Origin: Geobacter sp. FeAm09
GTDB taxonomy: Bacteria > Desulfobacterota > Desulfuromonadia > Geobacterales > Pseudopelobacteraceae
Length of the DNA stretch: 64,000 bases
Assembly: GCF_008330225.1 (NCBI RefSeq)
Contig: NZ_CP042466.1
Location: forward strand, 62,001 to 126,000
Direction of reading: 5' to 3'
The position numbers and the translations under genes were made by a program. Position 1 is the stretch's first letter. Each line of letters opens with the position of its first letter. The notes under the pieces are model-generated. The model saw only the letters and a program-made list of their open reading frames with translations. It was not told the DNA's origin and made no database searches. This document shows, piece after piece, positions 1 to 64,000 of the stretch.

Positions 1-1424
1 CAGCTTGAATTGTTCTCGTATTGAGCGCAGCCGAGGTTGGACACATCCAGCTCCTGCTGAGTCACAAACTGGGCTGTGAAGGTCCATCCGAAAACGGGAT
101 ATTGATAACCGGATGCGCCGCAAATGCCATTGATGCTGGCGCCCGCGATCTGTGTGCCGATGCCGACTCCGGGCGTCCACATGGGACTGATGGACAATCC
201 GTTGCATCCGCCGGAGTTGGACCAACTCCCGACCAATGATACGGATTGAAGAGTGTAACCTCCGAGCATGGTGGAGGGCTGAAACGTGTAGGTTATATTG
301 GGTTCGTGATAGCCCTTGTTATCCCAACTGGAGAACACAAAGGTGTTTTGGGCGGTTTCGGTGAATGTCCAGGTCAGGGTATGATCCACAGCAAAGTTCG
401 TGGTGCCGCTTTGAGATTGCTGCAGCGTGACCGATGATAGTGACGGCTGCACCGAGTTGGTGCAGGTCACTGTGGTGCCGGCCTGGGTTGAAGCTGAGTT
501 CATTACCGTGTTGTAGAGCGAGTTCGGAGCCGCCTTCTGGGCGGTCAGCGCATTCTGCGCAGCATTATTGAGCCCGGCCGAATCGGTGTAGTATGTCTGT
601 GGGGTCTGGGTATCGGCCGCTGGCATTACCGGCATGGCCTCGACTTCACTGGTGGTCATGGTGGCTGTGTTGCTACCCTTAGCAAGATTTGTAGGTTTGT
701 AGCCGTAGTATGTGAGCACCGCGGCGCCGGCGGCATTGCTCCCGGATGTGGCGCTGGTGATGGCCATGCCGGTGTTGGCCGACAGAAATGCTGTGATGAT
801 CCCGCCGCCCACATCGGAGGCGATGTTGGCCTGTTCGAGCAGGGAGTTGTTGGCTCCGGTGCAGTAGTTGTTGAAACAGAAACAGCCTTTCAGACCGCCT
901 ACGCTGCCGGCAGTCCCGGGTTGGCCGCCGCTGGCGGTCATGGCCGTTACCGCGCCGTCGGCACCGGCCGTCCAGGTGCGGTAGCGGCAGTTGGTGAAGT
1001 TGGGGCTGCACTGGATGTAGCCGTTCTGGCAGACGCCGGAAATTTTCTGGCCGCTCGGTCCATCGCCCGGCACGGGGAAGGTCTGGGCGTAACCGAGCGT
1101 GCCGCTACCGGTGAGATCCTGCTGCAGGATGATACTGATGTCTCCTGTTGCTGGATAAGGGGCCATGGTGACGAGAAGCAGTGGTGTGCCCGACGTCTGG
1201 AAGCCATTGGCGGTGAATGTGGTCTTGCCATCCTGGGTGGTGATCTGGCTGGCGTGCATGAGCGGGGTCACCAGATTGTTGGACAAGGCTTGTCCGGAAC
1301 CGGCATACGAACGCATGGCCGTACCGGCAGTTTTGGCCGCATCCTGCCCCTGCTGCACGTCCGTGGCACCGTGGGCGGTGGCCGCTAATACGAGACTAAG
1401 ACCTATATTTGCGCACCATCTCAT
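1..1424 (-). CDS. TraN-like conjugative transfer protein (partial, C-terminus beyond window)
   Basis: The minus strand is open from an ATG at 1424 to the window edge, at least 474 residues. The start has a GGAGG six bases upstream and overlaps the 3' end of traC by 29 bases. The product begins with a Sec signal peptide (MRWCANIGLSLVLAATAHGA). The rest is rich in Ser, Thr, Gly and Asn and carries scattered cysteines in pairs or clusters, such as CQNGYIQC, CFCFNNYC, GGC, GIC and LGC. A large, secreted, disulfide-rich protein right after traC fits the outer-membrane mating-pair stabilisation protein TraN, which would use the DsbC-like isomerase encoded upstream. No TraN signature could be confirmed. 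TraU or an unrelated secreted protein is possible, though TraU is normally shorter. Confidence 0.6.
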   Translation of the reverse strand, partial: MRWCANIGLSLVLAATAHGATDVQQGQDAAKTAGTAMRSYAGSGQALSNNLVTPLMHASQITTQDGKTTFTANGFQTSGTPLLLVTMAPYPATGDISIILQQDLTGSGTLGYAQTFPVPGDGPSGQKISGVCQNGYIQCSPNFTNCRYRTWTAGADGAVTAMTASGGQPGTAGSVGGLKGCFCFNNYCTGANNSLLEQANIASDVGGGIITAFLSANTGMAITSATSGSNAAGAAVLTYYGYKPTNLAKGSNTATMTTSEVEAMPVMPAADTQTPQTYYTDSAGLNNAAQNALTAQKAAPNSLYNTVMNSASTQAGTTVTCTNSVQPSLSSVTLQQSQSGTTNFAVDHTLTWTFTETAQNTFVFSSWDNKGYHEPNITYTFQPSTMLGGYTLQSVSLVGSWSNSGGCNGLSISPMWTPGVGIGTQIAGASINGICGASGYQYPVFGWTFTAQFVTQQELDVSNLGCAQYENNSS

Positions 1425-3963
1425 TGATGGCCTCCGTCCAAGTCATGCCGTTTTTCACCATCGCCTCCATTTCGGCGTTCTCCCTGCCGTTCGAGGTGAA
1501 CAGGAAATAGTTGAAAGGGTTCTCGGCGATGCGGACCACACCAGATCCATAGGGCGTGTCCATGTACATCTCCGAGTATTTCGTACCGTTGCGCTGTAGG
1601 CCTTTCAGGAGCTCGATAGTGAACTCGTCGTAGTCGATCAGCTTTTCAGAGAGAGCCTTCTCAAAGTCGGGAGATTCCAGGTAGAATTTGTAATCGGCGT
1701 TGCCCCAGATGACGTCACCTACTGCGCCGATCTTGAGCTTATCGAGGATGCTCTGCAGGATTACCCAGAAGCCGCCCTCGTATTTACGCGCCCGGCGGAA
1801 TCCGCCACCGATGATGTCAACGAACATAGGGTTCTGGCCACGGCCGTAGAGAACTTTCCACGCTTCGTCAAATTTAACCAACCGAGGATTGGACCGGTCT
1901 GACAGGTACAGATCACGAGTCATGGCGTCCAGTACCACCAGCGTGAGCGTGTTGAACAGGTCCGGAATGTTCTGGAGGGTTTCCAGCTCGAAAACGACCA
2001 GACGCTCATCCTTGATGTTGAAGTTCGATTTGCCGGTGAACATCTTCCCGAAACGGCCGGAACTGGTAAACTGGCGGAGGTTGTACGCCAAGTGGACCGC
2101 CTGTTCCCTGAGCGTGTCAGTGCAAATGTCGTGATCCTTCACGTGCTGCGGATATTCTTTAAGGTATGCGTACACATCATCGACGCTGGCATCATTGCCG
2201 TTGGCTTCTAAAAATGCCCAGTCTGTCGCGTCTTTCAGCAAAATATTTTCAGTGCCGCTGATGATGGGGTTGTCAACGGTTGAGAACGCCATCTGTTTCA
2301 TGATGGACGATGTGGCGGAGAGGTCCAGGAGTTGCGGCGAGAAGCCCTCTTCATCCAACTTGTTGTCAAGGCTGATGGTTGTGAAAGGGTTAACGTTGAT
2401 ATCCTCGTGGGCGATATCGATGAACCTTCCGTTGCGTATCTTGCAGAGCTTTTTATATGAATATCCGATGTCGATGAGTCTCAGGATCGTGCCGGTCGTC
2501 AGCTCGTTGAAAGAAACCTTGTTTTCTCCGAAGCTCTTGCCGCCGCCAGAGGTCGCGCATATCAGGCCGTTGTAGTTAAGAGCTGACTTGGTAAAGATGG
2601 AAAACGGCACGATCTGACCGCTGCGCCCCTGGAATATGGTCTTCGCATCCGGTGATCCGGAAAACTCGGCCTGGATGGGGAGCATGTTGCACACGGCGTC
2701 AGGATCGGCGACCCGGTCGCGTTTGAGGAGGAACAGGTTCAGCTTGTTGGCCCGCATGTTCAAGGGAAGGGCGGAAAGGAACAACGCCGACAGGATGCGT
2801 CTTTCCTCCTGCATGACGTAGCCGTTCGACTTGAAGATGCTCTTTGCGCGTTTTACCGCTCCGTCGGCTCCCTCGGGGGTTTTGTCGTAGAACCACATGA
2901 TCGGCATGACGCGCGCGAAGGACTGGCCAAGTTCTATCTTGTCGCTGGCCCAAAGGTGTTCCTCCTTGCGGCGATTAAGCGAGCGCACCTTGGAGCCGCC
3001 CACCGCTTGCTGCATCATGATGAAGTCGGTCTTTCGGCCGATATAGTTCGAGAGGTCATCGTAAATGATGTTGAGTGTGTAGATGTACGGCGTCCGGTGC
3101 TGGTCGTTGTCGGACCGAAGGCCCCAAATTCCGCCGCAGATGGCTTCTTTCGTCTGGAGAGGGTCTACTTCCTTTGGATACTTTTTAGGGGTCAGGCACC
3201 GCCAGTATCGATTCCCTATCTGCATGTGATCCTTTTCAACATTAATCTCTGTTTCAGCAACAAGGATCTGCTCGTTGATGGGTTGGCTGTCGTCATAATA
3301 AGCGGCCAGGTTCTCGCCGGAGGCGGACGTTTCGGGAACGTCGTCGTTCATGAGCCGGCGCAGCCATTCCAAAAAATGGCCCGGCTTCATGGGGCGGGGG
3401 TCGAGTTTCATGCCGACTAGGATCTCATGGACGGTATTCCTGATTTCGGAGAAGACTACGTCCGATTTCTGGGGGACCTTGAGAGAGATGATTAGTCGGA
3501 AATTGCGCAACGGGATATACGACAGCTGCTTGATGCCTTTCGTACAAGACTCCAGATAGTCGCAGTAGTTTTCAACCGCCTCCCGGATCAGCGGATCAAA
3601 TGAGGGAGAATTGGGGTCACACGCATCCGCGCGCAATGCACGGTAGGAATCCAAGTAGGGCTTTATGTGGTCGTCCGCATGGAAGAGAACCGACAATACC
3701 GACATGGGCGGCAAGGGAAGGCCGAGCAGTGCCTCAGAAACTTCCAGGACCTTTTCCGAACTGAAGCAGAGAGGGGTGCATTCCCAGATGGCCCCCTGCG
3801 TCCCGTCGCTATTGTTATATTGGTCCTCGCCGTCGTCATGGGCGAACCAGGTGAAGTATTTGGAAAACGGGTTATGCCAATGCATGTCTTCCAGTTCCTT
3901 TGCAGTGGCGCCTGCATAATCGCCGGCAATTTTTTGAGCAAGCCGTCTAAGCTGTCTGAGCAT
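1396..3963 (-). CDS. traC: TraC, VirB4-family ATPase of the F-type T4SS
   Basis: An 855-residue cytoplasmic ATPase that powers pilus assembly and DNA transfer at the inner membrane; F-plasmid TraC is of similar size. The start is taken as MLRQLRRLAQK at 3963, four bases after the traV stop, because the in-frame extension upstream is low-complexity sequence overlapping traV. The N-terminal TraC_F-type domain fills about residues 20-270. The Walker A motif TSGGGKSFG lies near residue 475 and a Walker B-like LVKFDEAWK near residue 698. The segment just after Walker A (LIDIGYSYKKLC...DINVNPFTTI) is the part duplicated in the small ORF at 9634-9810. The frame is intact and looks functional. Confidence 0.93.
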   Translation of the reverse strand: MLRQLRRLAQKIAGDYAGATAKELEDMHWHNPFSKYFTWFAHDDGEDQYNNSDGTQGAIWECTPLCFSSEKVLEVSEALLGLPLPPMSVLSVLFHADDHIKPYLDSYRALRADACDPNSPSFDPLIREAVENYCDYLESCTKGIKQLSYIPLRNFRLIISLKVPQKSDVVFSEIRNTVHEILVGMKLDPRPMKPGHFLEWLRRLMNDDVPETSASGENLAAYYDDSQPINEQILVAETEINVEKDHMQIGNRYWRCLTPKKYPKEVDPLQTKEAICGGIWGLRSDNDQHRTPYIYTLNIIYDDLSNYIGRKTDFIMMQQAVGGSKVRSLNRRKEEHLWASDKIELGQSFARVMPIMWFYDKTPEGADGAVKRAKSIFKSNGYVMQEERRILSALFLSALPLNMRANKLNLFLLKRDRVADPDAVCNMLPIQAEFSGSPDAKTIFQGRSGQIVPFSIFTKSALNYNGLICATSGGGKSFGENKVSFNELTTGTILRLIDIGYSYKKLCKIRNGRFIDIAHEDINVNPFTTISLDNKLDEEGFSPQLLDLSATSSIMKQMAFSTVDNPIISGTENILLKDATDWAFLEANGNDASVDDVYAYLKEYPQHVKDHDICTDTLREQAVHLAYNLRQFTSSGRFGKMFTGKSNFNIKDERLVVFELETLQNIPDLFNTLTLVVLDAMTRDLYLSDRSNPRLVKFDEAWKVLYGRGQNPMFVDIIGGGFRRARKYEGGFWVILQSILDKLKIGAVGDVIWGNADYKFYLESPDFEKALSEKLIDYDEFTIELLKGLQRNGTKYSEMYMDTPYGSGVVRIAENPFNYFLFTSNGRENAEMEAMVKNGMTWTEAINEMVRKYRS

Positions 3964-3967
3964 GGTG

Positions 3968-4429
3968 TCATTCCCCCGGGCGGATGAGCTGGTTGCCGAG
4001 CAGGAATTTGGGCTTGCCCAGGATGACGAACCGGTAGGAGTCCATGTCCAGGACATCGCCGGTTTCTCCCTGCATCGAGAAAAACTTGATACGCATGACG
4101 GGCGGTGGCACCACAATCGGTGTTGCCGGTTGCTTGAGCAATGCCGCCTCTTTGGTGAGGAGTGCTTCCTCATAGGCGCTTAATGCGGAAGGGGTCTTGG
4201 TTGGTTTCCTGACTCCCTTCTCGCAGTCAGGGCAAGCCAGGACCACCTCACCGGCGGGAGCATGTTCTACGGGCTGACCGTCAGCAACCTGCGAATAGAC
4301 TTCGGGGGTGGAACCACAGATGCCGAAAGGTGTATCCTTCCCGCAACGGAATTCCGCTGCGTACGGGTTGCAGCCTGCGGCGGCGAGCAGGCTAATACCA
4401 AGTAAGGTTTTTGTAATTTTTGATTTCAA
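3968..4429 (-). CDS. traV: TraV, outer-membrane lipoprotein of the T4SS core
   Basis: A 153-residue lipoprotein. The signal peptide ends in a lipobox, LAAAGC, with the lipidated Cys at residue 20. It is followed by NPYAAEFRCGKDTPFGICG and VYSQ, the Y-x-C-x-G-x-C...VY pattern typical of TraV. In F-type systems TraV is the VirB7-like component that joins the TraK secretin ring and TraB in the envelope-spanning core. The gene overlaps the 3' end of traB by 38 bases and is four bases from the traC start, so the three genes are probably translationally coupled. Confidence 0.88.
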   Translation of the reverse strand: MKSKITKTLLGISLLAAAGCNPYAAEFRCGKDTPFGICGSTPEVYSQVADGQPVEHAPAGEVVLACPDCEKGVRKPTKTPSALSAYEEALLTKEAALLKQPATPIVVPPPVMRIKFFSMQGETGDVLDMDSYRFVILGKPKFLLGNQLIRPGE

Positions 4430-5705
4430 AGTCTACCCCCTTCGTTACGACAATGGTGATCTTCTTGCCGTTTCCGACCTCAACGGTCGGCAGTGTCTGG
4501 TGCAGCAGGTCGGCGTACACATCGGTGATTTTTTTAACACCACTGGATATGCCTTTTCCGAGTGCGGCGATGCCCACATCTTGGGCTGATGTGCCGAATG
4601 AGGTTATCGGGCCGGCAGCGCTGATGGTGTTGGAGGCCGACGTGAGGGCCATGCCGTCGCCGAGGCCACCCAAAAAGCCAGCAGCTGCAGCAAGACGGAC
4701 GATCTCGCCGAATTTCGGTGCCGCGATGATCCCTTTCAAGCCCGGAAAGCCGTCGGCATCCTCCACAAACCCCTTGATGTCCGATTCGATGACGGCCTCG
4801 CCCTTTTTTGACAAGCAGGTAAGCGATACAGGCCGGACCTTGGCACGAGATGTTGCAAGATTGCCTAGTGCCTCGGCTACGACAAAGCAACCGCTAAGTT
4901 GAGCTGATATGCCGTTCGGAAGCTGGGCGGGAGCTGATATCCTGATGATGAGGGGGGTGAGCTCCCCTTTTCCATCCTCAGTGGCTGGCACCATCAAGCC
5001 ATTGAGGGTTCGAGCGGACATAAAACCCACGGGCAGGTGGACTATCTTTTTCTCTTTTTTTTTATCGCCGTGGGAATCCTTCGAGCCATCCGGCTTTTCG
5101 GTTTTCTGTTTGGCGTCGGGGTTTTCCTTGTGTTCGATGTCACCGCCCCAGGTAAATTCCTTCTTTTTGACCGCATCGGCCTGTGGGTAATAGGTACCGT
5201 TTTCGCCGGGAGGTGTCGGAGCGGTAAAACCGGTTTTACCAGAACTTGGCTGCTTCGGCAGGGGAGTCTTGAATAGGGACCCAGCGGCGCGGTTGCGGTG
5301 TTCGTTCGGCGCCGGCTGGGGTTGCAGCTGTTCACTGCTCTTCTGTTTCTTATCGATCAGTTGATCAATGACGTTCGGTTTCACGATGGTGCCTGGTTGC
5401 CCGGCCACTGCCGAACGAGCGGTCGAATAGGGTTTCATGCCGCCGGCTTTCCTCTTTTCCTCTTCGGCCAGTGCCTTATTGATAGCCGCCAGCTGCGCGG
5501 CCGTGGATTTTTCCATAAGGGTTTTGCCGTCGATGGCCAACGGCTTGACCTCGGCCTTGTGCGCTGACCGGGGCTTGATCATGAAGGTGTCCTTCTTGAA
5601 GGTCCAGATGATGATCAGCATGGCAACCACCACACCAACGCCTACGCTGATCCAGATTCTTCGCTGTGTCTCCGGCTTGAACTTATCCATCCATTTATTT
5701 GCCAT
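4392..5705 (-). CDS. traB: TraB, VirB10-like inner-membrane scaffold
   Basis: A 437-residue bitopic protein. A short cytoplasmic tail is followed by one transmembrane segment at about residues 16-35 (WISVGVGVVVAMLIIIW). Then come a Lys/Glu-rich helical stretch and a Pro/Gln-rich periplasmic linker. The C-terminal VirB10/TraB-type domain runs from about residue 225 (GFMSARTLNGLMVPA) and includes SGCFVVAEA, LTCLSKKGEAV and a Gly/Ala-rich amphipathic segment (AAAAGFLGGLGDG) like the outer-membrane antenna helices of VirB10. It would link the inner membrane to the TraV/TraK outer-membrane complex. It overlaps traK by 11 bases and traV by 38. Confidence 0.9.
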   Translation of the reverse strand: MANKWMDKFKPETQRRIWISVGVGVVVAMLIIIWTFKKDTFMIKPRSAHKAEVKPLAIDGKTLMEKSTAAQLAAINKALAEEEKRKAGGMKPYSTARSAVAGQPGTIVKPNVIDQLIDKKQKSSEQLQPQPAPNEHRNRAAGSLFKTPLPKQPSSGKTGFTAPTPPGENGTYYPQADAVKKKEFTWGGDIEHKENPDAKQKTEKPDGSKDSHGDKKKEKKIVHLPVGFMSARTLNGLMVPATEDGKGELTPLIIRISAPAQLPNGISAQLSGCFVVAEALGNLATSRAKVRPVSLTCLSKKGEAVIESDIKGFVEDADGFPGLKGIIAAPKFGEIVRLAAAAGFLGGLGDGMALTSASNTISAAGPITSFGTSAQDVGIAALGKGISSGVKKITDVYADLLHQTLPTVEVGNGKKITIVVTKGVDFEIKNYKNLTWY

Positions 5706-6705
5706 CGCTGGAAATCTCCTCTTCCTGGACGGCCTTGAGCTCGACGACGAACATGCGTGCTCGCTCTCCTTTCGCCGGTTTCTGCGGCAATATCCCGATG
5801 GCTGCTATCGCCAGTGGGTTTGCCGATATTTCTTTACGCCTGAAATCGTTTTCAGAGGCGAATTCGATTCCGTCCACCTGGGGTACGATATAGAATTCCT
5901 TGAGGATTATGCCCTCCCCGTCGATGGTTATGGTGCGCTTGAGGGTGATCGATACATCTTTGAATATGGTGACCGGGGTGCTTTCCGCCTTTATGTCGAA
6001 CGAGTCAGGCAGATCATCGCTGTAGGCCCGGCGAATGATCTCCGTGATCTTTTTCTTCGTGTCGTCATCGCGAAACATGGTGATGTTGTCGCGCATTTTG
6101 GTGGCCTTGCCACTCCCCAAGCGGATGGTCTGGGTCGGGACGCCCATGGGTACGCCCACGATCGAGTAGATGACGTCGCCACAGGGGATATGCATTTCGG
6201 TTGGTATGGGATCGGGGTAGATGACCTTAGTGCCGTCTGTCAGAAACTGGAATTTAATCAGCCCGCTACTGGTGGTTGGATAACTCTTTTTGACGTGTTT
6301 TTCGTCGCTGGTCCATATATCCTTAATAGCTCCGTCGTTGCAGATAACCCAGTTGTTGTCCGTACGCGACATTTTTGCCTTCTGGGTTATAATCGGCAGT
6401 GCAACCTGACCGCCGCTCATGTCGTCAGGGGTGGTTGGCGGCAGCGGGACCTCATCATAAACCTCTTGCGGGGATTTATTCGGGGCCTCTACAGCTTGCT
6501 GCACTTTCTTGACCGCTGGTTCCTTCTTTGGTTTGTCTCCGTAGGCGTAGAAGTTGGTTGAGTCTTGCCCCCCTTTGCCGGCGGGAACGGTTTTCTCGGC
6601 AGTTGCGGGCACAATCTTGTCAGGCTGCAACACCATTTCCTGGTCGGCTGAAAAGGCAGCGGTCGCCAAAAGAACGAACGGAATGAATAAGAGCTTATTT
6701 TGCAT
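5695..6705 (-). CDS. traK: TraK, secretin-like component of the T4SS core
   Basis: A 336-residue secreted protein starting MQNKLLFIPFVLLATAAFSADQ, a clear Sec signal peptide. The ATG at 6705 is preferred because the longer in-frame extension lies inside traE and would hide the signal peptide. The mature N-terminal half is low in complexity (charged, with Pro). The C-terminal half (about residues 120-330) is predicted beta-rich and matches TraK/VirB9-type secretin proteins in size and position. TraK sits at the outer membrane with TraV and TraB. It overlaps traE by 11 bases upstream and traB by 11 bases downstream. Confidence 0.85.
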   Translation of the reverse strand: MQNKLLFIPFVLLATAAFSADQEMVLQPDKIVPATAEKTVPAGKGGQDSTNFYAYGDKPKKEPAVKKVQQAVEAPNKSPQEVYDEVPLPPTTPDDMSGGQVALPIITQKAKMSRTDNNWVICNDGAIKDIWTSDEKHVKKSYPTTSSGLIKFQFLTDGTKVIYPDPIPTEMHIPCGDVIYSIVGVPMGVPTQTIRLGSGKATKMRDNITMFRDDDTKKKITEIIRRAYSDDLPDSFDIKAESTPVTIFKDVSITLKRTITIDGEGIILKEFYIVPQVDGIEFASENDFRRKEISANPLAIAAIGILPQKPAKGERARMFVVELKAVQEEEISSDGK

Positions 6706-7318
6706 TTCTGTCTCCCGGCTGAGGAGCAGCCGTGGAATTGGTTCCGGTCGGTTGCTGCTTAGTCTTCTCACTGATTGAGGTGATCTGGAACATACCGTCG
6801 TTCACTTCGTATGCTATGACGTAGGCTTTTTCCGTAACATCGACGAAGGCCATGTCTACCCAATGCCGTTCGGAACCCGTAACCGTTATGAGCCTTTTGT
6901 CGCTGTCGATCTCTATCGGTTTGCCGATGATGAATGACGACGAAAGCCGGGCACTCTTTATGGTGTCGGCAAGGGAATAAAATTGCGTACGAGCTGCCTC
7001 GAAGACATCGCCTGATTTGAAGTACTGCAACAGTTCGCCGTACTGGCCGCGAACCGAGTCTGGATTGTAATTGAACGCCAGCGTGCAAATATCGCGGGTA
7101 TGTTGGTTGATAATATCCTGTGGAACTTCGTCGCCGGTAATCACCGTCTTTTTAACGATCCTGTTGGGCATTAGTATGGTGCGCTGGTATTTCATCGCTA
7201 GGTCGATCTTGTAACCGAGGAAAAATTCTCCGATGGTGAGGAGCACGATGCAGAACTTTAGGAGGCTGTTCTGGGCAATCAAGTTTTTCAATTTGCTTTC
7301 ATATAGCGAGAATTGCAT
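6695..7318 (-). CDS. traE: TraE, VirB8-like inner-membrane pilus assembly protein
   Basis: A 207-residue protein with a short cytoplasmic N-terminus, one transmembrane helix at about residues 20-40 (LLKFCIVLLTIGEFFLG) and a periplasmic TraE/VirB8-type domain. The beta-strand segment near residues 120-190 (ITVTGSERHWVDMAFVDV) is typical of TraE. A Gln/Thr/Ala-rich tail follows. The gene sits between traL and traK, its position in F. It is needed for pilus biogenesis at the inner membrane. Confidence 0.88.
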   Translation of the reverse strand: MQFSLYESKLKNLIAQNSLLKFCIVLLTIGEFFLGYKIDLAMKYQRTILMPNRIVKKTVITGDEVPQDIINQHTRDICTLAFNYNPDSVRGQYGELLQYFKSGDVFEAARTQFYSLADTIKSARLSSSFIIGKPIEIDSDKRLITVTGSERHWVDMAFVDVTEKAYVIAYEVNDGMFQITSISEKTKQQPTGTNSTAAPQPGDRNAK

Positions 7319-7330
7319 GATGGTTTTTCC

Positions 7331-7609
7331 TTATTCATGGAAGTGCTTTTCAAAGTAGCTGGGATACCCGTCGAATTTGGTCCAGCCTAAGCAATACATC
7401 ATGTGCTGCATGTAGCCGGGCGGGTTTCGCCGCTTGGCCCTTGTGTAGAGGTACGTCACAACAGGTGCCAGGAGGCAGGCCGGCTTAAACATGAACCAGG
7501 AGATGAATACAAAACCGAAAAAAATGGCAATCTCATCGATCTCCCAGAAACAGAATTGGGGCAGAAGATGAATGTACTGCGGAAACTTAGCGCCGTAGGG
7601 AACCGACAT
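7331..7609 (-). CDS. traL: TraL, small inner-membrane pilus assembly protein
   Basis: A 92-residue protein with a single hydrophobic hairpin at about residues 26-57 (IAIFFGFVFISWFMFKPACLLAPVVTYLY), preceded by an acidic WEIDE motif and followed by the basic segment TRAKRRNPPGYMQH. Both are characteristic of TraL. It lies between the pilin gene and traE, the F order traA-traL-traE. TraL is VirB3-like and essential for pilus tip formation. Confidence 0.88.
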   Translation of the reverse strand: MSVPYGAKFPQYIHLLPQFCFWEIDEIAIFFGFVFISWFMFKPACLLAPVVTYLYTRAKRRNPPGYMQHMMYCLGWTKFDGYPSYFEKHFHE

Positions 7610-7638
7610 AAGGCTGACTCCTTCTCGCGAAAGGGAGA

Positions 7639-7670
7639 GGACATATCCGCCCGTTTGAGCGGATATGTCC
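7639..7670 (-). promoter_or_regulatory. Perfect 12-bp-stem hairpin between traA and traL
   Basis: GGACATATCCGC (7639-7650) and its exact complement GCGGATATGTCC (7659-7670) flank an 8-base loop, starting about 5 bases past the pilin stop codon. No U-run follows on the minus strand, so it is not a standard intrinsic terminator. A stable hairpin just behind a pilin gene could protect or process the mRNA so that far more pilin than assembly protein is made. Function is inferred. Confidence 0.6.
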
Positions 7671-7675
7671 CTGAA

Positions 7676-7981
7676 TTACAGAATGAGGCCGAAGTTGTTG
7701 ACCATCGTGGGCAAAACGAAGAAGCCCGCAGCAGCTATAAAGCAGCAGATTGCGATCCACAGATTGTTATGGCCCAGTTGCCAGAAGCCGGCGCCGCCGA
7801 AGCCGAACGCGAAGAGAAACCCTAACCCCGTGTTGTACAAGGTGATCGCCAGGTCATACAGGGTGTATCCGGTAGTGCCGGTGGTGGGGGCCAGGAATGC
7901 CCCCGCCGTGGTAGTAATGGCGCATAAGAGTGCCAGGGTGAAAATTCCGATCACCTTTTTGTTCTTGCTGAGTTGTTCCAT
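7676..7981 (-). CDS. traA: TraA-like propilin (F-type pilus subunit)
   Basis: A 101-residue very hydrophobic protein. A basic N-terminus (MEQLSKNKK) is followed by a leader helix (VIGIFTLALLCAITTTAGAF) and then two hydrophobic segments, roughly residues 47-62 and 70-98, joined by a short polar turn. This is the layout of F-type prepilins, whose mature product is about 65-70 residues after leader cleavage. It is the first of the A-L-E-K-B run. ATG 7981 is chosen; a TTG two codons earlier overlaps the stop of the DsbC-like gene. The hairpin behind the gene may raise its expression. Confidence 0.82.
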   Translation of the reverse strand: MEQLSKNKKVIGIFTLALLCAITTTAGAFLAPTTGTTGYTLYDLAITLYNTGLGFLFAFGFGGAGFWQLGHNNLWIAICCFIAAAGFFVLPTMVNNFGLIL

Positions 7982-7983
7982 TT

Positions 7984-8697
7984 TCAATGTTTTTCTCCTT
8001 TCGTGAGAAGCTTTTCGATTTGGGGAACGTTTGCCCCGTTGACAAAACTACCGTTTATGAAATATGCCGGAGTGCCGTTGATGCCGGATATCAACGATTC
8101 CGCATGAGCCTTGATGCGGGTGTCATTCAGGGCGATGGTGGGAATACTGACCTTGTCGAACTTGCCACTCTCGACATCATCCAGGGCAGCTCCCGGGTCC
8201 TTGGCGGACAGGATGTAGTCGGAATGGGCTTTGGCTTGCGGGTGAAGCTGTGTCAAAGGCATAAGAAACACATATCGGGTCACGTCGGAGCGCTTCTTCC
8301 AGAATTCGCCCATACGCCGGCAGAACGGGCAATCGGGATCAATGATCTCGATCACTTCGTTAGGACCGCTGCCGATCTTGATGGCGGATGTCAGGCGCTT
8401 TTTGATGACGTCGTACTTGGCAGCCATGATCCGGTCCCTTGCCGCGGCGGTAACGTCCAATCCCTGGGGGGACCACATTTCGCCGCCTATGATCAGGTGG
8501 CCGGAGGCTGGGTCGAAGTAGAAGACGCCGTTCCCGGCCGTTACCTCATAAAGCCCGTGAACCGGTGAGGGGGTGATGGCCTCGAATGTGAACCGGGGAA
8601 ATAATTTCTTCAGCTTGTCGGCGGCACTTGGCTCGGCCGCGCAGGCAGATGCGGCCATGGCCACCAGGGCAACGAGAGTCAGCAGTTTTATTTTCAC
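7984..8697 (-). CDS. DsbC/TrbB-type periplasmic disulfide isomerase
   Basis: A 237-residue secreted protein with a signal peptide ending near ASACAAE, a DsbC-like N-terminal dimerisation region at about residues 25-105 (VHGLYEVTAGNGVFYFDP) and a thioredoxin-fold domain with the active site CPFC at Cys123/Cys126. The cis-proline loop is GTPAYFING. It probably corrects disulfides in the Cys-rich TraN-like protein. Its stop overlaps a TTG just before traA, and its start overlaps the stop of the OmpA-like gene (ATGA), so it belongs to the tra operon. Dedicated DsbC/TrbB proteins are common in F-type loci. Confidence 0.87.
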   Translation of the reverse strand: MKIKLLTLVALVAMAASACAAEPSAADKLKKLFPRFTFEAITPSPVHGLYEVTAGNGVFYFDPASGHLIIGGEMWSPQGLDVTAAARDRIMAAKYDVIKKRLTSAIKIGSGPNEVIEIIDPDCPFCRRMGEFWKKRSDVTRYVFLMPLTQLHPQAKAHSDYILSAKDPGAALDDVESGKFDKVSIPTIALNDTRIKAHAESLISGINGTPAYFINGSFVNGANVPQIEKLLTKGEKH

Positions 8698-9323
8698 GGG
8701 ATATAATTCCTTTCCTTGATGACGATTTCTGCACGGCGATCCCTTGAGAGAGGCCCCCCCAGCGGTTTGCTCTTGCCGAGTCCCACCACCTCCCGAACAG
8801 GGATACCCAGTTTTCGGAGATATGTAACGACGGCAGCAGCGCGGCGCCGGGAAAGCCCCATGTTGTACCGCGCTGTTCCGATACGGTCAGTGTGCCCTAC
8901 CACACGGAGCACCACGCCGGTGTCGATTCCAGCCGCCAAGGACTTACGCAGACGGAGTTTTTCTTCCGGCCGCAGATGGGCCGAATTGAAGACGAAGTAG
9001 ACCGTCGTGAGGGTGTGGGGGGACACGACCGTGCGGGCGGGGGCGCTGATGGTAGTGTCTGGTGCAGGGATTATCCCATCGACGCTCAGGAGTTCGGGAG
9101 AGGCCGAAGGTGGAGGTGTTACAGGCGACTGAGGGGGGGGCGGCGCCAGTGCAAGCCGCCGTGGTGCCGTACATTGGTCGCAGATCACATGCTGGCTCTC
9201 GGCAACTTGGTACTGGGCCGCACCTCCTTCATATCGCACTGTAGCCACACGAAGATCGGCGGCCGAGACCGCAACGGGAAGTGAGAGCAGGGATAGGGTC
9301 GAAAGGGTGGAGATCCTGGTCAT
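8694..9323 (-). CDS. OmpA-family peptidoglycan-binding protein
   Basis: A 209-residue secreted protein with an N-terminal signal peptide (LSLLSLPVAVSAADL). A Pro-rich linker at about residues 60-75 is followed by a C-terminal OmpA-like domain from about residue 105 (VYFVFNSAHLRPEEKLRL...VVGHTDRIGTARYN...LSRRRAAAVVTYL). That domain carries the GHTD and N-x2-LS-x2-RA residues that bind diaminopimelate in peptidoglycan. It may anchor the transfer apparatus to the cell wall. It overlaps both neighbours by four bases (ATGA). OmpA-like proteins occur in several conjugation loci, but no Tra name is assigned. Confidence 0.82.
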   Translation of the reverse strand: MTRISTLSTLSLLSLPVAVSAADLRVATVRYEGGAAQYQVAESQHVICDQCTAPRRLALAPPPPQSPVTPPPSASPELLSVDGIIPAPDTTISAPARTVVSPHTLTTVYFVFNSAHLRPEEKLRLRKSLAAGIDTGVVLRVVGHTDRIGTARYNMGLSRRRAAAVVTYLRKLGIPVREVVGLGKSKPLGGPLSRDRRAEIVIKERNYIP

Positions 9324-9637
9324 TGGCCGGCACCGTTCTGACGTTTGCGGAACGTCGCTTGGAAACCTGCTGTAAGACCTATTTCAAAAAATGGGTAAAC
9401 GATCCCGGCAACGGCCATGCCCAGACCCAGACATGCAAAAATGTAGATTATCAGGCTGTAGTACTCGGCACCTGAAATATGTGCAGATTGCGGTGACAGG
9501 GTATTTATGGCCATCCAAAATGCCGTGACTGGCGAACTCCGGAGGGTATATTGGAAATACTTCACAGCGATCATTGCGAAGTGATCCATAAGATATGCGG
9601 AAAGAAGCAAGCCAACGGCAAAGGTACGCACGATCAC
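9320..9637 (-). CDS. Small inner-membrane protein of the tra operon, unknown function
   Basis: A 105-residue protein starting at a GTG that overlaps the stop of the TraC-like fragment (GTGA). It has an N-terminal hydrophobic stretch at about residues 3-28 and a second at about 63-88 (LIIYIFACLGLGMAVAGIVYPFF), with a basic C-terminal tail (FRKRQNGAGQ). No family was recognised. Tight overlap with genes on both sides indicates co-translation with the transfer operon. A role in pilus assembly or entry exclusion is possible, but nothing in the sequence shows it. Confidence 0.65.
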   Translation of the reverse strand: MIVRTFAVGLLLSAYLMDHFAMIAVKYFQYTLRSSPVTAFWMAINTLSPQSAHISGAEYYSLIIYIFACLGLGMAVAGIVYPFFEIGLTAGFQATFRKRQNGAGQ

Positions 9638-9810
9638 GGCTGTACCCCCTTTTCCTCATCATCCAACCCAATTGTGGTGAATGGGTTGACGTTGATGTCT
9701 TTTGGGCCGAGGTTCATAAACCGCCCGTTGAGTGGATGGTTGCATAATTTCCTGTACGAAAGGCCGATGTCGATGATTCTCACGGTCGGGCCGGTAGGCA
9801 GACTGATCAT
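9634..9810 (-). CDS. 58-residue TraC fragment ORF (mini-TraC)
   Basis: A short ORF whose ATG overlaps the upstream stop (ATGA) and whose stop overlaps the next GTG start (GTGA). The product contains RIIDIGLSYRKLC, NGRF and DINVNPFTTIGLDD. By eye about 26 of 46 residues match full-length TraC of this same operon in the segment just after its Walker A (RLIDIGYSYKKLC...DINVNPFTTISLD). No Walker A, Walker B or membrane segment is present. It is either a relic of a second traC copy or a retained peptide. The two clean overlaps argue against random debris. Divergence from the local traC shows it is not a recent partial duplication. Confidence 0.6.
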   Translation of the reverse strand: MISLPTGPTVRIIDIGLSYRKLCNHPLNGRFMNLGPKDINVNPFTTIGLDDEEKGVQP

Positions 9811-10616
9811 TGCTGCACCTCCTTGCCGGCCTCAGCCGCGGCGATCGGTGCAGCCGGTACGAAATATTTCCGGTCACAGATCAGGTATGTCCCGGCTTTA
9901 CCAACCAGGACCACCTTGCGGATCTTGGAGAAGAAACCCATCTGATTGGACAGCTCGGGGGGGATCACCACCAGGTAGTCGTCCAGGAGCGGTACCAGCC
10001 TCACGGAACCGAAGCCCCTCAGCCGTACAGTGGTTGCCTTTTCCGACAGGAGCTTGAAAGCTTCATATTCAACTGTGTTCTGGACACCCGACAACTTGGT
10101 GGCTGAGTCGGCAGCCTGCGCCCGAAGCGCTGCAACTGTCTTGTCTTTTTCGGTGCTGGTTGCGGTAGAGGCGGCAAGTGAGCTTTTCAGGCTGTCGAGC
10201 TCTTTCTGCAAAGCTGCGATCTGGGCGCCTTTCTGTTGGGTGAGTGTCTGTAATTGCGAGTCGCAGGTCGCTACCGACGATGCTAAGGCGATCTCACGGG
10301 GCGCTGCAATGGTTGCTGGCGGCTGGCCCCCCGCTGTGACGGACGTTTTTTTCGCCGGCAGATCAGGATTGATGAAGCCGACCATCTGCTTTCCAGATTC
10401 GAGTTTGTGAGCTGTACCGACCTTGAGCCACCCATCTGCCAGCTTTGACAGGATGCTGACCTTTTCTCCCTCCTCCAGATAGCGGAAACAGGGGCTGGTA
10501 ACGTCGGGTCGCTTAAATATCCGGACACGCGACTTGAGCTCCATTTGGTCACCGGCGAACGCCGTGGCCACCGATAAGATAACTATTCCCATGATTGTTG
10601 CGCAGATGTGTTTCAC
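9807..10616 (-). CDS. SH3-domain periplasmic protein with coiled coil
   Basis: A 269-residue protein. The start is a GTG at 10616 with GGAGG six bases upstream, overlapping the previous stop (GTGA); a signal peptide follows (IMGIVILSVATAFAGDQ). Residues about 22-90 resemble a bacterial SH3-like domain (LKSRVRIFKRPD...YLEEGEKVSILSKLADGWLKVGT). A predicted coiled coil spans about residues 120-185 (QLQTLTQQKGAQIAALQKEL). The C-terminal part is unassigned. SH3b domains bind cell-wall or protein partners, so a role in positioning the transfer channel in the envelope is plausible but unproven. Confidence 0.65.
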   Translation of the reverse strand: MKHICATIMGIVILSVATAFAGDQMELKSRVRIFKRPDVTSPCFRYLEEGEKVSILSKLADGWLKVGTAHKLESGKQMVGFINPDLPAKKTSVTAGGQPPATIAAPREIALASSVATCDSQLQTLTQQKGAQIAALQKELDSLKSSLAASTATSTEKDKTVAALRAQAADSATKLSGVQNTVEYEAFKLLSEKATTVRLRGFGSVRLVPLLDDYLVVIPPELSNQMGFFSKIRKVVLVGKAGTYLICDRKYFVPAAPIAAAEAGKEVQQ

Positions 10617-10846
10617 CTTTTTCCTCCCGTCCATTCTTTGGTTGGTATGAGCCGCTTGTCGGTGCTGGCTGCTGAACGTTGCTGGTCAGCATCTTCAGGT
10701 GTATTTTGTTTTTTCTTCGGTGTTGGTGTCAGTGCCGAAGAGTCATCATGGCGTCCCGTCTGCTTGTTCTTGCCAGCACCCTGGAGCAGATACACACCGA
10801 TGCCCACCAATGCGCCGACTCCGAGTGCGATAAGTGCCTCCTGCAT
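10613..10846 (-). CDS. Small membrane-anchored protein, first gene of the tra operon
   Basis: A 77-residue protein with one N-terminal transmembrane helix (LIALGVGALVGIGVYLL, residues 5-21) and a polar, Lys/Pro-rich tail. The start at 10846 has a strong GAGGAGG five to six bases upstream. The stop overlaps the GTG of the SH3-domain gene. No homology recognised. It is the most upstream gene of the minus-strand transfer operon, so the operon promoter should lie in the AT-rich DNA just beyond (about 10860-10990). Confidence 0.6.
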   Translation of the reverse strand: MQEALIALGVGALVGIGVYLLQGAGKNKQTGRHDDSSALTPTPKKKQNTPEDADQQRSAASTDKRLIPTKEWTGGKR

Positions 10847-11004
10847 TCCACCTCCTCTTGAAATCTGAAAATTTGCCTCTCATATAGATACTTGTTCAGG
10901 GTGGTCAGGGTGAAATGGCTATTATGAGAATAATATAATTATTTATTAGAATAACTTACTGATTTCGCTACACATATTTTTTGCAAATAGCATTTGCGGC
11001 TGGA

Positions 11005-11043
11005 TACAAAAAAGCCCCTTTGCCTTTCGGTAAAGGGGCTTTC
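11005..11043 (-). terminator. Intrinsic terminator between XRE gene and tra operon
   Basis: AAAGCCCCTTT (11011-11021) pairs exactly with AAAGGGGCTTT (11032-11042) across a 10-base loop. On the minus strand the stem is followed by six T. It would separate transcripts of the regulator side from the tra operon. The plus-strand T tract is weaker. Confidence 0.8.
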
Positions 11044-11153
11044 CATTTAATTACACCAAACTTCCGCTTTCAGAAGGTTCTGCTAAGTTTCCAACAAAAA
11101 CTGTTAATCGTGTTCGAGAATTTTTCTCATGCGTCAACAACCTGATAATGCTG

Positions 11154-11284
11154 TTAATAGTGTGAACGGAACCGTCTGACAGCGGCATGACCGCTGCCAG
11201 ACGAATACGATCACCGTCGCACCGTCACACCGTCACACCGTTTCACTGTCGCACCGTTTCACCGTCTAATACTCACACTATTAA
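11154..11284. repeat. Nested repeat site: 12-bp inverted repeats around a hairpin and seven 8-bp repeats
   Basis: TTAATAGTGTGA (11154-11165) and TCACACTATTAA (11273-11284) are perfect inverted arms. Between them are a near-perfect hairpin, CGTCTG-A-CAGCGG / CCGCTG-C-CAGACG with a 5-base loop (11173-11203), and seven tandem octamers of the form NCACCGTC (11211-11266, a few with one change). The ACCGTC core also abuts both inverted arms. Such iteron-plus-hairpin layouts are typical of oriT, replication origins, partition sites or multi-site operators. Which one applies here cannot be told from sequence. Confidence 0.75.
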
Positions 11285-11361
11285 ACCGTCAGAGAGTATC
11301 CCTGTCACAGAGTCTCAGACTAACGCCGCCCCATGTCACCAGCCCTAAGCTGCATTTGGTA

Positions 11362-11826
11362 TCACGTGCCATTCTCCAAAAACTGCTCGATCTTTTCAAT
11401 ATTCTTCCTGAGCGGCCGGCGACCACCCCCCAGCCAATCTCTCAGTTGGTCAGGGTGCTGGTTCATTCTCCGGCCCAATTCGGGCAGTGAGAGACCATTA
11501 ACGCGTTTGTACCAAGCTAGGCGTCCCATAATATCGCCTGGGCATTCGAACGGAATATAACCTAGAAAATTTATTATTTTAGGGCTATATTGCTGCTCAG
11601 GCTCAATACCATGTTCCCAATTCCATATTGTGTTTTCGCTGACACCAATAGTCGCCGCTACCTCTCGTTGGAGGAGGCCGAGATCCATCCGCTTTTTACG
11701 AATGTGGTCACCGATTGTGAGGGGGTGTTCAGGATATCCTAATGCAGGCCGCTTCTGAAGCAAAATACGGATTGAGAACGAGTGCCGTTTCGGGTTGGAG
11801 TGGTAGGGAAAGGTACACACACCCAT
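11362..11826 (-). CDS. XRE-family helix-turn-helix regulator (start uncertain)
   Basis: The ORF is 154 codons. A helix-turn-helix core runs from about residue 37 (TIGDHIRKKRMDLGLLQREVAATIGVSENTIWNWEHG), followed by FLGYIPFECPGDIMGRLAWYKRVNGLSLPELGRRM, which looks like a second HTH. The first ATG (11826) lies inside comM sequence, so the leading 5-10 codons would come from the host chromosome. A TTG at 11763 starting LLQKRPALGYPEHP is a more likely native start, but no good ribosome binding site is seen. It probably regulates transfer or excision of the element. The 5' end may have been altered by integration. Confidence 0.7.
   Translation of the reverse strand: MGVCTFPYHSNPKRHSFSIRILLQKRPALGYPEHPLTIGDHIRKKRMDLGLLQREVAATIGVSENTIWNWEHGIEPEQQYSPKIINFLGYIPFECPGDIMGRLAWYKRVNGLSLPELGRRMNQHPDQLRDWLGGGRRPLRKNIEKIEQFLENGT
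11816..11823. other. Element-chromosome junction inside comM
   Basis: To the right of about 11819 the plus strand reads as ComM (xPCPCGYLADPVHPC...); to the left it has no ComM similarity. The conserved ComM motif is NPCPCGY; here the first codon is CAC instead of AAC, so the crossover lies at or one base before this codon. This would be one attachment site of the element. The partner half of comM should sit at the other end, left of the window. Confidence 0.65.
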
Positions 11827-12302
11827 GCCCCTGCGGCTACCTGGCCGATCCGGTCCACCCCTGCGTCTGTACCCCCCTTGCCATTCACCGTTACCGGTCG
11901 CGCATCTCCGGCCCGCTTCTGGACCGGATCGACATCCATATCGAGGTGCCGGCCGTCACCTACCGCGACCTGTCCGACCGGGGAGAGGCCGAGAGTTCCC
12001 GGGATATCGCCGAGCGGGTGGCGCGTTCCCGAAAGCGCCAGGCCGAGCGTTACCAGGGGACCAGGGTCCATTGCAACGCCCAGATGACGCCACGCTTCAT
12101 CAAGAAGTTCTGCGAGCTGGACAGCGCCGGCAGCCGCATGCTGGAACTGGTTACCGATCGTCTCGGTTTTTCCGCCCGGACCTACAACCGTATCATCAAG
12201 GTCGCCCGCACCATCGCCGACCTGTCGGACAGCGAGCAGATCCGCGAAGAGCATATCGCCGAAGCGATCCAGTACCGCAGCCTGGACCGCAAGGCGCCGT
12301 AA
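11819..12302 (+). pseudogene. comM: 3' half of comM (yifB), interrupted by the conjugative element
   Basis: In-frame sequence encodes the C-terminal third of the ComM/YifB Mg-chelatase-like AAA+ ATPase: PCPCGYLADPVHPCVC, YRSRISGPLLDRIDIHIEVP, then the C-terminal helical domain ending AIQYRSLDRKAP. Full-length ComM is about 500 residues; about 160 remain and the N-terminal ATPase core with Walker motifs is absent. ComM is a branch-migration helicase used in natural transformation. It is a known integration hotspot for genomic islands (for example AbaR islands of Acinetobacter). The remnant lacks its own start and is presumably silent. Confidence 0.85.
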
Positions 12303-12321
12303 ACAATTATTCTGTTTAAAA

Positions 12322-12344
12322 AAATGTATCGATAGTATACATTT
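12322..12344. promoter_or_regulatory. Palindrome upstream of sigma-54 promoter, candidate activator site
   Basis: AAATGTAT and ATACATTT are exact inverted 8-mers separated by 7 bases, centred about 70 bases upstream of the -24 element at 12403. Position and symmetry fit an enhancer-binding-protein site, but a role in comM 3' end formation cannot be excluded. Confidence 0.45.
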
Positions 12345-12402
12345 ATAAATCAGGCTTTTATGTCTGAAACAGGGCGGGCCCGGCCCAGGGGGCGGGGCAG
12401 GC

Positions 12403-12418
12403 TGGTACGGTACTTGCT
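12403..12418 (+). promoter_or_regulatory. Sigma-54 (-24/-12) promoter of the cytochrome operon
   Basis: TGGTACGGTACTTGCT matches the consensus TGGCACGNNNNTTGCW with GG and GC at the required spacing. Transcription would start near 12430, about 70 bases ahead of the 15-heme cytochrome gene. This also implies an activator-dependent, ATP-hydrolysing regulator. Confidence 0.7.
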
Positions 12419-12502
12419 CGTAATAATTCCGGCGAGTTAGATATATTCAAACCTGCCGCCGTTTTTTTTGCCTTTCGGGCCTTTTTGATGGAGATAATCT
12501 CG

Positions 12503-13840
12503 ATGAATCTTAGATCTGTGGGCCTCCTCCTGCTGACGGCGATATTTCCGTGCGTCGCCCAGGCTGCCGATGTGTCATGTAAAACCGCAGAGTGCCATAC
12601 GTCAATTGGCGGAACGCAGAACATGCATGAACCGATCAAGGAGGGGGACTGCTCGGGGTGCCACAAACAGACCAACCAGCTTCACCCGATCAAAGGCGCC
12701 AAGAGCTTTGCCCTGACCGCGCAGGGGGCCGCCCTCTGCTACCAGTGCCATGACACCTTCGGCAAGAAAAAGGACGTGCATCCTCCGGTCAAGGACGGGG
12801 AGTGCGCGTACTGCCACAAGCCTCACGGCGGCGCCGGCCGCTTCCTGCTGGAGGGGGGGGACGACCAGACCGCTCTCTGCATGGGATGCCACGATGCCGC
12901 CGATTTTAAGAAGAAAGTCAGGCATGGCCCGGTAGCCGTAGGTTCCTGTAGCCGGTGCCACAATCCCCACGAGTCGGATGAGAAGAAACTGCTCAGGGGA
13001 CCGGTGTGGGAAAGCTGCCTTAAATGTCATGCCGATTTTTTGAAAACACTCCAGGACTCGCCGTTCATCCATCCGCCGGTCAAAAAGGGCCCCTGCACCT
13101 CCTGTCATACCCCGCACAGTAGTGAAAATGGCCAACTGCTCAAGAAAAAGATGCCGGATATCTGCATCAGTTGCCATCCAGGGGTGGAAAAGAAGCTGAA
13201 ACTGAAGCTTGTGCACAAGCCGCTCAAAGAGGCGGGGGGATGCGGCAACTGCCATTCCAGCCATTTTTCCAAGGCCAAAGGACTGCTGTCGGGGGACGAC
13301 AGGAGCGTTTGCCTCGGATGTCATGATACGGATAAGCTCGGCAAGCCGCCCCTCAGGAACATCAAGAAGGAAATCGAAGGAAAGAAATACCTGCACGGCC
13401 CGCTGGAGCTCGGTGAATGCCGGGCATGTCATGACCCTCACGGCAGCGACAATTTCCGCCTGCTCAAGGGGAGCTATCCGACGGACCTCTATGTTGCCTA
13501 CAAGGAGGGACTCTATGGCGTATGTCTGTCGTGCCACGAGAAGAATCTGCTCCGCTTCCCGGAAACCACGATTTATACCAAGTTCCGCAACGGGAATCGC
13601 AATCTGCACTATGTCCACGTCGTCAATCGTAAGGGGCGCACCTGCCGTGTCTGCCATGAGCCCCACGCCAGCACCGGAGAAAAGTTGATCAGCAAGGAGG
13701 GGGTACAATTCGGCGACTGGAAGATCCCGATCAATTTCAAGCTCACGGCAACGGGGGGGAGTTGTTCGCCGGGCTGCCACCGCCCCTTTACGTACGACCG
13801 GGAGAAACCGCAAAATTATCAGGCAGAGGACAAGAAATAG
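12503..13840 (+). CDS. Multiheme c-type cytochrome, 15 heme motifs
   Basis: A 445-residue secreted protein with signal peptide MNLRSVGLLLLTAIFPCVAQA. ATG 12503 is chosen over the ATG at 12488 because the signal peptide begins there. It has 13 CXXCH motifs, plus CKTAECH (CX4CH) near the N-terminus and CSPGCH (CX3CH) near the C-terminus. Many are followed by the paired-CXXCH pattern CHxPH. The Lys-rich mature protein (about 420 residues) fits a periplasmic or conduit cytochrome. It is the first gene of the operon with NHL lipoproteins, a pentaheme lipoprotein and a beta-barrel, so it probably feeds electrons through that porin. No specific Geobacter name is assigned. Confidence 0.92.
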   Translation: MNLRSVGLLLLTAIFPCVAQAADVSCKTAECHTSIGGTQNMHEPIKEGDCSGCHKQTNQLHPIKGAKSFALTAQGAALCYQCHDTFGKKKDVHPPVKDGECAYCHKPHGGAGRFLLEGGDDQTALCMGCHDAADFKKKVRHGPVAVGSCSRCHNPHESDEKKLLRGPVWESCLKCHADFLKTLQDSPFIHPPVKKGPCTSCHTPHSSENGQLLKKKMPDICISCHPGVEKKLKLKLVHKPLKEAGGCGNCHSSHFSKAKGLLSGDDRSVCLGCHDTDKLGKPPLRNIKKEIEGKKYLHGPLELGECRACHDPHGSDNFRLLKGSYPTDLYVAYKEGLYGVCLSCHEKNLLRFPETTIYTKFRNGNRNLHYVHVVNRKGRTCRVCHEPHASTGEKLISKEGVQFGDWKIPINFKLTATGGSCSPGCHRPFTYDREKPQNYQAEDKK

Positions 13841-13870
13841 AACAGGTGAACGTCAGCAAGGAGATTACGT

Positions 13871-15061
13871 ATGCATACAGAGACAAGACCGTTGCAGGGA
13901 GTTGTAAGGATCCTAAAAACCATTGCCATGATCATGACCGGTACGCTGCTGCTGGCAGGCTGCGCCGCTGCGCCGGTTGCAAAGAAGACCTCGGTGTTTT
14001 TCCCCGCTCCGCCCAATGAACCCCGGGTCCAGTTTTTGAGAGCGATCTCGGGCTCCAAGGATGTGGAAGACCAGCAGAGCAAGTTTTCACTGCTTCTGAG
14101 CGGTGCCAGCGATCGCGACGTCAACAAGCCGATCACCAGGCCATACGGGATTCACTATACCAGGGGGAAGCTGTATATCTGCGATACTCAGGGGGCTTCC
14201 ACCGTTGTCATCATCGACCTTCAGAAAAAGACCTTCGAGTATATGAAGGAAAATCCCGGGCTCGGGAAGCTGAAAAAGCCGATCAACCTGGCGGTCGACA
14301 AGGACGGCAGCATCTATGTCGCCGACACGCTCCGGAAAGAGGTCCTGATCTACGACCCGTCCGGTTCCTATGTCGGGAGCATCGGCAAGGGAAGCAGCAT
14401 GAAACCCGTGGATGTGGCACTGGATGGCGACAATGTGTATATCCTTGACCTGAATGGCAACGACATCAAAATTTTCGACAGGAAGAGCCGGGAACTCATA
14501 CGCAGTATCGGGCAATTCGAGGACAAATCCCTGGGGCTCGCCCTGCCCACGAACTTCACCCTCGACGACAAGGGCTTGATCTATGTCACCAATATCAACG
14601 ACGGCAGCGTCAAGATCCTGGACAAGGATGGCCATTTTATCAGCAAATTCGGTAAATTGGGTGACGCTTTCGGTGAGTTCACGCGTCCGAAGGGGATCGC
14701 CGTCGATGCCAGACATCGTATCTGGGTCGTTGACGGGGGGTTCCAGAATGTGCAGATTTTTAATGAAAAACAGCGTTTGCTGATGTTTTTCGGCGATCCT
14801 CCGCTGCTCTCGGGCGCCTTGAACCTGCCGGCCGGGATCGACGTGACAACGGACAACCTGGATTATTTCCAGCAATTCGCCGATCCTGATTTCATACTGG
14901 AGGCGGTCGCCTTTGTCACCAACCAGATGGGGGACGCCATGGTTTCCATATATGGGTTGGGGCATAAAAAGGGGGCAGCCGACGTCCCGGAGGGACAACA
15001 GCAGGGTGTGACCGGACAGTTCGGTGCCAAAAAGGCGGGTGACAGCCGGGGTACGGAGTGA
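13871..15061 (+). CDS. NHL-repeat beta-propeller lipoprotein
   Basis: A 396-residue lipoprotein. The start has AAGGAG eight bases upstream. The signal peptide ends in the lipobox LLLAGC (Cys at about residue 31). From residue 80 onward it has repeated NHL blades with the pattern KPxxLAVDxxGxIYVADT...VxIFDxxGxFxxxxG (for example NLAVDKDGSIYVADTL and FTLDDKGLIYVTNIN), about six in all. NHL propellers bind proteins and are encoded next to several Geobacter outer-membrane cytochromes. It probably scaffolds the conduit or the extracellular cytochromes. Its stop overlaps the next gene's GTG start (GTGA), so the two are coupled. Confidence 0.88.
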   Translation: MHTETRPLQGVVRILKTIAMIMTGTLLLAGCAAAPVAKKTSVFFPAPPNEPRVQFLRAISGSKDVEDQQSKFSLLLSGASDRDVNKPITRPYGIHYTRGKLYICDTQGASTVVIIDLQKKTFEYMKENPGLGKLKKPINLAVDKDGSIYVADTLRKEVLIYDPSGSYVGSIGKGSSMKPVDVALDGDNVYILDLNGNDIKIFDRKSRELIRSIGQFEDKSLGLALPTNFTLDDKGLIYVTNINDGSVKILDKDGHFISKFGKLGDAFGEFTRPKGIAVDARHRIWVVDGGFQNVQIFNEKQRLLMFFGDPPLLSGALNLPAGIDVTTDNLDYFQQFADPDFILEAVAFVTNQMGDAMVSIYGLGHKKGAADVPEGQQQGVTGQFGAKKAGDSRGTE

Positions 15062-15651
15062 TATCGGATCGCTTTCTCCATAGGCTCCGGCAGGTTGTAT
15101 ATTTTGCCGCTATTGCCTGTATGATCTGGGGCTGCAGCCCGCTTACCAGGTATAAGCTGACCTCGACCCTGTTCGACGGCGTCCCGAGCATGCCTCCAGC
15201 CGAACAGTACTGCGCCGACTATGCCGCCCAAGTGGTCGCCAAGACGCGCGCCGAGGCTGAAGGGAAGAGCAGTGCCGCCGGGGATGCGGGCAAGGCGTCG
15301 TCCCACAACCCCTATGACGAAAAAAAATGCGATAACTGCCATGACAAGACCACCGAAAGCGGCCTTGTCGTCAAATCCAAAAATGAACTCTGTTTCGTCT
15401 GCCACACCGGGTTCGTCAAGGGCTCCTTTGTGCATGGCCCGGTGGCGGTTGGGGATTGCCTTGTCTGCCACGAGCCGCACAATTCGCCCAACCCCGCGCT
15501 CCTGAAGGTGCGTCCGTCGGAGGTCTGCGCTGCCTGCCACCACGAAAAACGGCAGGCGGCTTCTCTGCACGAGAAAGCGGCAAGCCACGGCCTGATCTGT
15601 ATCAATTGCCACGATCCCCATTTCGGGAATGTGCTCTTTTTCCTGAAGTAA
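15058..15651 (+). CDS. Pentaheme c-type cytochrome, probable lipoprotein
   Basis: A 197-residue protein starting at a GTG that overlaps the preceding stop. The hydrophobic leader ends VYFAAIACMIWGCSP; the Cys at about residue 26 fits a weak lipobox (IWGC). Five CXXCH motifs follow in the C-terminal 100 residues: CDNCH, CFVCH, CLVCH, CAACH and CINCH, several with the CHxPH form. It is probably the lipid-anchored partner of the beta-barrel encoded directly downstream, on the periplasmic or the cell-surface side. Size and heme number differ from the characterised OmaB, OmcB and ExtA types. Confidence 0.88.
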   Translation: MISDRFLHRLRQVVYFAAIACMIWGCSPLTRYKLTSTLFDGVPSMPPAEQYCADYAAQVVAKTRAEAEGKSSAAGDAGKASSHNPYDEKKCDNCHDKTTESGLVVKSKNELCFVCHTGFVKGSFVHGPVAVGDCLVCHEPHNSPNPALLKVRPSEVCAACHHEKRQAASLHEKAASHGLICINCHDPHFGNVLFFLK

Positions 15652-15663
15652 CCGGGAGCGTGC

Positions 15664-17625
15664 ATGCGGCAGCCAACCCTCCCTCTCATACTTCTGTTTT
15701 TGCTGCTGACATCCGTTCGGGAGGCCGGAGCGGCCAGGTTGGGTCTTTTGCTGCTCGGCACTCCGCAACAGCGCGTTGACTTCACCTATCAGTTCAACGG
15801 ACAGCAGCAGGCCACTACCTCGCAGCAGCACCAGATGGAGGAGGATTACACCTTCAAGATCGATTACGGCATCATCAGGCCGAGTCTGCTGAAGGGCTCC
15901 TTCAGGACCGCGCTGCGTTTCAACCAGGGGCTGACCTATCAGAGCGGTTCCCGGGATCAGTCGTCTTCGAAAATTGGATTTTTGTATGACATCAAGGGGC
16001 TCCTGCTCGGGCAATCGGTCGCTCCGGCAGAATTTTCCGCCAAATCGGACATCACCCAGGTTTCGGTCCCATTTTCAAAATCATACCAGGTGACCAATAC
16101 GACGTATAACCTCTCGTGGTCGCTGAAAAACAGGATGCTGCCGTTCTCCATCGAATACGCCACAGGCACCTCGGAAACCAGCGGATTGCAGGTAGACACC
16201 AAGCGGGTTCGCGACGAGATCCGGCTGCATGCCGCCCATAATGCCGCCATCAGCACCACCGCCGTCGATGTGTACAACATACACAATACCTACAGCCCCG
16301 CCCAGGGGGGGCTCAATTTCGACAACCATTATGAAATCAGACTCCAGAACGATTTGGTGTGGGCAGACGGTGCGAAAGCCCGCAGGGTGAGTTCCCGGCT
16401 GCAGGCATCGGAATCGACCGGGATCAACTTCACAAAAAATTTCGAGTGGAGCGAAGCAGTCCACTGGGATTGGGGGAAAAGCCTCCGCAGCGGCGCCAAC
16501 TACTCCTTTGGGAGCACGGGCGGAGACCCCGGCGCCCAAAAACATAATACCGGTGGCGCCTGGCTCCAGCACCAACTCTTCAAGAGCCTGACCACGCGGC
16601 TGGACCTACGGGCCCGGAAAAACGACTACCCCACGGGCTACGATCAGGAGATCAACGGTGGCGTGTCGTTCAACTATGTCAAACAGCTCCCGGCCCAGAG
16701 CACGCTTTCGCTCAACGGCTATCGCCAGTACACCCTGGACACTCGCGACCTTGGCACCGACCGGCTGCACATATATAATGAACAGCATACGGTGTCCTTT
16801 GCCTCCCATCTCTATCTGGCACAACCGAACGTGATCGCCAGCAGCATCACCGTGCGCAACGCCGACGCCTTGAAACGCCTGGCTCCCTATGACCTGAACG
16901 TGGATTACCAGGTGACCGTCAGCGGGGCCCTGACCGAGATCGTCCCGTTGACCAGCGGGGCGATCAAGGATGGGGACAGCCTGTTGATCAGTTATGACTA
17001 CCAGGTGGATCCCCAGTTGAAGACCACAACCAATGCGTACGGCTTTGGGGGCAATATCCAGTTTCTGGGCGGGAAATATCGCCTGTACGGTGATTTTTCC
17101 CAATCGCACATGGACCGTTCCGCCGGCCAGGGGCAGTTGGCCAGTCTGACGGCCCAAATAAGGTCTACGCTTGGTCTGGAGCGGAAATGGGACTCCGTTA
17201 CGCTTGGCGCCGAATACAACAGCTTTGATTCGGAAGCGGACAAGCACGAATCGCTTACGGCGCAGATGCGCTACAGCAACGAACTGCGTGACGGGGTCCT
17301 GTCGCTGACACTGGTCGACCAGTATCTCTGGTACGGGCCGGTTACCACCGGCACGACCACCAGCCGCAGGGCAGACGAAAACTCCTTCACGGCAACCGCC
17401 GGTTATGGCAAGCGACTCTTTTCCACGACATACATGACGCTCAACTCGACCTATATTAACGTAACGGGCGCCAACACGAAGGACAGTCTCACGGTTGGTG
17501 CCTCCCTGCGCTGGTCCCTCGGGAAGATGATTGCATCGTTGAACACCTCCCTGGGGCTGCGCCGCGAGGGAGGCACTACGGCCACCGACGAAACGGTGCG
17601 TTTCACGGTGTCACGTTATTTCTAA
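15664..17625 (+). CDS. Outer-membrane beta-barrel (porin) of the cytochrome conduit
   Basis: A 653-residue protein with a Sec signal peptide (LPLILLFLLLTSVREAGA). The mature chain alternates polar and hydrophobic residues with many aromatic-girdle segments (YTFKIDYGII, YNLSWSLKN, YRLYGDFSQSH). It ends VRFTVSRYF, with the C-terminal aromatic residue that the Bam machinery recognises. Cytochrome genes on both sides indicate a porin-cytochrome conduit. At 653 residues it could form a barrel of more than 20 strands, like MtrB-type porins, though no MtrB N-terminal CXXC motif is visible. The start has GGGAG six bases upstream. Confidence 0.85.
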   Translation: MRQPTLPLILLFLLLTSVREAGAARLGLLLLGTPQQRVDFTYQFNGQQQATTSQQHQMEEDYTFKIDYGIIRPSLLKGSFRTALRFNQGLTYQSGSRDQSSSKIGFLYDIKGLLLGQSVAPAEFSAKSDITQVSVPFSKSYQVTNTTYNLSWSLKNRMLPFSIEYATGTSETSGLQVDTKRVRDEIRLHAAHNAAISTTAVDVYNIHNTYSPAQGGLNFDNHYEIRLQNDLVWADGAKARRVSSRLQASESTGINFTKNFEWSEAVHWDWGKSLRSGANYSFGSTGGDPGAQKHNTGGAWLQHQLFKSLTTRLDLRARKNDYPTGYDQEINGGVSFNYVKQLPAQSTLSLNGYRQYTLDTRDLGTDRLHIYNEQHTVSFASHLYLAQPNVIASSITVRNADALKRLAPYDLNVDYQVTVSGALTEIVPLTSGAIKDGDSLLISYDYQVDPQLKTTTNAYGFGGNIQFLGGKYRLYGDFSQSHMDRSAGQGQLASLTAQIRSTLGLERKWDSVTLGAEYNSFDSEADKHESLTAQMRYSNELRDGVLSLTLVDQYLWYGPVTTGTTTSRRADENSFTATAGYGKRLFSTTYMTLNSTYINVTGANTKDSLTVGASLRWSLGKMIASLNTSLGLRREGGTTATDETVRFTVSRYF

Positions 17626-17644
17626 ATCAACGGTAGGTGCCCCA

Positions 17645-18709
17645 ATGGGAGAATACAACCACACACCGACGCGGGGAACATTGGTCGGCCGTCTCGCAGC
17701 CATCGGCATCCTCTGCATGCTGCTGGCCGCCTGCGCCGGTTCGGCGGCACAGACGACGCGGCGGATAGAATGGCCGCCTCCACCCGCACAGCCCCAGATC
17801 GCCTGGGCCGGAGAAGTCGGCAGCTATCTGGATGCAGGGATACGCAAAGGCTTCTGGCGCCGGCTGGCGGATGTCTTCGTAGGGGAAAGCGATGTTCGTA
17901 TCGGCCGCCCCTACGGCATCTACGTTGACGAAACCGGGCGGCTCCTTATCGCCGATCCCGCCTTTGGCGTTGTCCACGTCATGGATGCCGGCCAGAACAC
18001 CTATACGATCATCGGCCAAGGGGAAGGGCCCGCTTTCAAGAACCCGATCGCCATTACCGGCGACGGGGCGGGCAACGTTTATATTACCGACTCGGCGGCC
18101 AGTCTGGTGTACCGCTATAGCTTCCGGGATAACGCCCTGACCCCTTTTATCCATTCCGTCGAACGCCCGACCGGGATCGCCTTCAACCGGAGGAACCGGC
18201 TGCTATACGTGAGCGATACTACCTCCAGCCAGGTTGTCGTCTGCGACCTGAGCGGCAACGAACGCTTTCGCATCGGAGGAACAGGCTCCGGGCCGGGGCA
18301 ATTCAACCGCCCCACCGATCTTTTTATCGACAACAGCGGCACATTGTACGTCACCGATCCCCTGAACTCACGCATCCAGGTGTTTTCCGCCGAGGGGGTC
18401 TTCCGGAGGGCGTTTGGGCGGCCGGGCGACGGCGGCGGCGACTTCTCCAAGCCGAAAGGGGTTGCCGTGGACAGTAACGGCACCATCTATGTGGCCGATG
18501 CCCAACTCGATGCGGTACAGGTATACAACATGTCGGGCGGCTTCCGTTTTGAATTCGGTGCAAGCGGGAGCGAGGCCGGCACGTTCTGGATGCCGTCGGG
18601 CGTGCATATCGACCGCAACGACAGGATCTACGTGGCAGATACCTACAACCGGCGTATCCAGATCTTCCGGATTGTCCCGCCCGCGGCCCCGCAAGGAAAG
18701 GAGAAGTGA
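17645..18709 (+). CDS. Second NHL-repeat beta-propeller lipoprotein
   Basis: A 354-residue lipoprotein. The signal sequence contains the lipobox MLLAAC (Cys at about residue 26). Six NHL-type blades fill residues 75-345, for example GIYVDETGRLLIADPA, GIAFNRRNRLLYVSDT, DLFIDNSGTLYVTDPL, GVAVDSNGTIYVADAQ and GVHIDRNDRIYVADTY. It is paralogous in architecture to the gene at 13871-15061 but clearly different in sequence. It sits between the porin and the frameshifted cytochrome and probably acts with them at the outer membrane. Confidence 0.88.
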   Translation: MGEYNHTPTRGTLVGRLAAIGILCMLLAACAGSAAQTTRRIEWPPPPAQPQIAWAGEVGSYLDAGIRKGFWRRLADVFVGESDVRIGRPYGIYVDETGRLLIADPAFGVVHVMDAGQNTYTIIGQGEGPAFKNPIAITGDGAGNVYITDSAASLVYRYSFRDNALTPFIHSVERPTGIAFNRRNRLLYVSDTTSSQVVVCDLSGNERFRIGGTGSGPGQFNRPTDLFIDNSGTLYVTDPLNSRIQVFSAEGVFRRAFGRPGDGGGDFSKPKGVAVDSNGTIYVADAQLDAVQVYNMSGGFRFEFGASGSEAGTFWMPSGVHIDRNDRIYVADTYNRRIQIFRIVPPAAPQGKEK

Positions 18710-18713
18710 CGCC

Positions 18714-20527
18714 ATGAAACTCTTCCGCGCCATCCTGGCGGCTCTGGCGGTAGCAACCATGGCCCTGCCTTCCCGATCAGGCGCCGACAGCATCGTCAAC
18801 TCTCCCCACAACCTGTCGTCGGGAAGCACGGCCCGGGTGATGTCCACGGAAGAGACGCGGGTCTGCATCTTCTGCCATACCCCCCACCACGCGACCAAGC
18901 TTTCCGATACCAGCTATACCGGGCCGCTCTGGAGCCGCGAGGAGAACACCGCCCAGGACTATACTCCCTACGCGTCCACTACCATCGCAGCCAGCCCGGG
19001 CCAGCCCCAGGGGCCTTCACGACTCTGCCTGAGTTGCCACGACGGCACCATTGCCCTTGGCGCCCCGGGCACCCACGCCACCTCGGCGACACTTGGTCCC
19101 CTTACGCCGCCTCCCACCGGGAAATCGACCGTTCTGGGCAAGGACCTGCGCGACGACCATCCGATCTCCATGGAGTATGGCCGCAAGACCTCCGAATTCC
19201 GGGATGCCGCCACGGTGACCGGAACCACCCGCATCAAACTGGTGAGGCGCGCAAGCACCCTGTACGTGGAGTGCACCTCCTGCCACGACCCCCATGACAA
19301 CCAGTACGGCAATTTTTTGGTGTTGGACACCTCCAGCCACCGGGATGCACTCTGCACCGTCTGCCACGCCAAGACCGACTGGACGGGGAGTGCCCACGAG
19401 AACGGCGGCACCCGCTCCAGCGGGAGCATCCCGGCCGATGTGGCCAAGAACGGCTGCGTCAACTGCCACACCCCCACGGGGCCCAGCAGGGGGTCGATCT
19501 GCTGACGCTCACCGCCGCCGGGGCCAGCATGGACACGAACTGTTACGCCTCCTGCCACAACAGCTCCTCGTACCCGTCCAACGTCTACAGCCAGTTCGCC
19601 GTCTCCGGCGCACACCACCCGTCCGGCGGTTATGACAGCGCCGCCAACAAGCATAGTGAAACGGAAACGCTTCCCCTGCCGGCAACCGACAAGCATGTCC
19701 ATTGCGTGGATTGCCACAATCCCCACCAGGCGATCTGGCAGAACGCCCCCCTGAGCAACGCCACGGCCTCGCCCAACGGCCCGCCCAGCGTGAACGGCGT
19801 CCTCAAGGGGGTGCGGGGCATCGACATCAACGGCAGTCAGAAGACCGTGGCCAGCTACGAGTACGAGATCTGCTTCCGGTGCCACTCCGGCGATGCCGCC
19901 CTGGCAGGCAACTATAACACCTATCCGCAGGTGTCACGCACCTTCGGCTCGCTGGACGAGCGCGAGCGTTTCGACTGGGGGAGCGCCAAGTCCTGGCACC
20001 CGGTGGCCAAGGAATTCGTCCGGGTCGGGAACAGCCAGGGGCTGAGCCTCAAAAGCGCCAGCATGACCATGATCTACTGCAACGACTGCCACGACTCCCA
20101 CGGCTCGGGCAGCCACCTGCTGCGCCTGGAAAACCCGGACACCTTCTCCCAGGGGCAGAGCATCTCGAACTACCCGCTCTGCTATAGCTGCCACGACGAA
20201 ACCTATCTCACGAGTTCCGCCACCAACATCGGGAAACTGCACCGGGCCCACGTCTGGGGCCAGCACAACCCGCTCAGCACCAACAGCAGCTACCGGGCCT
20301 CCTGCTCCGCCTGTCACGACCCCCACGGCGTCCCGTACAAGGCCGGGCTCACCACCAGTTCCAATGCCCTGCACCTGATAAATTTCGACCTGCGCTACGC
20401 CGGCAGCGGGTCCTCCTACGATGCGTCAACCAGCAGCTGCCTCGTCACCGGCACCGGCACCAGCGGGCTTTCCTGCCACCCCACGACAACCGGCACGGCC
20501 AGTTTCAACCCCTATCCCTACCCCTGA
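18714..20527 (+). pseudogene. Multiheme cytochrome (about 12 hemes) with a one-base frameshift
   Basis: The first frame (18714-19505) encodes a signal peptide and an OmcE-like block: SPHNLSS, CIFCHTPHHA, LWSR, CLSCHDGTIAL, DDHPISMEY, CTSCHDPHDN, CTVCH, then CVNCH. It stops at 19503. The second frame continues at once as VDLLTLTAAGASMDTNC. A C5 run at 19471-19475, where C6 would restore CHTPHGAQQGVDLL, explains the break. Combined it has ten CXXCH, one CX3CH (CYASCH) and one CX11CH near the end. A one-base loss in a homopolymer may be a real mutation, a phase switch or a sequencing error. With the base restored the protein is about 600 residues. Confidence 0.85.
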
Positions 20528-20558
20528 CATCCCCGGCTGGCGGCCAGGCAAACCGTGC

Positions 20559-20597
20559 GACCCCTCTTCTTCCGTTTCGGGAGGAGAGGGGTCTTTT
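20559..20597 (+). terminator. Intrinsic terminator after the cytochrome-porin operon
   Basis: GACCCCTCTTCTTCC pairs with GGGAGGAGAGGGGTC (two G-U pairs) over a 5-base loop and is followed by CTTTTG. It lies about 30 bases past the end of the frameshifted cytochrome and closes the operon begun at the 12403 promoter. Confidence 0.8.
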
Positions 20598-20827
20598 GTC
20601 ATACCACGTGAAAAAACAGTGCCTCCGTGAAATAACCGTAATGGGGGGACGCTAAGTAACCAATAAACCGCAAAAACGACGAAAAATATATATGGTTAAT
20701 TTTGAATGTTTGAGCGCCCCGAATAGGGGAAAAAACTCGTAAGCATTCTCAATTATTTAAACTATTGTTCCCACCTCCCTCCCTGATCCCGACCGCCACG
20801 GTGTGCAATCCCCCCATTTTTGTTTGT

Positions 20828-20843
20828 TGGCACTCATGTTGCT
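20828..20843 (+). promoter_or_regulatory. Sigma-54 promoter of the OmcE-like cytochrome gene
   Basis: TGGCACTCATGTTGCT fits TGGCAC-N5-TTGCW exactly, with GG/GC spacing of 10 bases between the elements. The start of transcription would be near 20855, which leaves a leader of about 200 nt. The region from 20600 to 20827 shows only a small hairpin (CCCC-GAATA-GGGG near 20717) and AT-rich DNA that could hold activator sites. Confidence 0.82.
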
Positions 20844-20854
20844 ATCAAGACCTG

Positions 20855-21056
20855 TGGATAAATATCTGAAATATAGTAACAACCTGGAATTACAGGCCCA
20901 GGGTAAAAAACAGCACCAGGCTTTTCCGGTACTGACAAACCGGCGAGAGGAAAGGCGGAAAGGAGACGAGGCAGACAGATACCAAACCCGAATGCTGTAC
21001 GAAAGAGACTGGCAGTAGAATCCAATTTTAGACGAAAGAAAAGGAGACAGCTTACA
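20855..21056 (+). promoter_or_regulatory. Long structured 5' leader of the OmcE-like gene
   Basis: A gene-free ~200-nt leader with several possible hairpins, including CCGGT-8 nt-ACCGG (20926-20943) and nested CCTGG/CCAGG and CCTGT/ACAGG pairings between 20860 and 20921. A purine-rich stretch follows, then GGAGA before the ATG. No GEMM (cyclic dinucleotide) riboswitch core such as GGGACGCAAAGCC was found. It may still be a regulatory leader or a stabilising 5' UTR. Confidence 0.4.
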
Positions 21057-21845
21057 ATGAGAAAACAGATTTTGACTGCACTTGTGTTTGGTGCTCTCGG
21101 CGTTGCCTCGGCTGCACTCGCCGCGCCTGGGGATGGTGTTCTCAACTCGCCCCACAACATGACGACTTACGGCTATACCGATTCCAACGGGCGCGTGTGC
21201 GCATTCTGCCACACCCCTCACCATGCCGCCACCAGCACGAATGTCAGCGATTATCTGCCGCTTTGGTCCCGCGCCACGGATACCACGGTGTTCACCACCG
21301 CTTATGCCAGCTCGACCATCAACGCCGCCGAACTGCAGGAAACCACCAGCGACAAGGCTATCGGCCCGACCCGTCTCTGCATGAGCTGTCATGACGGCAC
21401 GATCGCCCCTGACCAGCACTACGGCAACACCGGCACCGCCGCCATGTTGACCGGCGACAACTTCCCGACCCTCGGCAACGGCGCAGGCGTTGGTGCCGGC
21501 ACCGCCGGTCTGTCCAACGACCATCCGGTCGGCTTCAGCTACACCGATGTGGCCGTCGGCCCCGCCACGGGCAGCCCGTCCGCCAGCGATATCTCCGCCG
21601 CCACCGCCAATCAGGATCCCTGGATTCGTCAGGCGAGCGTCACCTACACCGGCAACACCTACAATATCACGGTTCAGGACCGCCTCTATTTCTCCAACGG
21701 TAAATCGTACATGACCTGCGCTACCTGCCACGACGTGCACAACAAGAAGAACACGTACACGACTACGGGCACCGAGCCGGTCAACTACCTGGTGCTGGCA
21801 CCGCAGAAGGATTCCGCCCTCTGCCTGACCTGCCACATCAAGTAG
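21057..21845 (+). CDS. OmcE-like tetraheme cytochrome, candidate extracellular filament subunit
   Basis: A 262-residue secreted protein (signal peptide to about residue 22, ALAAPGDG) with exactly four CXXCH motifs: CAFCHTPHHA, CMSCHDGTIA, CATCHDVHN and CLTCH at the C-terminus. The spacing and flanking residues (NSPHNM, LWSR, SNDHPVGFSY, LVLAPQKDSALCLTCH) match the tetraheme OmcE of Geobacter sulfurreducens, which polymerises into extracellular nanowires. It has its own sigma-54 promoter and a strong AAGGAG site. It is followed by a giant cytochrome in probable co-transcription. Filament formation is inferred from family resemblance, not shown by sequence. Confidence 0.85.
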   Translation: MRKQILTALVFGALGVASAALAAPGDGVLNSPHNMTTYGYTDSNGRVCAFCHTPHHAATSTNVSDYLPLWSRATDTTVFTTAYASSTINAAELQETTSDKAIGPTRLCMSCHDGTIAPDQHYGNTGTAAMLTGDNFPTLGNGAGVGAGTAGLSNDHPVGFSYTDVAVGPATGSPSASDISAATANQDPWIRQASVTYTGNTYNITVQDRLYFSNGKSYMTCATCHDVHNKKNTYTTTGTEPVNYLVLAPQKDSALCLTCHIK

Positions 21846-21896
21846 ACCGGCCTGTAGGCAGAAACTTAGCGATTGAGAATCTGAAAGGAGAAAAGA

Positions 21897-24800
21897 ATGC
21901 GTAAATCTGCAGGCTTACTTATAACAGTCCTGCTTCTCCTGGTCGTTCCGGTCCTCGCCAGCGCGATGACATTGACGATCAAGGTAACGGGACCCACCGG
22001 CGTGGCGGGCAACAATGTCGCGCTCTCCGGTGGAACTGCGGCAACCGTGACGTCGGGTCTGAAATACTACTACCCGACCACCGCCACCTCGGCCACCATC
22101 AGCATGGCTGCCGGCTATACCTCCACGGTCAAGGTCGACGGCATTACCCAGAACCCCAACTATACGGGTACGGTCGGTCCCTGGACCTCCGGCTCCCACT
22201 CCGTTGAGGTCGCCTACAGCGGCACCGCCGCCACGACCTATGCCGTGACCATCACCCAGACCACGGGCGGCACCGTGTCCATCAAGCTGCCCAACGGCAC
22301 CTCCAACTCCAGCGGCGCTTCCGGCGTCTCCTCCGGGACGAGCATGCCGATCACCATCTCGGCAGCCGCCGGCTACAAGATCGCCACCTATAACATCGGC
22401 GCAGGCGTCGTGGCCTACGGCGGCACCGTTGCCGGCGAAGTCCTGACGCTGCCGTTCACCTGCACCGCCAACACGGCGGTAACGGCCACCTACACCCAGG
22501 CCCCCACGCTCAGCGCATCGCTGTCCGCTCCGCTGAACGGCTACACGAACACCGCGGTCAACGTCAAGACCACCGCAACCAGCACCGCTTTTGCCGCCTA
22601 CACCTCCTCCACCGGCATCATGTACAAGTACAATGCCAGGAAAGCAGCCGCCGGTTCCGCTTCGGTCGGCGCCGCCGACAGCACCACCAAGACCTTTGCC
22701 TTCACCCCGGATACCGTCACGGACTACATCGTTTCCGTGAAGGCATACCTCACCGCCAATACGGCGGTCTTCAAAAACATGTCGAGCCGCGTCACGGTGA
22801 CCTCCCTGACCGCCGCCATGAACAACCAGTGCACCTCCTGCCACGGTCCTTCCCCGCTGACCTTCTCCCAGATCGTGGCTGACTACAACGCCGGCGTCAA
22901 TGCCGGGGTAACCGCATGTAACAACGCGGCCTGCCACGGCGGTTCGCCCCACACCAGCCTGGACCTGCAGAAGGGTAATTTTGCACTGTCCTCGCACAAA
23001 AACGGCGCTCACGGCATCCTGTACGGAGCTAACATCTGTACTACGTGCCACAGCCATAAGACAAACCCCACGGCCGCCTATGTTGCGTACTCCTCTACCG
23101 GCAAAGTCTCCCGTACGCAAGCTTGCCAACAGTGCCACGCAATCGGTTCCGGCTATGGCGTGTTCAACAGCCAGACCGACACCGACCTGAAGAAGCCCCA
23201 CGGCAACGCCAACAAGGTCTTCACCATGAACGTAGGCGTCACCACCGTCGGCTGGTACTCGGGCAGCAGGTACGTCTTTGCCAATGCATCGACCTCCTAC
23301 GTCTCCCCGGCCGACGCCTGCTCCAACTGCCACGGCCACAACAACGTGATCAACGGCGAATACGCCGAGAACTACCATTCGGCCAACAACCGCTGGAAAA
23401 CCTCGTCGAGCCGCGCCTGGAAATACCAGGGGTACAGCTCGGCGGTAACGCCGGCCAACGTCTCCACCGACGGCTGCGTACGCTGCCACACCACCACCGG
23501 TTATGTGAATTTCGTAGCTAACTTCACCAACCTGCAGGCCTGGGGCTTCCAGGAGACCGGTTACACGGTGCAGACCTCTTCGGCCGCTGCAAACAACACC
23601 AACACCGTCTCTGAAGCGGTCAACTGCCGCGCCTGCCACACCGACGCGGAAGGCACCGTGCGTGTCGTCGCCGCCGCACAGGCCTACTACAACATGACCA
23701 CCGTGCCGTTCGGCAAGCTGAACAGCGGCCTGGTCCAGTACAGCGACTTCAAGAACTCCAACGTCTGCATCCCCTGCCACATGGGGCGCAACGGCGCCAC
23801 CAATGGCAACCTGCTTGACACGATCGCGACGAACTTCGCCGCCTTCGCCAGCATGACCAGCTTGACGGTCGGTACCGTCTCCGTCAGCCCGGGCGTACCC
23901 CACGGCGTCAACCAGGCCGGTATCCTGGATGCCAACATGGGCTACAAGTTCGGCAACAGCTACGTCAACGGCACCAACAGCCACGCCTACCTGGGCCGCT
24001 CCGGCGGCGATGTGGCCACCACCACCGATGCCGGTCCCTGCGTGACCTGCCACATGGACAACGACAGCGGCCACCGCAAACACGGCTTCGAAGTGTACAG
24101 CGCCACGGCCGGCAACAAACTGGCAGTGCCGACGGTCTGCTCCAACTGCCACGGCAAGGCCTTCAACGGCAACAACATCATCGCGGCTGAAGAGAAGTTC
24201 AACGCCGCCGTCAAGGTCCTGGCCGAGATCATGGCCGACGAGACCCTGACCTTCACCGGTACCCCGCTCCTGAGCACCAGCTACGGCTGGGCCAATGCTG
24301 GTGGCGGCCCGGGTGCAAACTCCGCCGGCAACAAGTATAACTTCGCCGGCAAGGCCGCCGACCTGAAGAAAGTCCTCGGCGCCTACTACAACCTGAAACT
24401 GCTGCAGAACGACGTGGCCGCCTTCGCCCACAACCCGGGCTACGCCAAGTGGCTCATCGCCCAGTCCATCGACGCGGTTCGCGTAACCTCCGCCTCGACC
24501 CCGGCTGCCGGCGTAACCTCCAAAACAACCACCTCGGCCGCCGACGCCATCAGCAAGGTCACGCCGGTCACGGGGAGCACCAGCCGCCCCACCGCTTCCG
24601 ACATCACGGAAGCCGCTGAGTTCCTCAAGGCGGACGGTCACTACGCATCCGGCACCTACAAGGTCCAGTACGTACTGAACGGCGGCAGCGACTGCGCAAC
24701 CTGCCACTACCCGAATGAGTCCGATACCCAGGCCGCGGCCCGGGTCGCCTGGTCCGAGTCCGGCCACGGCGAAACCACCGCTCTCCCCTGGATCCCGGCC

Positions 24801-26108
24801 TCCAACCACCTGTGGAGGGCTGCCGGTGTAACGACGTCGTTCGCCACCAACGTACCGGCAACCGACTGCGTACGCTGCCACACCGCAGCCGGCTTTGCCC
24901 AGTTCGTGGGCGCCGACGGCTCCACGGCATTCACCAACGTCAAAGCGGTAGCTACCGACGGTACGGTCAACTCGCCGCTCAACTGCAACACCTGCCACGT
25001 TAATCCGCTGACCTCCACGAGCGCACGGCTTACCGTCCCGGCAGTCTCCACCTACTACAACATCAGCTCTGCTGGTGTGAAGGCTCACCTCAACGCGACC
25101 TTCCCGGATGTGGGCGAGTCCAACATGTGCATCCCCTGCCACGCCGGCAGGCTCTCCGGTGCTGCCCTGGTAACGGCTGCCCCGGGTCTCAACTTCTCCA
25201 ACAGCAGCTTCCAGAACAGCCACTACATGGCGGCCGCAGGCCTCATGTACGCCAAGGTCGGCTTCACCGCCTTCACCACCGCCACGACCCCGGTTGCCTC
25301 TGGCAGCACCACCTCCTACGGCATGTCCCTCACGTCCAATGCCGACATGACCGTCAGCACCACCGGCGCTGCAATCGCCGGTGCACTCACCAGTACCCAC
25401 CGCAACCTGGGTACCGCCGCCATGCATGGCGACAGCCATAACACGGCGTACTTCGTGTCCGGCAACCTGGACACCAACGGCCCCTGCGTCACCTGCCACC
25501 TGAAGGGGTATGAAACCGACCAGACCGTGCGCCCCGGCGCCGGCCATTCCTTGAAGGTCGATGCCGCTGCCTGGCAGAACACCTGCAACAACTGCCACGC
25601 CGCCGAAGCGGGCATGAACGCCGCCGGCGACCAGCCGCTGCTGGTTGAAGAGCAGAAAGTGCCCTTCGACACCGCAATGAGCATCCTCCAGACCCTGGTC
25701 CAGACCAAACTGGGTACCGAGTTCGATTCCTCGGCCTATCCCTACTTCTACAAAGCGGGCTTTGCTCACACTTCTGCCAACGCTCTGAAGAACTGGACCG
25801 CCTTCACCACCGGTCTGGCAACACCGCTGAAAAACGAAGGTGCGGCATTCAACCTCAACCTGCTGGCACGCGAGCCGTATGCGTTCCTGCATGCCCGCAC
25901 CTACACCCGCCGCCTGATCTACGACACCATCGACTACCTCGATGACGGTCTGATGAACCAGTCGGTCAGCACGTACCTGGCCGCCAGCGGCGGTATCGGC
26001 GCCAAACCGGCCGATGCCAGCGGCACCACGGCCAACGATGCGGTATGGCAGTACTTCCTGGGCTACAACCGTACCTCCAAGGCCTGGAATACCGCAGAAC
26101 GTCCGTAG
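21897..26108 (+). CDS. Giant surface cytochrome, 16 heme motifs in tandem blocks
   Basis: A 1403-residue secreted protein with signal peptide to about residue 24. The first 300 residues are Thr/Ser/Gly-rich, apparently two or three beta-sandwich domains without cysteines. Fifteen CXXCH motifs and one CX4CH (CNNAACH) follow. The heme region is an internal tandem duplication. Each copy has, in order, CVRCHTxxG, CxxCHxD/N, CIPCHxGR, a CVTCH, then CSN/CNNCH and a long helical tail. The first copy spans about residues 480-860 and the second about 920-1330. The neutral, sugar-like composition and size suggest a cell-surface or secreted electron carrier. A strong AAGGAG precedes the start. No named Geobacter Omc was recognised. 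Confidence 0.9.
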   Translation: MRKSAGLLITVLLLLVVPVLASAMTLTIKVTGPTGVAGNNVALSGGTAATVTSGLKYYYPTTATSATISMAAGYTSTVKVDGITQNPNYTGTVGPWTSGSHSVEVAYSGTAATTYAVTITQTTGGTVSIKLPNGTSNSSGASGVSSGTSMPITISAAAGYKIATYNIGAGVVAYGGTVAGEVLTLPFTCTANTAVTATYTQAPTLSASLSAPLNGYTNTAVNVKTTATSTAFAAYTSSTGIMYKYNARKAAAGSASVGAADSTTKTFAFTPDTVTDYIVSVKAYLTANTAVFKNMSSRVTVTSLTAAMNNQCTSCHGPSPLTFSQIVADYNAGVNAGVTACNNAACHGGSPHTSLDLQKGNFALSSHKNGAHGILYGANICTTCHSHKTNPTAAYVAYSSTGKVSRTQACQQCHAIGSGYGVFNSQTDTDLKKPHGNANKVFTMNVGVTTVGWYSGSRYVFANASTSYVSPADACSNCHGHNNVINGEYAENYHSANNRWKTSSSRAWKYQGYSSAVTPANVSTDGCVRCHTTTGYVNFVANFTNLQAWGFQETGYTVQTSSAAANNTNTVSEAVNCRACHTDAEGTVRVVAAAQAYYNMTTVPFGKLNSGLVQYSDFKNSNVCIPCHMGRNGATNGNLLDTIATNFAAFASMTSLTVGTVSVSPGVPHGVNQAGILDANMGYKFGNSYVNGTNSHAYLGRSGGDVATTTDAGPCVTCHMDNDSGHRKHGFEVYSATAGNKLAVPTVCSNCHGKAFNGNNIIAAEEKFNAAVKVLAEIMADETLTFTGTPLLSTSYGWANAGGGPGANSAGNKYNFAGKAADLKKVLGAYYNLKLLQNDVAAFAHNPGYAKWLIAQSIDAVRVTSASTPAAGVTSKTTTSAADAISKVTPVTGSTSRPTASDITEAAEFLKADGHYASGTYKVQYVLNGGSDCATCHYPNESDTQAAARVAWSESGHGETTALPWIPASNHLWRAAGVTTSFATNVPATDCVRCHTAAGFAQFVGADGSTAFTNVKAVATDGTVNSPLNCNTCHVNPLTSTSARLTVPAVSTYYNISSAGVKAHLNATFPDVGESNMCIPCHAGRLSGAALVTAAPGLNFSNSSFQNSHYMAAAGLMYAKVGFTAFTTATTPVASGSTTSYGMSLTSNADMTVSTTGAAIAGALTSTHRNLGTAAMHGDSHNTAYFVSGNLDTNGPCVTCHLKGYETDQTVRPGAGHSLKVDAAAWQNTCNNCHAAEAGMNAAGDQPLLVEEQKVPFDTAMSILQTLVQTKLGTEFDSSAYPYFYKAGFAHTSANALKNWTAFTTGLATPLKNEGAAFNLNLLAREPYAFLHARTYTRRLIYDTIDYLDDGLMNQSVSTYLAASGGIGAKPADASGTTANDAVWQYFLGYNRTSKAWNTAERP

Positions 26109-26143
26109 TCATGATGTAGTTGCCTGATATGTTGTGCAATATG

Positions 26144-26174
26144 GCCCCACCTCGTACGAGGTGGGGCTTTTTTT
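26144..26174 (+). terminator. Strong intrinsic terminator after the giant cytochrome
   Basis: GCCCCACCTCGTACGAGGTGGGGC is a perfect palindrome followed by a T8-class run. It lies about 36 bases past the stop codon and ends the extracellular cytochrome operon. Confidence 0.92.
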
Positions 26175-26267
26175 AAACCGGCAGTGCGGAGGCGGACGTT
26201 ACAGACGATGGTCCACGAAAGACGCACGTATTCGGCGCTGTCCGGTGTCGTCTTGGCAAGAGAGTTT

Positions 26268-26338
26268 TATCCCCTCACCCGGCCTTCGGCCACCCTCTCC
26301 CGGCGGGAGAGGGTGCCCCAAAAGGGCGGAGAGGGGAA
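26268..26338. repeat. REP-like palindromic intergenic repeat
   Basis: CCCCTCACCCGGCCTTCGGC, then CACCCTCTCCCGGCGGGAG and GGCGGAGAGGGG, form overlapping inverted repeats (GGCC-TT-CGGCC and CCCTCTCCC/GGGAGAGGG). This has the look of the dispersed CCCTCACCC...CCCTCTCCC repeats found in many proteobacterial genomes. The remainder of the 26175-26578 gap holds no recognisable gene; short ORFs across it are not supported. Confidence 0.65.
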
Positions 26339-26578
26339 TGTTGGTTTGCCGCACCAACCCGACCGGACATTGCCGGCACCTATTCAAAGGTGCCCCAGCC
26401 TGCCGGGTGAAAGGCCGATTCACCGTACCGCCACGTGGTTCGTGTTTTTCGTGGATTCAAAGGCTGTTTTAAGGCTAATGCCGTTGCGGTCGGCCCCGGG
26501 ATTTGATAGCATGCAGATCGAGTGCGGAAGGCTCCGCAGGGTGGGCTGCTACAGTCGGCGGGAGATGGGGGAGGCGAC

Positions 26579-26896
26579 ATGACAAGGGAATTGGCGCTGG
26601 CCGGGTTGATGATGGTGCTGTACGCCCTGCCGGTTCAGGCCGGCCACGGCACCATCCGCGAGACGGATACGGAGATCGTCATCGAATACAGCGGCGACAG
26701 CCAGGACAAGCCGGCTGAAACAAAGGCGGCGCAGCCCCCTCCACCCACCCAGGCCGTCCCCGCCGATGTGGATCGGGCGCCATCGCGCCGGGCCCGCGGG
26801 CAGAGCGGCGACTCCGATTCCCAGGAAACGGACGAAACCGCACGGTCCCGGGCGTCGCACCGGGCCGAGCCGCCCCGGGGACCAACTTCGGAATAG
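26579..26896 (+). CDS. Small secreted Pro/Arg-rich protein, unknown function
   Basis: A 105-residue protein from an ATG with GGAGG five bases upstream. The signal peptide (LALAGLMMVLYALPVQAG) is followed by the short strand HGTIRETDTEIVIEYSGD and a disordered tail rich in Pro, Arg, Ser, Asp and Glu. No cysteine is present. It ends nine bases before the TMTC-like gene, so they are probably co-transcribed. No family recognised; a substrate or adaptor of the glycosyltransferase is one possibility. Confidence 0.6.
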   Translation: MTRELALAGLMMVLYALPVQAGHGTIRETDTEIVIEYSGDSQDKPAETKAAQPPPPTQAVPADVDRAPSRRARGQSGDSDSQETDETARSRASHRAEPPRGPTSE

Positions 26897-26905
26897 GATC
26901 CTGCC

Positions 26906-28777
26906 ATGGCGGCTTTGAACTCCGACAGTACGCATGATGCCGTCGTCAGGCGGTTGCGCCCCCACCTCCTCCCGCTTGCCCTCCTTGCGGCAGCGACATT
27001 CCTGGTATACGGCCGGTGTCTTGCCCATCAATTCCTGAACTGGGACGATCACGGCTATGTGACCGCCAATAGCGCGGTGATGGGCCTCACGGCAGAACAT
27101 CTGCGGAGAGCGTTCAGCGACTATTTTGTCGGCAACTACGCACCGGTCCAGATTATCTCCTACATGGCCGACTATGCGCTCTGGGGGTTGCGGGCCTCGG
27201 GCTTCATCTTCACCAACATCCTGATCCATGCCGCCAACGGCATGCTCTTCTATGCGCTGCTGCTGCAGGTGACCGGCCGGCGGCTCTGGGCCTTCGGGGC
27301 GGCGTTGGTCTTTCTCCTCCACCCTGTGCAGGTGGAGTCGGTCGCCTGGATCTCCCAACGGAAAAACCTCCTGGCGATGCTGTTCTTTCTGGCGGCATTC
27401 CTGAGCTACAACCGGTACCGGGAGTGCCCCCCGTCCCCGCTTTCCTCGGGAAAAAGAGCCTATTACGCCCTGTCCGTCGTCCTGTATGTTCTGGCGTTGT
27501 TGTCCAAGTCGGTGGCCGTGGTGCTCCCTCCGGCGCTTCTCGTGTTCGACCTCTGCTACGGTTGCCGGAAGAGCCTGAAGGAGCTGCTGTACGACAAGAT
27601 TCCCTATGCGATCGCCGCGGGGGCGGTCGCCCTGATCGCGCTTGAAAGCCAGATGCCGGAGGCGGGTGGCGGGAGACGGGATTATTACGGTGGCTCGCCC
27701 ATGGCGACGGCATTGACCATGGTGCCGGTCTTCGTCAGGTACCTTGGGCTGATGTTCTGGCCGCACCGGCTCAGCGCGGTGTACACGCCGCAGGTACGGA
27801 CCGGCGTGGATGCCGTGGTTGTCCTGTCGGCATTGCTCCTCACGGCGGTCCTGGGTGCCGCCATCATGCTCTTCCGCAAGGACCGGCGCCTGTTTTTCTG
27901 GGTGGCCCTCTTCTTTATCGGCCTGCTGCCCGTATCCCAGATCGTGCCGATTGTAACCTTGATGAATGATCGCTATCTGTATTTTCCTATGCTGGGAGGC
28001 GCCGCCTTTGTCGCGGGGAGTGGGGTATGGGCATACGACCGCCTGCGCGGCACCAGGAGGGCGGCGGCCTGCGCGGGTCTTGCGGTGCTGCTGGGGCTTG
28101 CCATGCTGTCGTTTCAGCGGGCGGCCGTGTGGAAAGACTCGTTTACCCTGTGGAGCGATGCCTACGCAAAGGCACCGCAGACGCCGCAGACCACCTATTA
28201 TCTGGCCGACGCATATAACGGGCTGGGCAAAACGGACGAGGCCCTGCGCTATTACCGCCTGGCTCTCAAGCAGTCTCCCCATGACCGGGACATCCTGATC
28301 GCCTTGGCCGACCTCTGCGTGCAGACCGGGCGGCTTGAGGAAGCGGGGCCTCTCCTGGATGAGCTTCTGAGGAGCAATCCCGGCTATGCGTACGGCTACC
28401 AGGTCATGGCGATGTATCACATCAAGCGGGGAGATGTGGTGCGAGCCGAAGAGATGGCCCGTGTTTCCGTGGGGCTGGACCCCGCTTCGCCCGAGGGGCT
28501 GCACTGCCTCGGCAAGGTGTATGCCGCGCGCGGCAACTACCGGGGGGCGCTGGATCTGTTCCACCGGGCGCTTCAGCTTGATCCCCATAATCCGATGCTG
28601 TGGTACAACAGCGCCTGTGCGGAAGCCGCCGTCGACAATGTGCCGGAGGCGCTGGCCCACCTGCGCAGGGCACTGGAGACGGGACTGCAAAAAAATCCCC
28701 GCGCCATCGCGAATGACCCCCGGCTACGTCCCCTGACAGCCGTTCCCGAGTTCGAAAATATCCTCCGGCAACGCTAG
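26906..28777 (+). CDS. TMTC-like GT-C membrane protein with C-terminal TPRs (copy 1)
   Basis: A 623-residue protein. About ten to twelve transmembrane helices fill residues 20-410. The first extracytoplasmic loop has the acidic motif FLNWDDHGYV near residue 47, and a later loop reads HPVQVESVAWISQRKNLLA, both hallmarks of the TMTC/PMT-like GT-C superfamily. Four to five TPR units follow from about residue 430 (TTYYLADAYNGLGKTDEALRYYRLAL). Animal TMTCs are O-mannosyltransferases; bacterial relatives are largely uncharacterised. It is the only plus-strand copy, directly behind the cytochrome operons, and convergent with a DPM1-like GT2 gene. Confidence 0.85.
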   Translation: MAALNSDSTHDAVVRRLRPHLLPLALLAAATFLVYGRCLAHQFLNWDDHGYVTANSAVMGLTAEHLRRAFSDYFVGNYAPVQIISYMADYALWGLRASGFIFTNILIHAANGMLFYALLLQVTGRRLWAFGAALVFLLHPVQVESVAWISQRKNLLAMLFFLAAFLSYNRYRECPPSPLSSGKRAYYALSVVLYVLALLSKSVAVVLPPALLVFDLCYGCRKSLKELLYDKIPYAIAAGAVALIALESQMPEAGGGRRDYYGGSPMATALTMVPVFVRYLGLMFWPHRLSAVYTPQVRTGVDAVVVLSALLLTAVLGAAIMLFRKDRRLFFWVALFFIGLLPVSQIVPIVTLMNDRYLYFPMLGGAAFVAGSGVWAYDRLRGTRRAAACAGLAVLLGLAMLSFQRAAVWKDSFTLWSDAYAKAPQTPQTTYYLADAYNGLGKTDEALRYYRLALKQSPHDRDILIALADLCVQTGRLEEAGPLLDELLRSNPGYAYGYQVMAMYHIKRGDVVRAEEMARVSVGLDPASPEGLHCLGKVYAARGNYRGALDLFHRALQLDPHNPMLWYNSACAEAAVDNVPEALAHLRRALETGLQKNPRAIANDPRLRPLTAVPEFENILRQR

Positions 28778-28828
28778 TGTCCCGTGCGGGGGGTACCGTT
28801 GGCCGTCTTGGGATGAAGGCGGCACCGC

Positions 28829-29599
28829 CTATGATTGCCGTACCCTGTGTGGCGGGGTGTCCTGGCGGAACAGCCGCGACGTGAACAGCCCCCAGGCGGC
28901 GAGCCGGAAACTGAGCGCGGTTTTCAGGACGCCAAAGCCATAGACGGTGCTGCGGTAGAAATTGATGGAAGATGCCTCGGGGAAATACTTGGTCGGGCAA
29001 CTCACCTCGCCGATCCGGAAACCGAAGAAGACGATCTGGGCCAGCATCTGATTGTCGAAGATGAAGTCGTCCGAATTCATGCCCAGGGGAAGGGTTTCAA
29101 GGAGCCGGCGGGAAAAAGCCCGGTAGCCGGTATGGTATTCCGAGAGCTTCTGGCCGAGCAGGATGTTCTCAATCAAGGTCAGAAAGCGGTTTGCAACGTA
29201 CTTGTACAGCGGCATGCCCCCCTTGAGCGCCCCGGTCCCGAGGATGCGCGAGGCGAGCACGGCGTCGAACTCCCCGTAGGCGATCATCGAGGCCATGGCC
29301 GGCACCAGTTTCGGCGTGTACTGGTAATCCGGGTGCAGCATGACGACGATATCGGCCCCACATGCCAGCGCGGCACGGTAGCACGATTTCTGGTTGCCCC
29401 CATACCCCTTGTTGACCGGATGGATAATGACGGGAATACCGAGGCGGCGAGCCACCTCCGCTGTGTCGTCATGGCTGGCATCATCCACGAGGATCATCTC
29501 GTCCACGATGTCGGAAGGAATTTCCCGCCACGTCATCTCCAGGGTTCGCGCCGCATTGTAGGCCGGCAGTACCACCACGATCCTCTTGCCGTTGAGCAT
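28829..29599 (-). CDS. GT2 glycosyltransferase, DPM1-like polyprenyl-phosphate sugar synthase
   Basis: A 256-residue GT-A protein. The N-terminal nucleotide-sugar motif is VVVLPAYNAARTL. EMILVDDASHDDT and HPDYQYTPKLVPAM provide the metal-binding acidic residues (a DxD-like HPDYQ). A C-terminal hydrophobic stretch (STVYGFGVLKTALSFRLAAWGLF) may bind the membrane face. The family typically loads undecaprenyl or dolichyl phosphate with mannose or glucose, giving the donor that GT-C enzymes use. Its position among four GT-C genes supports that role. It could instead be a general lipid-linked sugar synthase for the adjacent glycan cluster. Confidence 0.82.
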   Translation of the reverse strand: MLNGKRIVVVLPAYNAARTLEMTWREIPSDIVDEMILVDDASHDDTAEVARRLGIPVIIHPVNKGYGGNQKSCYRAALACGADIVVMLHPDYQYTPKLVPAMASMIAYGEFDAVLASRILGTGALKGGMPLYKYVANRFLTLIENILLGQKLSEYHTGYRAFSRRLLETLPLGMNSDDFIFDNQMLAQIVFFGFRIGEVSCPTKYFPEASSINFYRSTVYGFGVLKTALSFRLAAWGLFTSRLFRQDTPPHRVRQS

Positions 29600-29656
29600 G
29601 TCATCACATTCCGTGCCGTAGTTTTGCGCCGACGTCAGCCCCCGGTGCTCTGCGCA

Positions 29657-31534
29657 TCAGGGTTGGGCGGCTTGTAAGCGTTCAATCTCCTGCAGCATCC
29701 TGGTGGCCTTGGGGTCGCCGGGCCTGAGTTGCAGGACGGTCTGCAATTCGCGGACCGCCTCATCCGCATATCCCTGCAACAGCAGCGCCAGGGCCAGGTT
29801 GTTTCTGAAGTCGATGCGGCCGGGGCGCAGCCGCACGGCGATGGAAAACGCCTCGACCGCCCGTTCGGGGCTGCCCAGGTGGATGTAATTGCCCCCCATG
29901 TTGTTGAAGGCGTCGGCATTGCTGCTGTTCAACGTCGTAGCCCTGTGATACATGGCGGTGGATTCCTGGACCATCCCCAGTTCCTTGTAGACGATGCCGA
30001 GGTTGTAGTAGGCGTCGGCATAATCCGGTTTCAGACTGATGGCGTTCAGCAGCTCGCCGAGGGATTCGGCGTGCCGGTTCTGCCGCACCCGGATGGTCGC
30101 TATCATGTTGTAGGCCCGGGCCTTTCGGGGGCTTTTCGCCTTGACGTCGCTCCAGAGGCGCTCGGCGTCCTGCCAGACGATGTTGCGCCGGAAGGTGGCG
30201 ACGGAGAGGGTGGCGACGGCCACGGCCAGCACCACCAGAAGCGCGCCGCCGGCGTGCGGCAGGCGGGAACGGAGCCGCTCCGCCCCGGCGAACAGCAGGG
30301 CTGCGACGGCCACGAACAGGCCGGCCGACGGCAGGTAGACCCGGTGCTCGAAGATGACGTCGAGAATGGGGATGAGGCTGGATTCCACGGCAAGGGTGAT
30401 GAAGAACCAGAGGATGCCGAAGGCCATAAGACGGGAAAGGGCTGCGCTTTCTCCCGCCGCGCCTTCTTTTTTATCCTGGCGGTAGAGCCACCCGGCCAGG
30501 GCGAGCAGGGCGAACAGCAGGGCCAGGGAGAGGAAGGCCCGGGGCTCCAGCAGGGAGTGGCTGATGGGGTAGTCGTGGTCCAGGTTCTGGTTGACCGGGA
30601 GCAGGAACAGGCGCAGGTAGGTGACGATGACGCTGAACTGGGTGCAGAGGTATGCCCAGCGTGAGAAGGGCCATTTGAACGAGGTCGCGTCGTTGATGAC
30701 GCTGCCGGGCGCCCCGGTGAGGGCGCCGAAATCGATCATGGTGGCCGGTATGATCAGCATGGTCATGAACATGGGTGCCAGCAGGAGAAGGAGCCTGCGG
30801 CCCGGCCTGCCGAAGAAACAGAACTCGTAGAGGAGCACGGCCAGGGGGAGGGTAAAGGCGATCTCCTTGGTTTTCATGGCCAGAACCGCGGCCAGGAGCG
30901 ACAGCAGATAGAAGGGGGCCACCCGCCGGGAGCGGAAGGGCGCCCCCTCGGCTTGGGCCATCCGCCAGCGAATATGCAGGAGCAGTGCCGCCAGGTAGAA
31001 GAGGGTGGTCAGGGATGCGACCCGCTGGTAGATGTAGGTGACGGCCTGGGTCTGCATGGGGTGGCAGACGAAGAGCAGGGCGGCGCAGAGGGGGAGCAGG
31101 CGGATGGTCTGGTCGTGTGCGCCGGGCCGTTCGCGGAAGAATGGTGTGCGCAGGGTGAGGGTCACGAGCCCGTAGACGAGCAGGGCGTTGATGACGTGGA
31201 TGGCCAGGTTGACCACATGGTATCCGGCCACGTTCAGGCCGCCGAAGTAGTAGTTGAGGGCAAAGGTGAAGATGGCGATAAAGCGGTTGGGGAAGTTTTC
31301 ATAGCCGCTGCCGTTGGCAAGGAAGTTGCCCAGGGACCGGATGACCGGGTTCTCCACGATGTTTTCTTCGTCGTCGAGATGGAACGGGACGTGGAAGGTG
31401 TTGGCATAGCAGAGCAGGCCGACCACCAGTATGGCGAGCAGCGGGATGTAGGGTTTTGAGGGGAGCCTGGCGGCGATCCTCGCCAGGGGGGACTCCTGGG
31501 AGGGCGAATGCGTGGGGGACGTTACCGTTTTCAT
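29657..31534 (-). CDS. TMTC-like GT-C membrane protein with TPRs (copy 2)
   Basis: A 625-residue protein with ten or more transmembrane helices (about residues 30-440). The catalytic-type loop is HLDDEENIVENP and the conserved loop is CHPMQTQAVTYIYQRVASL. Four TPR units lie at about residues 475-610 (ADAYYNLGIVYKELGMVQEST). Its N-terminal two-thirds is nearly identical to copy 4 (33221-34843) over a 1.2-kb DNA block, while the TPR part differs. The start overlaps the stop of copy 3 (ATGA), so the genes are co-translated. Predicted product: a polyprenyl-P-sugar-dependent protein O-glycosyltransferase. Confidence 0.85.
   Translation of the reverse strand: MKTVTSPTHSPSQESPLARIAARLPSKPYIPLLAILVVGLLCYANTFHVPFHLDDEENIVENPVIRSLGNFLANGSGYENFPNRFIAIFTFALNYYFGGLNVAGYHVVNLAIHVINALLVYGLVTLTLRTPFFRERPGAHDQTIRLLPLCAALLFVCHPMQTQAVTYIYQRVASLTTLFYLAALLLHIRWRMAQAEGAPFRSRRVAPFYLLSLLAAVLAMKTKEIAFTLPLAVLLYEFCFFGRPGRRLLLLLAPMFMTMLIIPATMIDFGALTGAPGSVINDATSFKWPFSRWAYLCTQFSVIVTYLRLFLLPVNQNLDHDYPISHSLLEPRAFLSLALLFALLALAGWLYRQDKKEGAAGESAALSRLMAFGILWFFITLAVESSLIPILDVIFEHRVYLPSAGLFVAVAALLFAGAERLRSRLPHAGGALLVVLAVAVATLSVATFRRNIVWQDAERLWSDVKAKSPRKARAYNMIATIRVRQNRHAESLGELLNAISLKPDYADAYYNLGIVYKELGMVQESTAMYHRATTLNSSNADAFNNMGGNYIHLGSPERAVEAFSIAVRLRPGRIDFRNNLALALLLQGYADEAVRELQTVLQLRPGDPKATRMLQEIERLQAAQP
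30150..31366. repeat. Direct repeat unit A (membrane-domain DNA of TMTC copy 2)
   Basis: This block recurs at 33501-34717 with a constant offset of 3351 bases. The core 30482-31366 is nearly identical to 33833-34717, with only a handful of differences seen by eye. The left 330 bases are about 90% alike. The end falls at the codons after ENIVENPV, where the two genes diverge abruptly. Confidence 0.85.
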
Positions 31535-33207
31535 GGGCGTGCTTCTCCGTCAGTAGTCTCAATTTGTGCCTGCCGGTCCATCTCCCGCCGGATCTCCTGC
31601 AGCAGGACGACAGCCCGTTCCTCGTCCGGCTTCAGCCGCAGGCCGGCTTCAAACTGCTCTATCGCCTCCCCGTAGCGTCCGGCAAGGTAGTAGGCCTGGG
31701 CCAGGTTGAAACGGGCGTCGGCGCTTTTCCGGTTGAGCCGCACCGCGGCCGTGAACGCCTGGACCGCCTCGTCGAGCCGTCCCTGTTTGGCATGGTATAC
31801 GCCGATCTCGTTGTGGGCGCGGAATTTTTTCGGGCTCTTTTTCTTCACGTCCTCCCAGAGGGAGAGCACGCTCTCCCATACCATGTTGCGCCGGTAGGTG
31901 GCCGCCGACAGCACGAGTGCGGAGAGGGAAAGCAGCACGATGATGGTGCGGACGGCGGGAAGGTGGGCTCCGAACCGTGCCGCGCCACAAAAGAGCAGGC
32001 TCGTTGCGGCCATGAAGAAGCCGGCCGACGGCAGGTAGACCCGGTGTTCGAAAATAAAGTCCGAAATCGGGACCAGGCTGGATTCCACGGCAAGGGTGAT
32101 GAAGAACCAGAGGATGCCGAAGGAGGCCAGGCGAGGCAGGGGGCCGGCCTCCGGGGAGGCGCCGCTCCTGCGCCAGAGCCGCAGCGCCAGGGCAATGATT
32201 GCCAGCAGCAGGGCCAGGGAGAGAAAGGCCCGCGGTTCCAGCAGCGAGTGGGTCAGGGGGTAGTCGTAGTCCAGGTTCTGGTGGACCGGGAGCACCAGCA
32301 GGCGCAGATAGGTGACGATGACGCTGAACTGAGTGAGCAGGTAGTTCCACCGGGGGAGCGGATCCCCGCCCGGCCTGGTCGCGCTGCCGGCCTCGGCGAG
32401 GATGGCGCCGGCCGGCCGGTGCAGATCCACCATGGTGAGGGGGATGACCAGCATGGTCACGGCCAGGGGCGCGAGCAGGAGGAGGAGTCTGCGACTCGGT
32501 TTGCCGAAGAAGCAGTATTCGTAGAGGAGCGCGACCAGGGGCAGGGTGAAGGCGATCTCCTTGGTTTTCATGGCCAGCAGGGCGCACAGGAGCGATAGCA
32601 GATAGGGGATGAGCACCTGCGGCGAGGCAACGGCCTTCCCCCCGGCGTAGGCGAGCCTCCAGCAAATATGGAGGACCAGCGCCGCCAGGTAGAAAAGGGT
32701 GGCCAGGGAGGCGACCCGCTGGTAGATGTAGGTGACGGCCTCCGTTTGCAGAGGGTGGCAGACGAAGAGGAGGGCGGCGAAGAAAGGGATGAGGGCCGCC
32801 GGCTGAGAACCGGCGGGGAGCGCTGCGAAAAACGGGGTGCGGAAGGTCAGCCGGAGCAGGGCGTAGAGCAGGAGCGCCGTGACGATGTGGATCGCCAGAT
32901 TGGCGATATGGTAGCCAACCACGTCCAGCCCGCCAAAGTGGTAGTTGAAGGCAAAGGAAAGGGTGCCGACATAGCGGTTGCCGTTGAACTCGTAGCCGCT
33001 CGCGTTGGCAAAGAAGTTGCCCAGTGACCGGATGACCGGGTTGTTCTCGATATTGTCCAGGTCGTCGAAGACAAAGGGTACTCTGAAGGTGTTCGAGTAG
33101 CAGATGAGGGCGAACAGCACCAGAATTGCGCCGTGGAAGAGCGCGTGGTGCAGCAATGCCCCTCTTTTCGTTTTTTGCTGCTGCATGGGATCCGGTATCG
33201 TGGACAT
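31531..33207 (-). CDS. TMTC-like GT-C membrane protein with TPRs (copy 3)
   Basis: A 558-residue protein. The start is set at MSTIPDPMQQQ (33207) because sequence upstream belongs to copy 4 in another frame; MQQQKTKRG at 33186 is the alternative. About ten transmembrane helices are preceded by the acidic loop FVFDDLDNIENNP and contain CHPLQTEAVTYIYQRVASL. Two to three TPRs follow at the C-terminus. It is clearly paralogous to copies 2 and 4 but more diverged than they are from each other. It lies between them in the same operon. Confidence 0.83.
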   Translation of the reverse strand: MSTIPDPMQQQKTKRGALLHHALFHGAILVLFALICYSNTFRVPFVFDDLDNIENNPVIRSLGNFFANASGYEFNGNRYVGTLSFAFNYHFGGLDVVGYHIANLAIHIVTALLLYALLRLTFRTPFFAALPAGSQPAALIPFFAALLFVCHPLQTEAVTYIYQRVASLATLFYLAALVLHICWRLAYAGGKAVASPQVLIPYLLSLLCALLAMKTKEIAFTLPLVALLYEYCFFGKPSRRLLLLLAPLAVTMLVIPLTMVDLHRPAGAILAEAGSATRPGGDPLPRWNYLLTQFSVIVTYLRLLVLPVHQNLDYDYPLTHSLLEPRAFLSLALLLAIIALALRLWRRSGASPEAGPLPRLASFGILWFFITLAVESSLVPISDFIFEHRVYLPSAGFFMAATSLLFCGAARFGAHLPAVRTIIVLLSLSALVLSAATYRRNMVWESVLSLWEDVKKKSPKKFRAHNEIGVYHAKQGRLDEAVQAFTAAVRLNRKSADARFNLAQAYYLAGRYGEAIEQFEAGLRLKPDEERAVVLLQEIRREMDRQAQIETTDGEARP

Positions 33208-33220
33208 GGGCCGCCCGTCG

Positions 33221-34843
33221 CTAAGGTGTGGTCTGCCCCTGGAGAAGCTTGAGGGCTTCCCGGGCTTTTGCATGCTGTGGATCGAGAGACAATGCGATCC
33301 CGTACTCGCGGGCGGCTTCCCGGGTGCGGCCCTGTGCGCCGTAAAGCTGGGCCAGGTTGAAGTGAACGTCAGGGTTCCAGGGATAGAGCCTGTTGACGGT
33401 TTCGTAGGCCCTGATAGCCTCGTCATAACGTTCCACCGAGGTGTAATACATCCCCAGATTGGCGTAAATGCGCGGCTTGTTCGGGCTTTTGCTTTTGGTG
33501 TCCGTCCAGAGGCGCTCGGTATCCTGCCAGACGATGTTGCGCCGGAAGGTGGCGACGGAGAAGGTGGCGACGGTCACGGCCAGCACCGCCAGGAGCGCGC
33601 CGCCGGCGTGCGGCAGGCGGGGACGGAGGCGCTCCGCCCTGGCGAACAACAGGGCTGCGACGGCCACGAACAGGCCGGCCGACGGCAGGTAGACCCGGTG
33701 CTCGAAGATGACGTCGGCAATGGGGATGAGGCTGGATTCCACGGCAAGGGTGATGAAGAACCAGAGGATGCCGAAGGCGGCAAGGCGGGAAAGGGCTGTT
33801 GCGCCATCCGCGCCGGCTTTTGCGCTGCGGCGGTAGAGCCACCCGGCCAGGGCGAGGAGCGCGAACAGCAGGGCCAGGGAGAGGAAGGCCCGGGGCTCCA
33901 GCAGGGAGTGGCTGATGGGGTAGTCGTGGTCCAGGTTCTGGTTGACCGGGAGCAGGAACAGGCGCAGGTAGGTGACGATGACGCTGAACTGGGTGCAGAG
34001 GTATGCCCAGCGTGAGAAGGGCCATTTGAACGAGGTCGCGTCGTTGATGACGCTGCCGGGCGCCCCGGTGAGGGCGCCGAAATCGATCATGGTGGCCGGT
34101 ATGATCAGCATGGTCATGAACATGGGTGCCAGCAGGAGAAGGAGCCTGCGGCCCGGCCTGCCGAAGAAACAGAACTCGTAGAGGAGCACGGCCAGGGGGA
34201 GGGTAAAGGCGATCTCCTTGGTTTTCATGGCCAGAACCGCGGCCAGGAGCGACAGCAGATAGAAGGGGGCCACCCGCCGGGAGCGGAAGGGCGCCCCCTC
34301 GGCTTGGGCCATCCGCCAGCGAATATGCAGGAGCAGTGCCGCCAGGTAGAAGAGGGTGGTCAGGGATGCGACCCGCTGGTAGATGTAGGTGACGGCCTGG
34401 GTCTGCATGGGGTGGCAGACGAAGAGCAGGGCGGCGCAGAGGGGGAGCAGGCGGATGGTCTGGCCGTGTGCGCCGGGCCGTTCGCGGAAGAATGGTGTGC
34501 GCAGGGTGAGGGCCGCGAGCCCGTAGACGAGCAGGGCGTTGATGACGTGGATGGCCAGGTTGACCACATGGTATCCGGCCACGTTCAGGCCGCCGAAGTA
34601 GTAGTTGAGGGCAAAGGTGAAGATGGCGATGAAGCGGTTGGGGAAGTTTTCATAGCCGCTGCCGTTGGCAAGGAAGTTGCCTAGGGACCGGATGACCGGG
34701 TTCTCCACGATGTTTTCCGAATCGTCGAGGACAAACGGCACCTGGAAGGTGTTGGCGTAGACAAGCACCGCCAGGGTGACGAGGATTGCGGCATGGGCCA
34801 GCGGAAAACCGGCATGTCTGGTCGCCGTGGTGCGAGTGGTCAT
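33221..34843 (-). CDS. TMTC-like GT-C membrane protein with TPRs (copy 4)
   Basis: A 540-residue protein, the first of the three minus-strand TMTC genes. The acidic loop reads VPFVLDDSENIVENP; the membrane part closely matches copy 2. Two to three TPRs at the C-terminus (RIYANLGMYYTSVERYDEAIRAYETV) differ from those of copy 2. That suggests a conserved catalytic membrane domain with changeable partner-binding repeats. It lies 56 bases after the FKBP gene. Confidence 0.84.
   Translation of the reverse strand: MTTRTTATRHAGFPLAHAAILVTLAVLVYANTFQVPFVLDDSENIVENPVIRSLGNFLANGSGYENFPNRFIAIFTFALNYYFGGLNVAGYHVVNLAIHVINALLVYGLAALTLRTPFFRERPGAHGQTIRLLPLCAALLFVCHPMQTQAVTYIYQRVASLTTLFYLAALLLHIRWRMAQAEGAPFRSRRVAPFYLLSLLAAVLAMKTKEIAFTLPLAVLLYEFCFFGRPGRRLLLLLAPMFMTMLIIPATMIDFGALTGAPGSVINDATSFKWPFSRWAYLCTQFSVIVTYLRLFLLPVNQNLDHDYPISHSLLEPRAFLSLALLFALLALAGWLYRRSAKAGADGATALSRLAAFGILWFFITLAVESSLIPIADVIFEHRVYLPSAGLFVAVAALLFARAERLRPRLPHAGGALLAVLAVTVATFSVATFRRNIVWQDTERLWTDTKSKSPNKPRIYANLGMYYTSVERYDEAIRAYETVNRLYPWNPDVHFNLAQLYGAQGRTREAAREYGIALSLDPQHAKAREALKLLQGQTTP
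33501..34717. repeat. Direct repeat unit B (membrane-domain DNA of TMTC copy 4)
   Basis: Partner of the block at 30150-31366. Same orientation. The near-identity of a ~0.88-kb core beside diverged flanks points to gene conversion or a recent partial duplication. Recombination between the units would delete copy 3. Confidence 0.85.
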
Positions 34844-34899
34844 GCCGGTTGTCCTGTCGCGCCGAATGATGGTGTTCTCATGGTGTATCGCCAGCCCTG

Positions 34900-35568
34900 C
34901 TATTTTACTATTTCCAGAAGTTCAACCTCGAACACGAGGACGGCGTTGGGGGGGATGAGGCCGGCACCGGCGCCACTTTCGCCGTAGGCAAGCCGCGGCG
35001 GGCAGACCAGCTTGGCCTTGCCGCCGGTCTTCATCTTCTGCACCCCTTCAGTCCAGCACTTGATCACCTTGTCCAGCGGAAATTCGGCCGCTTGTTCCCG
35101 TTTGTACGAGCTGTCGAATTCCTTGCCGTCAATGAGGGTCCCCCGATAGTTGACCTTTACCTTGTCGGTCGCACTCGGGTTCGGCCCGCTCCCCTCTTGG
35201 GTCGCAACATAGATCATGCCCGATTCGGTCTTGACGGCGCCCTTCTCCTGGGCGGCCTTTTCCAGAAACTCGTTGCTCTCGGCCGAGAGCCTGCCCGCCT
35301 TGCGTTTCATGCGTGCATCGGCCAGATCCCTGGACTGCTTCTTGTAGTCGTCCGGGTTGACGAGCAGTTTTTTCCCGGCCGCGGCGTCGGCAAAGCCCTG
35401 TTTCACCAGCTCAAGTTCGGCCGGAGAGAAGTTGAAGACGGAGATATGGCCGGCCAGCATCGAGCCGATGGCATACATGGTCTTCTGTTCTTCGGTTTGT
35501 GGCTCGCTGGCGGCGAAAACCGGGACGGCCAGCAGGACAAGAAAGGCAGCGACAATATTTTTGATCAT
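34900..35568 (-). CDS. FKBP-type peptidyl-prolyl isomerase, periplasmic
   Basis: A 222-residue protein with a signal peptide (IVAAFLVLLAVPVFAAS). An FKBP N-terminal dimerisation domain spans about residues 25-110 and the FKBP catalytic domain about 125-222 (VKVNYRGTLIDGKEFDSSY, PLDKVIKCWTEGVQKMKTGGKAKLVCPPRLAYGE, IPPNAVLVFEVELLEI). The layout matches FkpA/Mip-type periplasmic foldases. PPIases are often encoded near extracellular cytochromes in Geobacter, and this one heads the TMTC gene run, so it may help fold exported cytochromes. The link is inferred. Confidence 0.9.
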   Translation of the reverse strand: MIKNIVAAFLVLLAVPVFAASEPQTEEQKTMYAIGSMLAGHISVFNFSPAELELVKQGFADAAAGKKLLVNPDDYKKQSRDLADARMKRKAGRLSAESNEFLEKAAQEKGAVKTESGMIYVATQEGSGPNPSATDKVKVNYRGTLIDGKEFDSSYKREQAAEFPLDKVIKCWTEGVQKMKTGGKAKLVCPPRLAYGESGAGAGLIPPNAVLVFEVELLEIVK

Positions 35569-35628
35569 GTTTTTCCTTCCCCTTTGCTTTTGTTCGTTGC
35601 CGGCGGCAACGAGGGTGAGTGTTCCTGA

Positions 35629-36423
35629 TTACATTTTTTCCCGTGGTTTCAACCAGCGGTAGGCCATGCGGGTCCGCAGGCTGAGCAGCCGATGGACCGG
35701 CAGCATCAAACGCCCCGGGATCCCCAGGGGGCCGACATGGCGGCACGCCGTGGCGTAAGCCGCATCGAGCTGCTCGCCGGTCTGCCGGCTTCCCTTGGCC
35801 GCACCGTGGATGCGAAAGTCCGCAAGTTCCTCATGCAGCACGATCGGATCGCTGATCCGGGCAAAGCGCAGCCATTGGTCGTAATCCATATCGAGGTGCA
35901 GATCGATGTCGAGGCCCCCGGCCATATCCCAGAGCGCCCGATTCCAGAAAAGCCCCTGCTGGGGGATGAAATTCTCGGTCAACAGCTTGAGGCGTGAAAA
36001 GCGCCGACCCCGCCAGTTCTTGTAGTGGGCGATGAAGCTCATGACCGGCGCCCCCTGGGCGTCAATCAGACTGGCCTTGCTGTAGAGCCATGCCGGTTCG
36101 TCACGGGCCAGCAGGGGTGCCACCTTGGCCAGCGCCCCCGGACGAAGGCGGTCGTCCGAGTTGAGCCACCCCAAGACCCGGCCGCGGGCCAGCGCCATGC
36201 CCCGGTTTACCGCATCCGATTGCCCCCGGTCCGGCGCAAAGTGGAGGACGAGACATTCCCCGTATTCCTTGTGCAGTTCCAGCAGCAACTCCCGTGAGCC
36301 GTCGCTGGAACCGGGGTCCATGACCAGCAGTTCGACCGTCACCCCCTCTTGGTCGAGGACCGAGCGCACGGCCTCCTCCAGGTAGGCGACCTGCTGGTAT
36401 GACGGCATGACGATGGATACCAT
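35629..36423 (-). CDS. Family 2 glycosyltransferase
   Basis: A 264-residue GT-A enzyme. The start is set at MVSIVMPSYQQVAYLEEAV (36423), the usual beginning of the fold; an ATG at 36465 would add 14 residues. Motifs: ELLVMDPGSSDGS, APDRGQSDAVNRGMALARGRVLGWLNSDDRL (NSDD as the DxD), and LDIDLHLDMDYDQWLRFA. It is very probably a surface-glycan glycosyltransferase acting on the cytoplasmic face. It is followed by the FKBP gene and preceded by another GT2 gene. Confidence 0.85.
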   Translation of the reverse strand: MVSIVMPSYQQVAYLEEAVRSVLDQEGVTVELLVMDPGSSDGSRELLLELHKEYGECLVLHFAPDRGQSDAVNRGMALARGRVLGWLNSDDRLRPGALAKVAPLLARDEPAWLYSKASLIDAQGAPVMSFIAHYKNWRGRRFSRLKLLTENFIPQQGLFWNRALWDMAGGLDIDLHLDMDYDQWLRFARISDPIVLHEELADFRIHGAAKGSRQTGEQLDAAYATACRHVGPLGIPGRLMLPVHRLLSLRTRMAYRWLKPREKM

Positions 36424-36472
36424 GTCGCGAATCCTGTTCTGTTGTAATCTTGCCGGTTCACGCATGGGCGGG

Positions 36473-37651
36473 CTATTCCAGGTGATCGTTAATACCGCTG
36501 CCGATGGGGTTCTTGGTCTTGAGAAAGAGCATGGAGAACATGAAACAGTTGAATATCCCCTGGCCGGCAATGGTAATCAGGGTGAGCGCGGGAATGACGT
36601 GCCTCATGGTTACCCGGACATCGAGCGCGGGGTAACCTGCCGCATACCATCCCCAGAAGCTGATGGAAAAGATGATGATGCCGGCGAGGCCGATTGCGCC
36701 GAACACGACAAGGAGCTTTTCGAGGGAAAAGCGTTTGAGCTGTTTGATGAAGGCCGTATCCGTCGGCAAAATGCCGATGAGATGGGCGTAGAGATTGGCA
36801 AAAAGCCCGGCGAATATGGTCTGGATGCCGACAATCGTCATAAACGACATGGTCAGCAGGGAATGCACGTCAAGTACTGCCGGCCCGATCCGCACCGCGT
36901 CCAGGAGCAGCATGATGCCGAGGGCCAGTGCGGTCAGGACCAGGGCCATTCCGGGGTAGATGAAAAGCCAGTTGGGCGCATGCAGGAGCATGAAGCGCAG
37001 ATGGCGCCAGCCGTCGCGCCAGCGGCGGAGATGCGGCGGGCGATTTCGGCCGTCCTTGTACAGCGTGATCGGTACCTCCGTCATCTTCAAGCTGTTGAGC
37101 CTGCTTTTGATGACCTGTTCCGAGGCCCATTCCATCCCGGTGGTGACCAGGCCGATGCCGAGTACCTTGTCGCGTCTGAAGGCCCGCATGCCGCAATGGA
37201 AATCGCTGGTCTCGATATTGAAGAACAGCCTTCCGATAAATGTGAGTATGGGGTTGCCGAGCACGCGGTTGAGCGTGGGCATGGCCCCGGGCATGATGGT
37301 GCCTTTGAGGCGGGTGCCCATGCAGACGTCATAGCCTTCTTCCAGCTTTTGCAGCATCGGGTAGGCTTCGTCGAAGTGATAGCTGTCGTCGCTGTCGCCC
37401 ATGATGACATAGTCGCCCCGGGCCTGCTCGATCCCGTATTGCAAGGCGGCGCCATACCCGCGGACCGGGCAGATGACCACCCGGGCACCGAGCTCTTCGG
37501 CGATTTTCTGGCTGCCGTCCGTTGACCCGTTGTCGGAGACAACGACTTCGCCATCTATGTGATGCCTCTCAAGGAGCTCTTTCGCCCGCCCGATGCAGGT
37601 CGGCAGGGTCAGGGCCTCGTTGAGGCACGGCATGACTATGGAGAGTCTCAT
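36473..37651 (-). CDS. GT2 glycosyltransferase with C-terminal membrane domain
   Basis: A 392-residue protein starting MRLSIVMPCLNEALTL with AAGGA eight bases upstream. The GT-A domain (residues 1-230) has VSDNGSTDGS and MGDSDDSYHF, and FHCGMRAFRRDKVLGIGL for acceptor binding. Four transmembrane helices follow (about residues 240-385). This layout resembles polyprenyl-phosphate hexose synthases of the DPM1/GtrB type. Such enzymes supply lipid-linked donors to periplasmic GT-C enzymes, so it is a second candidate donor source for the TMTC proteins. Confidence 0.85.
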   Translation of the reverse strand: MRLSIVMPCLNEALTLPTCIGRAKELLERHHIDGEVVVSDNGSTDGSQKIAEELGARVVICPVRGYGAALQYGIEQARGDYVIMGDSDDSYHFDEAYPMLQKLEEGYDVCMGTRLKGTIMPGAMPTLNRVLGNPILTFIGRLFFNIETSDFHCGMRAFRRDKVLGIGLVTTGMEWASEQVIKSRLNSLKMTEVPITLYKDGRNRPPHLRRWRDGWRHLRFMLLHAPNWLFIYPGMALVLTALALGIMLLLDAVRIGPAVLDVHSLLTMSFMTIVGIQTIFAGLFANLYAHLIGILPTDTAFIKQLKRFSLEKLLVVFGAIGLAGIIIFSISFWGWYAAGYPALDVRVTMRHVIPALTLITIAGQGIFNCFMFSMLFLKTKNPIGSGINDHLE

Positions 37652-38109
37652 GGGGTAATCCTTGATGCTCCCGGCACGGGACGAAGGCGTCTGCTGCCAC
37701 GCCACCTTCGCTCTGCGGAGCGGGGATGGGTTCTTGCGCTTCCAAGGGGCAGAATATTTTAATGCAAAATCTTGACCGGCCGGTTCTGCTATCTGTTGAA
37801 AATAATAGCCGCTTTGCCGTAATTACGGATAATAGAAGGAGAAAGTTTGAGTTCCTTAACCGCCATTCGTATCAAGTTCTCGTCATTTATGGTCTTATTG
37901 GCAAAAATCGGTGCCCCGATTTTGGTGCCATGCATGAAAATGGCGTTTCTTGTTTCGCCGAATAACGGATCATTTGAGCAGATCCACCGGAACATGGCCG
38001 CCCGGTTACGGCAATTCCGGGGGCCAGTATGCCTGCCGTGACTATGGGAAGCTGCAAAGAGAGAGTACGAGGGGATTTGTGCCGGTAGAAACCTGTGTGT
38101 GCATGGTTA
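37652..38109. other. Gene-free spacer in the glycan cluster
   Basis: About 460 bases between two minus-strand glycosyltransferase genes, lower in GC than its surroundings in the part 37750-37960. A 68-codon minus ORF (37789-37995) reads smoothly (ETRNAIFMHGTKIGAPIFAN) but has no ribosome binding site and no recognised family. It may be a gene remnant. No terminator or promoter was identified with confidence. Confidence 0.4.
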
Positions 38110-39300
38110 TCATGGGGGGGGATTTGTGCTTTCGGTGCACAGACCGGCAATGACCTCGGTGGCCTGCGCGAGTGAACGCCGCCAGTCGTAATTGCGGGCA
38201 CATTCCAGAACGCGCTCGGGAAAGTCTTCATGGGCAAAAAGAAAGTTGAGGTATTCTGAAATGCTCTGAGCCCAGTCAGCTATGGACAGCGAATTGATCA
38301 GCCTCCCGCACTCCGCGGTCACGAATTCCACCGGGCCGCCACTGTTGTGGGCTATTACCGGCGTGCCACAGGCGATTGCTTCGAGAGGGGCCATGCCGAA
38401 TGGTTCATCGACACTGCCGTGGAGGAAGAGCGTTGACCGCAGGTACAGGGACGCAAGGGCCGATTCCCCGATTTTGCCATGGAAGACGACCTGTTGCGCT
38501 ACACCAAGTTTCTTCGCCAACAGTTGGAGTTCGGCCTCCTCCTCACCGGTGCCGACGATATGGAAGGTGAGGTCCGGGAACGTTTTCAGCAGTTCCCGGA
38601 AAACCTCCAGCAGAAAGTCGATCCGCTTGAATTTCGTAAGCCGGGCCACCGTGATGAGCGCCCGCTCTTTCCGCCATCCTGAGCCGGTAAAATCCTGAAA
38701 ATCCACGCCAGGATGTGCAATCCCGTCCACTTTCAGCCCGTAAACGCGCTCCACCTCCGCTGCGGTAAAGCGGCTGTTCGCGACAATGCGGTCACAAACG
38801 TTCACCAGGGAGACATCGATGGCCGCCAGAACAGGCTTCAGAACACGGGCCACCAGGCTCTTCCAGGCAGGTCTAAGAGCCCGAATCCATGCATCGGAAT
38901 GGATAAAGGCACTTGGCTCGTGACAGATCCAGACCAGTTTAGCCTCCGGCCTGTTCCGCTTGTAGAGCCAAGCCCACCAATTCGACGGAAAGACTTGCGG
39001 GACGAGCACGCCGGCCCGCCACGTGCTGATAGCCCGATTGATCCGGGCCTGCCAGAATGGGAAGAGCAGCCAGTAGAACATGCTCGAGGTCAGTGGACCA
39101 CCAAGGGAAACCACCTCGATCCCGGCCGGGAGAGCAAAGGAATCCCTCTTGATCCTCATGACCAGAAGCCCGACCGTGGCGCCCCGCTCAAGAAGCTGTC
39201 CGGCGAGGTGCAGGGCATAGCTGCTCGCCCCGCCCGGAACGACGAGGTGAGGCAGGAGAATAAGGATGCGGGTGCCCTTCAGGTTGTGCGTAACGTCCAT
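38110..39300 (-). CDS. Family 4 (GT-B) glycosyltransferase
   Basis: A 396-residue protein. The N-terminal half has the acceptor domain (RILILLPHLVVPGGASSYALHLAGQL). The C-terminal Glycos_transf_1 domain contains LITVARLTKFKRIDFLLEVF, FHIVGTGEEEAELQLLAKKL, VVFHGKIGESALASLYLRS and the EX7E-type motif EPFGMAPLEAIACGTPVIA. Start ATG 39300; its ribosome binding site is weak. It transfers a sugar from a nucleotide donor during assembly of the surface glycan. Confidence 0.9.
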   Translation of the reverse strand: MDVTHNLKGTRILILLPHLVVPGGASSYALHLAGQLLERGATVGLLVMRIKRDSFALPAGIEVVSLGGPLTSSMFYWLLFPFWQARINRAISTWRAGVLVPQVFPSNWWAWLYKRNRPEAKLVWICHEPSAFIHSDAWIRALRPAWKSLVARVLKPVLAAIDVSLVNVCDRIVANSRFTAAEVERVYGLKVDGIAHPGVDFQDFTGSGWRKERALITVARLTKFKRIDFLLEVFRELLKTFPDLTFHIVGTGEEEAELQLLAKKLGVAQQVVFHGKIGESALASLYLRSTLFLHGSVDEPFGMAPLEAIACGTPVIAHNSGGPVEFVTAECGRLINSLSIADWAQSISEYLNFLFAHEDFPERVLECARNYDWRRSLAQATEVIAGLCTESTNPPP

Positions 39301-39368
39301 CGATGAGCCTATGTTGTTGTGCTGGCCGCCAGGGCGGCACTTCACCGATGCTGCGCCGGCCAGGGCTG

Positions 39369-40459
39369 TCAGGCCCCAAAGCGGTTCATGACATCGATTA
39401 CCCGTGATATGTCTTCCCCGGTATGACAGCTTGAGATCGGAAGGCTGAGCGTTGTCACGTGGATTTCGTCTGCAAGCGGGTATGCGTCGGCATCAAACAT
39501 CCCCCGAAGCGCCTTCTGCCGGTGGGGGGGACGGGGTAATGAATATCGGTTTGAATCCCGTGTTCCGCCAGATACTTCTTGAGCTCGTCCCGGCGCTTGT
39601 GGCGGATGTTGTAAATATGATAGACATCGAAAAAATCGTCCCGGATGCACGGTTTGACAAAATCGTCCCGCAAGCCGTGGTGATAGAGATTGGCCAATTG
39701 CCTTTTGTGTCCATTTATACGGTCAAGCGAGGGGAGCTTGACCGACAGAAAGGCCGCCTGTATTTCATCGAGGCGGGAGTTCAGGCCAACTACATCATTG
39801 TAATATTTTATCGTGGAACCATAATTCCTGAGAGCCTTCAATCTCTCTGCTATCGCGCTGTCGCTTGTCGTAATGGCCCCGGCATCTCCCAAAGCGCCAA
39901 GGTTTTTGGTCGGATAGAAGCTAAAGGCCGCGCAGTCGCCAAATGTCCCGGCTTTTTTGCCTTTCAGTGAGGCCCCATGGGCCTGGGCACAGTCTTCAAA
40001 AATCTTGAGCCCGTGCCGGTGCCCGATTTCCAGAATCTTCTCCATGTCGCAGACTTTGCCATAGAGGTGAACCGACATGATTGCCACTGTTTTCCCGGTG
40101 ATATGTTCTTCGAGCCTGGCCGGGTCAATATTGTAGGTCCAGAGATCGGGTTCCACCAGTACCGGCTTCAGGCCGCAGTGGAGAATGGCGAGGATCGTGG
40201 CGATATAGGTGTTTGATGGTGCGATGACCTCGCTCTCTGCGGGAAAATCGTAAGCTTTCAACGAAAGGATCAGGGCATCGAGTCCCGAGGCCACGCCGAT
40301 GCAGTATGAACTCCCGCAGTAGTCAGCAAACTCCCGCTCGAAACGCTCAACGTTCCTGCCCAGAATATACCAGCCGCTCTCAAGTGTTTCAGAGCTGGCC
40401 CGTTTCAGTTCCGCCAGGTATGGTGCATTAACCCTGCTGAGATTCTCGTATTCAATCAT
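39369..40459 (-). pseudogene. DegT/DnrJ/EryC1 sugar aminotransferase with C-terminal frameshift
   Basis: The main frame (from ATG 40459) encodes a PLP-dependent sugar aminotransferase: [57 protein letters not shown], and [17 protein letters not shown] with the PLP lysine. After HYPVPP the frame breaks at a G7 run (39524-39530, C7 in the coding sense). The missing tail ([24 protein letters not shown]...DVMNRFGA) continues in another frame to 39369. Eight bases in the run would restore a normal ~363-residue enzyme. This may be a sequencing error, inactivation or phase variation. The enzyme aminates a keto-sugar nucleotide. Confidence 0.85.
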
Positions 40460-40500
40460 ACAGGTACCCACTCCGGTTATCCGTGTTCAAGAGTGTCGTG

Positions 40501-41613
40501 TCAGCCGAGTTCCGGACGCTTGGGCCGGAACTGCCGTAGCCAATGGACCGCAAGCGTCCCGCAGATCAAACAAGCCTGTCTGATCTGCGCCAGTGCAAAC
40601 ATGAGCGTAGTGCGAAAATTATCAGATCCCCCGGCGCTTGCAAACGAGGATTTTGTCTTTGCCGTCTCTTTGACAAGTCTCGATAGAGCGCGACAGGCCG
40701 CGGCAGGACCGAACGCTTTTCGGGCAATTTCCAGCCTGGCAGACTTATAGGCGTAGGTGACCAGGTGAAGTTTGCATATTTTGGCAAGGTTTGAATCGTA
40801 ATCGGCCAATAAGCCGGGGTGTTTTAATACCTCGCCGCATCGCCGTACCAGTTCCTTGCCGGCTTCATGGTACTTGTCCAGCTCAAGGTTGCTTTCACTC
40901 CATGATCCGGTATGGGCCCGCATAAGAACAAATGGCACATCCGTGTACGCAATTCTGTCAAATTGGCCGCATCGTATGAGAAAGAGGTACTCGCAATAGA
41001 GGCCTATTGCAGAATCGCACAGCTCCTCGACGCCGCCAACAATGCCCCTGAGGGCGGCAGTGTCGAACAGGCCCGAGGTTGAGACGATTTTCAGCGAGCC
41101 GATAAAACGCCCGAGAAATTCCCGGCCTGTGAGCAGATCCATTGTGTGGAACATTTCTTGGCCTTGAACCGCACCCGTACGTGTATCTTTTGCCGACGAA
41201 AGGAAGGAGATATTTTGCAGTCCGGGGAGCAATTTGTCATACCTCAGAACCCGGCATGACGAAAAGAAAGCCGGGGGGAAATTGCTTTTAGTCAGGAGTG
41301 CGCAAGCGGTTGCCAGAAAATCGGGTTCGTAAAGGTCGTCATCAAACAGCCATGTGAAGTAACGTCCCGAAGCCAGGGCGAGCAATGCATTCATGTTGCC
41401 CACTTCCCGCAGGTTGCGGGGATGGTTGACGAAGCGGATACGCGGGTCGGATATGCCGAGCATATCGCCAGTCAGCACCTCGGCAGTAAAATCATTGCCG
41501 ACGATAACTTCGAAGTCGGTGAAGCTTTGGGAAAGAATGGAATTCAGGGTGTCCCGCAGCAGGTCATGCCGGTTGTACGTCGGTACCCCTATGGTAACGA
41601 AGGGACGCGCCAC
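40501..41613 (-). CDS. Family 2 glycosyltransferase
   Basis: A 370-residue protein starting at a GTG that overlaps the preceding stop by one base (TAGTG). GT-A motifs: VTIGVPTYNRHDLLRDTLNSI, FEVIVGNDF and WLFDDDLYEPDF (DDD metal site). The C-terminal third is helical and unassigned. It belongs to the glycan operon and probably adds one residue to the repeating unit. Confidence 0.87.
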   Translation of the reverse strand: MARPFVTIGVPTYNRHDLLRDTLNSILSQSFTDFEVIVGNDFTAEVLTGDMLGISDPRIRFVNHPRNLREVGNMNALLALASGRYFTWLFDDDLYEPDFLATACALLTKSNFPPAFFSSCRVLRYDKLLPGLQNISFLSSAKDTRTGAVQGQEMFHTMDLLTGREFLGRFIGSLKIVSTSGLFDTAALRGIVGGVEELCDSAIGLYCEYLFLIRCGQFDRIAYTDVPFVLMRAHTGSWSESNLELDKYHEAGKELVRRCGEVLKHPGLLADYDSNLAKICKLHLVTYAYKSARLEIARKAFGPAAACRALSRLVKETAKTKSSFASAGGSDNFRTTLMFALAQIRQACLICGTLAVHWLRQFRPKRPELG

Positions 41614-42569
41614 TAATCGGCCTCCCCCGTGTGTCGCGTGTTCGCTGCTTCAAGCAGCTCAATGGTTGCCTGTATGCCGCGGGCCAAATCTCCCTTGTAG
41701 GCAAAACCGGCATTCCGGAAGCGCTGGCTGTCGACATGGTAGGAAAGCTGGTTCATGATCTCCGTATCAACATACCGGATGGAGATTTCCGGAACGAAAC
41801 GCGAAATGATCTCTATAATCGCATTTACGGTGGTATTGGTCGTGACTACGTTATAGACCCTGCCGTCATAGAGCTCTCTGTGTATGATCATGATCAGGGC
41901 CTCAACTGCATCGGCCAGGTCAAGATAGGGACGGTACTGATGCAGCGCCGTCTTCCACACGGTGATCGGCAACCCCATCACCGCCTGCCAGCAGAACTTG
42001 TTGATGGCAGTATGAAACCGCATGCCGGCGGATGTTCCGAAAATAGTGCCGAAGCGGCAGGTGACAAAGCGCAGCCCCGCTTCCCGCCCCAGGGACTGAA
42101 GCATCTGCTCCGCCCGCAATTTTGAATCGGCATACGGGCTTTGGGGCTGCAACTCTTCGGGGGAACAATCCTCGTCTACAACCTTGACTTGCGAGCCGTA
42201 AACGCTTGTCGTGGATATGAAAATCAGCGGGGTGCCGGTGCGGCAGCACGCCCGGGCAACTCGCTCGGTGCCCTCGAAGTTGACCTGCTCAACCAAGTCC
42301 CGGTTCTGGAAACTGCCCGCAGCGTTGGTGATGGCTGCCAAGTGGACGACGACACTGGCGCCGCTGAAAATGGCGTCAAGGTCGGCGGTCAGCACATCCG
42401 TTTCCAGAAAATGGTAGCGGCCATGGGGCGGAAGGTTAAAGAGGGAACTGTATCGTTGGGTTGAAAGGTTGTCCAGCAACATGATCTCGGCACCGGGAAA
42501 ATGCTCGGGAACTGTTCTGATAAGGCGGGAACCGATATGCCCCAATGCTCCGGTAATAACAATTTTCAT
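41613..42569 (-). CDS. NAD-dependent sugar-nucleotide epimerase/dehydratase (SDR 1)
   Basis: A 318-residue extended SDR. It has an NAD-binding GALGHIGSRL (GxxGxxG) motif at residues 7-16, HLAAIT, ISTTSVYG and the catalytic YADSK. It is the third of three consecutive SDR genes, joined to the preceding one by an ATGA overlap. Specificity (4-epimerase, dehydratase or reductase) cannot be read from the sequence. Confidence 0.88.
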   Translation of the reverse strand: MKIVITGALGHIGSRLIRTVPEHFPGAEIMLLDNLSTQRYSSLFNLPPHGRYHFLETDVLTADLDAIFSGASVVVHLAAITNAAGSFQNRDLVEQVNFEGTERVARACCRTGTPLIFISTTSVYGSQVKVVDEDCSPEELQPQSPYADSKLRAEQMLQSLGREAGLRFVTCRFGTIFGTSAGMRFHTAINKFCWQAVMGLPITVWKTALHQYRPYLDLADAVEALIMIIHRELYDGRVYNVVTTNTTVNAIIEIISRFVPEISIRYVDTEIMNQLSYHVDSQRFRNAGFAYKGDLARGIQATIELLEAANTRHTGEAD

Positions 42570-43534
42570 GGCGTCTCTTCTCCCTGGCCCTGCTCAAAAA
42601 CGCGTTTGATGCGGTGGAGCCCCGATTCCAGGTCGTGGCGCGGTTTCCAGTCGATAATCGAACGCAGCCGTTCGGAGGAAAATACGACATGATCGATTTC
42701 TATACGTTTACGCTCATCCGGCCACTCGATATGCGTGACTTTCCCGCGCTGAAATATCTGGACGGTCTTTTCTGCTATTTCTCGCACGCTCAGGTGCTGG
42801 TCGCCGGTGGCGAACCAGCTTTCCCCCACGAGACGCGGCTCATGAGCCGCCCGCCACAGGATGTCCACCGCATCGTCGACGTACAGGACATTCCGGGTCT
42901 GGTTTCCCGTGCCGAAGATCCTGATTTCCTGGTTCGTCCAGGCCTGGTGGATAAAATAGTTGATAAAGCCGAACTCCTGATACCCCTTGCCATAGGGGCC
43001 GTAGAGATTGGCAAAGCGCAGGACGATGGTATCAAGGTCATGAATGGTGTGGTAGATGCGGTAATATTTTTCTGCCACCCCTTTATTGGCAGAGTATATT
43101 TCCAGTGGCCGCTCCCAGTGGTCTTCATTCACAACTTCCGTTAATGCCTTGCCAATGACGGTGCTGCTTGACGTGTAGACTATCCGTGCTGTCCCATTCA
43201 ACAAGCGTATGCTTTCCAGCAGCTTCAGATTTCCCAGGCAGTTGATCTCCGCATCAAGGAGCGGGTACTGGATGGAAAGGGGATGGGACGTCTGTGCTGC
43301 GCAGTTAAAAATGATGTCCTGCCCCTGGACGATGTCCGCCAGCAAGGTCTCGTCGCGAATATCCCCCCGCACGAAGCGTATCTGTGGCCAGATCTCCCTA
43401 AGATTTCTGGTGGTGGCATGCAGATGGGGATCGAGCGAGTCCATAACCGTAACATGGACGTTCTGCTCAGCCAGGCAACGCCGCACAAGGTTGGCGCCCA
43501 GGAAGCCCGCCCCGCCAATGATCAATACATTCAT
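42566..43534 (-). CDS. NAD-dependent sugar-nucleotide epimerase/dehydratase (SDR 2)
   Basis: A 322-residue extended SDR with GGAGFLGANL at residues 7-16, NCAAQTSHP, YTSSSTVIG and the catalytic YSANK. The segment RFANLYGPYGKGYQEFGFINYF resembles UDP-glucose 4-epimerase/dTDP-glucose dehydratase relatives. ATGA overlaps on both sides show tight coupling within the glycan operon. Exact reaction unknown. Confidence 0.88.
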   Translation of the reverse strand: MNVLIIGGAGFLGANLVRRCLAEQNVHVTVMDSLDPHLHATTRNLREIWPQIRFVRGDIRDETLLADIVQGQDIIFNCAAQTSHPLSIQYPLLDAEINCLGNLKLLESIRLLNGTARIVYTSSSTVIGKALTEVVNEDHWERPLEIYSANKGVAEKYYRIYHTIHDLDTIVLRFANLYGPYGKGYQEFGFINYFIHQAWTNQEIRIFGTGNQTRNVLYVDDAVDILWRAAHEPRLVGESWFATGDQHLSVREIAEKTVQIFQRGKVTHIEWPDERKRIEIDHVVFSSERLRSIIDWKPRHDLESGLHRIKRVFEQGQGEETP

Positions 43535-44514
43535 GAAAACGCCTCCATGGTACGGTCGATACCCTCGTCGAGGGCGTAGTGCGCGCTCCAGCCGGTTGCC
43601 ACGGAAAACAGCCGGGAATCCGCGACAAAATGCCGCTGCTCAATTGGAGAAAGGTCATCGGGAGGCTCAACGTGCTGCACGGTGACCTGTCTCCCGGTTT
43701 TTGCCGTTCCACGCCGTGCAATCATGTGCATGGCTTCGGCAATGGTATGCCCCTGGCCGCTGCCGATGACGAAAAAGCGCCCGTTAAGCTTCTCGCCATG
43801 CCGAGCCGCGGCGATGAACGCCCGGGCGACATCGTCCACATATACGTAATCGCGCAGATAATCTCCCGCCCCGTAGACCGTAAGGGGGTCGCCGGCAAGG
43901 GCCCGGTGGATCATCTGGTTAAGGATGCCCCGGTCGGAACGGCTGCTGCGCGGCCCCGGTCCATACACGTTTGCCAGCCGCAGCGTGACGCCATGCACAA
44001 CCCCCTGTTCCGCATACCAGCGCAGGTACTGTTCTGCCATCTGCTTATGGAGGTCGTATATGGTAAGCGGGTGGTCCTGGTGCGTTTCGTCCACCGGCAG
44101 GCGCTCGGGTATGCCGGCGACAGTTGCCGTGCTCGAGAAGCAAAGCGTCGGACGCTTCCCCTGTCGTCGGCAAGCCTCCAGCAGGTGAAGCATCGGCATG
44201 ACATTGGTCGCCTGATCGTCGGCCGGCCTTGCATTGGCAACATAGGTGCTGGTTTGGGCGGCAAGATGGAAAATGAAATCAATATGTTCCAAATTCCGGT
44301 CCCATATGGCAGGGTCACGGACATCCCCGCACACATCGGTGACGTGCGCGGTGCCCGCCACCGGTTCCCAATGTGCGTCATGTCTGTCCAGCCTGACGAT
44401 GTGACACTCTGCATGCTTCAGAAGGGACACGAGGCCGGAGGCCAGATAGCCGGCACCCCCGGTTATCAGGATCCCCTTCCCACGGAAGGCGTCAGTTGTT
44501 CTTTCCATAGTCAT
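43531..44514 (-). CDS. NAD-dependent sugar-nucleotide epimerase/dehydratase (SDR 3)
   Basis: A 327-residue extended SDR. It has TGGAGYLASGL, HLAAQTSTYV, SSTATVAG and the catalytic YDLHK. The ATG at 44514 is preferred; the longer frame upstream overlaps the RmlC-like gene and has no Rossmann sequence. Its stop overlaps the start of SDR 2. The three SDRs together with the cupin and C-methyltransferase suggest a multi-step path to a modified deoxysugar. Confidence 0.86.
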   Translation of the reverse strand: MTMERTTDAFRGKGILITGGAGYLASGLVSLLKHAECHIVRLDRHDAHWEPVAGTAHVTDVCGDVRDPAIWDRNLEHIDFIFHLAAQTSTYVANARPADDQATNVMPMLHLLEACRRQGKRPTLCFSSTATVAGIPERLPVDETHQDHPLTIYDLHKQMAEQYLRWYAEQGVVHGVTLRLANVYGPGPRSSRSDRGILNQMIHRALAGDPLTVYGAGDYLRDYVYVDDVARAFIAAARHGEKLNGRFFVIGSGQGHTIAEAMHMIARRGTAKTGRQVTVQHVEPPDDLSPIEQRHFVADSRLFSVATGWSAHYALDEGIDRTMEAFS

Positions 44515-44545
44515 AGTTCGGTGCACCCTGCGCGAGGTGACTCGA

Positions 44546-45004
44546 TCACGTAATCGCCGGCCCGCGTAGCCAGTCGAAATCAATATCCGGATCGTTATAG
44601 GGAATGCGTATCTCGTCGGCTGGGTCGTAGGTGTGGGAGGTTACATACAGCAGATTCACCGGTCCCTGTATGGTCTTGCAGCCGTGGGCGATCCCCGGGG
44701 GGATCTTGAGCGCCTGGACCGGTTGCAGGTCACCCATGAGGAAATCCATCGTTTGCCTGTACGTCGGAGATCCTGGGCGCATATCGCAGAGGCCTACCCG
44801 CAGGACGCCGCTGACCACATACCACCAGTCGGTCTGGACGTTATGAAAATGCCATGCCTTGATTACGCCAGTGAACATAAGGGAGTGGCTCCACTGGCCG
44901 AATCCCTCGATAAAAAAATCGTCATCGCGGCGGATGATTTCACGGAAAAAACCGCGTTCATCACCATGGGTCGTCAACTCCTTGAAAACGATGCCGTCAA
45001 TCAT
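44546..45004 (-). CDS. RmlC-like dTDP-sugar 3,5-epimerase family cupin
   Basis: A 152-residue protein: GDERGFFREI, TGVIKAWHFHNVQTDWWYVVSG, LKIPPGIAHGCKTI. These are the conserved cupin segments of dTDP-4-dehydrorhamnose 3,5-epimerases, including the substrate-binding H-x-H-x3-D. It is shorter than RmlC (about 180 residues). It resembles the short epimerase relatives used in branched or unusual sugar pathways. It lies between the C-methyltransferase and SDR 3. Confidence 0.85.
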   Translation of the reverse strand: MIDGIVFKELTTHGDERGFFREIIRRDDDFFIEGFGQWSHSLMFTGVIKAWHFHNVQTDWWYVVSGVLRVGLCDMRPGSPTYRQTMDFLMGDLQPVQALKIPPGIAHGCKTIQGPVNLLYVTSHTYDPADEIRIPYNDPDIDFDWLRGPAIT

Positions 45005-45058
45005 TCGTTTTTCTCCAAAAGAGGCTCCAGCATTCCATCGGATACAGAGCAGGCAGCG

Positions 45059-46279
45059 TCAGTCCAGTATCGCCACCTGCGGTACATACACAATCCATTT
45101 GCCGCCGCCGACACGGAAACTCTCCTCCTTCTCCATTATCTCATGGACGTGATTCCACGCGAAGAGCAGGGCGAAGTCCGGATAGTTTTGTACGAACTCT
45201 TCATAAGGCCGGACCGGGATGTGGGCACCGGGGCTGAATTTGCCCTGCTTGATCGGCGTGGTGTCGCTGATGAATTCTACCAGATCAGGCGTGATGCCGC
45301 AGTAATTGATGATGGTGGTGCTTTTGGAGGTCGCTCCATAGCCAACGACCCTCTTGCCCCGGGATTTGAGGTCCCTAAGGAGAGCCATGAGGTGCTCGCG
45401 GGAAGATTCGCAGTTCCTGCGGAACCGGCTGTAGGTTTCCGGCAGGTGAAGGCCGATATCCTGTTCCTTTTTTTTCTGCGCGGCAACGTGGGGCAACACC
45501 GGGAGGGCTCCCTTGTGGGCGATGACATATCTCATGGAGCCGCCATGGGTCGTCTGTGGCTGCACGTCTATTACTTCCATGCCATACTGCTCAAACAGGT
45601 AGCTTATGGAGGCAACCGAAAAGAGGAAGGTATGCTCATCGTATATCTGGTCGTAGGAGGTCTTCTCGATGACATCCCCCAGATAGGGGTCCTCGAACAT
45701 GGCCACTCCCGTCGGTTTGAGCAGAATGCCGATGCCTTCGACGATCGAATGCAGGTAGGGGATATGGCACATGACATTGGCCGCGAGAAAGGCGTCGGCC
45801 TGCCCATGCTCGGCAACTATCCGCCGGGCGACATCAGCGTCGAAAAAATCGGTGATGGTCGTGATACCTTTCTCAATGGCCACCTGCGCAACGTTTTTTG
45901 ACGGTTCGATACCCAGGTGGCGGATGCCGGACGCAGCGAAATTCTGCAACATAATGCCGTCATTGCTCCCCATTTCCACCACAAAGGGGTCCTTCCCGGG
46001 GAGGCGGCTGGTGATGACCTGATCGGCAAAGGCCCTGAAATGGTGCGCCATATAGCGGGATGTCCCGGAGAAAAAGGCGTAATTCTCATGAAACATCCGT
46101 TCGCGGTCGGGCTGGTCAAGCAGCTGCACCATGCCGCACGCGGCGCAGAACCCCACCCGCATGGGGAAATGGTATTCGTCCCCAAATTGTTCGGGGAGGA
46201 GAAAGCCATTCCCCAGAGGCATGTTCCCGAAATTAATGAATGGTTCAATGGGGGACTTGCAGATCAGGCAGCTTTTCAT
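45059..46279 (-). CDS. SAM-dependent sugar C-methyltransferase (NovU/TylC3 type)
   Basis: A 406-residue protein in three parts. A putative zinc-binding N-terminus has CLIC at residues 4-7 and CAAC near 44-47. The class I methyltransferase fold has VVEMGSNDGIMLQNFAASG (SAM loop) and NVMCHIP. The C-terminal Methyltransf_14-type domain has GKRVVGYGATSKSTTIINYCG. Enzymes of this layout methylate carbon 3 or 5 of dTDP-4-keto sugars to make branched deoxysugars. It implies a C-methyl-branched sugar in the surface glycan. Confidence 0.9.
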   Translation of the reverse strand: MKSCLICKSPIEPFINFGNMPLGNGFLLPEQFGDEYHFPMRVGFCAACGMVQLLDQPDRERMFHENYAFFSGTSRYMAHHFRAFADQVITSRLPGKDPFVVEMGSNDGIMLQNFAASGIRHLGIEPSKNVAQVAIEKGITTITDFFDADVARRIVAEHGQADAFLAANVMCHIPYLHSIVEGIGILLKPTGVAMFEDPYLGDVIEKTSYDQIYDEHTFLFSVASISYLFEQYGMEVIDVQPQTTHGGSMRYVIAHKGALPVLPHVAAQKKKEQDIGLHLPETYSRFRRNCESSREHLMALLRDLKSRGKRVVGYGATSKSTTIINYCGITPDLVEFISDTTPIKQGKFSPGAHIPVRPYEEFVQNYPDFALLFAWNHVHEIMEKEESFRVGGGKWIVYVPQVAILD

Positions 46280-46343
46280 AAAAGTCGCATTCCTTTGCGT
46301 GTGTCGAAATAAATCGCTCCATCTTCCAAAGCGCCGGCCGATG

Positions 46344-47699
46344 TTACCATACTTTCGGATAAAAGATTGCTCGATTCATCATGGCTCCGGTCCTGGAAAG
46401 GTCTTTGAATGCAAAACAGGTGCCGTGTGCTACGAACCAGTAGGAAACACAGGATGCCGCCATCGCTCCCATACCGCCGTAGCGGGGGATCAGGAAAAAA
46501 TTCAGCGCTACGTTGAGCAGGCAGCCCAGGAGGTCGGTGACAAAGTTGAGGCGTGTCAGGTTCATAACGGTCAGGTAGTGGCCGCGTGCAATCGCCAGGT
46601 TGATGAATATCCCGGCCCAGACCAGCCCCACCAGCATTGGGGCGGCCCTGGTATAGGCGGCGCCGAACATGAGCGGCACCAGCCCTCCCGCCAGGAAAGT
46701 GATGGGCACCGCAACAAGGTAGGCAAACAGCACCATCAGATTGTAGTACTGCTGGAGACGCTCATGGAAATATTCCTCACTGACCTCTCGTGCCGCAACC
46801 ACGCCGGGAAAAATGGAGGTAGCCAGCGCCGTGGGGATGAAGTAGAGAGCCTCTGCAATCAGGGTGGCCACGGAATAAATGCCTAGTTCTGCATTGCCAA
46901 CCATTTCGCCTATCATGATCTTGTCGATCCGCATGTAGACCAGCATGACAATTTCGGTAAACATGAGCGGCCAGCTGTCCCGCAGCAGTTCCTTTGCCAT
47001 GGCGCGTGTCGCACGCCATGCGGTGATCTTCTGGCCGGTAGCGCGGTATGCCACAGCCAGCCCGAAGGAGCCCAGCGCGATATCGGCCACGCCTGCCCAG
47101 GCAAAGGCTGCGAGTGGCGCGTGAATGGCGATAAGGGCAATCTTGGCCGTGCAGGTGAGCAGGTAGGCGATGCTCCGGGCGTAGGCGGAGTATTTTGATC
47201 TGACTTGGGATTGAAACCAGAAATCTATGACGCCCACTGACTGGAACAGTGTGCCGATGGCGGTGATCCCGACAAGCAGCCGTGACGTAGGATCACCGGG
47301 GCGGATAATGGTTATGGCCGCCAGCATCACGAAAAATGCCGCTATGCCGCCGGCCAATTTCAGAACAAAGGCACTCCCCAGCACCTCGTCACGGCACAAG
47401 GGATTGCGGACGATATTGCGCACCACAATAGAGTCCAGGCCGAGCAGAGCTGAGGAAAAGAGCATGACGAACGCGGTGGTGTAGCTCAGCAGCCCAAACT
47501 GTTCCGGTCCGAGGTAGCGCGTGACCCATATGCTGACGAGAAGGCCGACGCCCATGCGCAGGATGTTGTCGACAAACAGCCAGCCGGTATTGCCGATCAC
47601 CCGCTGCAGGGCTGGATGGCCTTCAACCCTCCGGCGGAGGGGAGCCGGCAGATAGCGAGTCCAGCCTTGGTCCATATGGTCAGCGTCCCTTCCTTCCAT
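46344..47699 (-). CDS. Wzx-type polysaccharide flippase (MOP superfamily)
   Basis: A 451-residue protein with 12-14 predicted transmembrane helices and the typical opening NTGWLFVDNILRMGVGLLVSIWVTRYLGPEQFG of polysaccharide flippases. An ATG at 47675 (MDQGWTRYL) with GGAAGGGA upstream is an alternative start. It would move an undecaprenyl-linked repeat unit across the inner membrane. It is the first gene of the minus-strand glycan operon. No Wzy polymerase was recognised in the window. Confidence 0.88.
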   Translation of the reverse strand: MEGRDADHMDQGWTRYLPAPLRRRVEGHPALQRVIGNTGWLFVDNILRMGVGLLVSIWVTRYLGPEQFGLLSYTTAFVMLFSSALLGLDSIVVRNIVRNPLCRDEVLGSAFVLKLAGGIAAFFVMLAAITIIRPGDPTSRLLVGITAIGTLFQSVGVIDFWFQSQVRSKYSAYARSIAYLLTCTAKIALIAIHAPLAAFAWAGVADIALGSFGLAVAYRATGQKITAWRATRAMAKELLRDSWPLMFTEIVMLVYMRIDKIMIGEMVGNAELGIYSVATLIAEALYFIPTALATSIFPGVVAAREVSEEYFHERLQQYYNLMVLFAYLVAVPITFLAGGLVPLMFGAAYTRAAPMLVGLVWAGIFINLAIARGHYLTVMNLTRLNFVTDLLGCLLNVALNFFLIPRYGGMGAMAASCVSYWFVAHGTCFAFKDLSRTGAMMNRAIFYPKVW

Positions 47700-47789
47700 G
47701 CAATGAACCCGTTACGGTAGAATGCAACAAAGGCAGAAGAAGTCTGTTCCCCTGCCTTTGCGCATGATCTAGATTACCCGCTGGTCAAT

Positions 47790-48776
47790 TCAGAGGGTTG
47801 ACGTCACTTTTGTTACGGTCCATTTCGCAATGCGGCTGTACACGGTTGTCGTCAATGTGCCGCTGACATCATAGTTGTGAGTGAAGGAGCGGGTCGCCGA
47901 GTCCGTAACGGTGATGGTATCGGTGACGGTAGTTGTACCGCCCGCTGTCGGCCAGATGACATTACCACTGCTGTCCACCGCCTGCCAGTAAATGATGACG
48001 GGTACGGAAACCCCGACGGTCGCATCGCTCGTGATGGTGGCGGTGACCTGAAACGTGGTGTTGCCCGATGAGTCCTGGGTGGCGTTATAGGGCCCAAAGC
48101 TGGTTACTTTGATCTTGCCGCTGCTGTCGGTCGGGTATGTTGTCGCGGCAATGGTCGTGGAGGTGAACGTTATGGTATTGCTGCCGACGGTGACCGTGGT
48201 GACGGTCGAGGTCGAATTGGCGGCCGCGGAGGTGTGTCTCACCGTCAGCGTCTGCCCTGGGGCGATGGTGCCGGCGGTGCTGGTATAGGTGCCGCCATCG
48301 ATGGAATACTCGCCCCCGCTGATGCTGATGGCGGAGGTGGCCCACGTGGAGGGGATCGTGAGGGTGTTCGACACGAGCAGGGTGCTGACGGCCACGTCGG
48401 TCTGGGTTGCGAAGGTCAACGTGTCGCTCGTGACCGAGGTGAAGGTGGTGGTGTAGCCCCCCACCGTGATGGTCGTGGTGGTGGCGGTCGATATGGTGCT
48501 GGCGGAGGTGTGCTGCAGGGTGAGCGTCTGGTTGAGCCCGATCTCCCCGTCATCGCTGGTGTAGGTCCCGCCGGCAATGGAGTATTTGCCGTTTTCTATA
48601 TGCACCTTGGCCTTGAACTGGTTGCCGACGATGGTGACGGTGTTCGAGGTGATGGTTGAGTTCTGGGCGACGCCGGTTTGTGTCGTAAAGTTGAAATCCT
48701 GCGGACGGGTCAGGTCCCCGCATCCCGCAACCAGCATGATGAAAAAAACAACGACGGCTCCGTGCATCCAGCGCAT
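47790..48776 (-). CDS. Lipoprotein with two tandem Thr/Ser-rich beta repeats
   Basis: A 328-residue protein starting MRWMHGAVVVFFIMLVAGC, a clear lipobox with Cys at residue 19; an ATG at 48818 would add 14 residues but has no ribosome binding site. Two homologous units of about 88 residues follow. Each holds TxVAxSTxxxSNTxTI, ISGGEYSIDGGTYTS and GQTLTxxHTSA. A third, C-terminal beta domain resembles an Ig-like fold. Almost no charged residues and no Cys besides the lipid site. Probably a surface structural lipoprotein; no function is recognised. Confidence 0.75.
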   Translation of the reverse strand: MRWMHGAVVVFFIMLVAGCGDLTRPQDFNFTTQTGVAQNSTITSNTVTIVGNQFKAKVHIENGKYSIAGGTYTSDDGEIGLNQTLTLQHTSASTISTATTTTITVGGYTTTFTSVTSDTLTFATQTDVAVSTLLVSNTLTIPSTWATSAISISGGEYSIDGGTYTSTAGTIAPGQTLTVRHTSAAANSTSTVTTVTVGSNTITFTSTTIAATTYPTDSSGKIKVTSFGPYNATQDSSGNTTFQVTATITSDATVGVSVPVIIYWQAVDSSGNVIWPTAGGTTTVTDTITVTDSATRSFTHNYDVSGTLTTTVYSRIAKWTVTKVTSTL

Positions 48777-48846
48777 ACCGATGCCCCACCCTCTCTTTGG
48801 TTTGTTTTGAGAAGACATTTATCGAATCTAAATAGACTGCATGCGC

Positions 48847-49608
48847 CTATTTTTTTATTACGCCGCCCGAGAAAATGACGGTGTCGAAGGTCTTCTTAAG
48901 GGTTTTGCTGGTGAAGTTGGGCATGGGGGTGCCGGCCTGCAATTCCACGTCCGATCCCACCGCGACCTCCGTGGCGGGGATGGCGACCCAGGTCTTCTTG
49001 CCGTCCTTTTCGACGTTGAGGTAGGTATAGCCGCCGCCGTCCATGCTCTCCACAACCTTGCCGGAAATGGTGCCGCCGGTGCTCCCGGGGGCCGCCTGGG
49101 GCATGGCGCCGGTCGCGGGGTGCCCCTGGGGCAGGGCCGGTTGCTGTCCCAATGCCGGATGTCCTTGGGGCAGTTTTGCGCCCGGATCGACCTTGGGAAG
49201 GCCTTCAGGCTTCGCCTGATCGGCCTCGGTTACGAGCCCCGAGGAGAAAATGATGCCGTCGAAGGTCCTTTTGAGGGTGCTGCTGGTAAATTTGCCCATT
49301 TCCATGCCGGGCCTGAGCTGGACCTCTTGTCCGACCGTAACCTGCGTGGCCGGGATGGCAATCCAATTCTTGTTGCCGTCCTTTTCCAGGTTGATGTAGG
49401 TGTAACCGCCGCTATTCATGGTCTCGACCACCTTGCCGGAAAGAATCTGCGGTTTTGCCTCCGGGGCCGGCTGCTGGGCCGCGGCCGGGGAAGATGATGG
49501 CTGGGGTGCCGGTCCTGCGCTCTTTTGCACGGTGGCGCAACCGGTCTGAAGAGCTGCTGAGAGGATGAGGGAACAGCCTGCTGCAAGGGTGCTGGTGCGT
49601 ACATTCAT
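48847..49608 (-). CDS. Secreted protein with two NrfJ-like/OB-fold modules
   Basis: A 253-residue protein with signal peptide to about residue 24 (a weak lipobox, LQTGC). Two copies of an ~85-residue module lie at about residues 58-128 and 180-253: SGKVVExMxxGGYTYxNxEKDGxKxWxAIPATxVxVGxxVxLxxG...FTSxTLKxTFDxIIFSxGxV. A Gln/Pro-rich linker with repeated LPQGHPA separates them. This module recurs in Geobacter and relatives and is often called NrfJ-related; its fold is probably a small beta-barrel. Its role is unknown. The start has AGGAG eight bases upstream. Confidence 0.72.
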   Translation of the reverse strand: MNVRTSTLAAGCSLILSAALQTGCATVQKSAGPAPQPSSSPAAAQQPAPEAKPQILSGKVVETMNSGGYTYINLEKDGNKNWIAIPATQVTVGQEVQLRPGMEMGKFTSSTLKRTFDGIIFSSGLVTEADQAKPEGLPKVDPGAKLPQGHPALGQQPALPQGHPATGAMPQAAPGSTGGTISGKVVESMDGGGYTYLNVEKDGKKTWVAIPATEVAVGSDVELQAGTPMPNFTSKTLKKTFDTVIFSGGVIKK

Positions 49609-49819
49609 GTCATGGCTCCTGGCTGAGAAAATCGTTTGGGCAACGCAGCCCGAAGGTGCGATATGTTGCCTCTTTTCTAATTTTTACACTATTTCGAATT
49701 GTTTGGGAAGCCGTAAGTTTTTGTTTCGGCGTTTATTTCCCGTGCCGCAGACCGCGTGTCCGCGCGGGTATGGCGACCGCGGTAATTGCGTCTGATGATT
49801 GGCGGAATAAAAAATTAGC

Positions 49820-49848
49820 TTGACTTGCAAGGATTGTTTTCATATATT
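49820..49848 (+). promoter_or_regulatory. Sigma-70 promoter of rplU-rpmA
   Basis: TTGACT and TATATT separated by exactly 17 bases. Transcription would start about 49855, 33 bases ahead of rplU. The rest of the 49609-49819 gap holds no recognised gene or riboswitch. Confidence 0.85.
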
Positions 49849-49887
49849 CCAAAACTCTGCAAAATTGAATTAGATGGAGACACCATA

Positions 49888-50196
49888 ATGTACGCAGTTA
49901 TCAAGACAGGCGGCAAACAGTATAAGGTAAGTGAAGGGGAATTCCTCAAGGTCGAGAAACTTGACGGAAACATCGGCGACAACATCGAATTCGCCGAGGT
50001 CCTCATGGTCGGCGGCGAAAAGGTCGCCATTGGCGCTCCGCTGGTTGCCGGCGCCACGGTGACTGCCAAGATCGCAGCTCAGGGTAAGGACAAGAAGGTT
50101 CTGGTGTTCAAGTCCAAGCGCCGCAAGGACTCCCGCAAGCTTCGCGGCCATCGCCAGGAGCGCACGGTCCTCAAGATAGAAAAGATCAGCGCATAA
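49888..50196 (+). CDS. rplU: 50S ribosomal protein L21
   Basis: A 102-residue protein beginning [20 protein letters not shown] and ending in the L21 signature segment [22 protein letters not shown]. It binds 23S rRNA in the large subunit. Start ATG 49888 with GGAGA upstream; a longer in-frame extension has no support. It is followed by rpmA, the usual pair. Confidence 0.98.
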
Positions 50197-50226
50197 TACA
50201 CGATATTTTTCCCAGGAGATACGGAA

Positions 50227-50481
50227 ATGGCACATAAGAAAGGTGTAGGCAGTTCACGCAACGGCAGGGATTCTGACGGCCAGAGGCTCGGCTGCAAGAA
50301 GTTCGGCGGCGAAGCCGTCAGGGCCGGCAATATCATCTACCGTCAGCACGGCACCCAGATCCACCCCGGCAATAACGTGGGCTGTGGCAAGGATTATACG
50401 CTGTTCGCCCTGATTGACGGCATCGTGACCTTCGAGCGCATGGGCAAGGACCGCAAAAAGGTTTCGGTGTACCCCAACTAG
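50227..50481 (+). CDS. rpmA: 50S ribosomal protein L27
   Basis: An 84-residue protein, [20 protein letters not shown]...[19 protein letters not shown]..., the canonical L27 sequence whose N-terminus reaches the peptidyl-transferase centre. It lies 30 bases after rplU. The usual third gene, obgE, is not next; a terminator and a chemoreceptor follow instead. Confidence 0.98.
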
Positions 50482-50502
50482 GCGGTTCGCAGACAGTTCC
50501 AA

Positions 50503-50533
50503 AACCCGGAAGATATCCCTTCCGGGTTTTTTT
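50503..50533 (+). terminator. Intrinsic terminator after rpmA
   Basis: AACCCGGAAG pairs with CTTCCGGGTT across a 6-base loop, then T5. It lies 22 bases after the rpmA stop. Confidence 0.92.
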
Positions 50534-50574
50534 GTGATCGCGGTAATTAACAGAACGACGTTTAAATATATTGT

Positions 50575-50603
50575 TTGCACTCGTTCTAATTTTGCTGTAT
50601 ACT
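50575..50603 (+). promoter_or_regulatory. Sigma-70-type promoter of the chemoreceptor gene
   Basis: TTGCAC and TATACT are separated by 17 bases. Transcription would start near 50610, about 70 bases ahead of the ATG at 50683. Confidence 0.7.
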
Positions 50604-50682
50604 GCAAAAAATTTAGTATAACAAGCTAGTTAGCCATGGCTGGTCTGCTACATAACTACCCTCCTGACTTCAGAGGCTCCCC

Positions 50683-52809
50683 ATGTTCAAATCAAAATTG
50701 ACGCGCAAGATCCTGACCATGATCGGCGGCATACTCTGTATCGGCTTTGCCGGCCTGGGCATTCTCTCCATTTACCTCGAATACAGCGCCACGATGGACC
50801 TGGAAAAGCGCAACGCCCGCCAGATTGCGGCAACGGTGAGCCATGACCTGCTCAACCTCATGACTATCGGCGATATGAAGAATTTCGGCGCCTACGTGAA
50901 GGACATCAAGGCCAAGGGCGGCATCCAGGAAATCAGGCTGTTCAACGGCGAGGGGAAGGAATGGGGCGGCAACGGCGCGCCGAGCGAAGAGGTGCGTGCG
51001 GCCTTGCGCACGGGCAAGAACGTTGAAGTCCTGGACACGAAGGATGGCCGGCACCTTCTGACGCTGGCGCTGCCCCTGGAGAACGAACAGCGCTGTCACG
51101 GCTGCCACGATGCCACGGCCCGGTACCGGGGTGGACTGATGCTGACGACCTCCCTGGAAGAGGGGTATGCAAGCGCGTTGCGGCTGACGGTCGTGTTGTC
51201 GGTGGTCGGTTTCTGTTTCTTCTTTGCCATCCTGACGGCTTTGTACCTCTTCTTCAGCCGGACGCTGGTGCTCCAGGTCAGGGAACTGCACGGGCAGTTG
51301 GCCGAGATGGCCAGCGGCGAGGGGGATCTGACCAAGTCCTTGCGGGTCCGTTCCGACGACGAGTTGGGGAACCTGGGTACGGAGGTCAACCGGTTGACGG
51401 CCAAGATCCGCGAAACCGTCTCGCTTCTGTACCAGCAGGCCTGCATGATCGGCAGCGGCGTCTGCGAACTCTCCTTCGGCACAGACCGCACCCTGCGCAT
51501 GAGCCAGGACCAGAAGGAACAGGCTTCGGCGGTGGCCGTGGCGTCGGAAGAGATGTCCATGACCATCAACGACGTGGCCGGCAACACCCACCGTGCGGCG
51601 ACGCTCTCGTCGGACGTGGATGCGGCGGCCAGCGACGGCATGGCGGTGGTGGAAGAAACCTGGAACTGCATGCGCCAGATCAGCGAGAGCGTGAACAGTA
51701 CGCTGGAGACCATCCGCCAGTTGGAGGCTTCGTCCGCAAGCATCGGCGAGATGGTGGTGCTCATCGAGGATATCGCCGACCAGACCAACCTGCTGGCGCT
51801 GAACGCCTCCATCGAGGCGGCCCGCGCCGGCGACGCAGGAAAGGGGTTCGCCGTGGTGGCCAGCGAGGTCAAGGGGTTGGCCGAGAAGACCACCCGATCC
51901 ACCCGGGAGATCGAGAGGGTGGTGGGCAACATCCAGCAGGCCAGCCGGAAGGCCGCCGCCATGATCGTCACGGAAACCGGCCTCGTCCAGACCGGCCTCA
52001 CCAAGGCCGAGGAGGCTCGCCAGCGCCTTGAGAACATCAAGAGCCATGCCGTCGAATCGCGCACCATGATCGAACAGATTGCCACCGCCTCCGAGCAGCA
52101 GAGCGCCACGACCCAGGAGATTTCGGAGAAGATCCAGAGCGTTTCCACCACGGCGAACGAAACGTTTGAGCTGACCCAGGCGACCAACGAGGCGTTTGGG
52201 ACCTTTTCGGACCTGGTGGAGCAGATCTACGGCACTGTGGGCAAATTCTCGGTCGGTAATTACCACGACACCGTCAAATCCCATATCCGCGGGATGGAAG
52301 GGGAGGTGCTGGAGGCGGTCGAGGCGGCGCTGCGCGACCGGACGATCACCCTGGAGGCGCTCTTCGACAGGAACTATGTCCCCATCCCCAATACCGAGCC
52401 GCAAAAGTACACGACCAAATTCGACGCCTTCTTCGACCGCGTGATCTCCTCCTTCCAGGAGAAGGCGGTGGGCAAGGACAGCAAGCTCCTGTACGCCATC
52501 TGCGTGGACAACAACGGTTATTGCCCGTGTCACAACCTGCGCTACACCAAGCCGCTGACCGGAGACCCGGGGGTGGACAAGAACAATAACCGCACCAAGC
52601 GGATCTTCAACGACCGCACCGGCATCCGCTGCGCCCGCAACACCGACGGCTTCCTGCTCCAGACCTACCGCCGCGATACGGGAGAGATCCTCAACGACAT
52701 GTCGCTGCCGCTCCTGATCAACGGCAGGCATTGGGGCGGCATCCGCATCGGCTATCTGTCGCCGTGCGAGCTGGTCATCAAGCTGGACAGGAAAACCGCG
52801 GGCACCTGA
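50683..52809 (+). CDS. Methyl-accepting chemotaxis protein with periplasmic heme-c motif and C-terminal sensor-like domain
   Basis: A 708-residue receptor. TM1 spans about residues 10-30. The periplasmic domain (31-163) carries one CHGCH heme-c motif (Cys138), as in the Geobacter heme-binding chemoreceptors related to GSU0582 and GSU0935. TM2 lies at about 166-187 and HAMP at about 188-245. The signalling helices have the conserved tip [31 protein letters not shown] near residue 366. A C-terminal extension (about 530-708) contains [36 protein letters not shown] and [11 protein letters not shown], a small-molecule or redox sensor-type domain on the cytoplasmic side. It probably senses redox state. 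Confidence 0.92.
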
Positions 52810-52839
52810 TTGACAGGCGCCTGGATCACCGACCATGTG

Positions 52840-52869
52840 AAAAGCCTTGTACGCCGTACGGGGCTTTTT
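52840..52869 (+). terminator. Intrinsic terminator after the chemoreceptor
   Basis: AAAAGCCTTGTAC pairs with GTACGGGGCTTTT (two G-T pairs) across a 3-base loop and runs into a short T tract, about 30 bases after the stop. Confidence 0.82.
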
Positions 52870-53176
52870 GCGTTGTGCGGCATGGCACCGGCCGGATTGT
52901 CGTGGCCGGGGGAGGGGGACGAAGAACATTCGGGGCGATGGAGCGTTTTTTGCAATAATAACAATCAGGTTATATCCGCCATACCGCGTTCCACCGGGGA
53001 AGATATTTTATCTAGCTGATTTTGAACGCAAACTCGGGAACAGGACTCCGGAATGACGCGGCCATTTGTGCCGATGAACCGTTTTTTAACCATATCGGCA
53101 AGTTATATGAAGGATATCGTAGCCTTTTGACTGGACCGGGTTTTGTATCCGCAACATTCATCCCGAAGGAGACACA
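52870..53176 (+). other. Gene-free region upstream of the dockerin gene
   Basis: About 300 bases with no supported gene. It contains a GCCGAT/ATCGGC hairpin with an 18-base T/A-rich loop (near 53071-53100) and the ribosome binding site of the next gene. A promoter should lie here, but no convincing -35/-10 or -24/-12 pair was found. Confidence 0.4.
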
Positions 53177-55648
53177 GTGAACATGTCGAAGGATTTATTG
53201 CTGCAAGCCATAAAACGGAGACTCTCGTGCGGTATGCTGCTGGCAGGACTGCTCTCGGTGGTATTCGCCCTTGCAAACCCTGCGGCGGCAATCTCCGCAA
53301 CCGGTTTCCAGGGGACGGTGACCAACGCCTCGGGCGGCCTGGGCAGCGTGGAGGTCGCGGTTTTTTACAATACCGGCGATCCGGTTCCCAGCGTGACATC
53401 GGTTACCACCGCTGCCGACGGCACGTATACCTTCAGCGGGCTCACCGCCGGGAGCTACCTGGTGTCGTTCACGAGCGGTTCTTCGACGCTGTGGTACAAA
53501 AACAAGCTGTCCTATGCCCAGGGAGACCTGGTCACGGTGGTGGATGGCGCACTGACCCCCGACATCAATGCCTACTTCGGGACCTGGGGGAATATCTCCG
53601 GCCGGGTGACCAATGCGTCGAACACCGGCATAGCCGGGATACAGGTGACGGTCTGCGATGGGAGCGGCACGGCCATCTCCACGATACCCCCGGTCACCAC
53701 CGCCAGTGACGGCAGCTATACGATCAGTGTCGTCCCGGTCGGCAGCAGCTACACGATCAAGTTCAGCGACAGCAGCAACACCTACGTGGACGAGTGGTAT
53801 GACAATCACCTCAATTCAGGTTATACGGCAAGCGGTTTTGCTGCAACCCGCGTGACGGTCAGCGACGGCGAAACCACCCCTCTGGCGACGGCGGTTCTGG
53901 TGACGCCGAGCATCTCGGGGAAGGTGAGCAACCTGGCGGGAACGGCCCTGTCGGGGATTACCATCGATATATTCGATGCCTCCACATTCAATGCGGTAAC
54001 GGACACCAACGGCGAGCTGATCACAACGGTTCAAACCCGTGCCGACGGAACCTACCTGTTGGGCGGGGTTCCGGCCGGGAGTTACAAGATCATTTTCAAT
54101 TCCGCCGCGACGAACGGTTATGCCAAGCAATACTACAATAACAAGACGACCTCCCTGAGCTCGGCGGACACGGTTGTCGTCACGAGCAACGCGACGACAA
54201 CCGCCATCAATGCCACACTAAAATCCACCACCGCCCCCACGGTCAGCACCTTCACCGTGCCGGCGACCTCCAATTCCCTGACCATTTCCGGCATCACCCT
54301 GACGGCCACCGGCCTCAACGGGGTCACGGGATACCTGATCACCGAAAGCTCGACGGTGCCGCTTGCCGCCGCCAGCGGCTGGACGGCCGCCGCGCCCACC
54401 AGTTATACCGCCTCCACCAGCGGCAGCGTCACCCTGTACCCCTGGGCAAAGGATGCCAACAGCCTGGTTTCGGCGGTCTACGGGAGCCCCCAGACCGTGA
54501 CGATAGCCCTGCCGGTCAATGGCGCCTGCGGCACGGCCAACGGCGGCAGCTTCTATGTCGCCCCCACTGCCAACCTCTGCTCGACGGGAACGGCTTCAAC
54601 GGTGAGCGGCACCGGCCCCTGGAGCTGGACCTGTTCCGGCACCAACGGCGGTACCGCGGCGAACTGTTCGGCCACGCTCCTGGCCGGCAGCGACACCACA
54701 CCGCCGACCCTGGCCGTTTCCACCCTGGCCGACGGCGCCACCACGAACAATCAGGTATTGAACGTCAGCGGCACGGTGACCGATGCCGGGAGCGGCATCC
54801 AGAGCCTGACGGTCAAGGGGCAGGCTGCAACGGTCGCTTCCGACGGCTCCTTCAGCAGCGCGGTCAGCCTGGCAAGCGGCAGCAACACCATCGCCGTCGT
54901 TGCCACCGATGGCTCCGGCAACTCCACCACCGTCATCCGTACCATCACCTTCACCGCCAGCGCCCCCCTGTTGACCGTCACGTCACCGGCGGACAACAGC
55001 GCCAGCAATCAGTCATCCCTGACGGTCAGCGGTACTGTGGACAGTACCGCCACTGGCCTGACCGTCAACGGGACGAGCGTCGCGATCAGCGGTGGGGCGT
55101 ATTCCACGTCGGTCAGTCTGGCAGCGGGCCTCAATACGATCAGCATCGTCGCCACTGCGCCTGGCGGAACGACCACCGCCAAACGTACCGTCAGCTACGA
55201 CAGCAGCCGTTCGAGCCTGGCGGTCACATTCCCGAAACGTGATATCGCCACCACCCAGACCGGCATCACCCTCCTGGGCACGGTCAGCAGCGACGTCACC
55301 GCGGTGACCATCACCATGAACGGCCAGACCTATACCCCGGCCATCTCCAGCAGCAGTTTCCAGCAGGCGCTCGCCTTCAGCACGGCCGGCACCTATGCCA
55401 TAACCGTCAGCGCGGCCGGACAGAACAGCACGACCACCACGGTCCAGCGCAACGTCATCTTCTCCACCACGGCGGTCAAGGCCGGCGACTGCGACGCTAG
55501 CGGAACAGTCACCATCGCCGAGGTGCAGAGCGCCATCAACATGTACCTGGGACTGAAGCAGGTCCAGGTATGCGTGGATCTGGACAACAGCGACGCGGTC
55601 AGCATTTCGGAGGTTCAAAAGGCGATCAATGCCTACCTTGGCTTGTAG
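53177..55648 (+). CDS. Large secreted modular protein with C-terminal dockerin-type domain
   Basis: An 823-residue protein from a GTG with AAGGAG six bases upstream (ATG 53183 is the alternative). After the signal peptide (to about residue 40), three carboxypeptidase-regulatory/CNA-B-like beta domains cover about 45-350 (GxVTNASGxGLxxVxV...ADGTYTFSGLxAGSYLVxF). Ig-like repeats cover about 350-760 (GYLITESS...YPWAKDA; LAVSTLADGAT). The end is a dockerin type I-like domain: GDCDASGTVTIAEVQSAINMYLG and VDLDNSDAVSISEVQKAINAYLGL, two calcium-binding loops. Dockerins bind cohesins; the next gene encodes one. Probably a surface assembly component. Confidence 0.85.
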   Translation: MNMSKDLLLQAIKRRLSCGMLLAGLLSVVFALANPAAAISATGFQGTVTNASGGLGSVEVAVFYNTGDPVPSVTSVTTAADGTYTFSGLTAGSYLVSFTSGSSTLWYKNKLSYAQGDLVTVVDGALTPDINAYFGTWGNISGRVTNASNTGIAGIQVTVCDGSGTAISTIPPVTTASDGSYTISVVPVGSSYTIKFSDSSNTYVDEWYDNHLNSGYTASGFAATRVTVSDGETTPLATAVLVTPSISGKVSNLAGTALSGITIDIFDASTFNAVTDTNGELITTVQTRADGTYLLGGVPAGSYKIIFNSAATNGYAKQYYNNKTTSLSSADTVVVTSNATTTAINATLKSTTAPTVSTFTVPATSNSLTISGITLTATGLNGVTGYLITESSTVPLAAASGWTAAAPTSYTASTSGSVTLYPWAKDANSLVSAVYGSPQTVTIALPVNGACGTANGGSFYVAPTANLCSTGTASTVSGTGPWSWTCSGTNGGTAANCSATLLAGSDTTPPTLAVSTLADGATTNNQVLNVSGTVTDAGSGIQSLTVKGQAATVASDGSFSSAVSLASGSNTIAVVATDGSGNSTTVIRTITFTASAPLLTVTSPADNSASNQSSLTVSGTVDSTATGLTVNGTSVAISGGAYSTSVSLAAGLNTISIVATAPGGTTTAKRTVSYDSSRSSLAVTFPKRDIATTQTGITLLGTVSSDVTAVTITMNGQTYTPAISSSSFQQALAFSTAGTYAITVSAAGQNSTTTTVQRNVIFSTTAVKAGDCDASGTVTIAEVQSAINMYLGLKQVQVCVDLDNSDAVSISEVQKAINAYLGL

Positions 55649-55744
55649 TACGCGATGAAACAGCGTAGGCTGTTGAGGATTACGGACACAATTAACCGTC
55701 GAGGCGTTTGCGAAAAACGAAAGAATCAGGTTCGAGGAGGAAGT

Positions 55745-57826
55745 ATGAGGTGCAGGATCAGCCTATTGATAGTGACCATAGTATTGGCGTGTGCCTTTCC
55801 CCTGGCAGCCGGCGCCGCGACCCTTGATCTCGGGAGTGCCAGCGGTACCGCCGGAACGACGGTTTCCATTCCGATTACCCTGACCAACAGCGGCGCCAGC
55901 ATCGCAGCCGTCGGCATTGACATCGGTTATGATGCCACGCTGTTGTCCAGCCCGACGGCCGTCATCGGCGCGGCAGGCACCGCTGCGGGCAAGTCGGTAT
56001 CAACGAGTACCCCGTCAACGGGGGTATTCAGGATTGGCGTAGCCGCCCTGAACACCACCGCGATCGGCGACGGCGTGGTTGCCACCGTATCCTTCACCAT
56101 CTCCTCCTCCGCGCCGGCCGGTGCCCTGACTCTCACCAACACCCCATCAGCATCGGACCCGAGCGGCACTGATGTCACCATCACCGGTGCCAACGGGACG
56201 ATTACCGTATCGGCCGCGCCGGACACCACCGCCCCGACGGTCACCGCCTTTGCCGTCACCACCCCGATCAACAGCCTGACCGTGCCGGTGACCAGCTTCA
56301 CAGCAACGGATAGCGTGGGCGTTACCGGCTACCTCATCACCGAAAGCAGCACGGCGCCCGCCTCCAGCGCCACCGGGTGGACGGCTGCCGCGCCAAGCAG
56401 CTATACCGCCGCCAGCTCCGGCTCCAAAACCCTCTACGCCTGGGCCAAGGATGCGGCGGGCAACGTCTCGGCAAGCAGGAGCGCCACCGTACTCATCGAC
56501 ACGACCGCCCCGACGGTCTCGGCCTTTACCATGCCCTCGACCGCCACAACCCTTGCCGTGGCTGTTTCCAGTTTCTCCGCAACGGATACCGGCGGCAGCG
56601 GCGTAGCCGGGTACCTGATTACCGAAAGCGCCACGGCTCCTGCCGCCAGCGCCAGCGGGTGGAGCTCCAGCATACCCACCAGCTTCACCGCCACCAGCGG
56701 CGGCAGCAAGACCTTCTACGCCTGGGCCAAGGATGCGGCGGGCAACGTCTCGGCAGGCAAGAGCGCCAGCGTGACCATCACCCTGTCCGGCCCGACCTTG
56801 ACGGTAAGCACCCTGCCCGACGGCACCAGCACCAAGAACCCGACCCTCAACATCACCGGTACGGTTACGGCCGGGGGCAGTGCGGTGTCGGGCCTGACCA
56901 TCGCGCTCAACGGCGGCACGCCTGTTCCGGTTACTTTCGATGGCAGCGGCAATTTCAATACCGCCATTACGCTGACGAACGGAGCGAATGTCATTGTCGT
57001 TACCGCGACCGACGCCGGTAGCAACACCAGCACCAATACGCGTACTATTACGTTGGACCCGAACCTGGCCGACCTGACAATAACCCAACCGGCTACGAGC
57101 TCAAGTTTTACCCAGCAGAATTTTTACAATATCGTCGGTACTGTAGGTGCCCCGCAAACAACCAGTTCTGTGACCATCCAGGTCAACAGCGACACACCGG
57201 CTACAGCCGTACTGGATGGCGCGAATTTCTCGCTCACGGTCAGCCTTGCCTCCGGTCGTAATGACATCACCATTACGGCTACAGATTCCGTTAGCGGAAC
57301 CCATACTGAACTCAGAACCATTACCTCTGACAGCAATGCACCGGTTTTGGCAGTAACCAGTCCAGCTCAGGACGTTACGATCCATGAAGCAAGCATAACA
57401 CTGAGCGGCACGGTTACGGATGCCGTTACCAGCGCCGTGATCACCATCGCAGCAAACGGCGTGACCTATACCCCCACTGTTGGGACTGACGGCAGCTTCA
57501 GCCAGGTTATCCCGCTCCCCACGTACAAAACCTATGCAATCGATGTCACCGCCACGGATCAGGCGGCAAATACCGCCACTATTCGGCGCAATGTGATCAG
57601 GGCATACCCCACGGGTGCGTTGGATGGTACCTCGATACCGACCATTGCCGATGCCATAAAGGTACTGCGCTTTTCCTTGGGTTTGGACACGCCGACCGCT
57701 ACCCAGTTGATCAACTGCGACGTCGGTCCCCTGGACAGCAACAAAAAGCCGTTGCCGGATGGCGTGATCGATATCCGCGATGTTCTGTTGGTCCTTGAGA
57801 GGGCTGTTGGAACGATTACTTGGTAA
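55745..57826 (+). CDS. Cohesin-domain scaffold protein with degenerate C-terminal dockerin
   Basis: A 693-residue protein; ATG 55745 has GAGGAGG five bases upstream. After the signal peptide comes a cohesin domain (about residues 25-160: LDLGSASGTAGTTVSIPITLTN, GIDIGYDATLLSS, VATVSFTISSSAPAGALTLT). About five Ig/fibronectin-like repeats follow, containing TAPTVxAF...GYLITESSTAPA...TLYAWAKDAAGNVSA. The C-terminal 75 residues (TGALDGTSIPTIADAIKVLR...NCDVGPLDSN...DGVIDIRDVLLVLERAVG) are a weaker dockerin-like domain. Cohesin and dockerin in one protein suggests it bridges partners. It shares repeats with the upstream gene. Confidence 0.83.
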   Translation: MRCRISLLIVTIVLACAFPLAAGAATLDLGSASGTAGTTVSIPITLTNSGASIAAVGIDIGYDATLLSSPTAVIGAAGTAAGKSVSTSTPSTGVFRIGVAALNTTAIGDGVVATVSFTISSSAPAGALTLTNTPSASDPSGTDVTITGANGTITVSAAPDTTAPTVTAFAVTTPINSLTVPVTSFTATDSVGVTGYLITESSTAPASSATGWTAAAPSSYTAASSGSKTLYAWAKDAAGNVSASRSATVLIDTTAPTVSAFTMPSTATTLAVAVSSFSATDTGGSGVAGYLITESATAPAASASGWSSSIPTSFTATSGGSKTFYAWAKDAAGNVSAGKSASVTITLSGPTLTVSTLPDGTSTKNPTLNITGTVTAGGSAVSGLTIALNGGTPVPVTFDGSGNFNTAITLTNGANVIVVTATDAGSNTSTNTRTITLDPNLADLTITQPATSSSFTQQNFYNIVGTVGAPQTTSSVTIQVNSDTPATAVLDGANFSLTVSLASGRNDITITATDSVSGTHTELRTITSDSNAPVLAVTSPAQDVTIHEASITLSGTVTDAVTSAVITIAANGVTYTPTVGTDGSFSQVIPLPTYKTYAIDVTATDQAANTATIRRNVIRAYPTGALDGTSIPTIADAIKVLRFSLGLDTPTATQLINCDVGPLDSNKKPLPDGVIDIRDVLLVLERAVGTITW

Positions 57827-57857
57827 GTGTGCAAACAACCATTACGGAGAGATAGAT

Positions 57858-59051
57858 ATGAACGTTATAAAAGGCTTGGTTTTGCTTGGCATGGTACTCG
57901 CGCTTTCCGCTTGCGGCAGCGGCGATTACGGTAGTTCCTCATCTACTGTCGTCAGCGGCGTGGCCTCCGCCGGGATCATCTCGGGGGGCACGGTCAAGGC
58001 GTTTGTAGCCTACAGCAGTGCCAACGAGGTTAAAAAACAGCTCGGCAGCACCGGGACAACTGATGCAAATGGTGTTTATAAGATCGACATCGGCTCCTAT
58101 GCCGGGCCAGTGATCGTCGAGGTTACGGGGGGGAGCTACACCGACGAAGCCACCGGCAACACCGGACAAAGCATCCCGACCGCCGCCCCCCTGCGCGCGG
58201 CAGTGAACGCGTCCAGCGGCGCCCTCAGCGTTGCGGTCACCCCCCTGACCGAACTTGCCCTCAGATTGGCGAAAACCGCTGGCAACAAGCTGACCAAGAC
58301 AAATATCGATGCGGCCAACAGCATGATATCGCAACTGTTCAAGATGGACATCATTGCCACATTACCGGTTGCTCCTACGGCAACCGCGTTCAGTGCAGCC
58401 ACCCAGGCCCAGAAGGACTACGCCCTGGCCCTGGCGGCCATTTCTCAATTTATGAAAACCAATTCTTCCACAGACCTATCGGCTCAACTTGAAGTCTTAA
58501 TTGGGGGAATTAGCCTGACCTCCGGCATGTCAACAGGGACAACCTCTAATCTAACAACCGCGCTCAGCGCATTCCTTGCCGCCGATACCACCCTTAATCA
58601 AACCGGTGTTACAAGCCTTTACGACACAGGTCTGCAAAACATGGGTACCACTACCATGACATTGACCCTTGCTTTGAGCGGGACCAACGTTGCTTCGGTC
58701 AAGGCGATTCAAGCGACAATCAACCTGCCAACCGGGATCAAAGTCCGCGCTCACGCCATTACCAGTGGCGAACCTCTGGACGGCGTTCTTACCCCACTTG
58801 CGGGGGGTACGTCGCCATTGCTTAACGGGAGCTATACTTCTTCCACCACCCCAGCCACACTCAAGTTGAACTTTGCCACAACAGCTAACTTGGTTGCAGG
58901 CAATATCATCAGTGTGACCTTTGACGTTACACCGGGGACAGCAACCCCGTCAGCATCTGATTTTAGCTTGACTGGCATCGTTCTGATTGATGCCACCGCC
59001 GCGGATGTGAGTGGCGCGACGTTAAGCGTGTCGAAACTAGCCGCGCCGTAG
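57858..59051 (+). CDS. Lipoprotein with C-terminal cohesin-like domain
   Basis: A 397-residue lipoprotein: LVLLGMVLALSACGSG gives a lipobox with Cys at residue 20. A carboxypeptidase-regulatory-like beta domain follows at about 30-100 (GTVKAFVAYSS...TDANGVYKIDIGSYAGPVIVEVTGGSY). A helical region covers about 130-250. A C-terminal beta domain, about residues 280-395 (TLALSGTNVASVKAIQATINLPTG...LVAGNIISVTFDVTPGTATPSASDF), looks cohesin-like. It could anchor the two upstream proteins to the outer membrane. The start is 31 bases after the cohesin/dockerin gene stop, with GGAG upstream. Confidence 0.78.
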   Translation: MNVIKGLVLLGMVLALSACGSGDYGSSSSTVVSGVASAGIISGGTVKAFVAYSSANEVKKQLGSTGTTDANGVYKIDIGSYAGPVIVEVTGGSYTDEATGNTGQSIPTAAPLRAAVNASSGALSVAVTPLTELALRLAKTAGNKLTKTNIDAANSMISQLFKMDIIATLPVAPTATAFSAATQAQKDYALALAAISQFMKTNSSTDLSAQLEVLIGGISLTSGMSTGTTSNLTTALSAFLAADTTLNQTGVTSLYDTGLQNMGTTTMTLTLALSGTNVASVKAIQATINLPTGIKVRAHAITSGEPLDGVLTPLAGGTSPLLNGSYTSSTTPATLKLNFATTANLVAGNIISVTFDVTPGTATPSASDFSLTGIVLIDATAADVSGATLSVSKLAAP

Positions 59052-59112
59052 GTCTGGCCGCGCCGGGCCCGCTGATTATGGGGGTCTGTCCGGCCGCCAC
59101 ACGCTGAGAGGT

Positions 59113-59149
59113 AAAAGAAAGAGCCGGGGCGCATAGTTGCCCCGGCTCT
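59113..59149 (-). terminator. Intrinsic terminator between the cohesin cluster and the M16 operon
   Basis: AGAGCCGGGGC (59120-59130) and GCCCCGGCTCT (59139-59149) form a perfect 11-bp stem over an 8-base loop. On the minus strand it is followed by TTCTTTT, so it best ends the M16 operon; it may also stop plus-strand transcripts. Confidence 0.85.
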
Positions 59150-59185
59150 CGCTATCTGGTTCCTGACGTGCCTTGTTTCGCGGGT

Positions 59186-60490
59186 TCAGGGGATGAGAGG
59201 CGTAAAACGCTCCGCGTAGCGTTCCACCAAGCCCCGGGCCGTCTTCTTCATGCCGTTCTTGTAGGGCCCAACGGCCACCAGGTTGAGGTTTTGCGGCGCA
59301 AAAAGGGCGCGGGCCGCCTCCTGCAGCATCTCCGCCGTGATGCGGCGCGCCTCTTCCTGATCCTCCTCGATACTCCGTTTGACCCCCACCAGCTCTCCCC
59401 AGCCGTAGCGCACCCCCATCTCGTACGCCGAGTCGCGGCTGTATTCCAGATCGAAGATGTAGGACTGGCGGACCCGGTCCAGTTCCGCCGCGGTGATCGG
59501 TTCGTCCGCCATGCGCCGGAGTTCGTCCAGGGTGACCTCGATCGCCTGGGGCAGGTTCTCGGGGGCGGTGGAGAGGTCGAAGGTCAGGCATCCGGTTTCG
59601 TCATAGGCCCCCACGGCCCCCTCCACGGAGTAGATGATCCCCAGTTCCTCCCGCAGGCGCAGGTGCAGGCGCGAACTGCCGCCCCCCGCCAGAATCCGGC
59701 GCAAAAGGCGGACGGCCATGAAGTGGCGGTCGCTGCGGGGGAACCCCAGAAAGGCAAGTTGCAGATTCACCTGGCTGTCGGAATCGCGTACGAAGCGAAT
59801 CTGGGGGGTGGTGTTGCGTTTCGTGACCATGGGGGTCGGCGGCGGAGTCCCGCCCCACCAGCCGTCAAAGACCTCGCCGGCAGCGGCGAAGACCTCGTGG
59901 CTGCGCACCGGGCCGGCAACCACGACCACCGTGGAACTGGGGACATAGTAGCGGTGCAGGTGCGCCGCCAGGTCGTCGCGGCCGATGGCGGCAATACTCT
60001 CCAGGGTGCCGATGGTCGGCATGCCCAGGGGATGGCGCGGCCAGAGGAGGCGGCTGGTGATGGTGTCGGGGTTGACCTCGTCCCCCTGCTCGTTCAGGTC
60101 CTCCCGCGCCTCCTCCGCGATGATGCGTTGTTCGACCTCGATCCCCTCCAGAAGCGGCCGCAGCAGCATGGAGGCGAAGATCTCCATGCCGTGGCGCACA
60201 TGGGCCGGGTGGACACGGGAATAGTAACAGGTGGATTCGGCGTCGGTGGCGGCGTTGGGGGCCCCGCCGACGGCCTCGAAGGCGGTCTCGATGGCGAGCG
60301 ACGAGGCGTAATCGGCCGTGCCGCGGAAGAGGATGTGCTCCAGGAAGTGGGAGAGCCCCTCCCTGCCGGGCGGGTCGTTGCGCCCCCCTACCTTGACGTA
60401 GATTGCCAGCTCTGCCGCGTGCAGATGGGGCATTTCCACGCACACGATCCGCAGGCCGTTGTTCTGGGTGTGGAGAAAGGGGCGGATCAT
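59186..60490 (-). CDS. M16-family (pitrilysin/processing-peptidase-like) zinc protease
   Basis: A 434-residue protein with the inverted zinc motif HFLEH at residues 48-52 and the downstream glutamate in AIETAFEAVGGAPNAATDAEST. The C-terminal half is the inactive-type M16 domain (LRRILAGGGSSRLHLRLREELGIIYSVEG). The start overlaps the HIT gene stop (ATGA). No signal peptide is visible. M16 enzymes of this size cut small peptides. It is the last gene of the minus-strand exporter operon. Confidence 0.92.
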   Translation of the reverse strand: MIRPFLHTQNNGLRIVCVEMPHLHAAELAIYVKVGGRNDPPGREGLSHFLEHILFRGTADYASSLAIETAFEAVGGAPNAATDAESTCYYSRVHPAHVRHGMEIFASMLLRPLLEGIEVEQRIIAEEAREDLNEQGDEVNPDTITSRLLWPRHPLGMPTIGTLESIAAIGRDDLAAHLHRYYVPSSTVVVVAGPVRSHEVFAAAGEVFDGWWGGTPPPTPMVTKRNTTPQIRFVRDSDSQVNLQLAFLGFPRSDRHFMAVRLLRRILAGGGSSRLHLRLREELGIIYSVEGAVGAYDETGCLTFDLSTAPENLPQAIEVTLDELRRMADEPITAAELDRVRQSYIFDLEYSRDSAYEMGVRYGWGELVGVKRSIEEDQEEARRITAEMLQEAARALFAPQNLNLVAVGPYKNGMKKTARGLVERYAERFTPLIP

Positions 60491-60906
60491 GCCAGCGCCT
60501 CCCGTATCCGCTCGATGGTGCGGCGGTACGCTTCCGGCGTCAGAAGCGCCTCGTCATGGGGTTCGGACCAGATCGGGCGCGGCCAGAGCCGGTCCGACGC
60601 GAAGCGGGGCACCAGGTGCCAGTGCATGTGGGGGACCATGTTGCCCAGGAGTTCGTAGTTGATCTTGGCCGGCCGGAAGGCGTCGAACAGCGCCGCGGCC
60701 ACCCGGCTGATCTCTTCCGTCAGCTCGCTCCGCACCCCGTGGTCCAGGTGGAACAGCTCGGTCACATGGGTCTTGGTGAACAGCAGCGTGTAGCCGGGAA
60801 AGAACTGGTCGCGGTTGAGGATGACATAGGAGTGCTCGAGTTCGGCGATGCGTAGGTCGGCGTCGCTCTCCCAACGGCCGCACATGGGGCAGGGTGACAG
60901 GGTCAT
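60487..60906 (-). CDS. HIT-family nucleotide hydrolase/transferase
   Basis: A 139-residue protein with the histidine triad HMHWHLVPR at residues 93-101 and a putative zinc pair CPMC at residues 6-9. The catalytic His is the middle or last of the triad. HIT proteins hydrolyse or transfer nucleotide phosphoramidates or dinucleotides. It lies 19 bases after the thioesterase gene and overlaps the M16 gene. Confidence 0.9.
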   Translation of the reverse strand: MTLSPCPMCGRWESDADLRIAELEHSYVILNRDQFFPGYTLLFTKTHVTELFHLDHGVRSELTEEISRVAAALFDAFRPAKINYELLGNMVPHMHWHLVPRFASDRLWPRPIWSEPHDEALLTPEAYRRTIERIREALA

Positions 60907-60925
60907 GGATGGCTCCGGTACGTTC

Positions 60926-61672
60926 TCATTTTTTCCAGCGGGTGCGCAGGCGCGCCAGTTCCCTGCCGTCCCGCCGGCTGGCGATCTGGTGCAGGCAGCA
61001 GGTTGCCGGTTCCGTGTCCGTGACGGCGCAGCGGGATACGATGTCCTCGCCGCGGCGGACCTCGGCCCGGAAGGTGATCTCCAGTTCGGTCAGGCTGCCC
61101 GTGGCCACGGCATCGGGCACCGCCTCCAGCGCCCATCCTGCATAGATGGTGTTGTTGACGTGGTGATTCATGTCCAGGTCGCTGCGCAGCACCCGGAACC
61201 CCATCTCCGTGGCGGCGCTCTCGGGAAAGGGGGGCAGCGACTCGAAGTCGTCGTCGATCGACCGTTCGGGCACCAGCGGATAGGGGGGGAGATTCCCCTC
61301 CAACCGGACCGGGCGGCGGGTGGCGACGTTCATCACCGCCCACGACGTGGTCGCCCGCGCCACACGGACACCGTGGTGATCGCACAGTTCGAACTCGCGG
61401 CAGGTGAAGAGCCCCTGGCGGGTCGCCGGCCAGGTGCGGATCGTCACGGTTTCCCGGGCGCGGGGATAGCGCTCCACCAGCAGGTGGATGCGCGAGAGCA
61501 CCCAGGTCAGCCCGAGCTCCCGCAGGTCGGCCAGGGAGACGCCCAGCAGGGCCGCATGCATCCCTGCCGTGTCCTGCAGGTAGTTGAGCAGGGTGGCCAC
61601 CCGCAGGTTGCCGCAACTGTCCAGCTCATGGTAGCGAACCGGGAAATCTTTTATGAAAATATTAGGTTCCAT
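60926..61672 (-). CDS. Acyl-ACP thioesterase (FatA/FatB-like)
   Basis: A 248-residue protein with two hot-dog domains. The N-terminal domain has VRYHELDSCGNLRVATLLNYLQD; the C-terminal has LDMNHHVNNTIYAGWALEAVP, where the N-x-H-V-N is the active-site segment. It would release free fatty acids from acyl carrier protein. It sits six bases after the MacB-like permease gene and is co-transcribed with the exporter. Confidence 0.87.
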   Translation of the reverse strand: MEPNIFIKDFPVRYHELDSCGNLRVATLLNYLQDTAGMHAALLGVSLADLRELGLTWVLSRIHLLVERYPRARETVTIRTWPATRQGLFTCREFELCDHHGVRVARATTSWAVMNVATRRPVRLEGNLPPYPLVPERSIDDDFESLPPFPESAATEMGFRVLRSDLDMNHHVNNTIYAGWALEAVPDAVATGSLTELEITFRAEVRRGEDIVSRCAVTDTEPATCCLHQIASRRDGRELARLRTRWKK

Positions 61673-61678
61673 TGGCGG

Positions 61679-62905
61679 TTACTCGTAGCGCAGGGCGTCG
61701 ATGGGATTGAGCCCGGCCGCCTTGCGGGCCGGGTAGAAGCCGAAGAAGATACCCACCGCGCCGGAAAAGAAGAAGGCGATGCTGATGGATTCGATGGAGA
61801 TGAGCGTCGGCCACGACAGGATCCGGGAAACGATCATGGCTCCTGCGCCCCCCAGACAGATGCCGATCAGGCCGCCGATCATGGTCAGGAGCACCGCCTC
61901 GGTCATGAACTGGAGGAGGATGTCGTTCCTGCGCGCGCCGATGGCCATACGGATGCCGATCTCCCTCGTCCGCTCGGTAACGGACACCAGCATGATGTTC
62001 ATGATGCCGATGCCGCCGACCAAGAGGGAGATGGAGGCGACCGCGCCCAAGAGCAGGGACATGGCCTTGGAGGACTGCTCGGCCACGGCCAGGATCTCGG
62101 AGAGATTGCGGGTGGAAAAGTCCGGTTCCTTGCTGCCGGTGATGCGGTGCCGCTGCTTGAGGAGTTCGTTGGCCTCGTCTTCGGCCTTGCTCAGGAGGGC
62201 TTCGCTCCTGGCCTTTATCATGACCGCCCCTACGGTGTTGGGGAACTGGGAGCCGACCAGTTTGCGCTGGGCCGTGCGCAGCGGCACGAAGATCACATCG
62301 TCCTGGTCGGTCCCCTGGGGGGATTGCCCCTTGCGCTCCAGAAGGCCGACCACGGTGAAGGGGACCTTTTTGATGCGCACCATCTTGCCCACCGGATCGG
62401 TGGAGCCGAACAGGTTTTCGGCCACGGTCTGGCCCAGCAGGCAGACCTTGGCGGCGCCGTCCACGTCCTGCTGGCCGAGGCTGCGGCCGCTGGTTGCCGG
62501 CCATTCGCGGATGTCGAACATCTCCGGCGTGGTCCCGATGATGATGGTGGACCAGTTCATGTTGCCGTAGACCACCTGGGCCGTGCTGCGCACCGTGGGG
62601 GCGGCGGTCTCCACCGAGGGGCATTCGGCCATGATGGCCTTGACGTCGTCGCTGGTCAGGGTCTGGCTGGCGCCGCTGCCGATGCGGATGCCGCCGCTGG
62701 TGGTGGAGCCGGGGATGACCAGGATGATGTTGCTGCCGATGCTGGCGATCTGCTGGGAGATGACGTGGCGCGCCCCGGCCCCCACGGCCATCATGGCGAT
62801 CACGGCCGCGATGCCGATGATGATCCCCAGCATGGTCAGAAATGAGCGCATCTTGTTGGTGCGCAGGGCCCGCAGGGCTATTTTCAGGGTTTGGAGAAGG
62901 TCCAC
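61679..62905 (-). CDS. MacB-type ABC transporter permease
   Basis: A 408-residue permease with an N-terminal TM helix (MRSFLTMLGIIIGIAAVIAMMAVG), a large periplasmic MacB_PCD-type domain (about residues 50-245) and three C-terminal TM helices forming FtsX-like ends (AVASISLLVGGIGIMNIMLVSVTERTREIGIRMAIGA). Four TM helices fit the MacB/LolCDE class of mechanotransmission exporters. Its ATPase and adaptor are encoded directly upstream. Confidence 0.93.
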   Translation of the reverse strand: MDLLQTLKIALRALRTNKMRSFLTMLGIIIGIAAVIAMMAVGAGARHVISQQIASIGSNIILVIPGSTTSGGIRIGSGASQTLTSDDVKAIMAECPSVETAAPTVRSTAQVVYGNMNWSTIIIGTTPEMFDIREWPATSGRSLGQQDVDGAAKVCLLGQTVAENLFGSTDPVGKMVRIKKVPFTVVGLLERKGQSPQGTDQDDVIFVPLRTAQRKLVGSQFPNTVGAVMIKARSEALLSKAEDEANELLKQRHRITGSKEPDFSTRNLSEILAVAEQSSKAMSLLLGAVASISLLVGGIGIMNIMLVSVTERTREIGIRMAIGARRNDILLQFMTEAVLLTMIGGLIGICLGGAGAMIVSRILSWPTLISIESISIAFFFSGAVGIFFGFYPARKAAGLNPIDALRYE

Positions 62906-62938
62906 GTATGCATTATCCCGCTCGCGGGAATCCCAATC

Positions 62939-63628
62939 CTACGGATTCGCCTTGGTATCGCCGATGATCGTACCGTCGCGGAAGGTGATCCTGCGTCCGG
63001 CATAGGCGGCCACATCCGGCTCGTGGGTGACCATGATGATGGTGATGCCGCGCCTGTTCAGGGCGGTGAACAATTCCATTATCTCCTCGCTGGTGGCACT
63101 GTCCAGGTTGCCGGTCGGTTCGTCGGCCAGAATCACCGCCGGGGCGTTGACCAGGGCCCGGGCGATGGCCACCCGCTGTTGCTGCCCCCCGGAGAGCTGG
63201 CTGGGGTGGTTGTTTTCCTTGCCCCCGAGGCCGACCTGTTCCAGGGCCGCCAGCGCCTTTGGGCGGCGTTCCTTCGTGGACAGGCCGGCATAAACCAGGG
63301 GCAGCTCCACGTTTTCCACCGCCGGGGTACGGGCCAGCAGGTTGAACCCCTGGAAGACAAAGCCCAGCTTCCTGTTGCGGATGGCGGCCAGCCGGTTGGG
63401 ATCCATGCCCGCCACATCGAGGCCGTCCAGCAGGTAATTTCCCGAACTGGGGCGGTCGAGGCACCCCAGGATGTTCATGCAGGTGGACTTGCCGCTGCCC
63501 GATGCGCCCATGATGGCCACGAACTCACCCTCGGCCACACCGAAGGAAATGCCCCGCAGCGCCTCGAACTGCTGGTCGCCCATGGTGAACACGCGGCGGA
63601 TATCCCTGAGGGAGATGACCTCGCCCAT
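62939..63628 (-). CDS. MacB/LolD-type ABC transporter ATPase
   Basis: A 229-residue ABC ATPase: Walker [10 protein letters not shown] (about residues 41-49), signature [15 protein letters not shown] (about 143), Walker [13 protein letters not shown], and the H-loop in MVTHEPDVA. It pairs with the permease as a MacB-type exporter split into two genes. It is four bases from the adaptor stop. Confidence 0.95.
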
Positions 63629-63631
63629 GGT

Positions 63632-64000
63632 TTAGAAACGCGGTCCCATGGGAGAGCCGCCGCTCTTCTTCCTGGTATCGCCCCCCACCTGTTCGACGAT
63701 GACCGCGTCGCCCTCCTTCAGCCCCCCTCCCGTCAGCTCGATGCTGCCGGCGTCGGAGATACCGGTAGTGACCTTGACGGGAACCGGCTTGTTTTCCTTG
63801 AGGAGATAGACCTGTTGCCCCCTGTCCCGGCGTTGCCCCTTACCCCCTTCCGCCGGTGTGGGGCGTTCGCCCCGGGCATCGCCTTCCTTCGTCTTCGGCT
63901 TGAAGCGCAGGGCGGCCGGGGGGAGTTTGAGGATGTTGTCCTTGCGGGCCACCTCGATGGAGACGTTGGCGGTCATGCCCGGCTTGAGCTTCAGGTCGCC
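63632..64000 (-). CDS. Periplasmic adaptor (MacA/HlyD-type), C-terminal part only
   Basis: The window holds the last 122 residues: LKPGMTANVSIEVARKDN, LKLPPAALRF, a Lys/Arg/Glu-rich linker, then VYLLKENKPVPVKVTTGISD and GGLKEGDAVIVEQVGG. These are the beta-barrel and membrane-proximal elements of MacA-family adaptors. The gene enters from the right edge and leads the exporter operon. It would bridge the permease to an outer-membrane channel. Confidence 0.88.
   Translation of the reverse strand, partial: GDLKLKPGMTANVSIEVARKDNILKLPPAALRFKPKTKEGDARGERPTPAEGGKGQRRDRGQQVYLLKENKPVPVKVTTGISDAGSIELTGGGLKEGDAVIVEQVGGDTRKKSGGSPMGPRF

Follow-up and report, generated by a model that had tools for sequence, protein, structure and literature searches.

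Three genes, here called A, B and C, lie on the plus strand between positions 53177 and 59051 of the window, the whole stretch of 64,000 nucleotides of Geobacter sp. FeAm09 DNA that was analysed. This is exactly where an initial sequence-only reading had placed a three-gene cohesin/dockerin operon. Gene A (53177..55648, +) encodes a predicted client of 823 aa with a signal-peptide-like N-terminus. Gene B (55745..57826, +) encodes a predicted adaptor, also with a signal-peptide-like N-terminus; its probable start is the ATG at 55745, after GAGGAGGAAG, and the open reading frame (ORF) as listed begins upstream of this codon. Gene C (57858..59051, +), with a probable ATG start at 57858, encodes a predicted lipoprotein anchor bearing the lipobox MNVIKGLVLLGMVLALSAC (LSAC). 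The gaps of only 96 nt between A and B and 31 nt between B and C make the three genes compatible with a single operon. A terminator-like stem (59119..59150, -) lies between C and the convergent downstream gene; it is weak evidence of a terminator because shuffled sequences gave 6.0 such sites against the three found. A promoter scan returned no site (2.6 expected).

According to a Pfam scan and the sequence itself, protein A contains three CarboxypepD_reg modules, Ig-like Glucodextran_B modules and a dockerin at the C-terminus. The dockerin (55472..55645, +) has two EF-hand loops, with the patterns DxDxS....T..E and DxDxS....S..E and with the calcium-ligand positions retained in both. PF00404 had no match in protein A even at E up to 1. 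Among the 18 members of this A-type family (alignment A3), an EF-hand pair model matched 17 and Dockerin_1 matched four at E up to 1, with a best Dockerin_1 score of E 0.0012, and the best 60 of 135 matches of the A-type profile in the PDB were calmodulin-like or other EF-hand proteins, none of them named as a dockerin. Both results are in keeping with a reading in which B and C alone form a cohesin-dockerin pair, the EF-hand pair of A caps the chain end, stabilised by calcium, but has no contact with B, and something other than binding explains why A is inherited together with them. Against it, the A-type profile matches the B-type dockerin family described below (hhalign probability 96%, P 4.3e-9). 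At family level the A-type and B-type sequences both show the two loops of a dockerin, and the earlier assignment of a dockerin to the end of A holds. Dockerin A, the natural linker and cohesin B were also modelled as one chain, with the TAG stop at 55646 read as Q, and the resulting model (pLDDT 45) was uninformative on docking.

Protein B consists of an N-terminal cohesin, Ig-like modules and a C-terminal dockerin. The cohesin (55820..56209, +) matches PF00963 with E 5.6e-13 in the protein and 3.1e-14 in the genome search, and scores 49.7 bits against a Pfam cut-off of 24.1. It is the only cohesin in B, where a scaffoldin has several; of the scaffold proposed from the sequence, the N-terminal cohesin and weak C-terminal dockerin are borne out, and the protein is better read as an adaptor than as a many-site scaffold. 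The B-type dockerin (57611..57823, +; alignment A2) has a degenerate loop 1, in which the majority of the calcium ligands are absent, and an insertion in loop 2. PF00404 gave no match to the C-terminus of B at E up to 1, a threshold at which it matches 26 of the 38 members of the B-type family (best 5.1e-7). The top matches of the family among PDB profiles are dockerins, at weak scores (1ohz_B, E 0.0024; 2ccl_B, E 0.0029). The middle part of B partially matches an exoglucanase model, far under the cut-off. When genome contigs were searched with B, one locus was found, which has only the repeat part in common, and a search of viral contigs gave no related locus.

Protein C was divided into an N-terminal domain, CN (57882..58578, +; boundary approximate), which Pfam assigns to no family in the protein from the window, and a C-terminal domain, Ccoh (58635..59048, +), characterised with hhalign, an AF2 model, Foldseek and VIA-align. 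The cysteine is invariant among the 40 members of the C family alignment (A1). Since the Pfam cohesin cut-off was not reached (PF00963 in 0 of 40 members of A1, the window member included), C is classed only as cohesin-like. That C has neither a Pfam match nor, in a profile comparison, a PDB match could be expected if the modules were Ig-like and EF-hand-like parts of surface proteins with no affinity for one another, the operon being maintained by co-expression alone. This reading sits poorly with the score of C against the B-type cohesin profile, which is 35.0 and exceeds those of 60 column shuffles (at most 19.5) and of three Ig-like families (at most 21.7). Furthermore, in hhalign the last 135 residues of C match the B-cohesin profile with about the strength seen between two sets of cohesins that Pfam accepts. 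The comparison of the C profile with the secretin cohesins was unconvincing (P 0.0049 and 0.012). The AF2 model of Ccoh is a weak, single-sequence one (pLDDT 58), and its best structural matches in Foldseek and VIA-align are cohesins, with 22 of the best 25 VIA-align rows titled cohesin or Coh and the Archaeoglobus fulgidus cohesin 2xdh at rank 3. The proposal of a lipoprotein with a cohesin-like end is consistent with the lipobox, the profile comparison and the low-confidence fold model.

Matches to C were obtained in 39 of 97 genomes, its own included, and a plasmid search gave one weak, partial match. The profile built from 40 relatives of C found matches in 11 of 395 genomes of the phylum: five from the same family or order (five of the nine sampled there) and six from elsewhere, five of the latter with the CN part only and one with the Ccoh part only. 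The idea that relatives across the phylum belong mostly to the same order was therefore discarded. The neighbourhoods of C were scanned with in-house profiles in 60 stretches around part of the matches, the window and four other stretches; B and C were counted as paired where an ORF with a B-type dockerin ended no more than 250 nt upstream of an ORF with CN or Ccoh. Such a dockerin precedes 48 of the 68 ORFs carrying CN, Ccoh or both. It stands directly upstream of 38 of the 43 ORFs with both domains (window included), 4 of 11 with CN only and 6 of 14 with Ccoh only, from which it follows that CN is dispensable for the pairing. The five unpaired ORFs of the 43 comprise one at a contig end (L053), one whose dockerin is 587 nt away (L104) and three with no dockerin recognised upstream (L051, L061, L067). 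In 52 of 52 ORFs with a domain E below 1e-3 the B-type dockerin ends 0-6 residues from the C-terminus; a weaker match, in L049:6182-6928, lies 12 residues from it.

The B-type dockerin family is present in 65 of 94 genomes and at 13 places in the genome of the window itself. Nine of these places were examined, together with two found by an in-house profile (L016 and the second of L136). A Ccoh protein lies directly downstream of seven of these 11 dockerin genes (the L014 score being weak); L016 carries Ccoh itself, and two genes in L136 and one in L140 have no recognised Ccoh. Among seven dockerin loci of other genomes, Ccoh is found downstream in three (L143, L144, L145) and is absent in L141, L142, L146 and L147. 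Dockerin and cohesin genes are kept together across genomes, and the B-C step is better read, from these gene arrangements, as a general unit, with A apparently one kind of client. A mirror-tree comparison of 40 pairs carries no domain-specific signal because dockerin distances correlate as well with CN (r 0.67) as with the cohesin-like domain (r 0.63), as maintenance by co-expression alone would allow. Nevertheless, a dockerin is found upstream even where the remainder of the lipoprotein is missing, as in the six Ccoh-only cases, and we regard co-expression of modules that do not bind as very improbable.

The A-type dockerin occurs in 8 of 94 genomes (E up to 1e-4) and the B-type cohesin in 12 (E up to 1e-5), and all eight genomes with the former are among the latter. 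The hypergeometric probability of this co-occurrence is 4.4e-9, or 3.5e-8 when the genome of the window is left out, values that are uncorrected for kinship. In all eight, the adaptor combines a cohesin and a dockerin, both of B type, and a lipoprotein of the C kind comes next; only its CN is recognised in G050 and, next to a stretch of N, only its Ccoh in G007. Gene order, modules and pairing are conserved across these genomes with some variation. The adaptor of G050 (243 aa) is hardly more than a cohesin and a dockerin, and G088 and G091 have an extra small cohesin-plus-dockerin protein between A and B; in G088 the gene adjoining the adaptors is a weak A-type match, with a strong match elsewhere on the contig. 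The other four genomes with a B-type cohesin include three in which an A-type dockerin was found by profile and one, G009, in which it was not; no B-type dockerin is recognised in the cohesin protein of G042, G060 or G009, which ends differently. In G017 a single B-type cohesin is accompanied by nine A-type matches, in frames of 854-2519 aa; seven of the nine lie within about 40 kb on one contig, and the single adaptor-anchor pair is about 7 kb further. The idea that the genome of the window likewise holds several A-type clients was rejected, as there is a single dockerin A match there. Against an end cap with no affinity for B stand the B-type cohesin in every genome that has dockerin A and the nine A-type dockerins alongside one such cohesin in G017, and we think it quite unlikely.

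The reading that we consider probable is that A, B and C form a three-tier, non-cellulosomal cohesin-dockerin assembly, in which C is an outer-membrane lipoprotein that displays A by way of B. The non-cellulosomal assembly suggested earlier is well supported by the comparative genomics of both steps, the 38 of 43 B-C pairs and the eight of eight A-B genomes. In this assembly, C would sit in the outer membrane and its cohesin-like C-terminal domain would grip the C-terminal dockerin of B, whose N-terminal cohesin would in turn grip the C-terminal dockerin of client A. The net effect would be the display of the large, Ig-rich, adhesin-like protein A at a distance from the membrane. We infer that these contacts are physical and calcium-dependent, that the assembly is located on the outer face and that it serves adhesion or a matrix.

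The cargo gives some indication of what else may be held in this way. Six B-type dockerin proteins were scanned with Pfam, and two of them, L085 and L014, both from the genome of the window, carry multicopper-oxidase domains; each has four HxH motifs and an HCHxxxHxxxx(M/F) motif. Of the other four, one has NHL repeats with MBG, one fibronectin arrays and one Ig and NHL modules, and one was unmatched. Matches in five scanned clients of G017 include Sortilin-Vps10, Lcl_C, propeller and Ig-like families. CXXCH motifs occur in 1 of 52 B-type and 0 of 21 A-type dockerin ORFs. No catalytic carbohydrate-active domain was found by Pfam (glycoside hydrolase families) in A, B, C or 13 other cargo or client proteins, as the sequence-only reading had anticipated for the three. 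That reading had also set the operon beside extracellular electron transfer genes. The multi-CXXCH ORFs, the cytochrome genes of the window, lie at 12.4-26.1 kb, about 27 kb distant from A-B-C. The proposed link of the operon to electron transfer is therefore weak in the window, although the two copper proteins, which are other dockerin proteins of this genome, carry multicopper-oxidase domains.

The same genome encodes a secretin whose C-terminal part is a cohesin by Pfam (L013:7271-9859), in a type II-like secretion locus whose neighbouring genes were named by sequence reading as GspE/GspF-like, PilM/N/O-like and two pseudopilin-like ORFs. Such a secretin implies that cohesin-dockerin contacts could serve export, and it lends some weight to a lipoprotein C that works in the periplasm, where it would pilot very large secreted proteins for export or hold them, instead of anchoring them permanently at the surface. 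We think this unlikely, since a dedicated lipoprotein adjoining the cargo gene at many loci would seem to resemble fixed anchoring. OmpB of Geobacter sulfurreducens has been reported to require a type II secretion system (excerpts of PMC10599522, citing Mehta 2006), and we hypothesise that the secretin of that system is the one seen in L013, its cohesin recruiting dockerin cargo. A wider possibility, in our judgement rather unlikely, is that bacteria of this order have a genome-wide plug-in surface system. Dockerins would then form the C-termini of many large proteins, OmpB-like multicopper oxidases among them, whose genes often adjoin that of a cohesin-like lipoprotein anchor, and the cohesin of the secretin would make the dockerin first an export tag and then an anchor tag.

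In the clostridial cellulosome, enzymes dock through dockerins onto a scaffoldin, which is in turn held by an anchoring scaffoldin at the cell surface. The present assembly is similar in having dockerin clients, an intermediate with both a cohesin and a dockerin, and a cell-bound cohesin. It differs in that the adaptor in the window has one cohesin, that the scanned proteins include no catalytic glycoside hydrolase, and that the anchor is a lipoprotein where the cellulosome has an SLH or sortase protein. Non-cellulosomal cohesin and dockerin proteins are known (Peer et al. 2009, as cited in the excerpts of PMC9012536); with these, including 2xdh of A. fulgidus, the assembly shares the use of cohesins and dockerins outside cellulose degradation, but it is set apart by its conserved three-tier gene order and lipoprotein anchor. 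In ANME archaea and syntrophic sulfate reducers, cohesin/dockerin proteins have been discussed as adhesins (PMC9012536, PMC10553843), which likewise places such surface proteins in organisms engaged in electron exchange with a partner. The excerpts of those accounts deal with proteins bearing multiple cohesins, with ABC substrate-binding clients and with putative adhesins, and name no lipoprotein anchor adjoining its cargo. For a corrosive methanogen, cohesins have been proposed as hydrogenase anchors (excerpts of PMC11452385). OmpB and OmpC of G. sulfurreducens are multicopper proteins (PMC3495685, PMC10599522); the two copper proteins found here resemble them in carrying multicopper-oxidase domains, and the excerpts of both papers mention no dockerin. 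In PMC10599522 the entry that comes right after ompB (GSU1394) is GSU1395, whose expression changes similarly. The claim that such use was undescribed has to be narrowed in view of the adhesins: searches of open-access literature turned up no description of cohesin-dockerin pairs with a lipoprotein anchor in bacteria resembling Geobacter.

The adaptor-anchor half of the assembly may keep large surface proteins, among them some copper enzymes, on the cell. If the pairs bind, they would make several cohesin-dockerin pairs available inside one genome, and would constitute a widespread outer-membrane route for displaying very large proteins with cellulosome parts and lipoprotein anchors. They would also suggest, in a form open to testing, how proteins of the outer surface are retained, possibly including the OmpB-like multicopper proteins needed for iron-oxide reduction.

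Two multicopper-oxidase proteins encoded in the same genome as the window carry a C-terminal dockerin of the family found in the adaptor, gene B (L085:7510-12159 and L014:2734-7500; L-numbers denote genomic stretches around search matches, with coordinates local to each). In both stretches a cohesin-like protein comes next after the multicopper-oxidase protein, its recognition being weak in L014. In a type II-like secretion locus, the secretin (L013:7271-9859, at 1.453-1.456 Mb of the Geobacter sp. FeAm09 genome) has a cohesin, as defined by Pfam, at its C-terminus, and cohesin matches were found again in frames of approximately 800-900 aa in many of the 94 genomes searched, secretin identity having been checked for L013 alone.

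Within the window, six stop-to-stop frames between 12368 and 26105 contain 4 to 15 CXXCH motifs each, the 15 occurring in a frame of 1407 aa. Directly upstream of gene A, the client with a C-terminal dockerin, a chemotaxis-receptor-like protein (50683-52809) has a CHGCH motif within its sensor part. The N-terminal domain of the lipoprotein anchor, gene C, was partially matched (residues 45-209, 35.5%) by CP013100.1:76236-76733, part of a Candidatus Tenderia electrophaga plasmid that comes from a biocathode culture.

Other domain arrangements were also observed. A single chain of 221 aa combines a cohesin-like domain and a dockerin (L016:8850-9512), and two dockerin proteins stand in tandem at L136:8537-11809 and 11925-14000, where no cohesin-like gene was recognised within the stretch. 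In three proteins with a cohesin of the gene B family (L160:9373-10407, L161:3616-4659 and L158:6555-8345) the dockerin is replaced by an end domain of the GGYD... type, which perhaps represents an alternative mode of anchoring.
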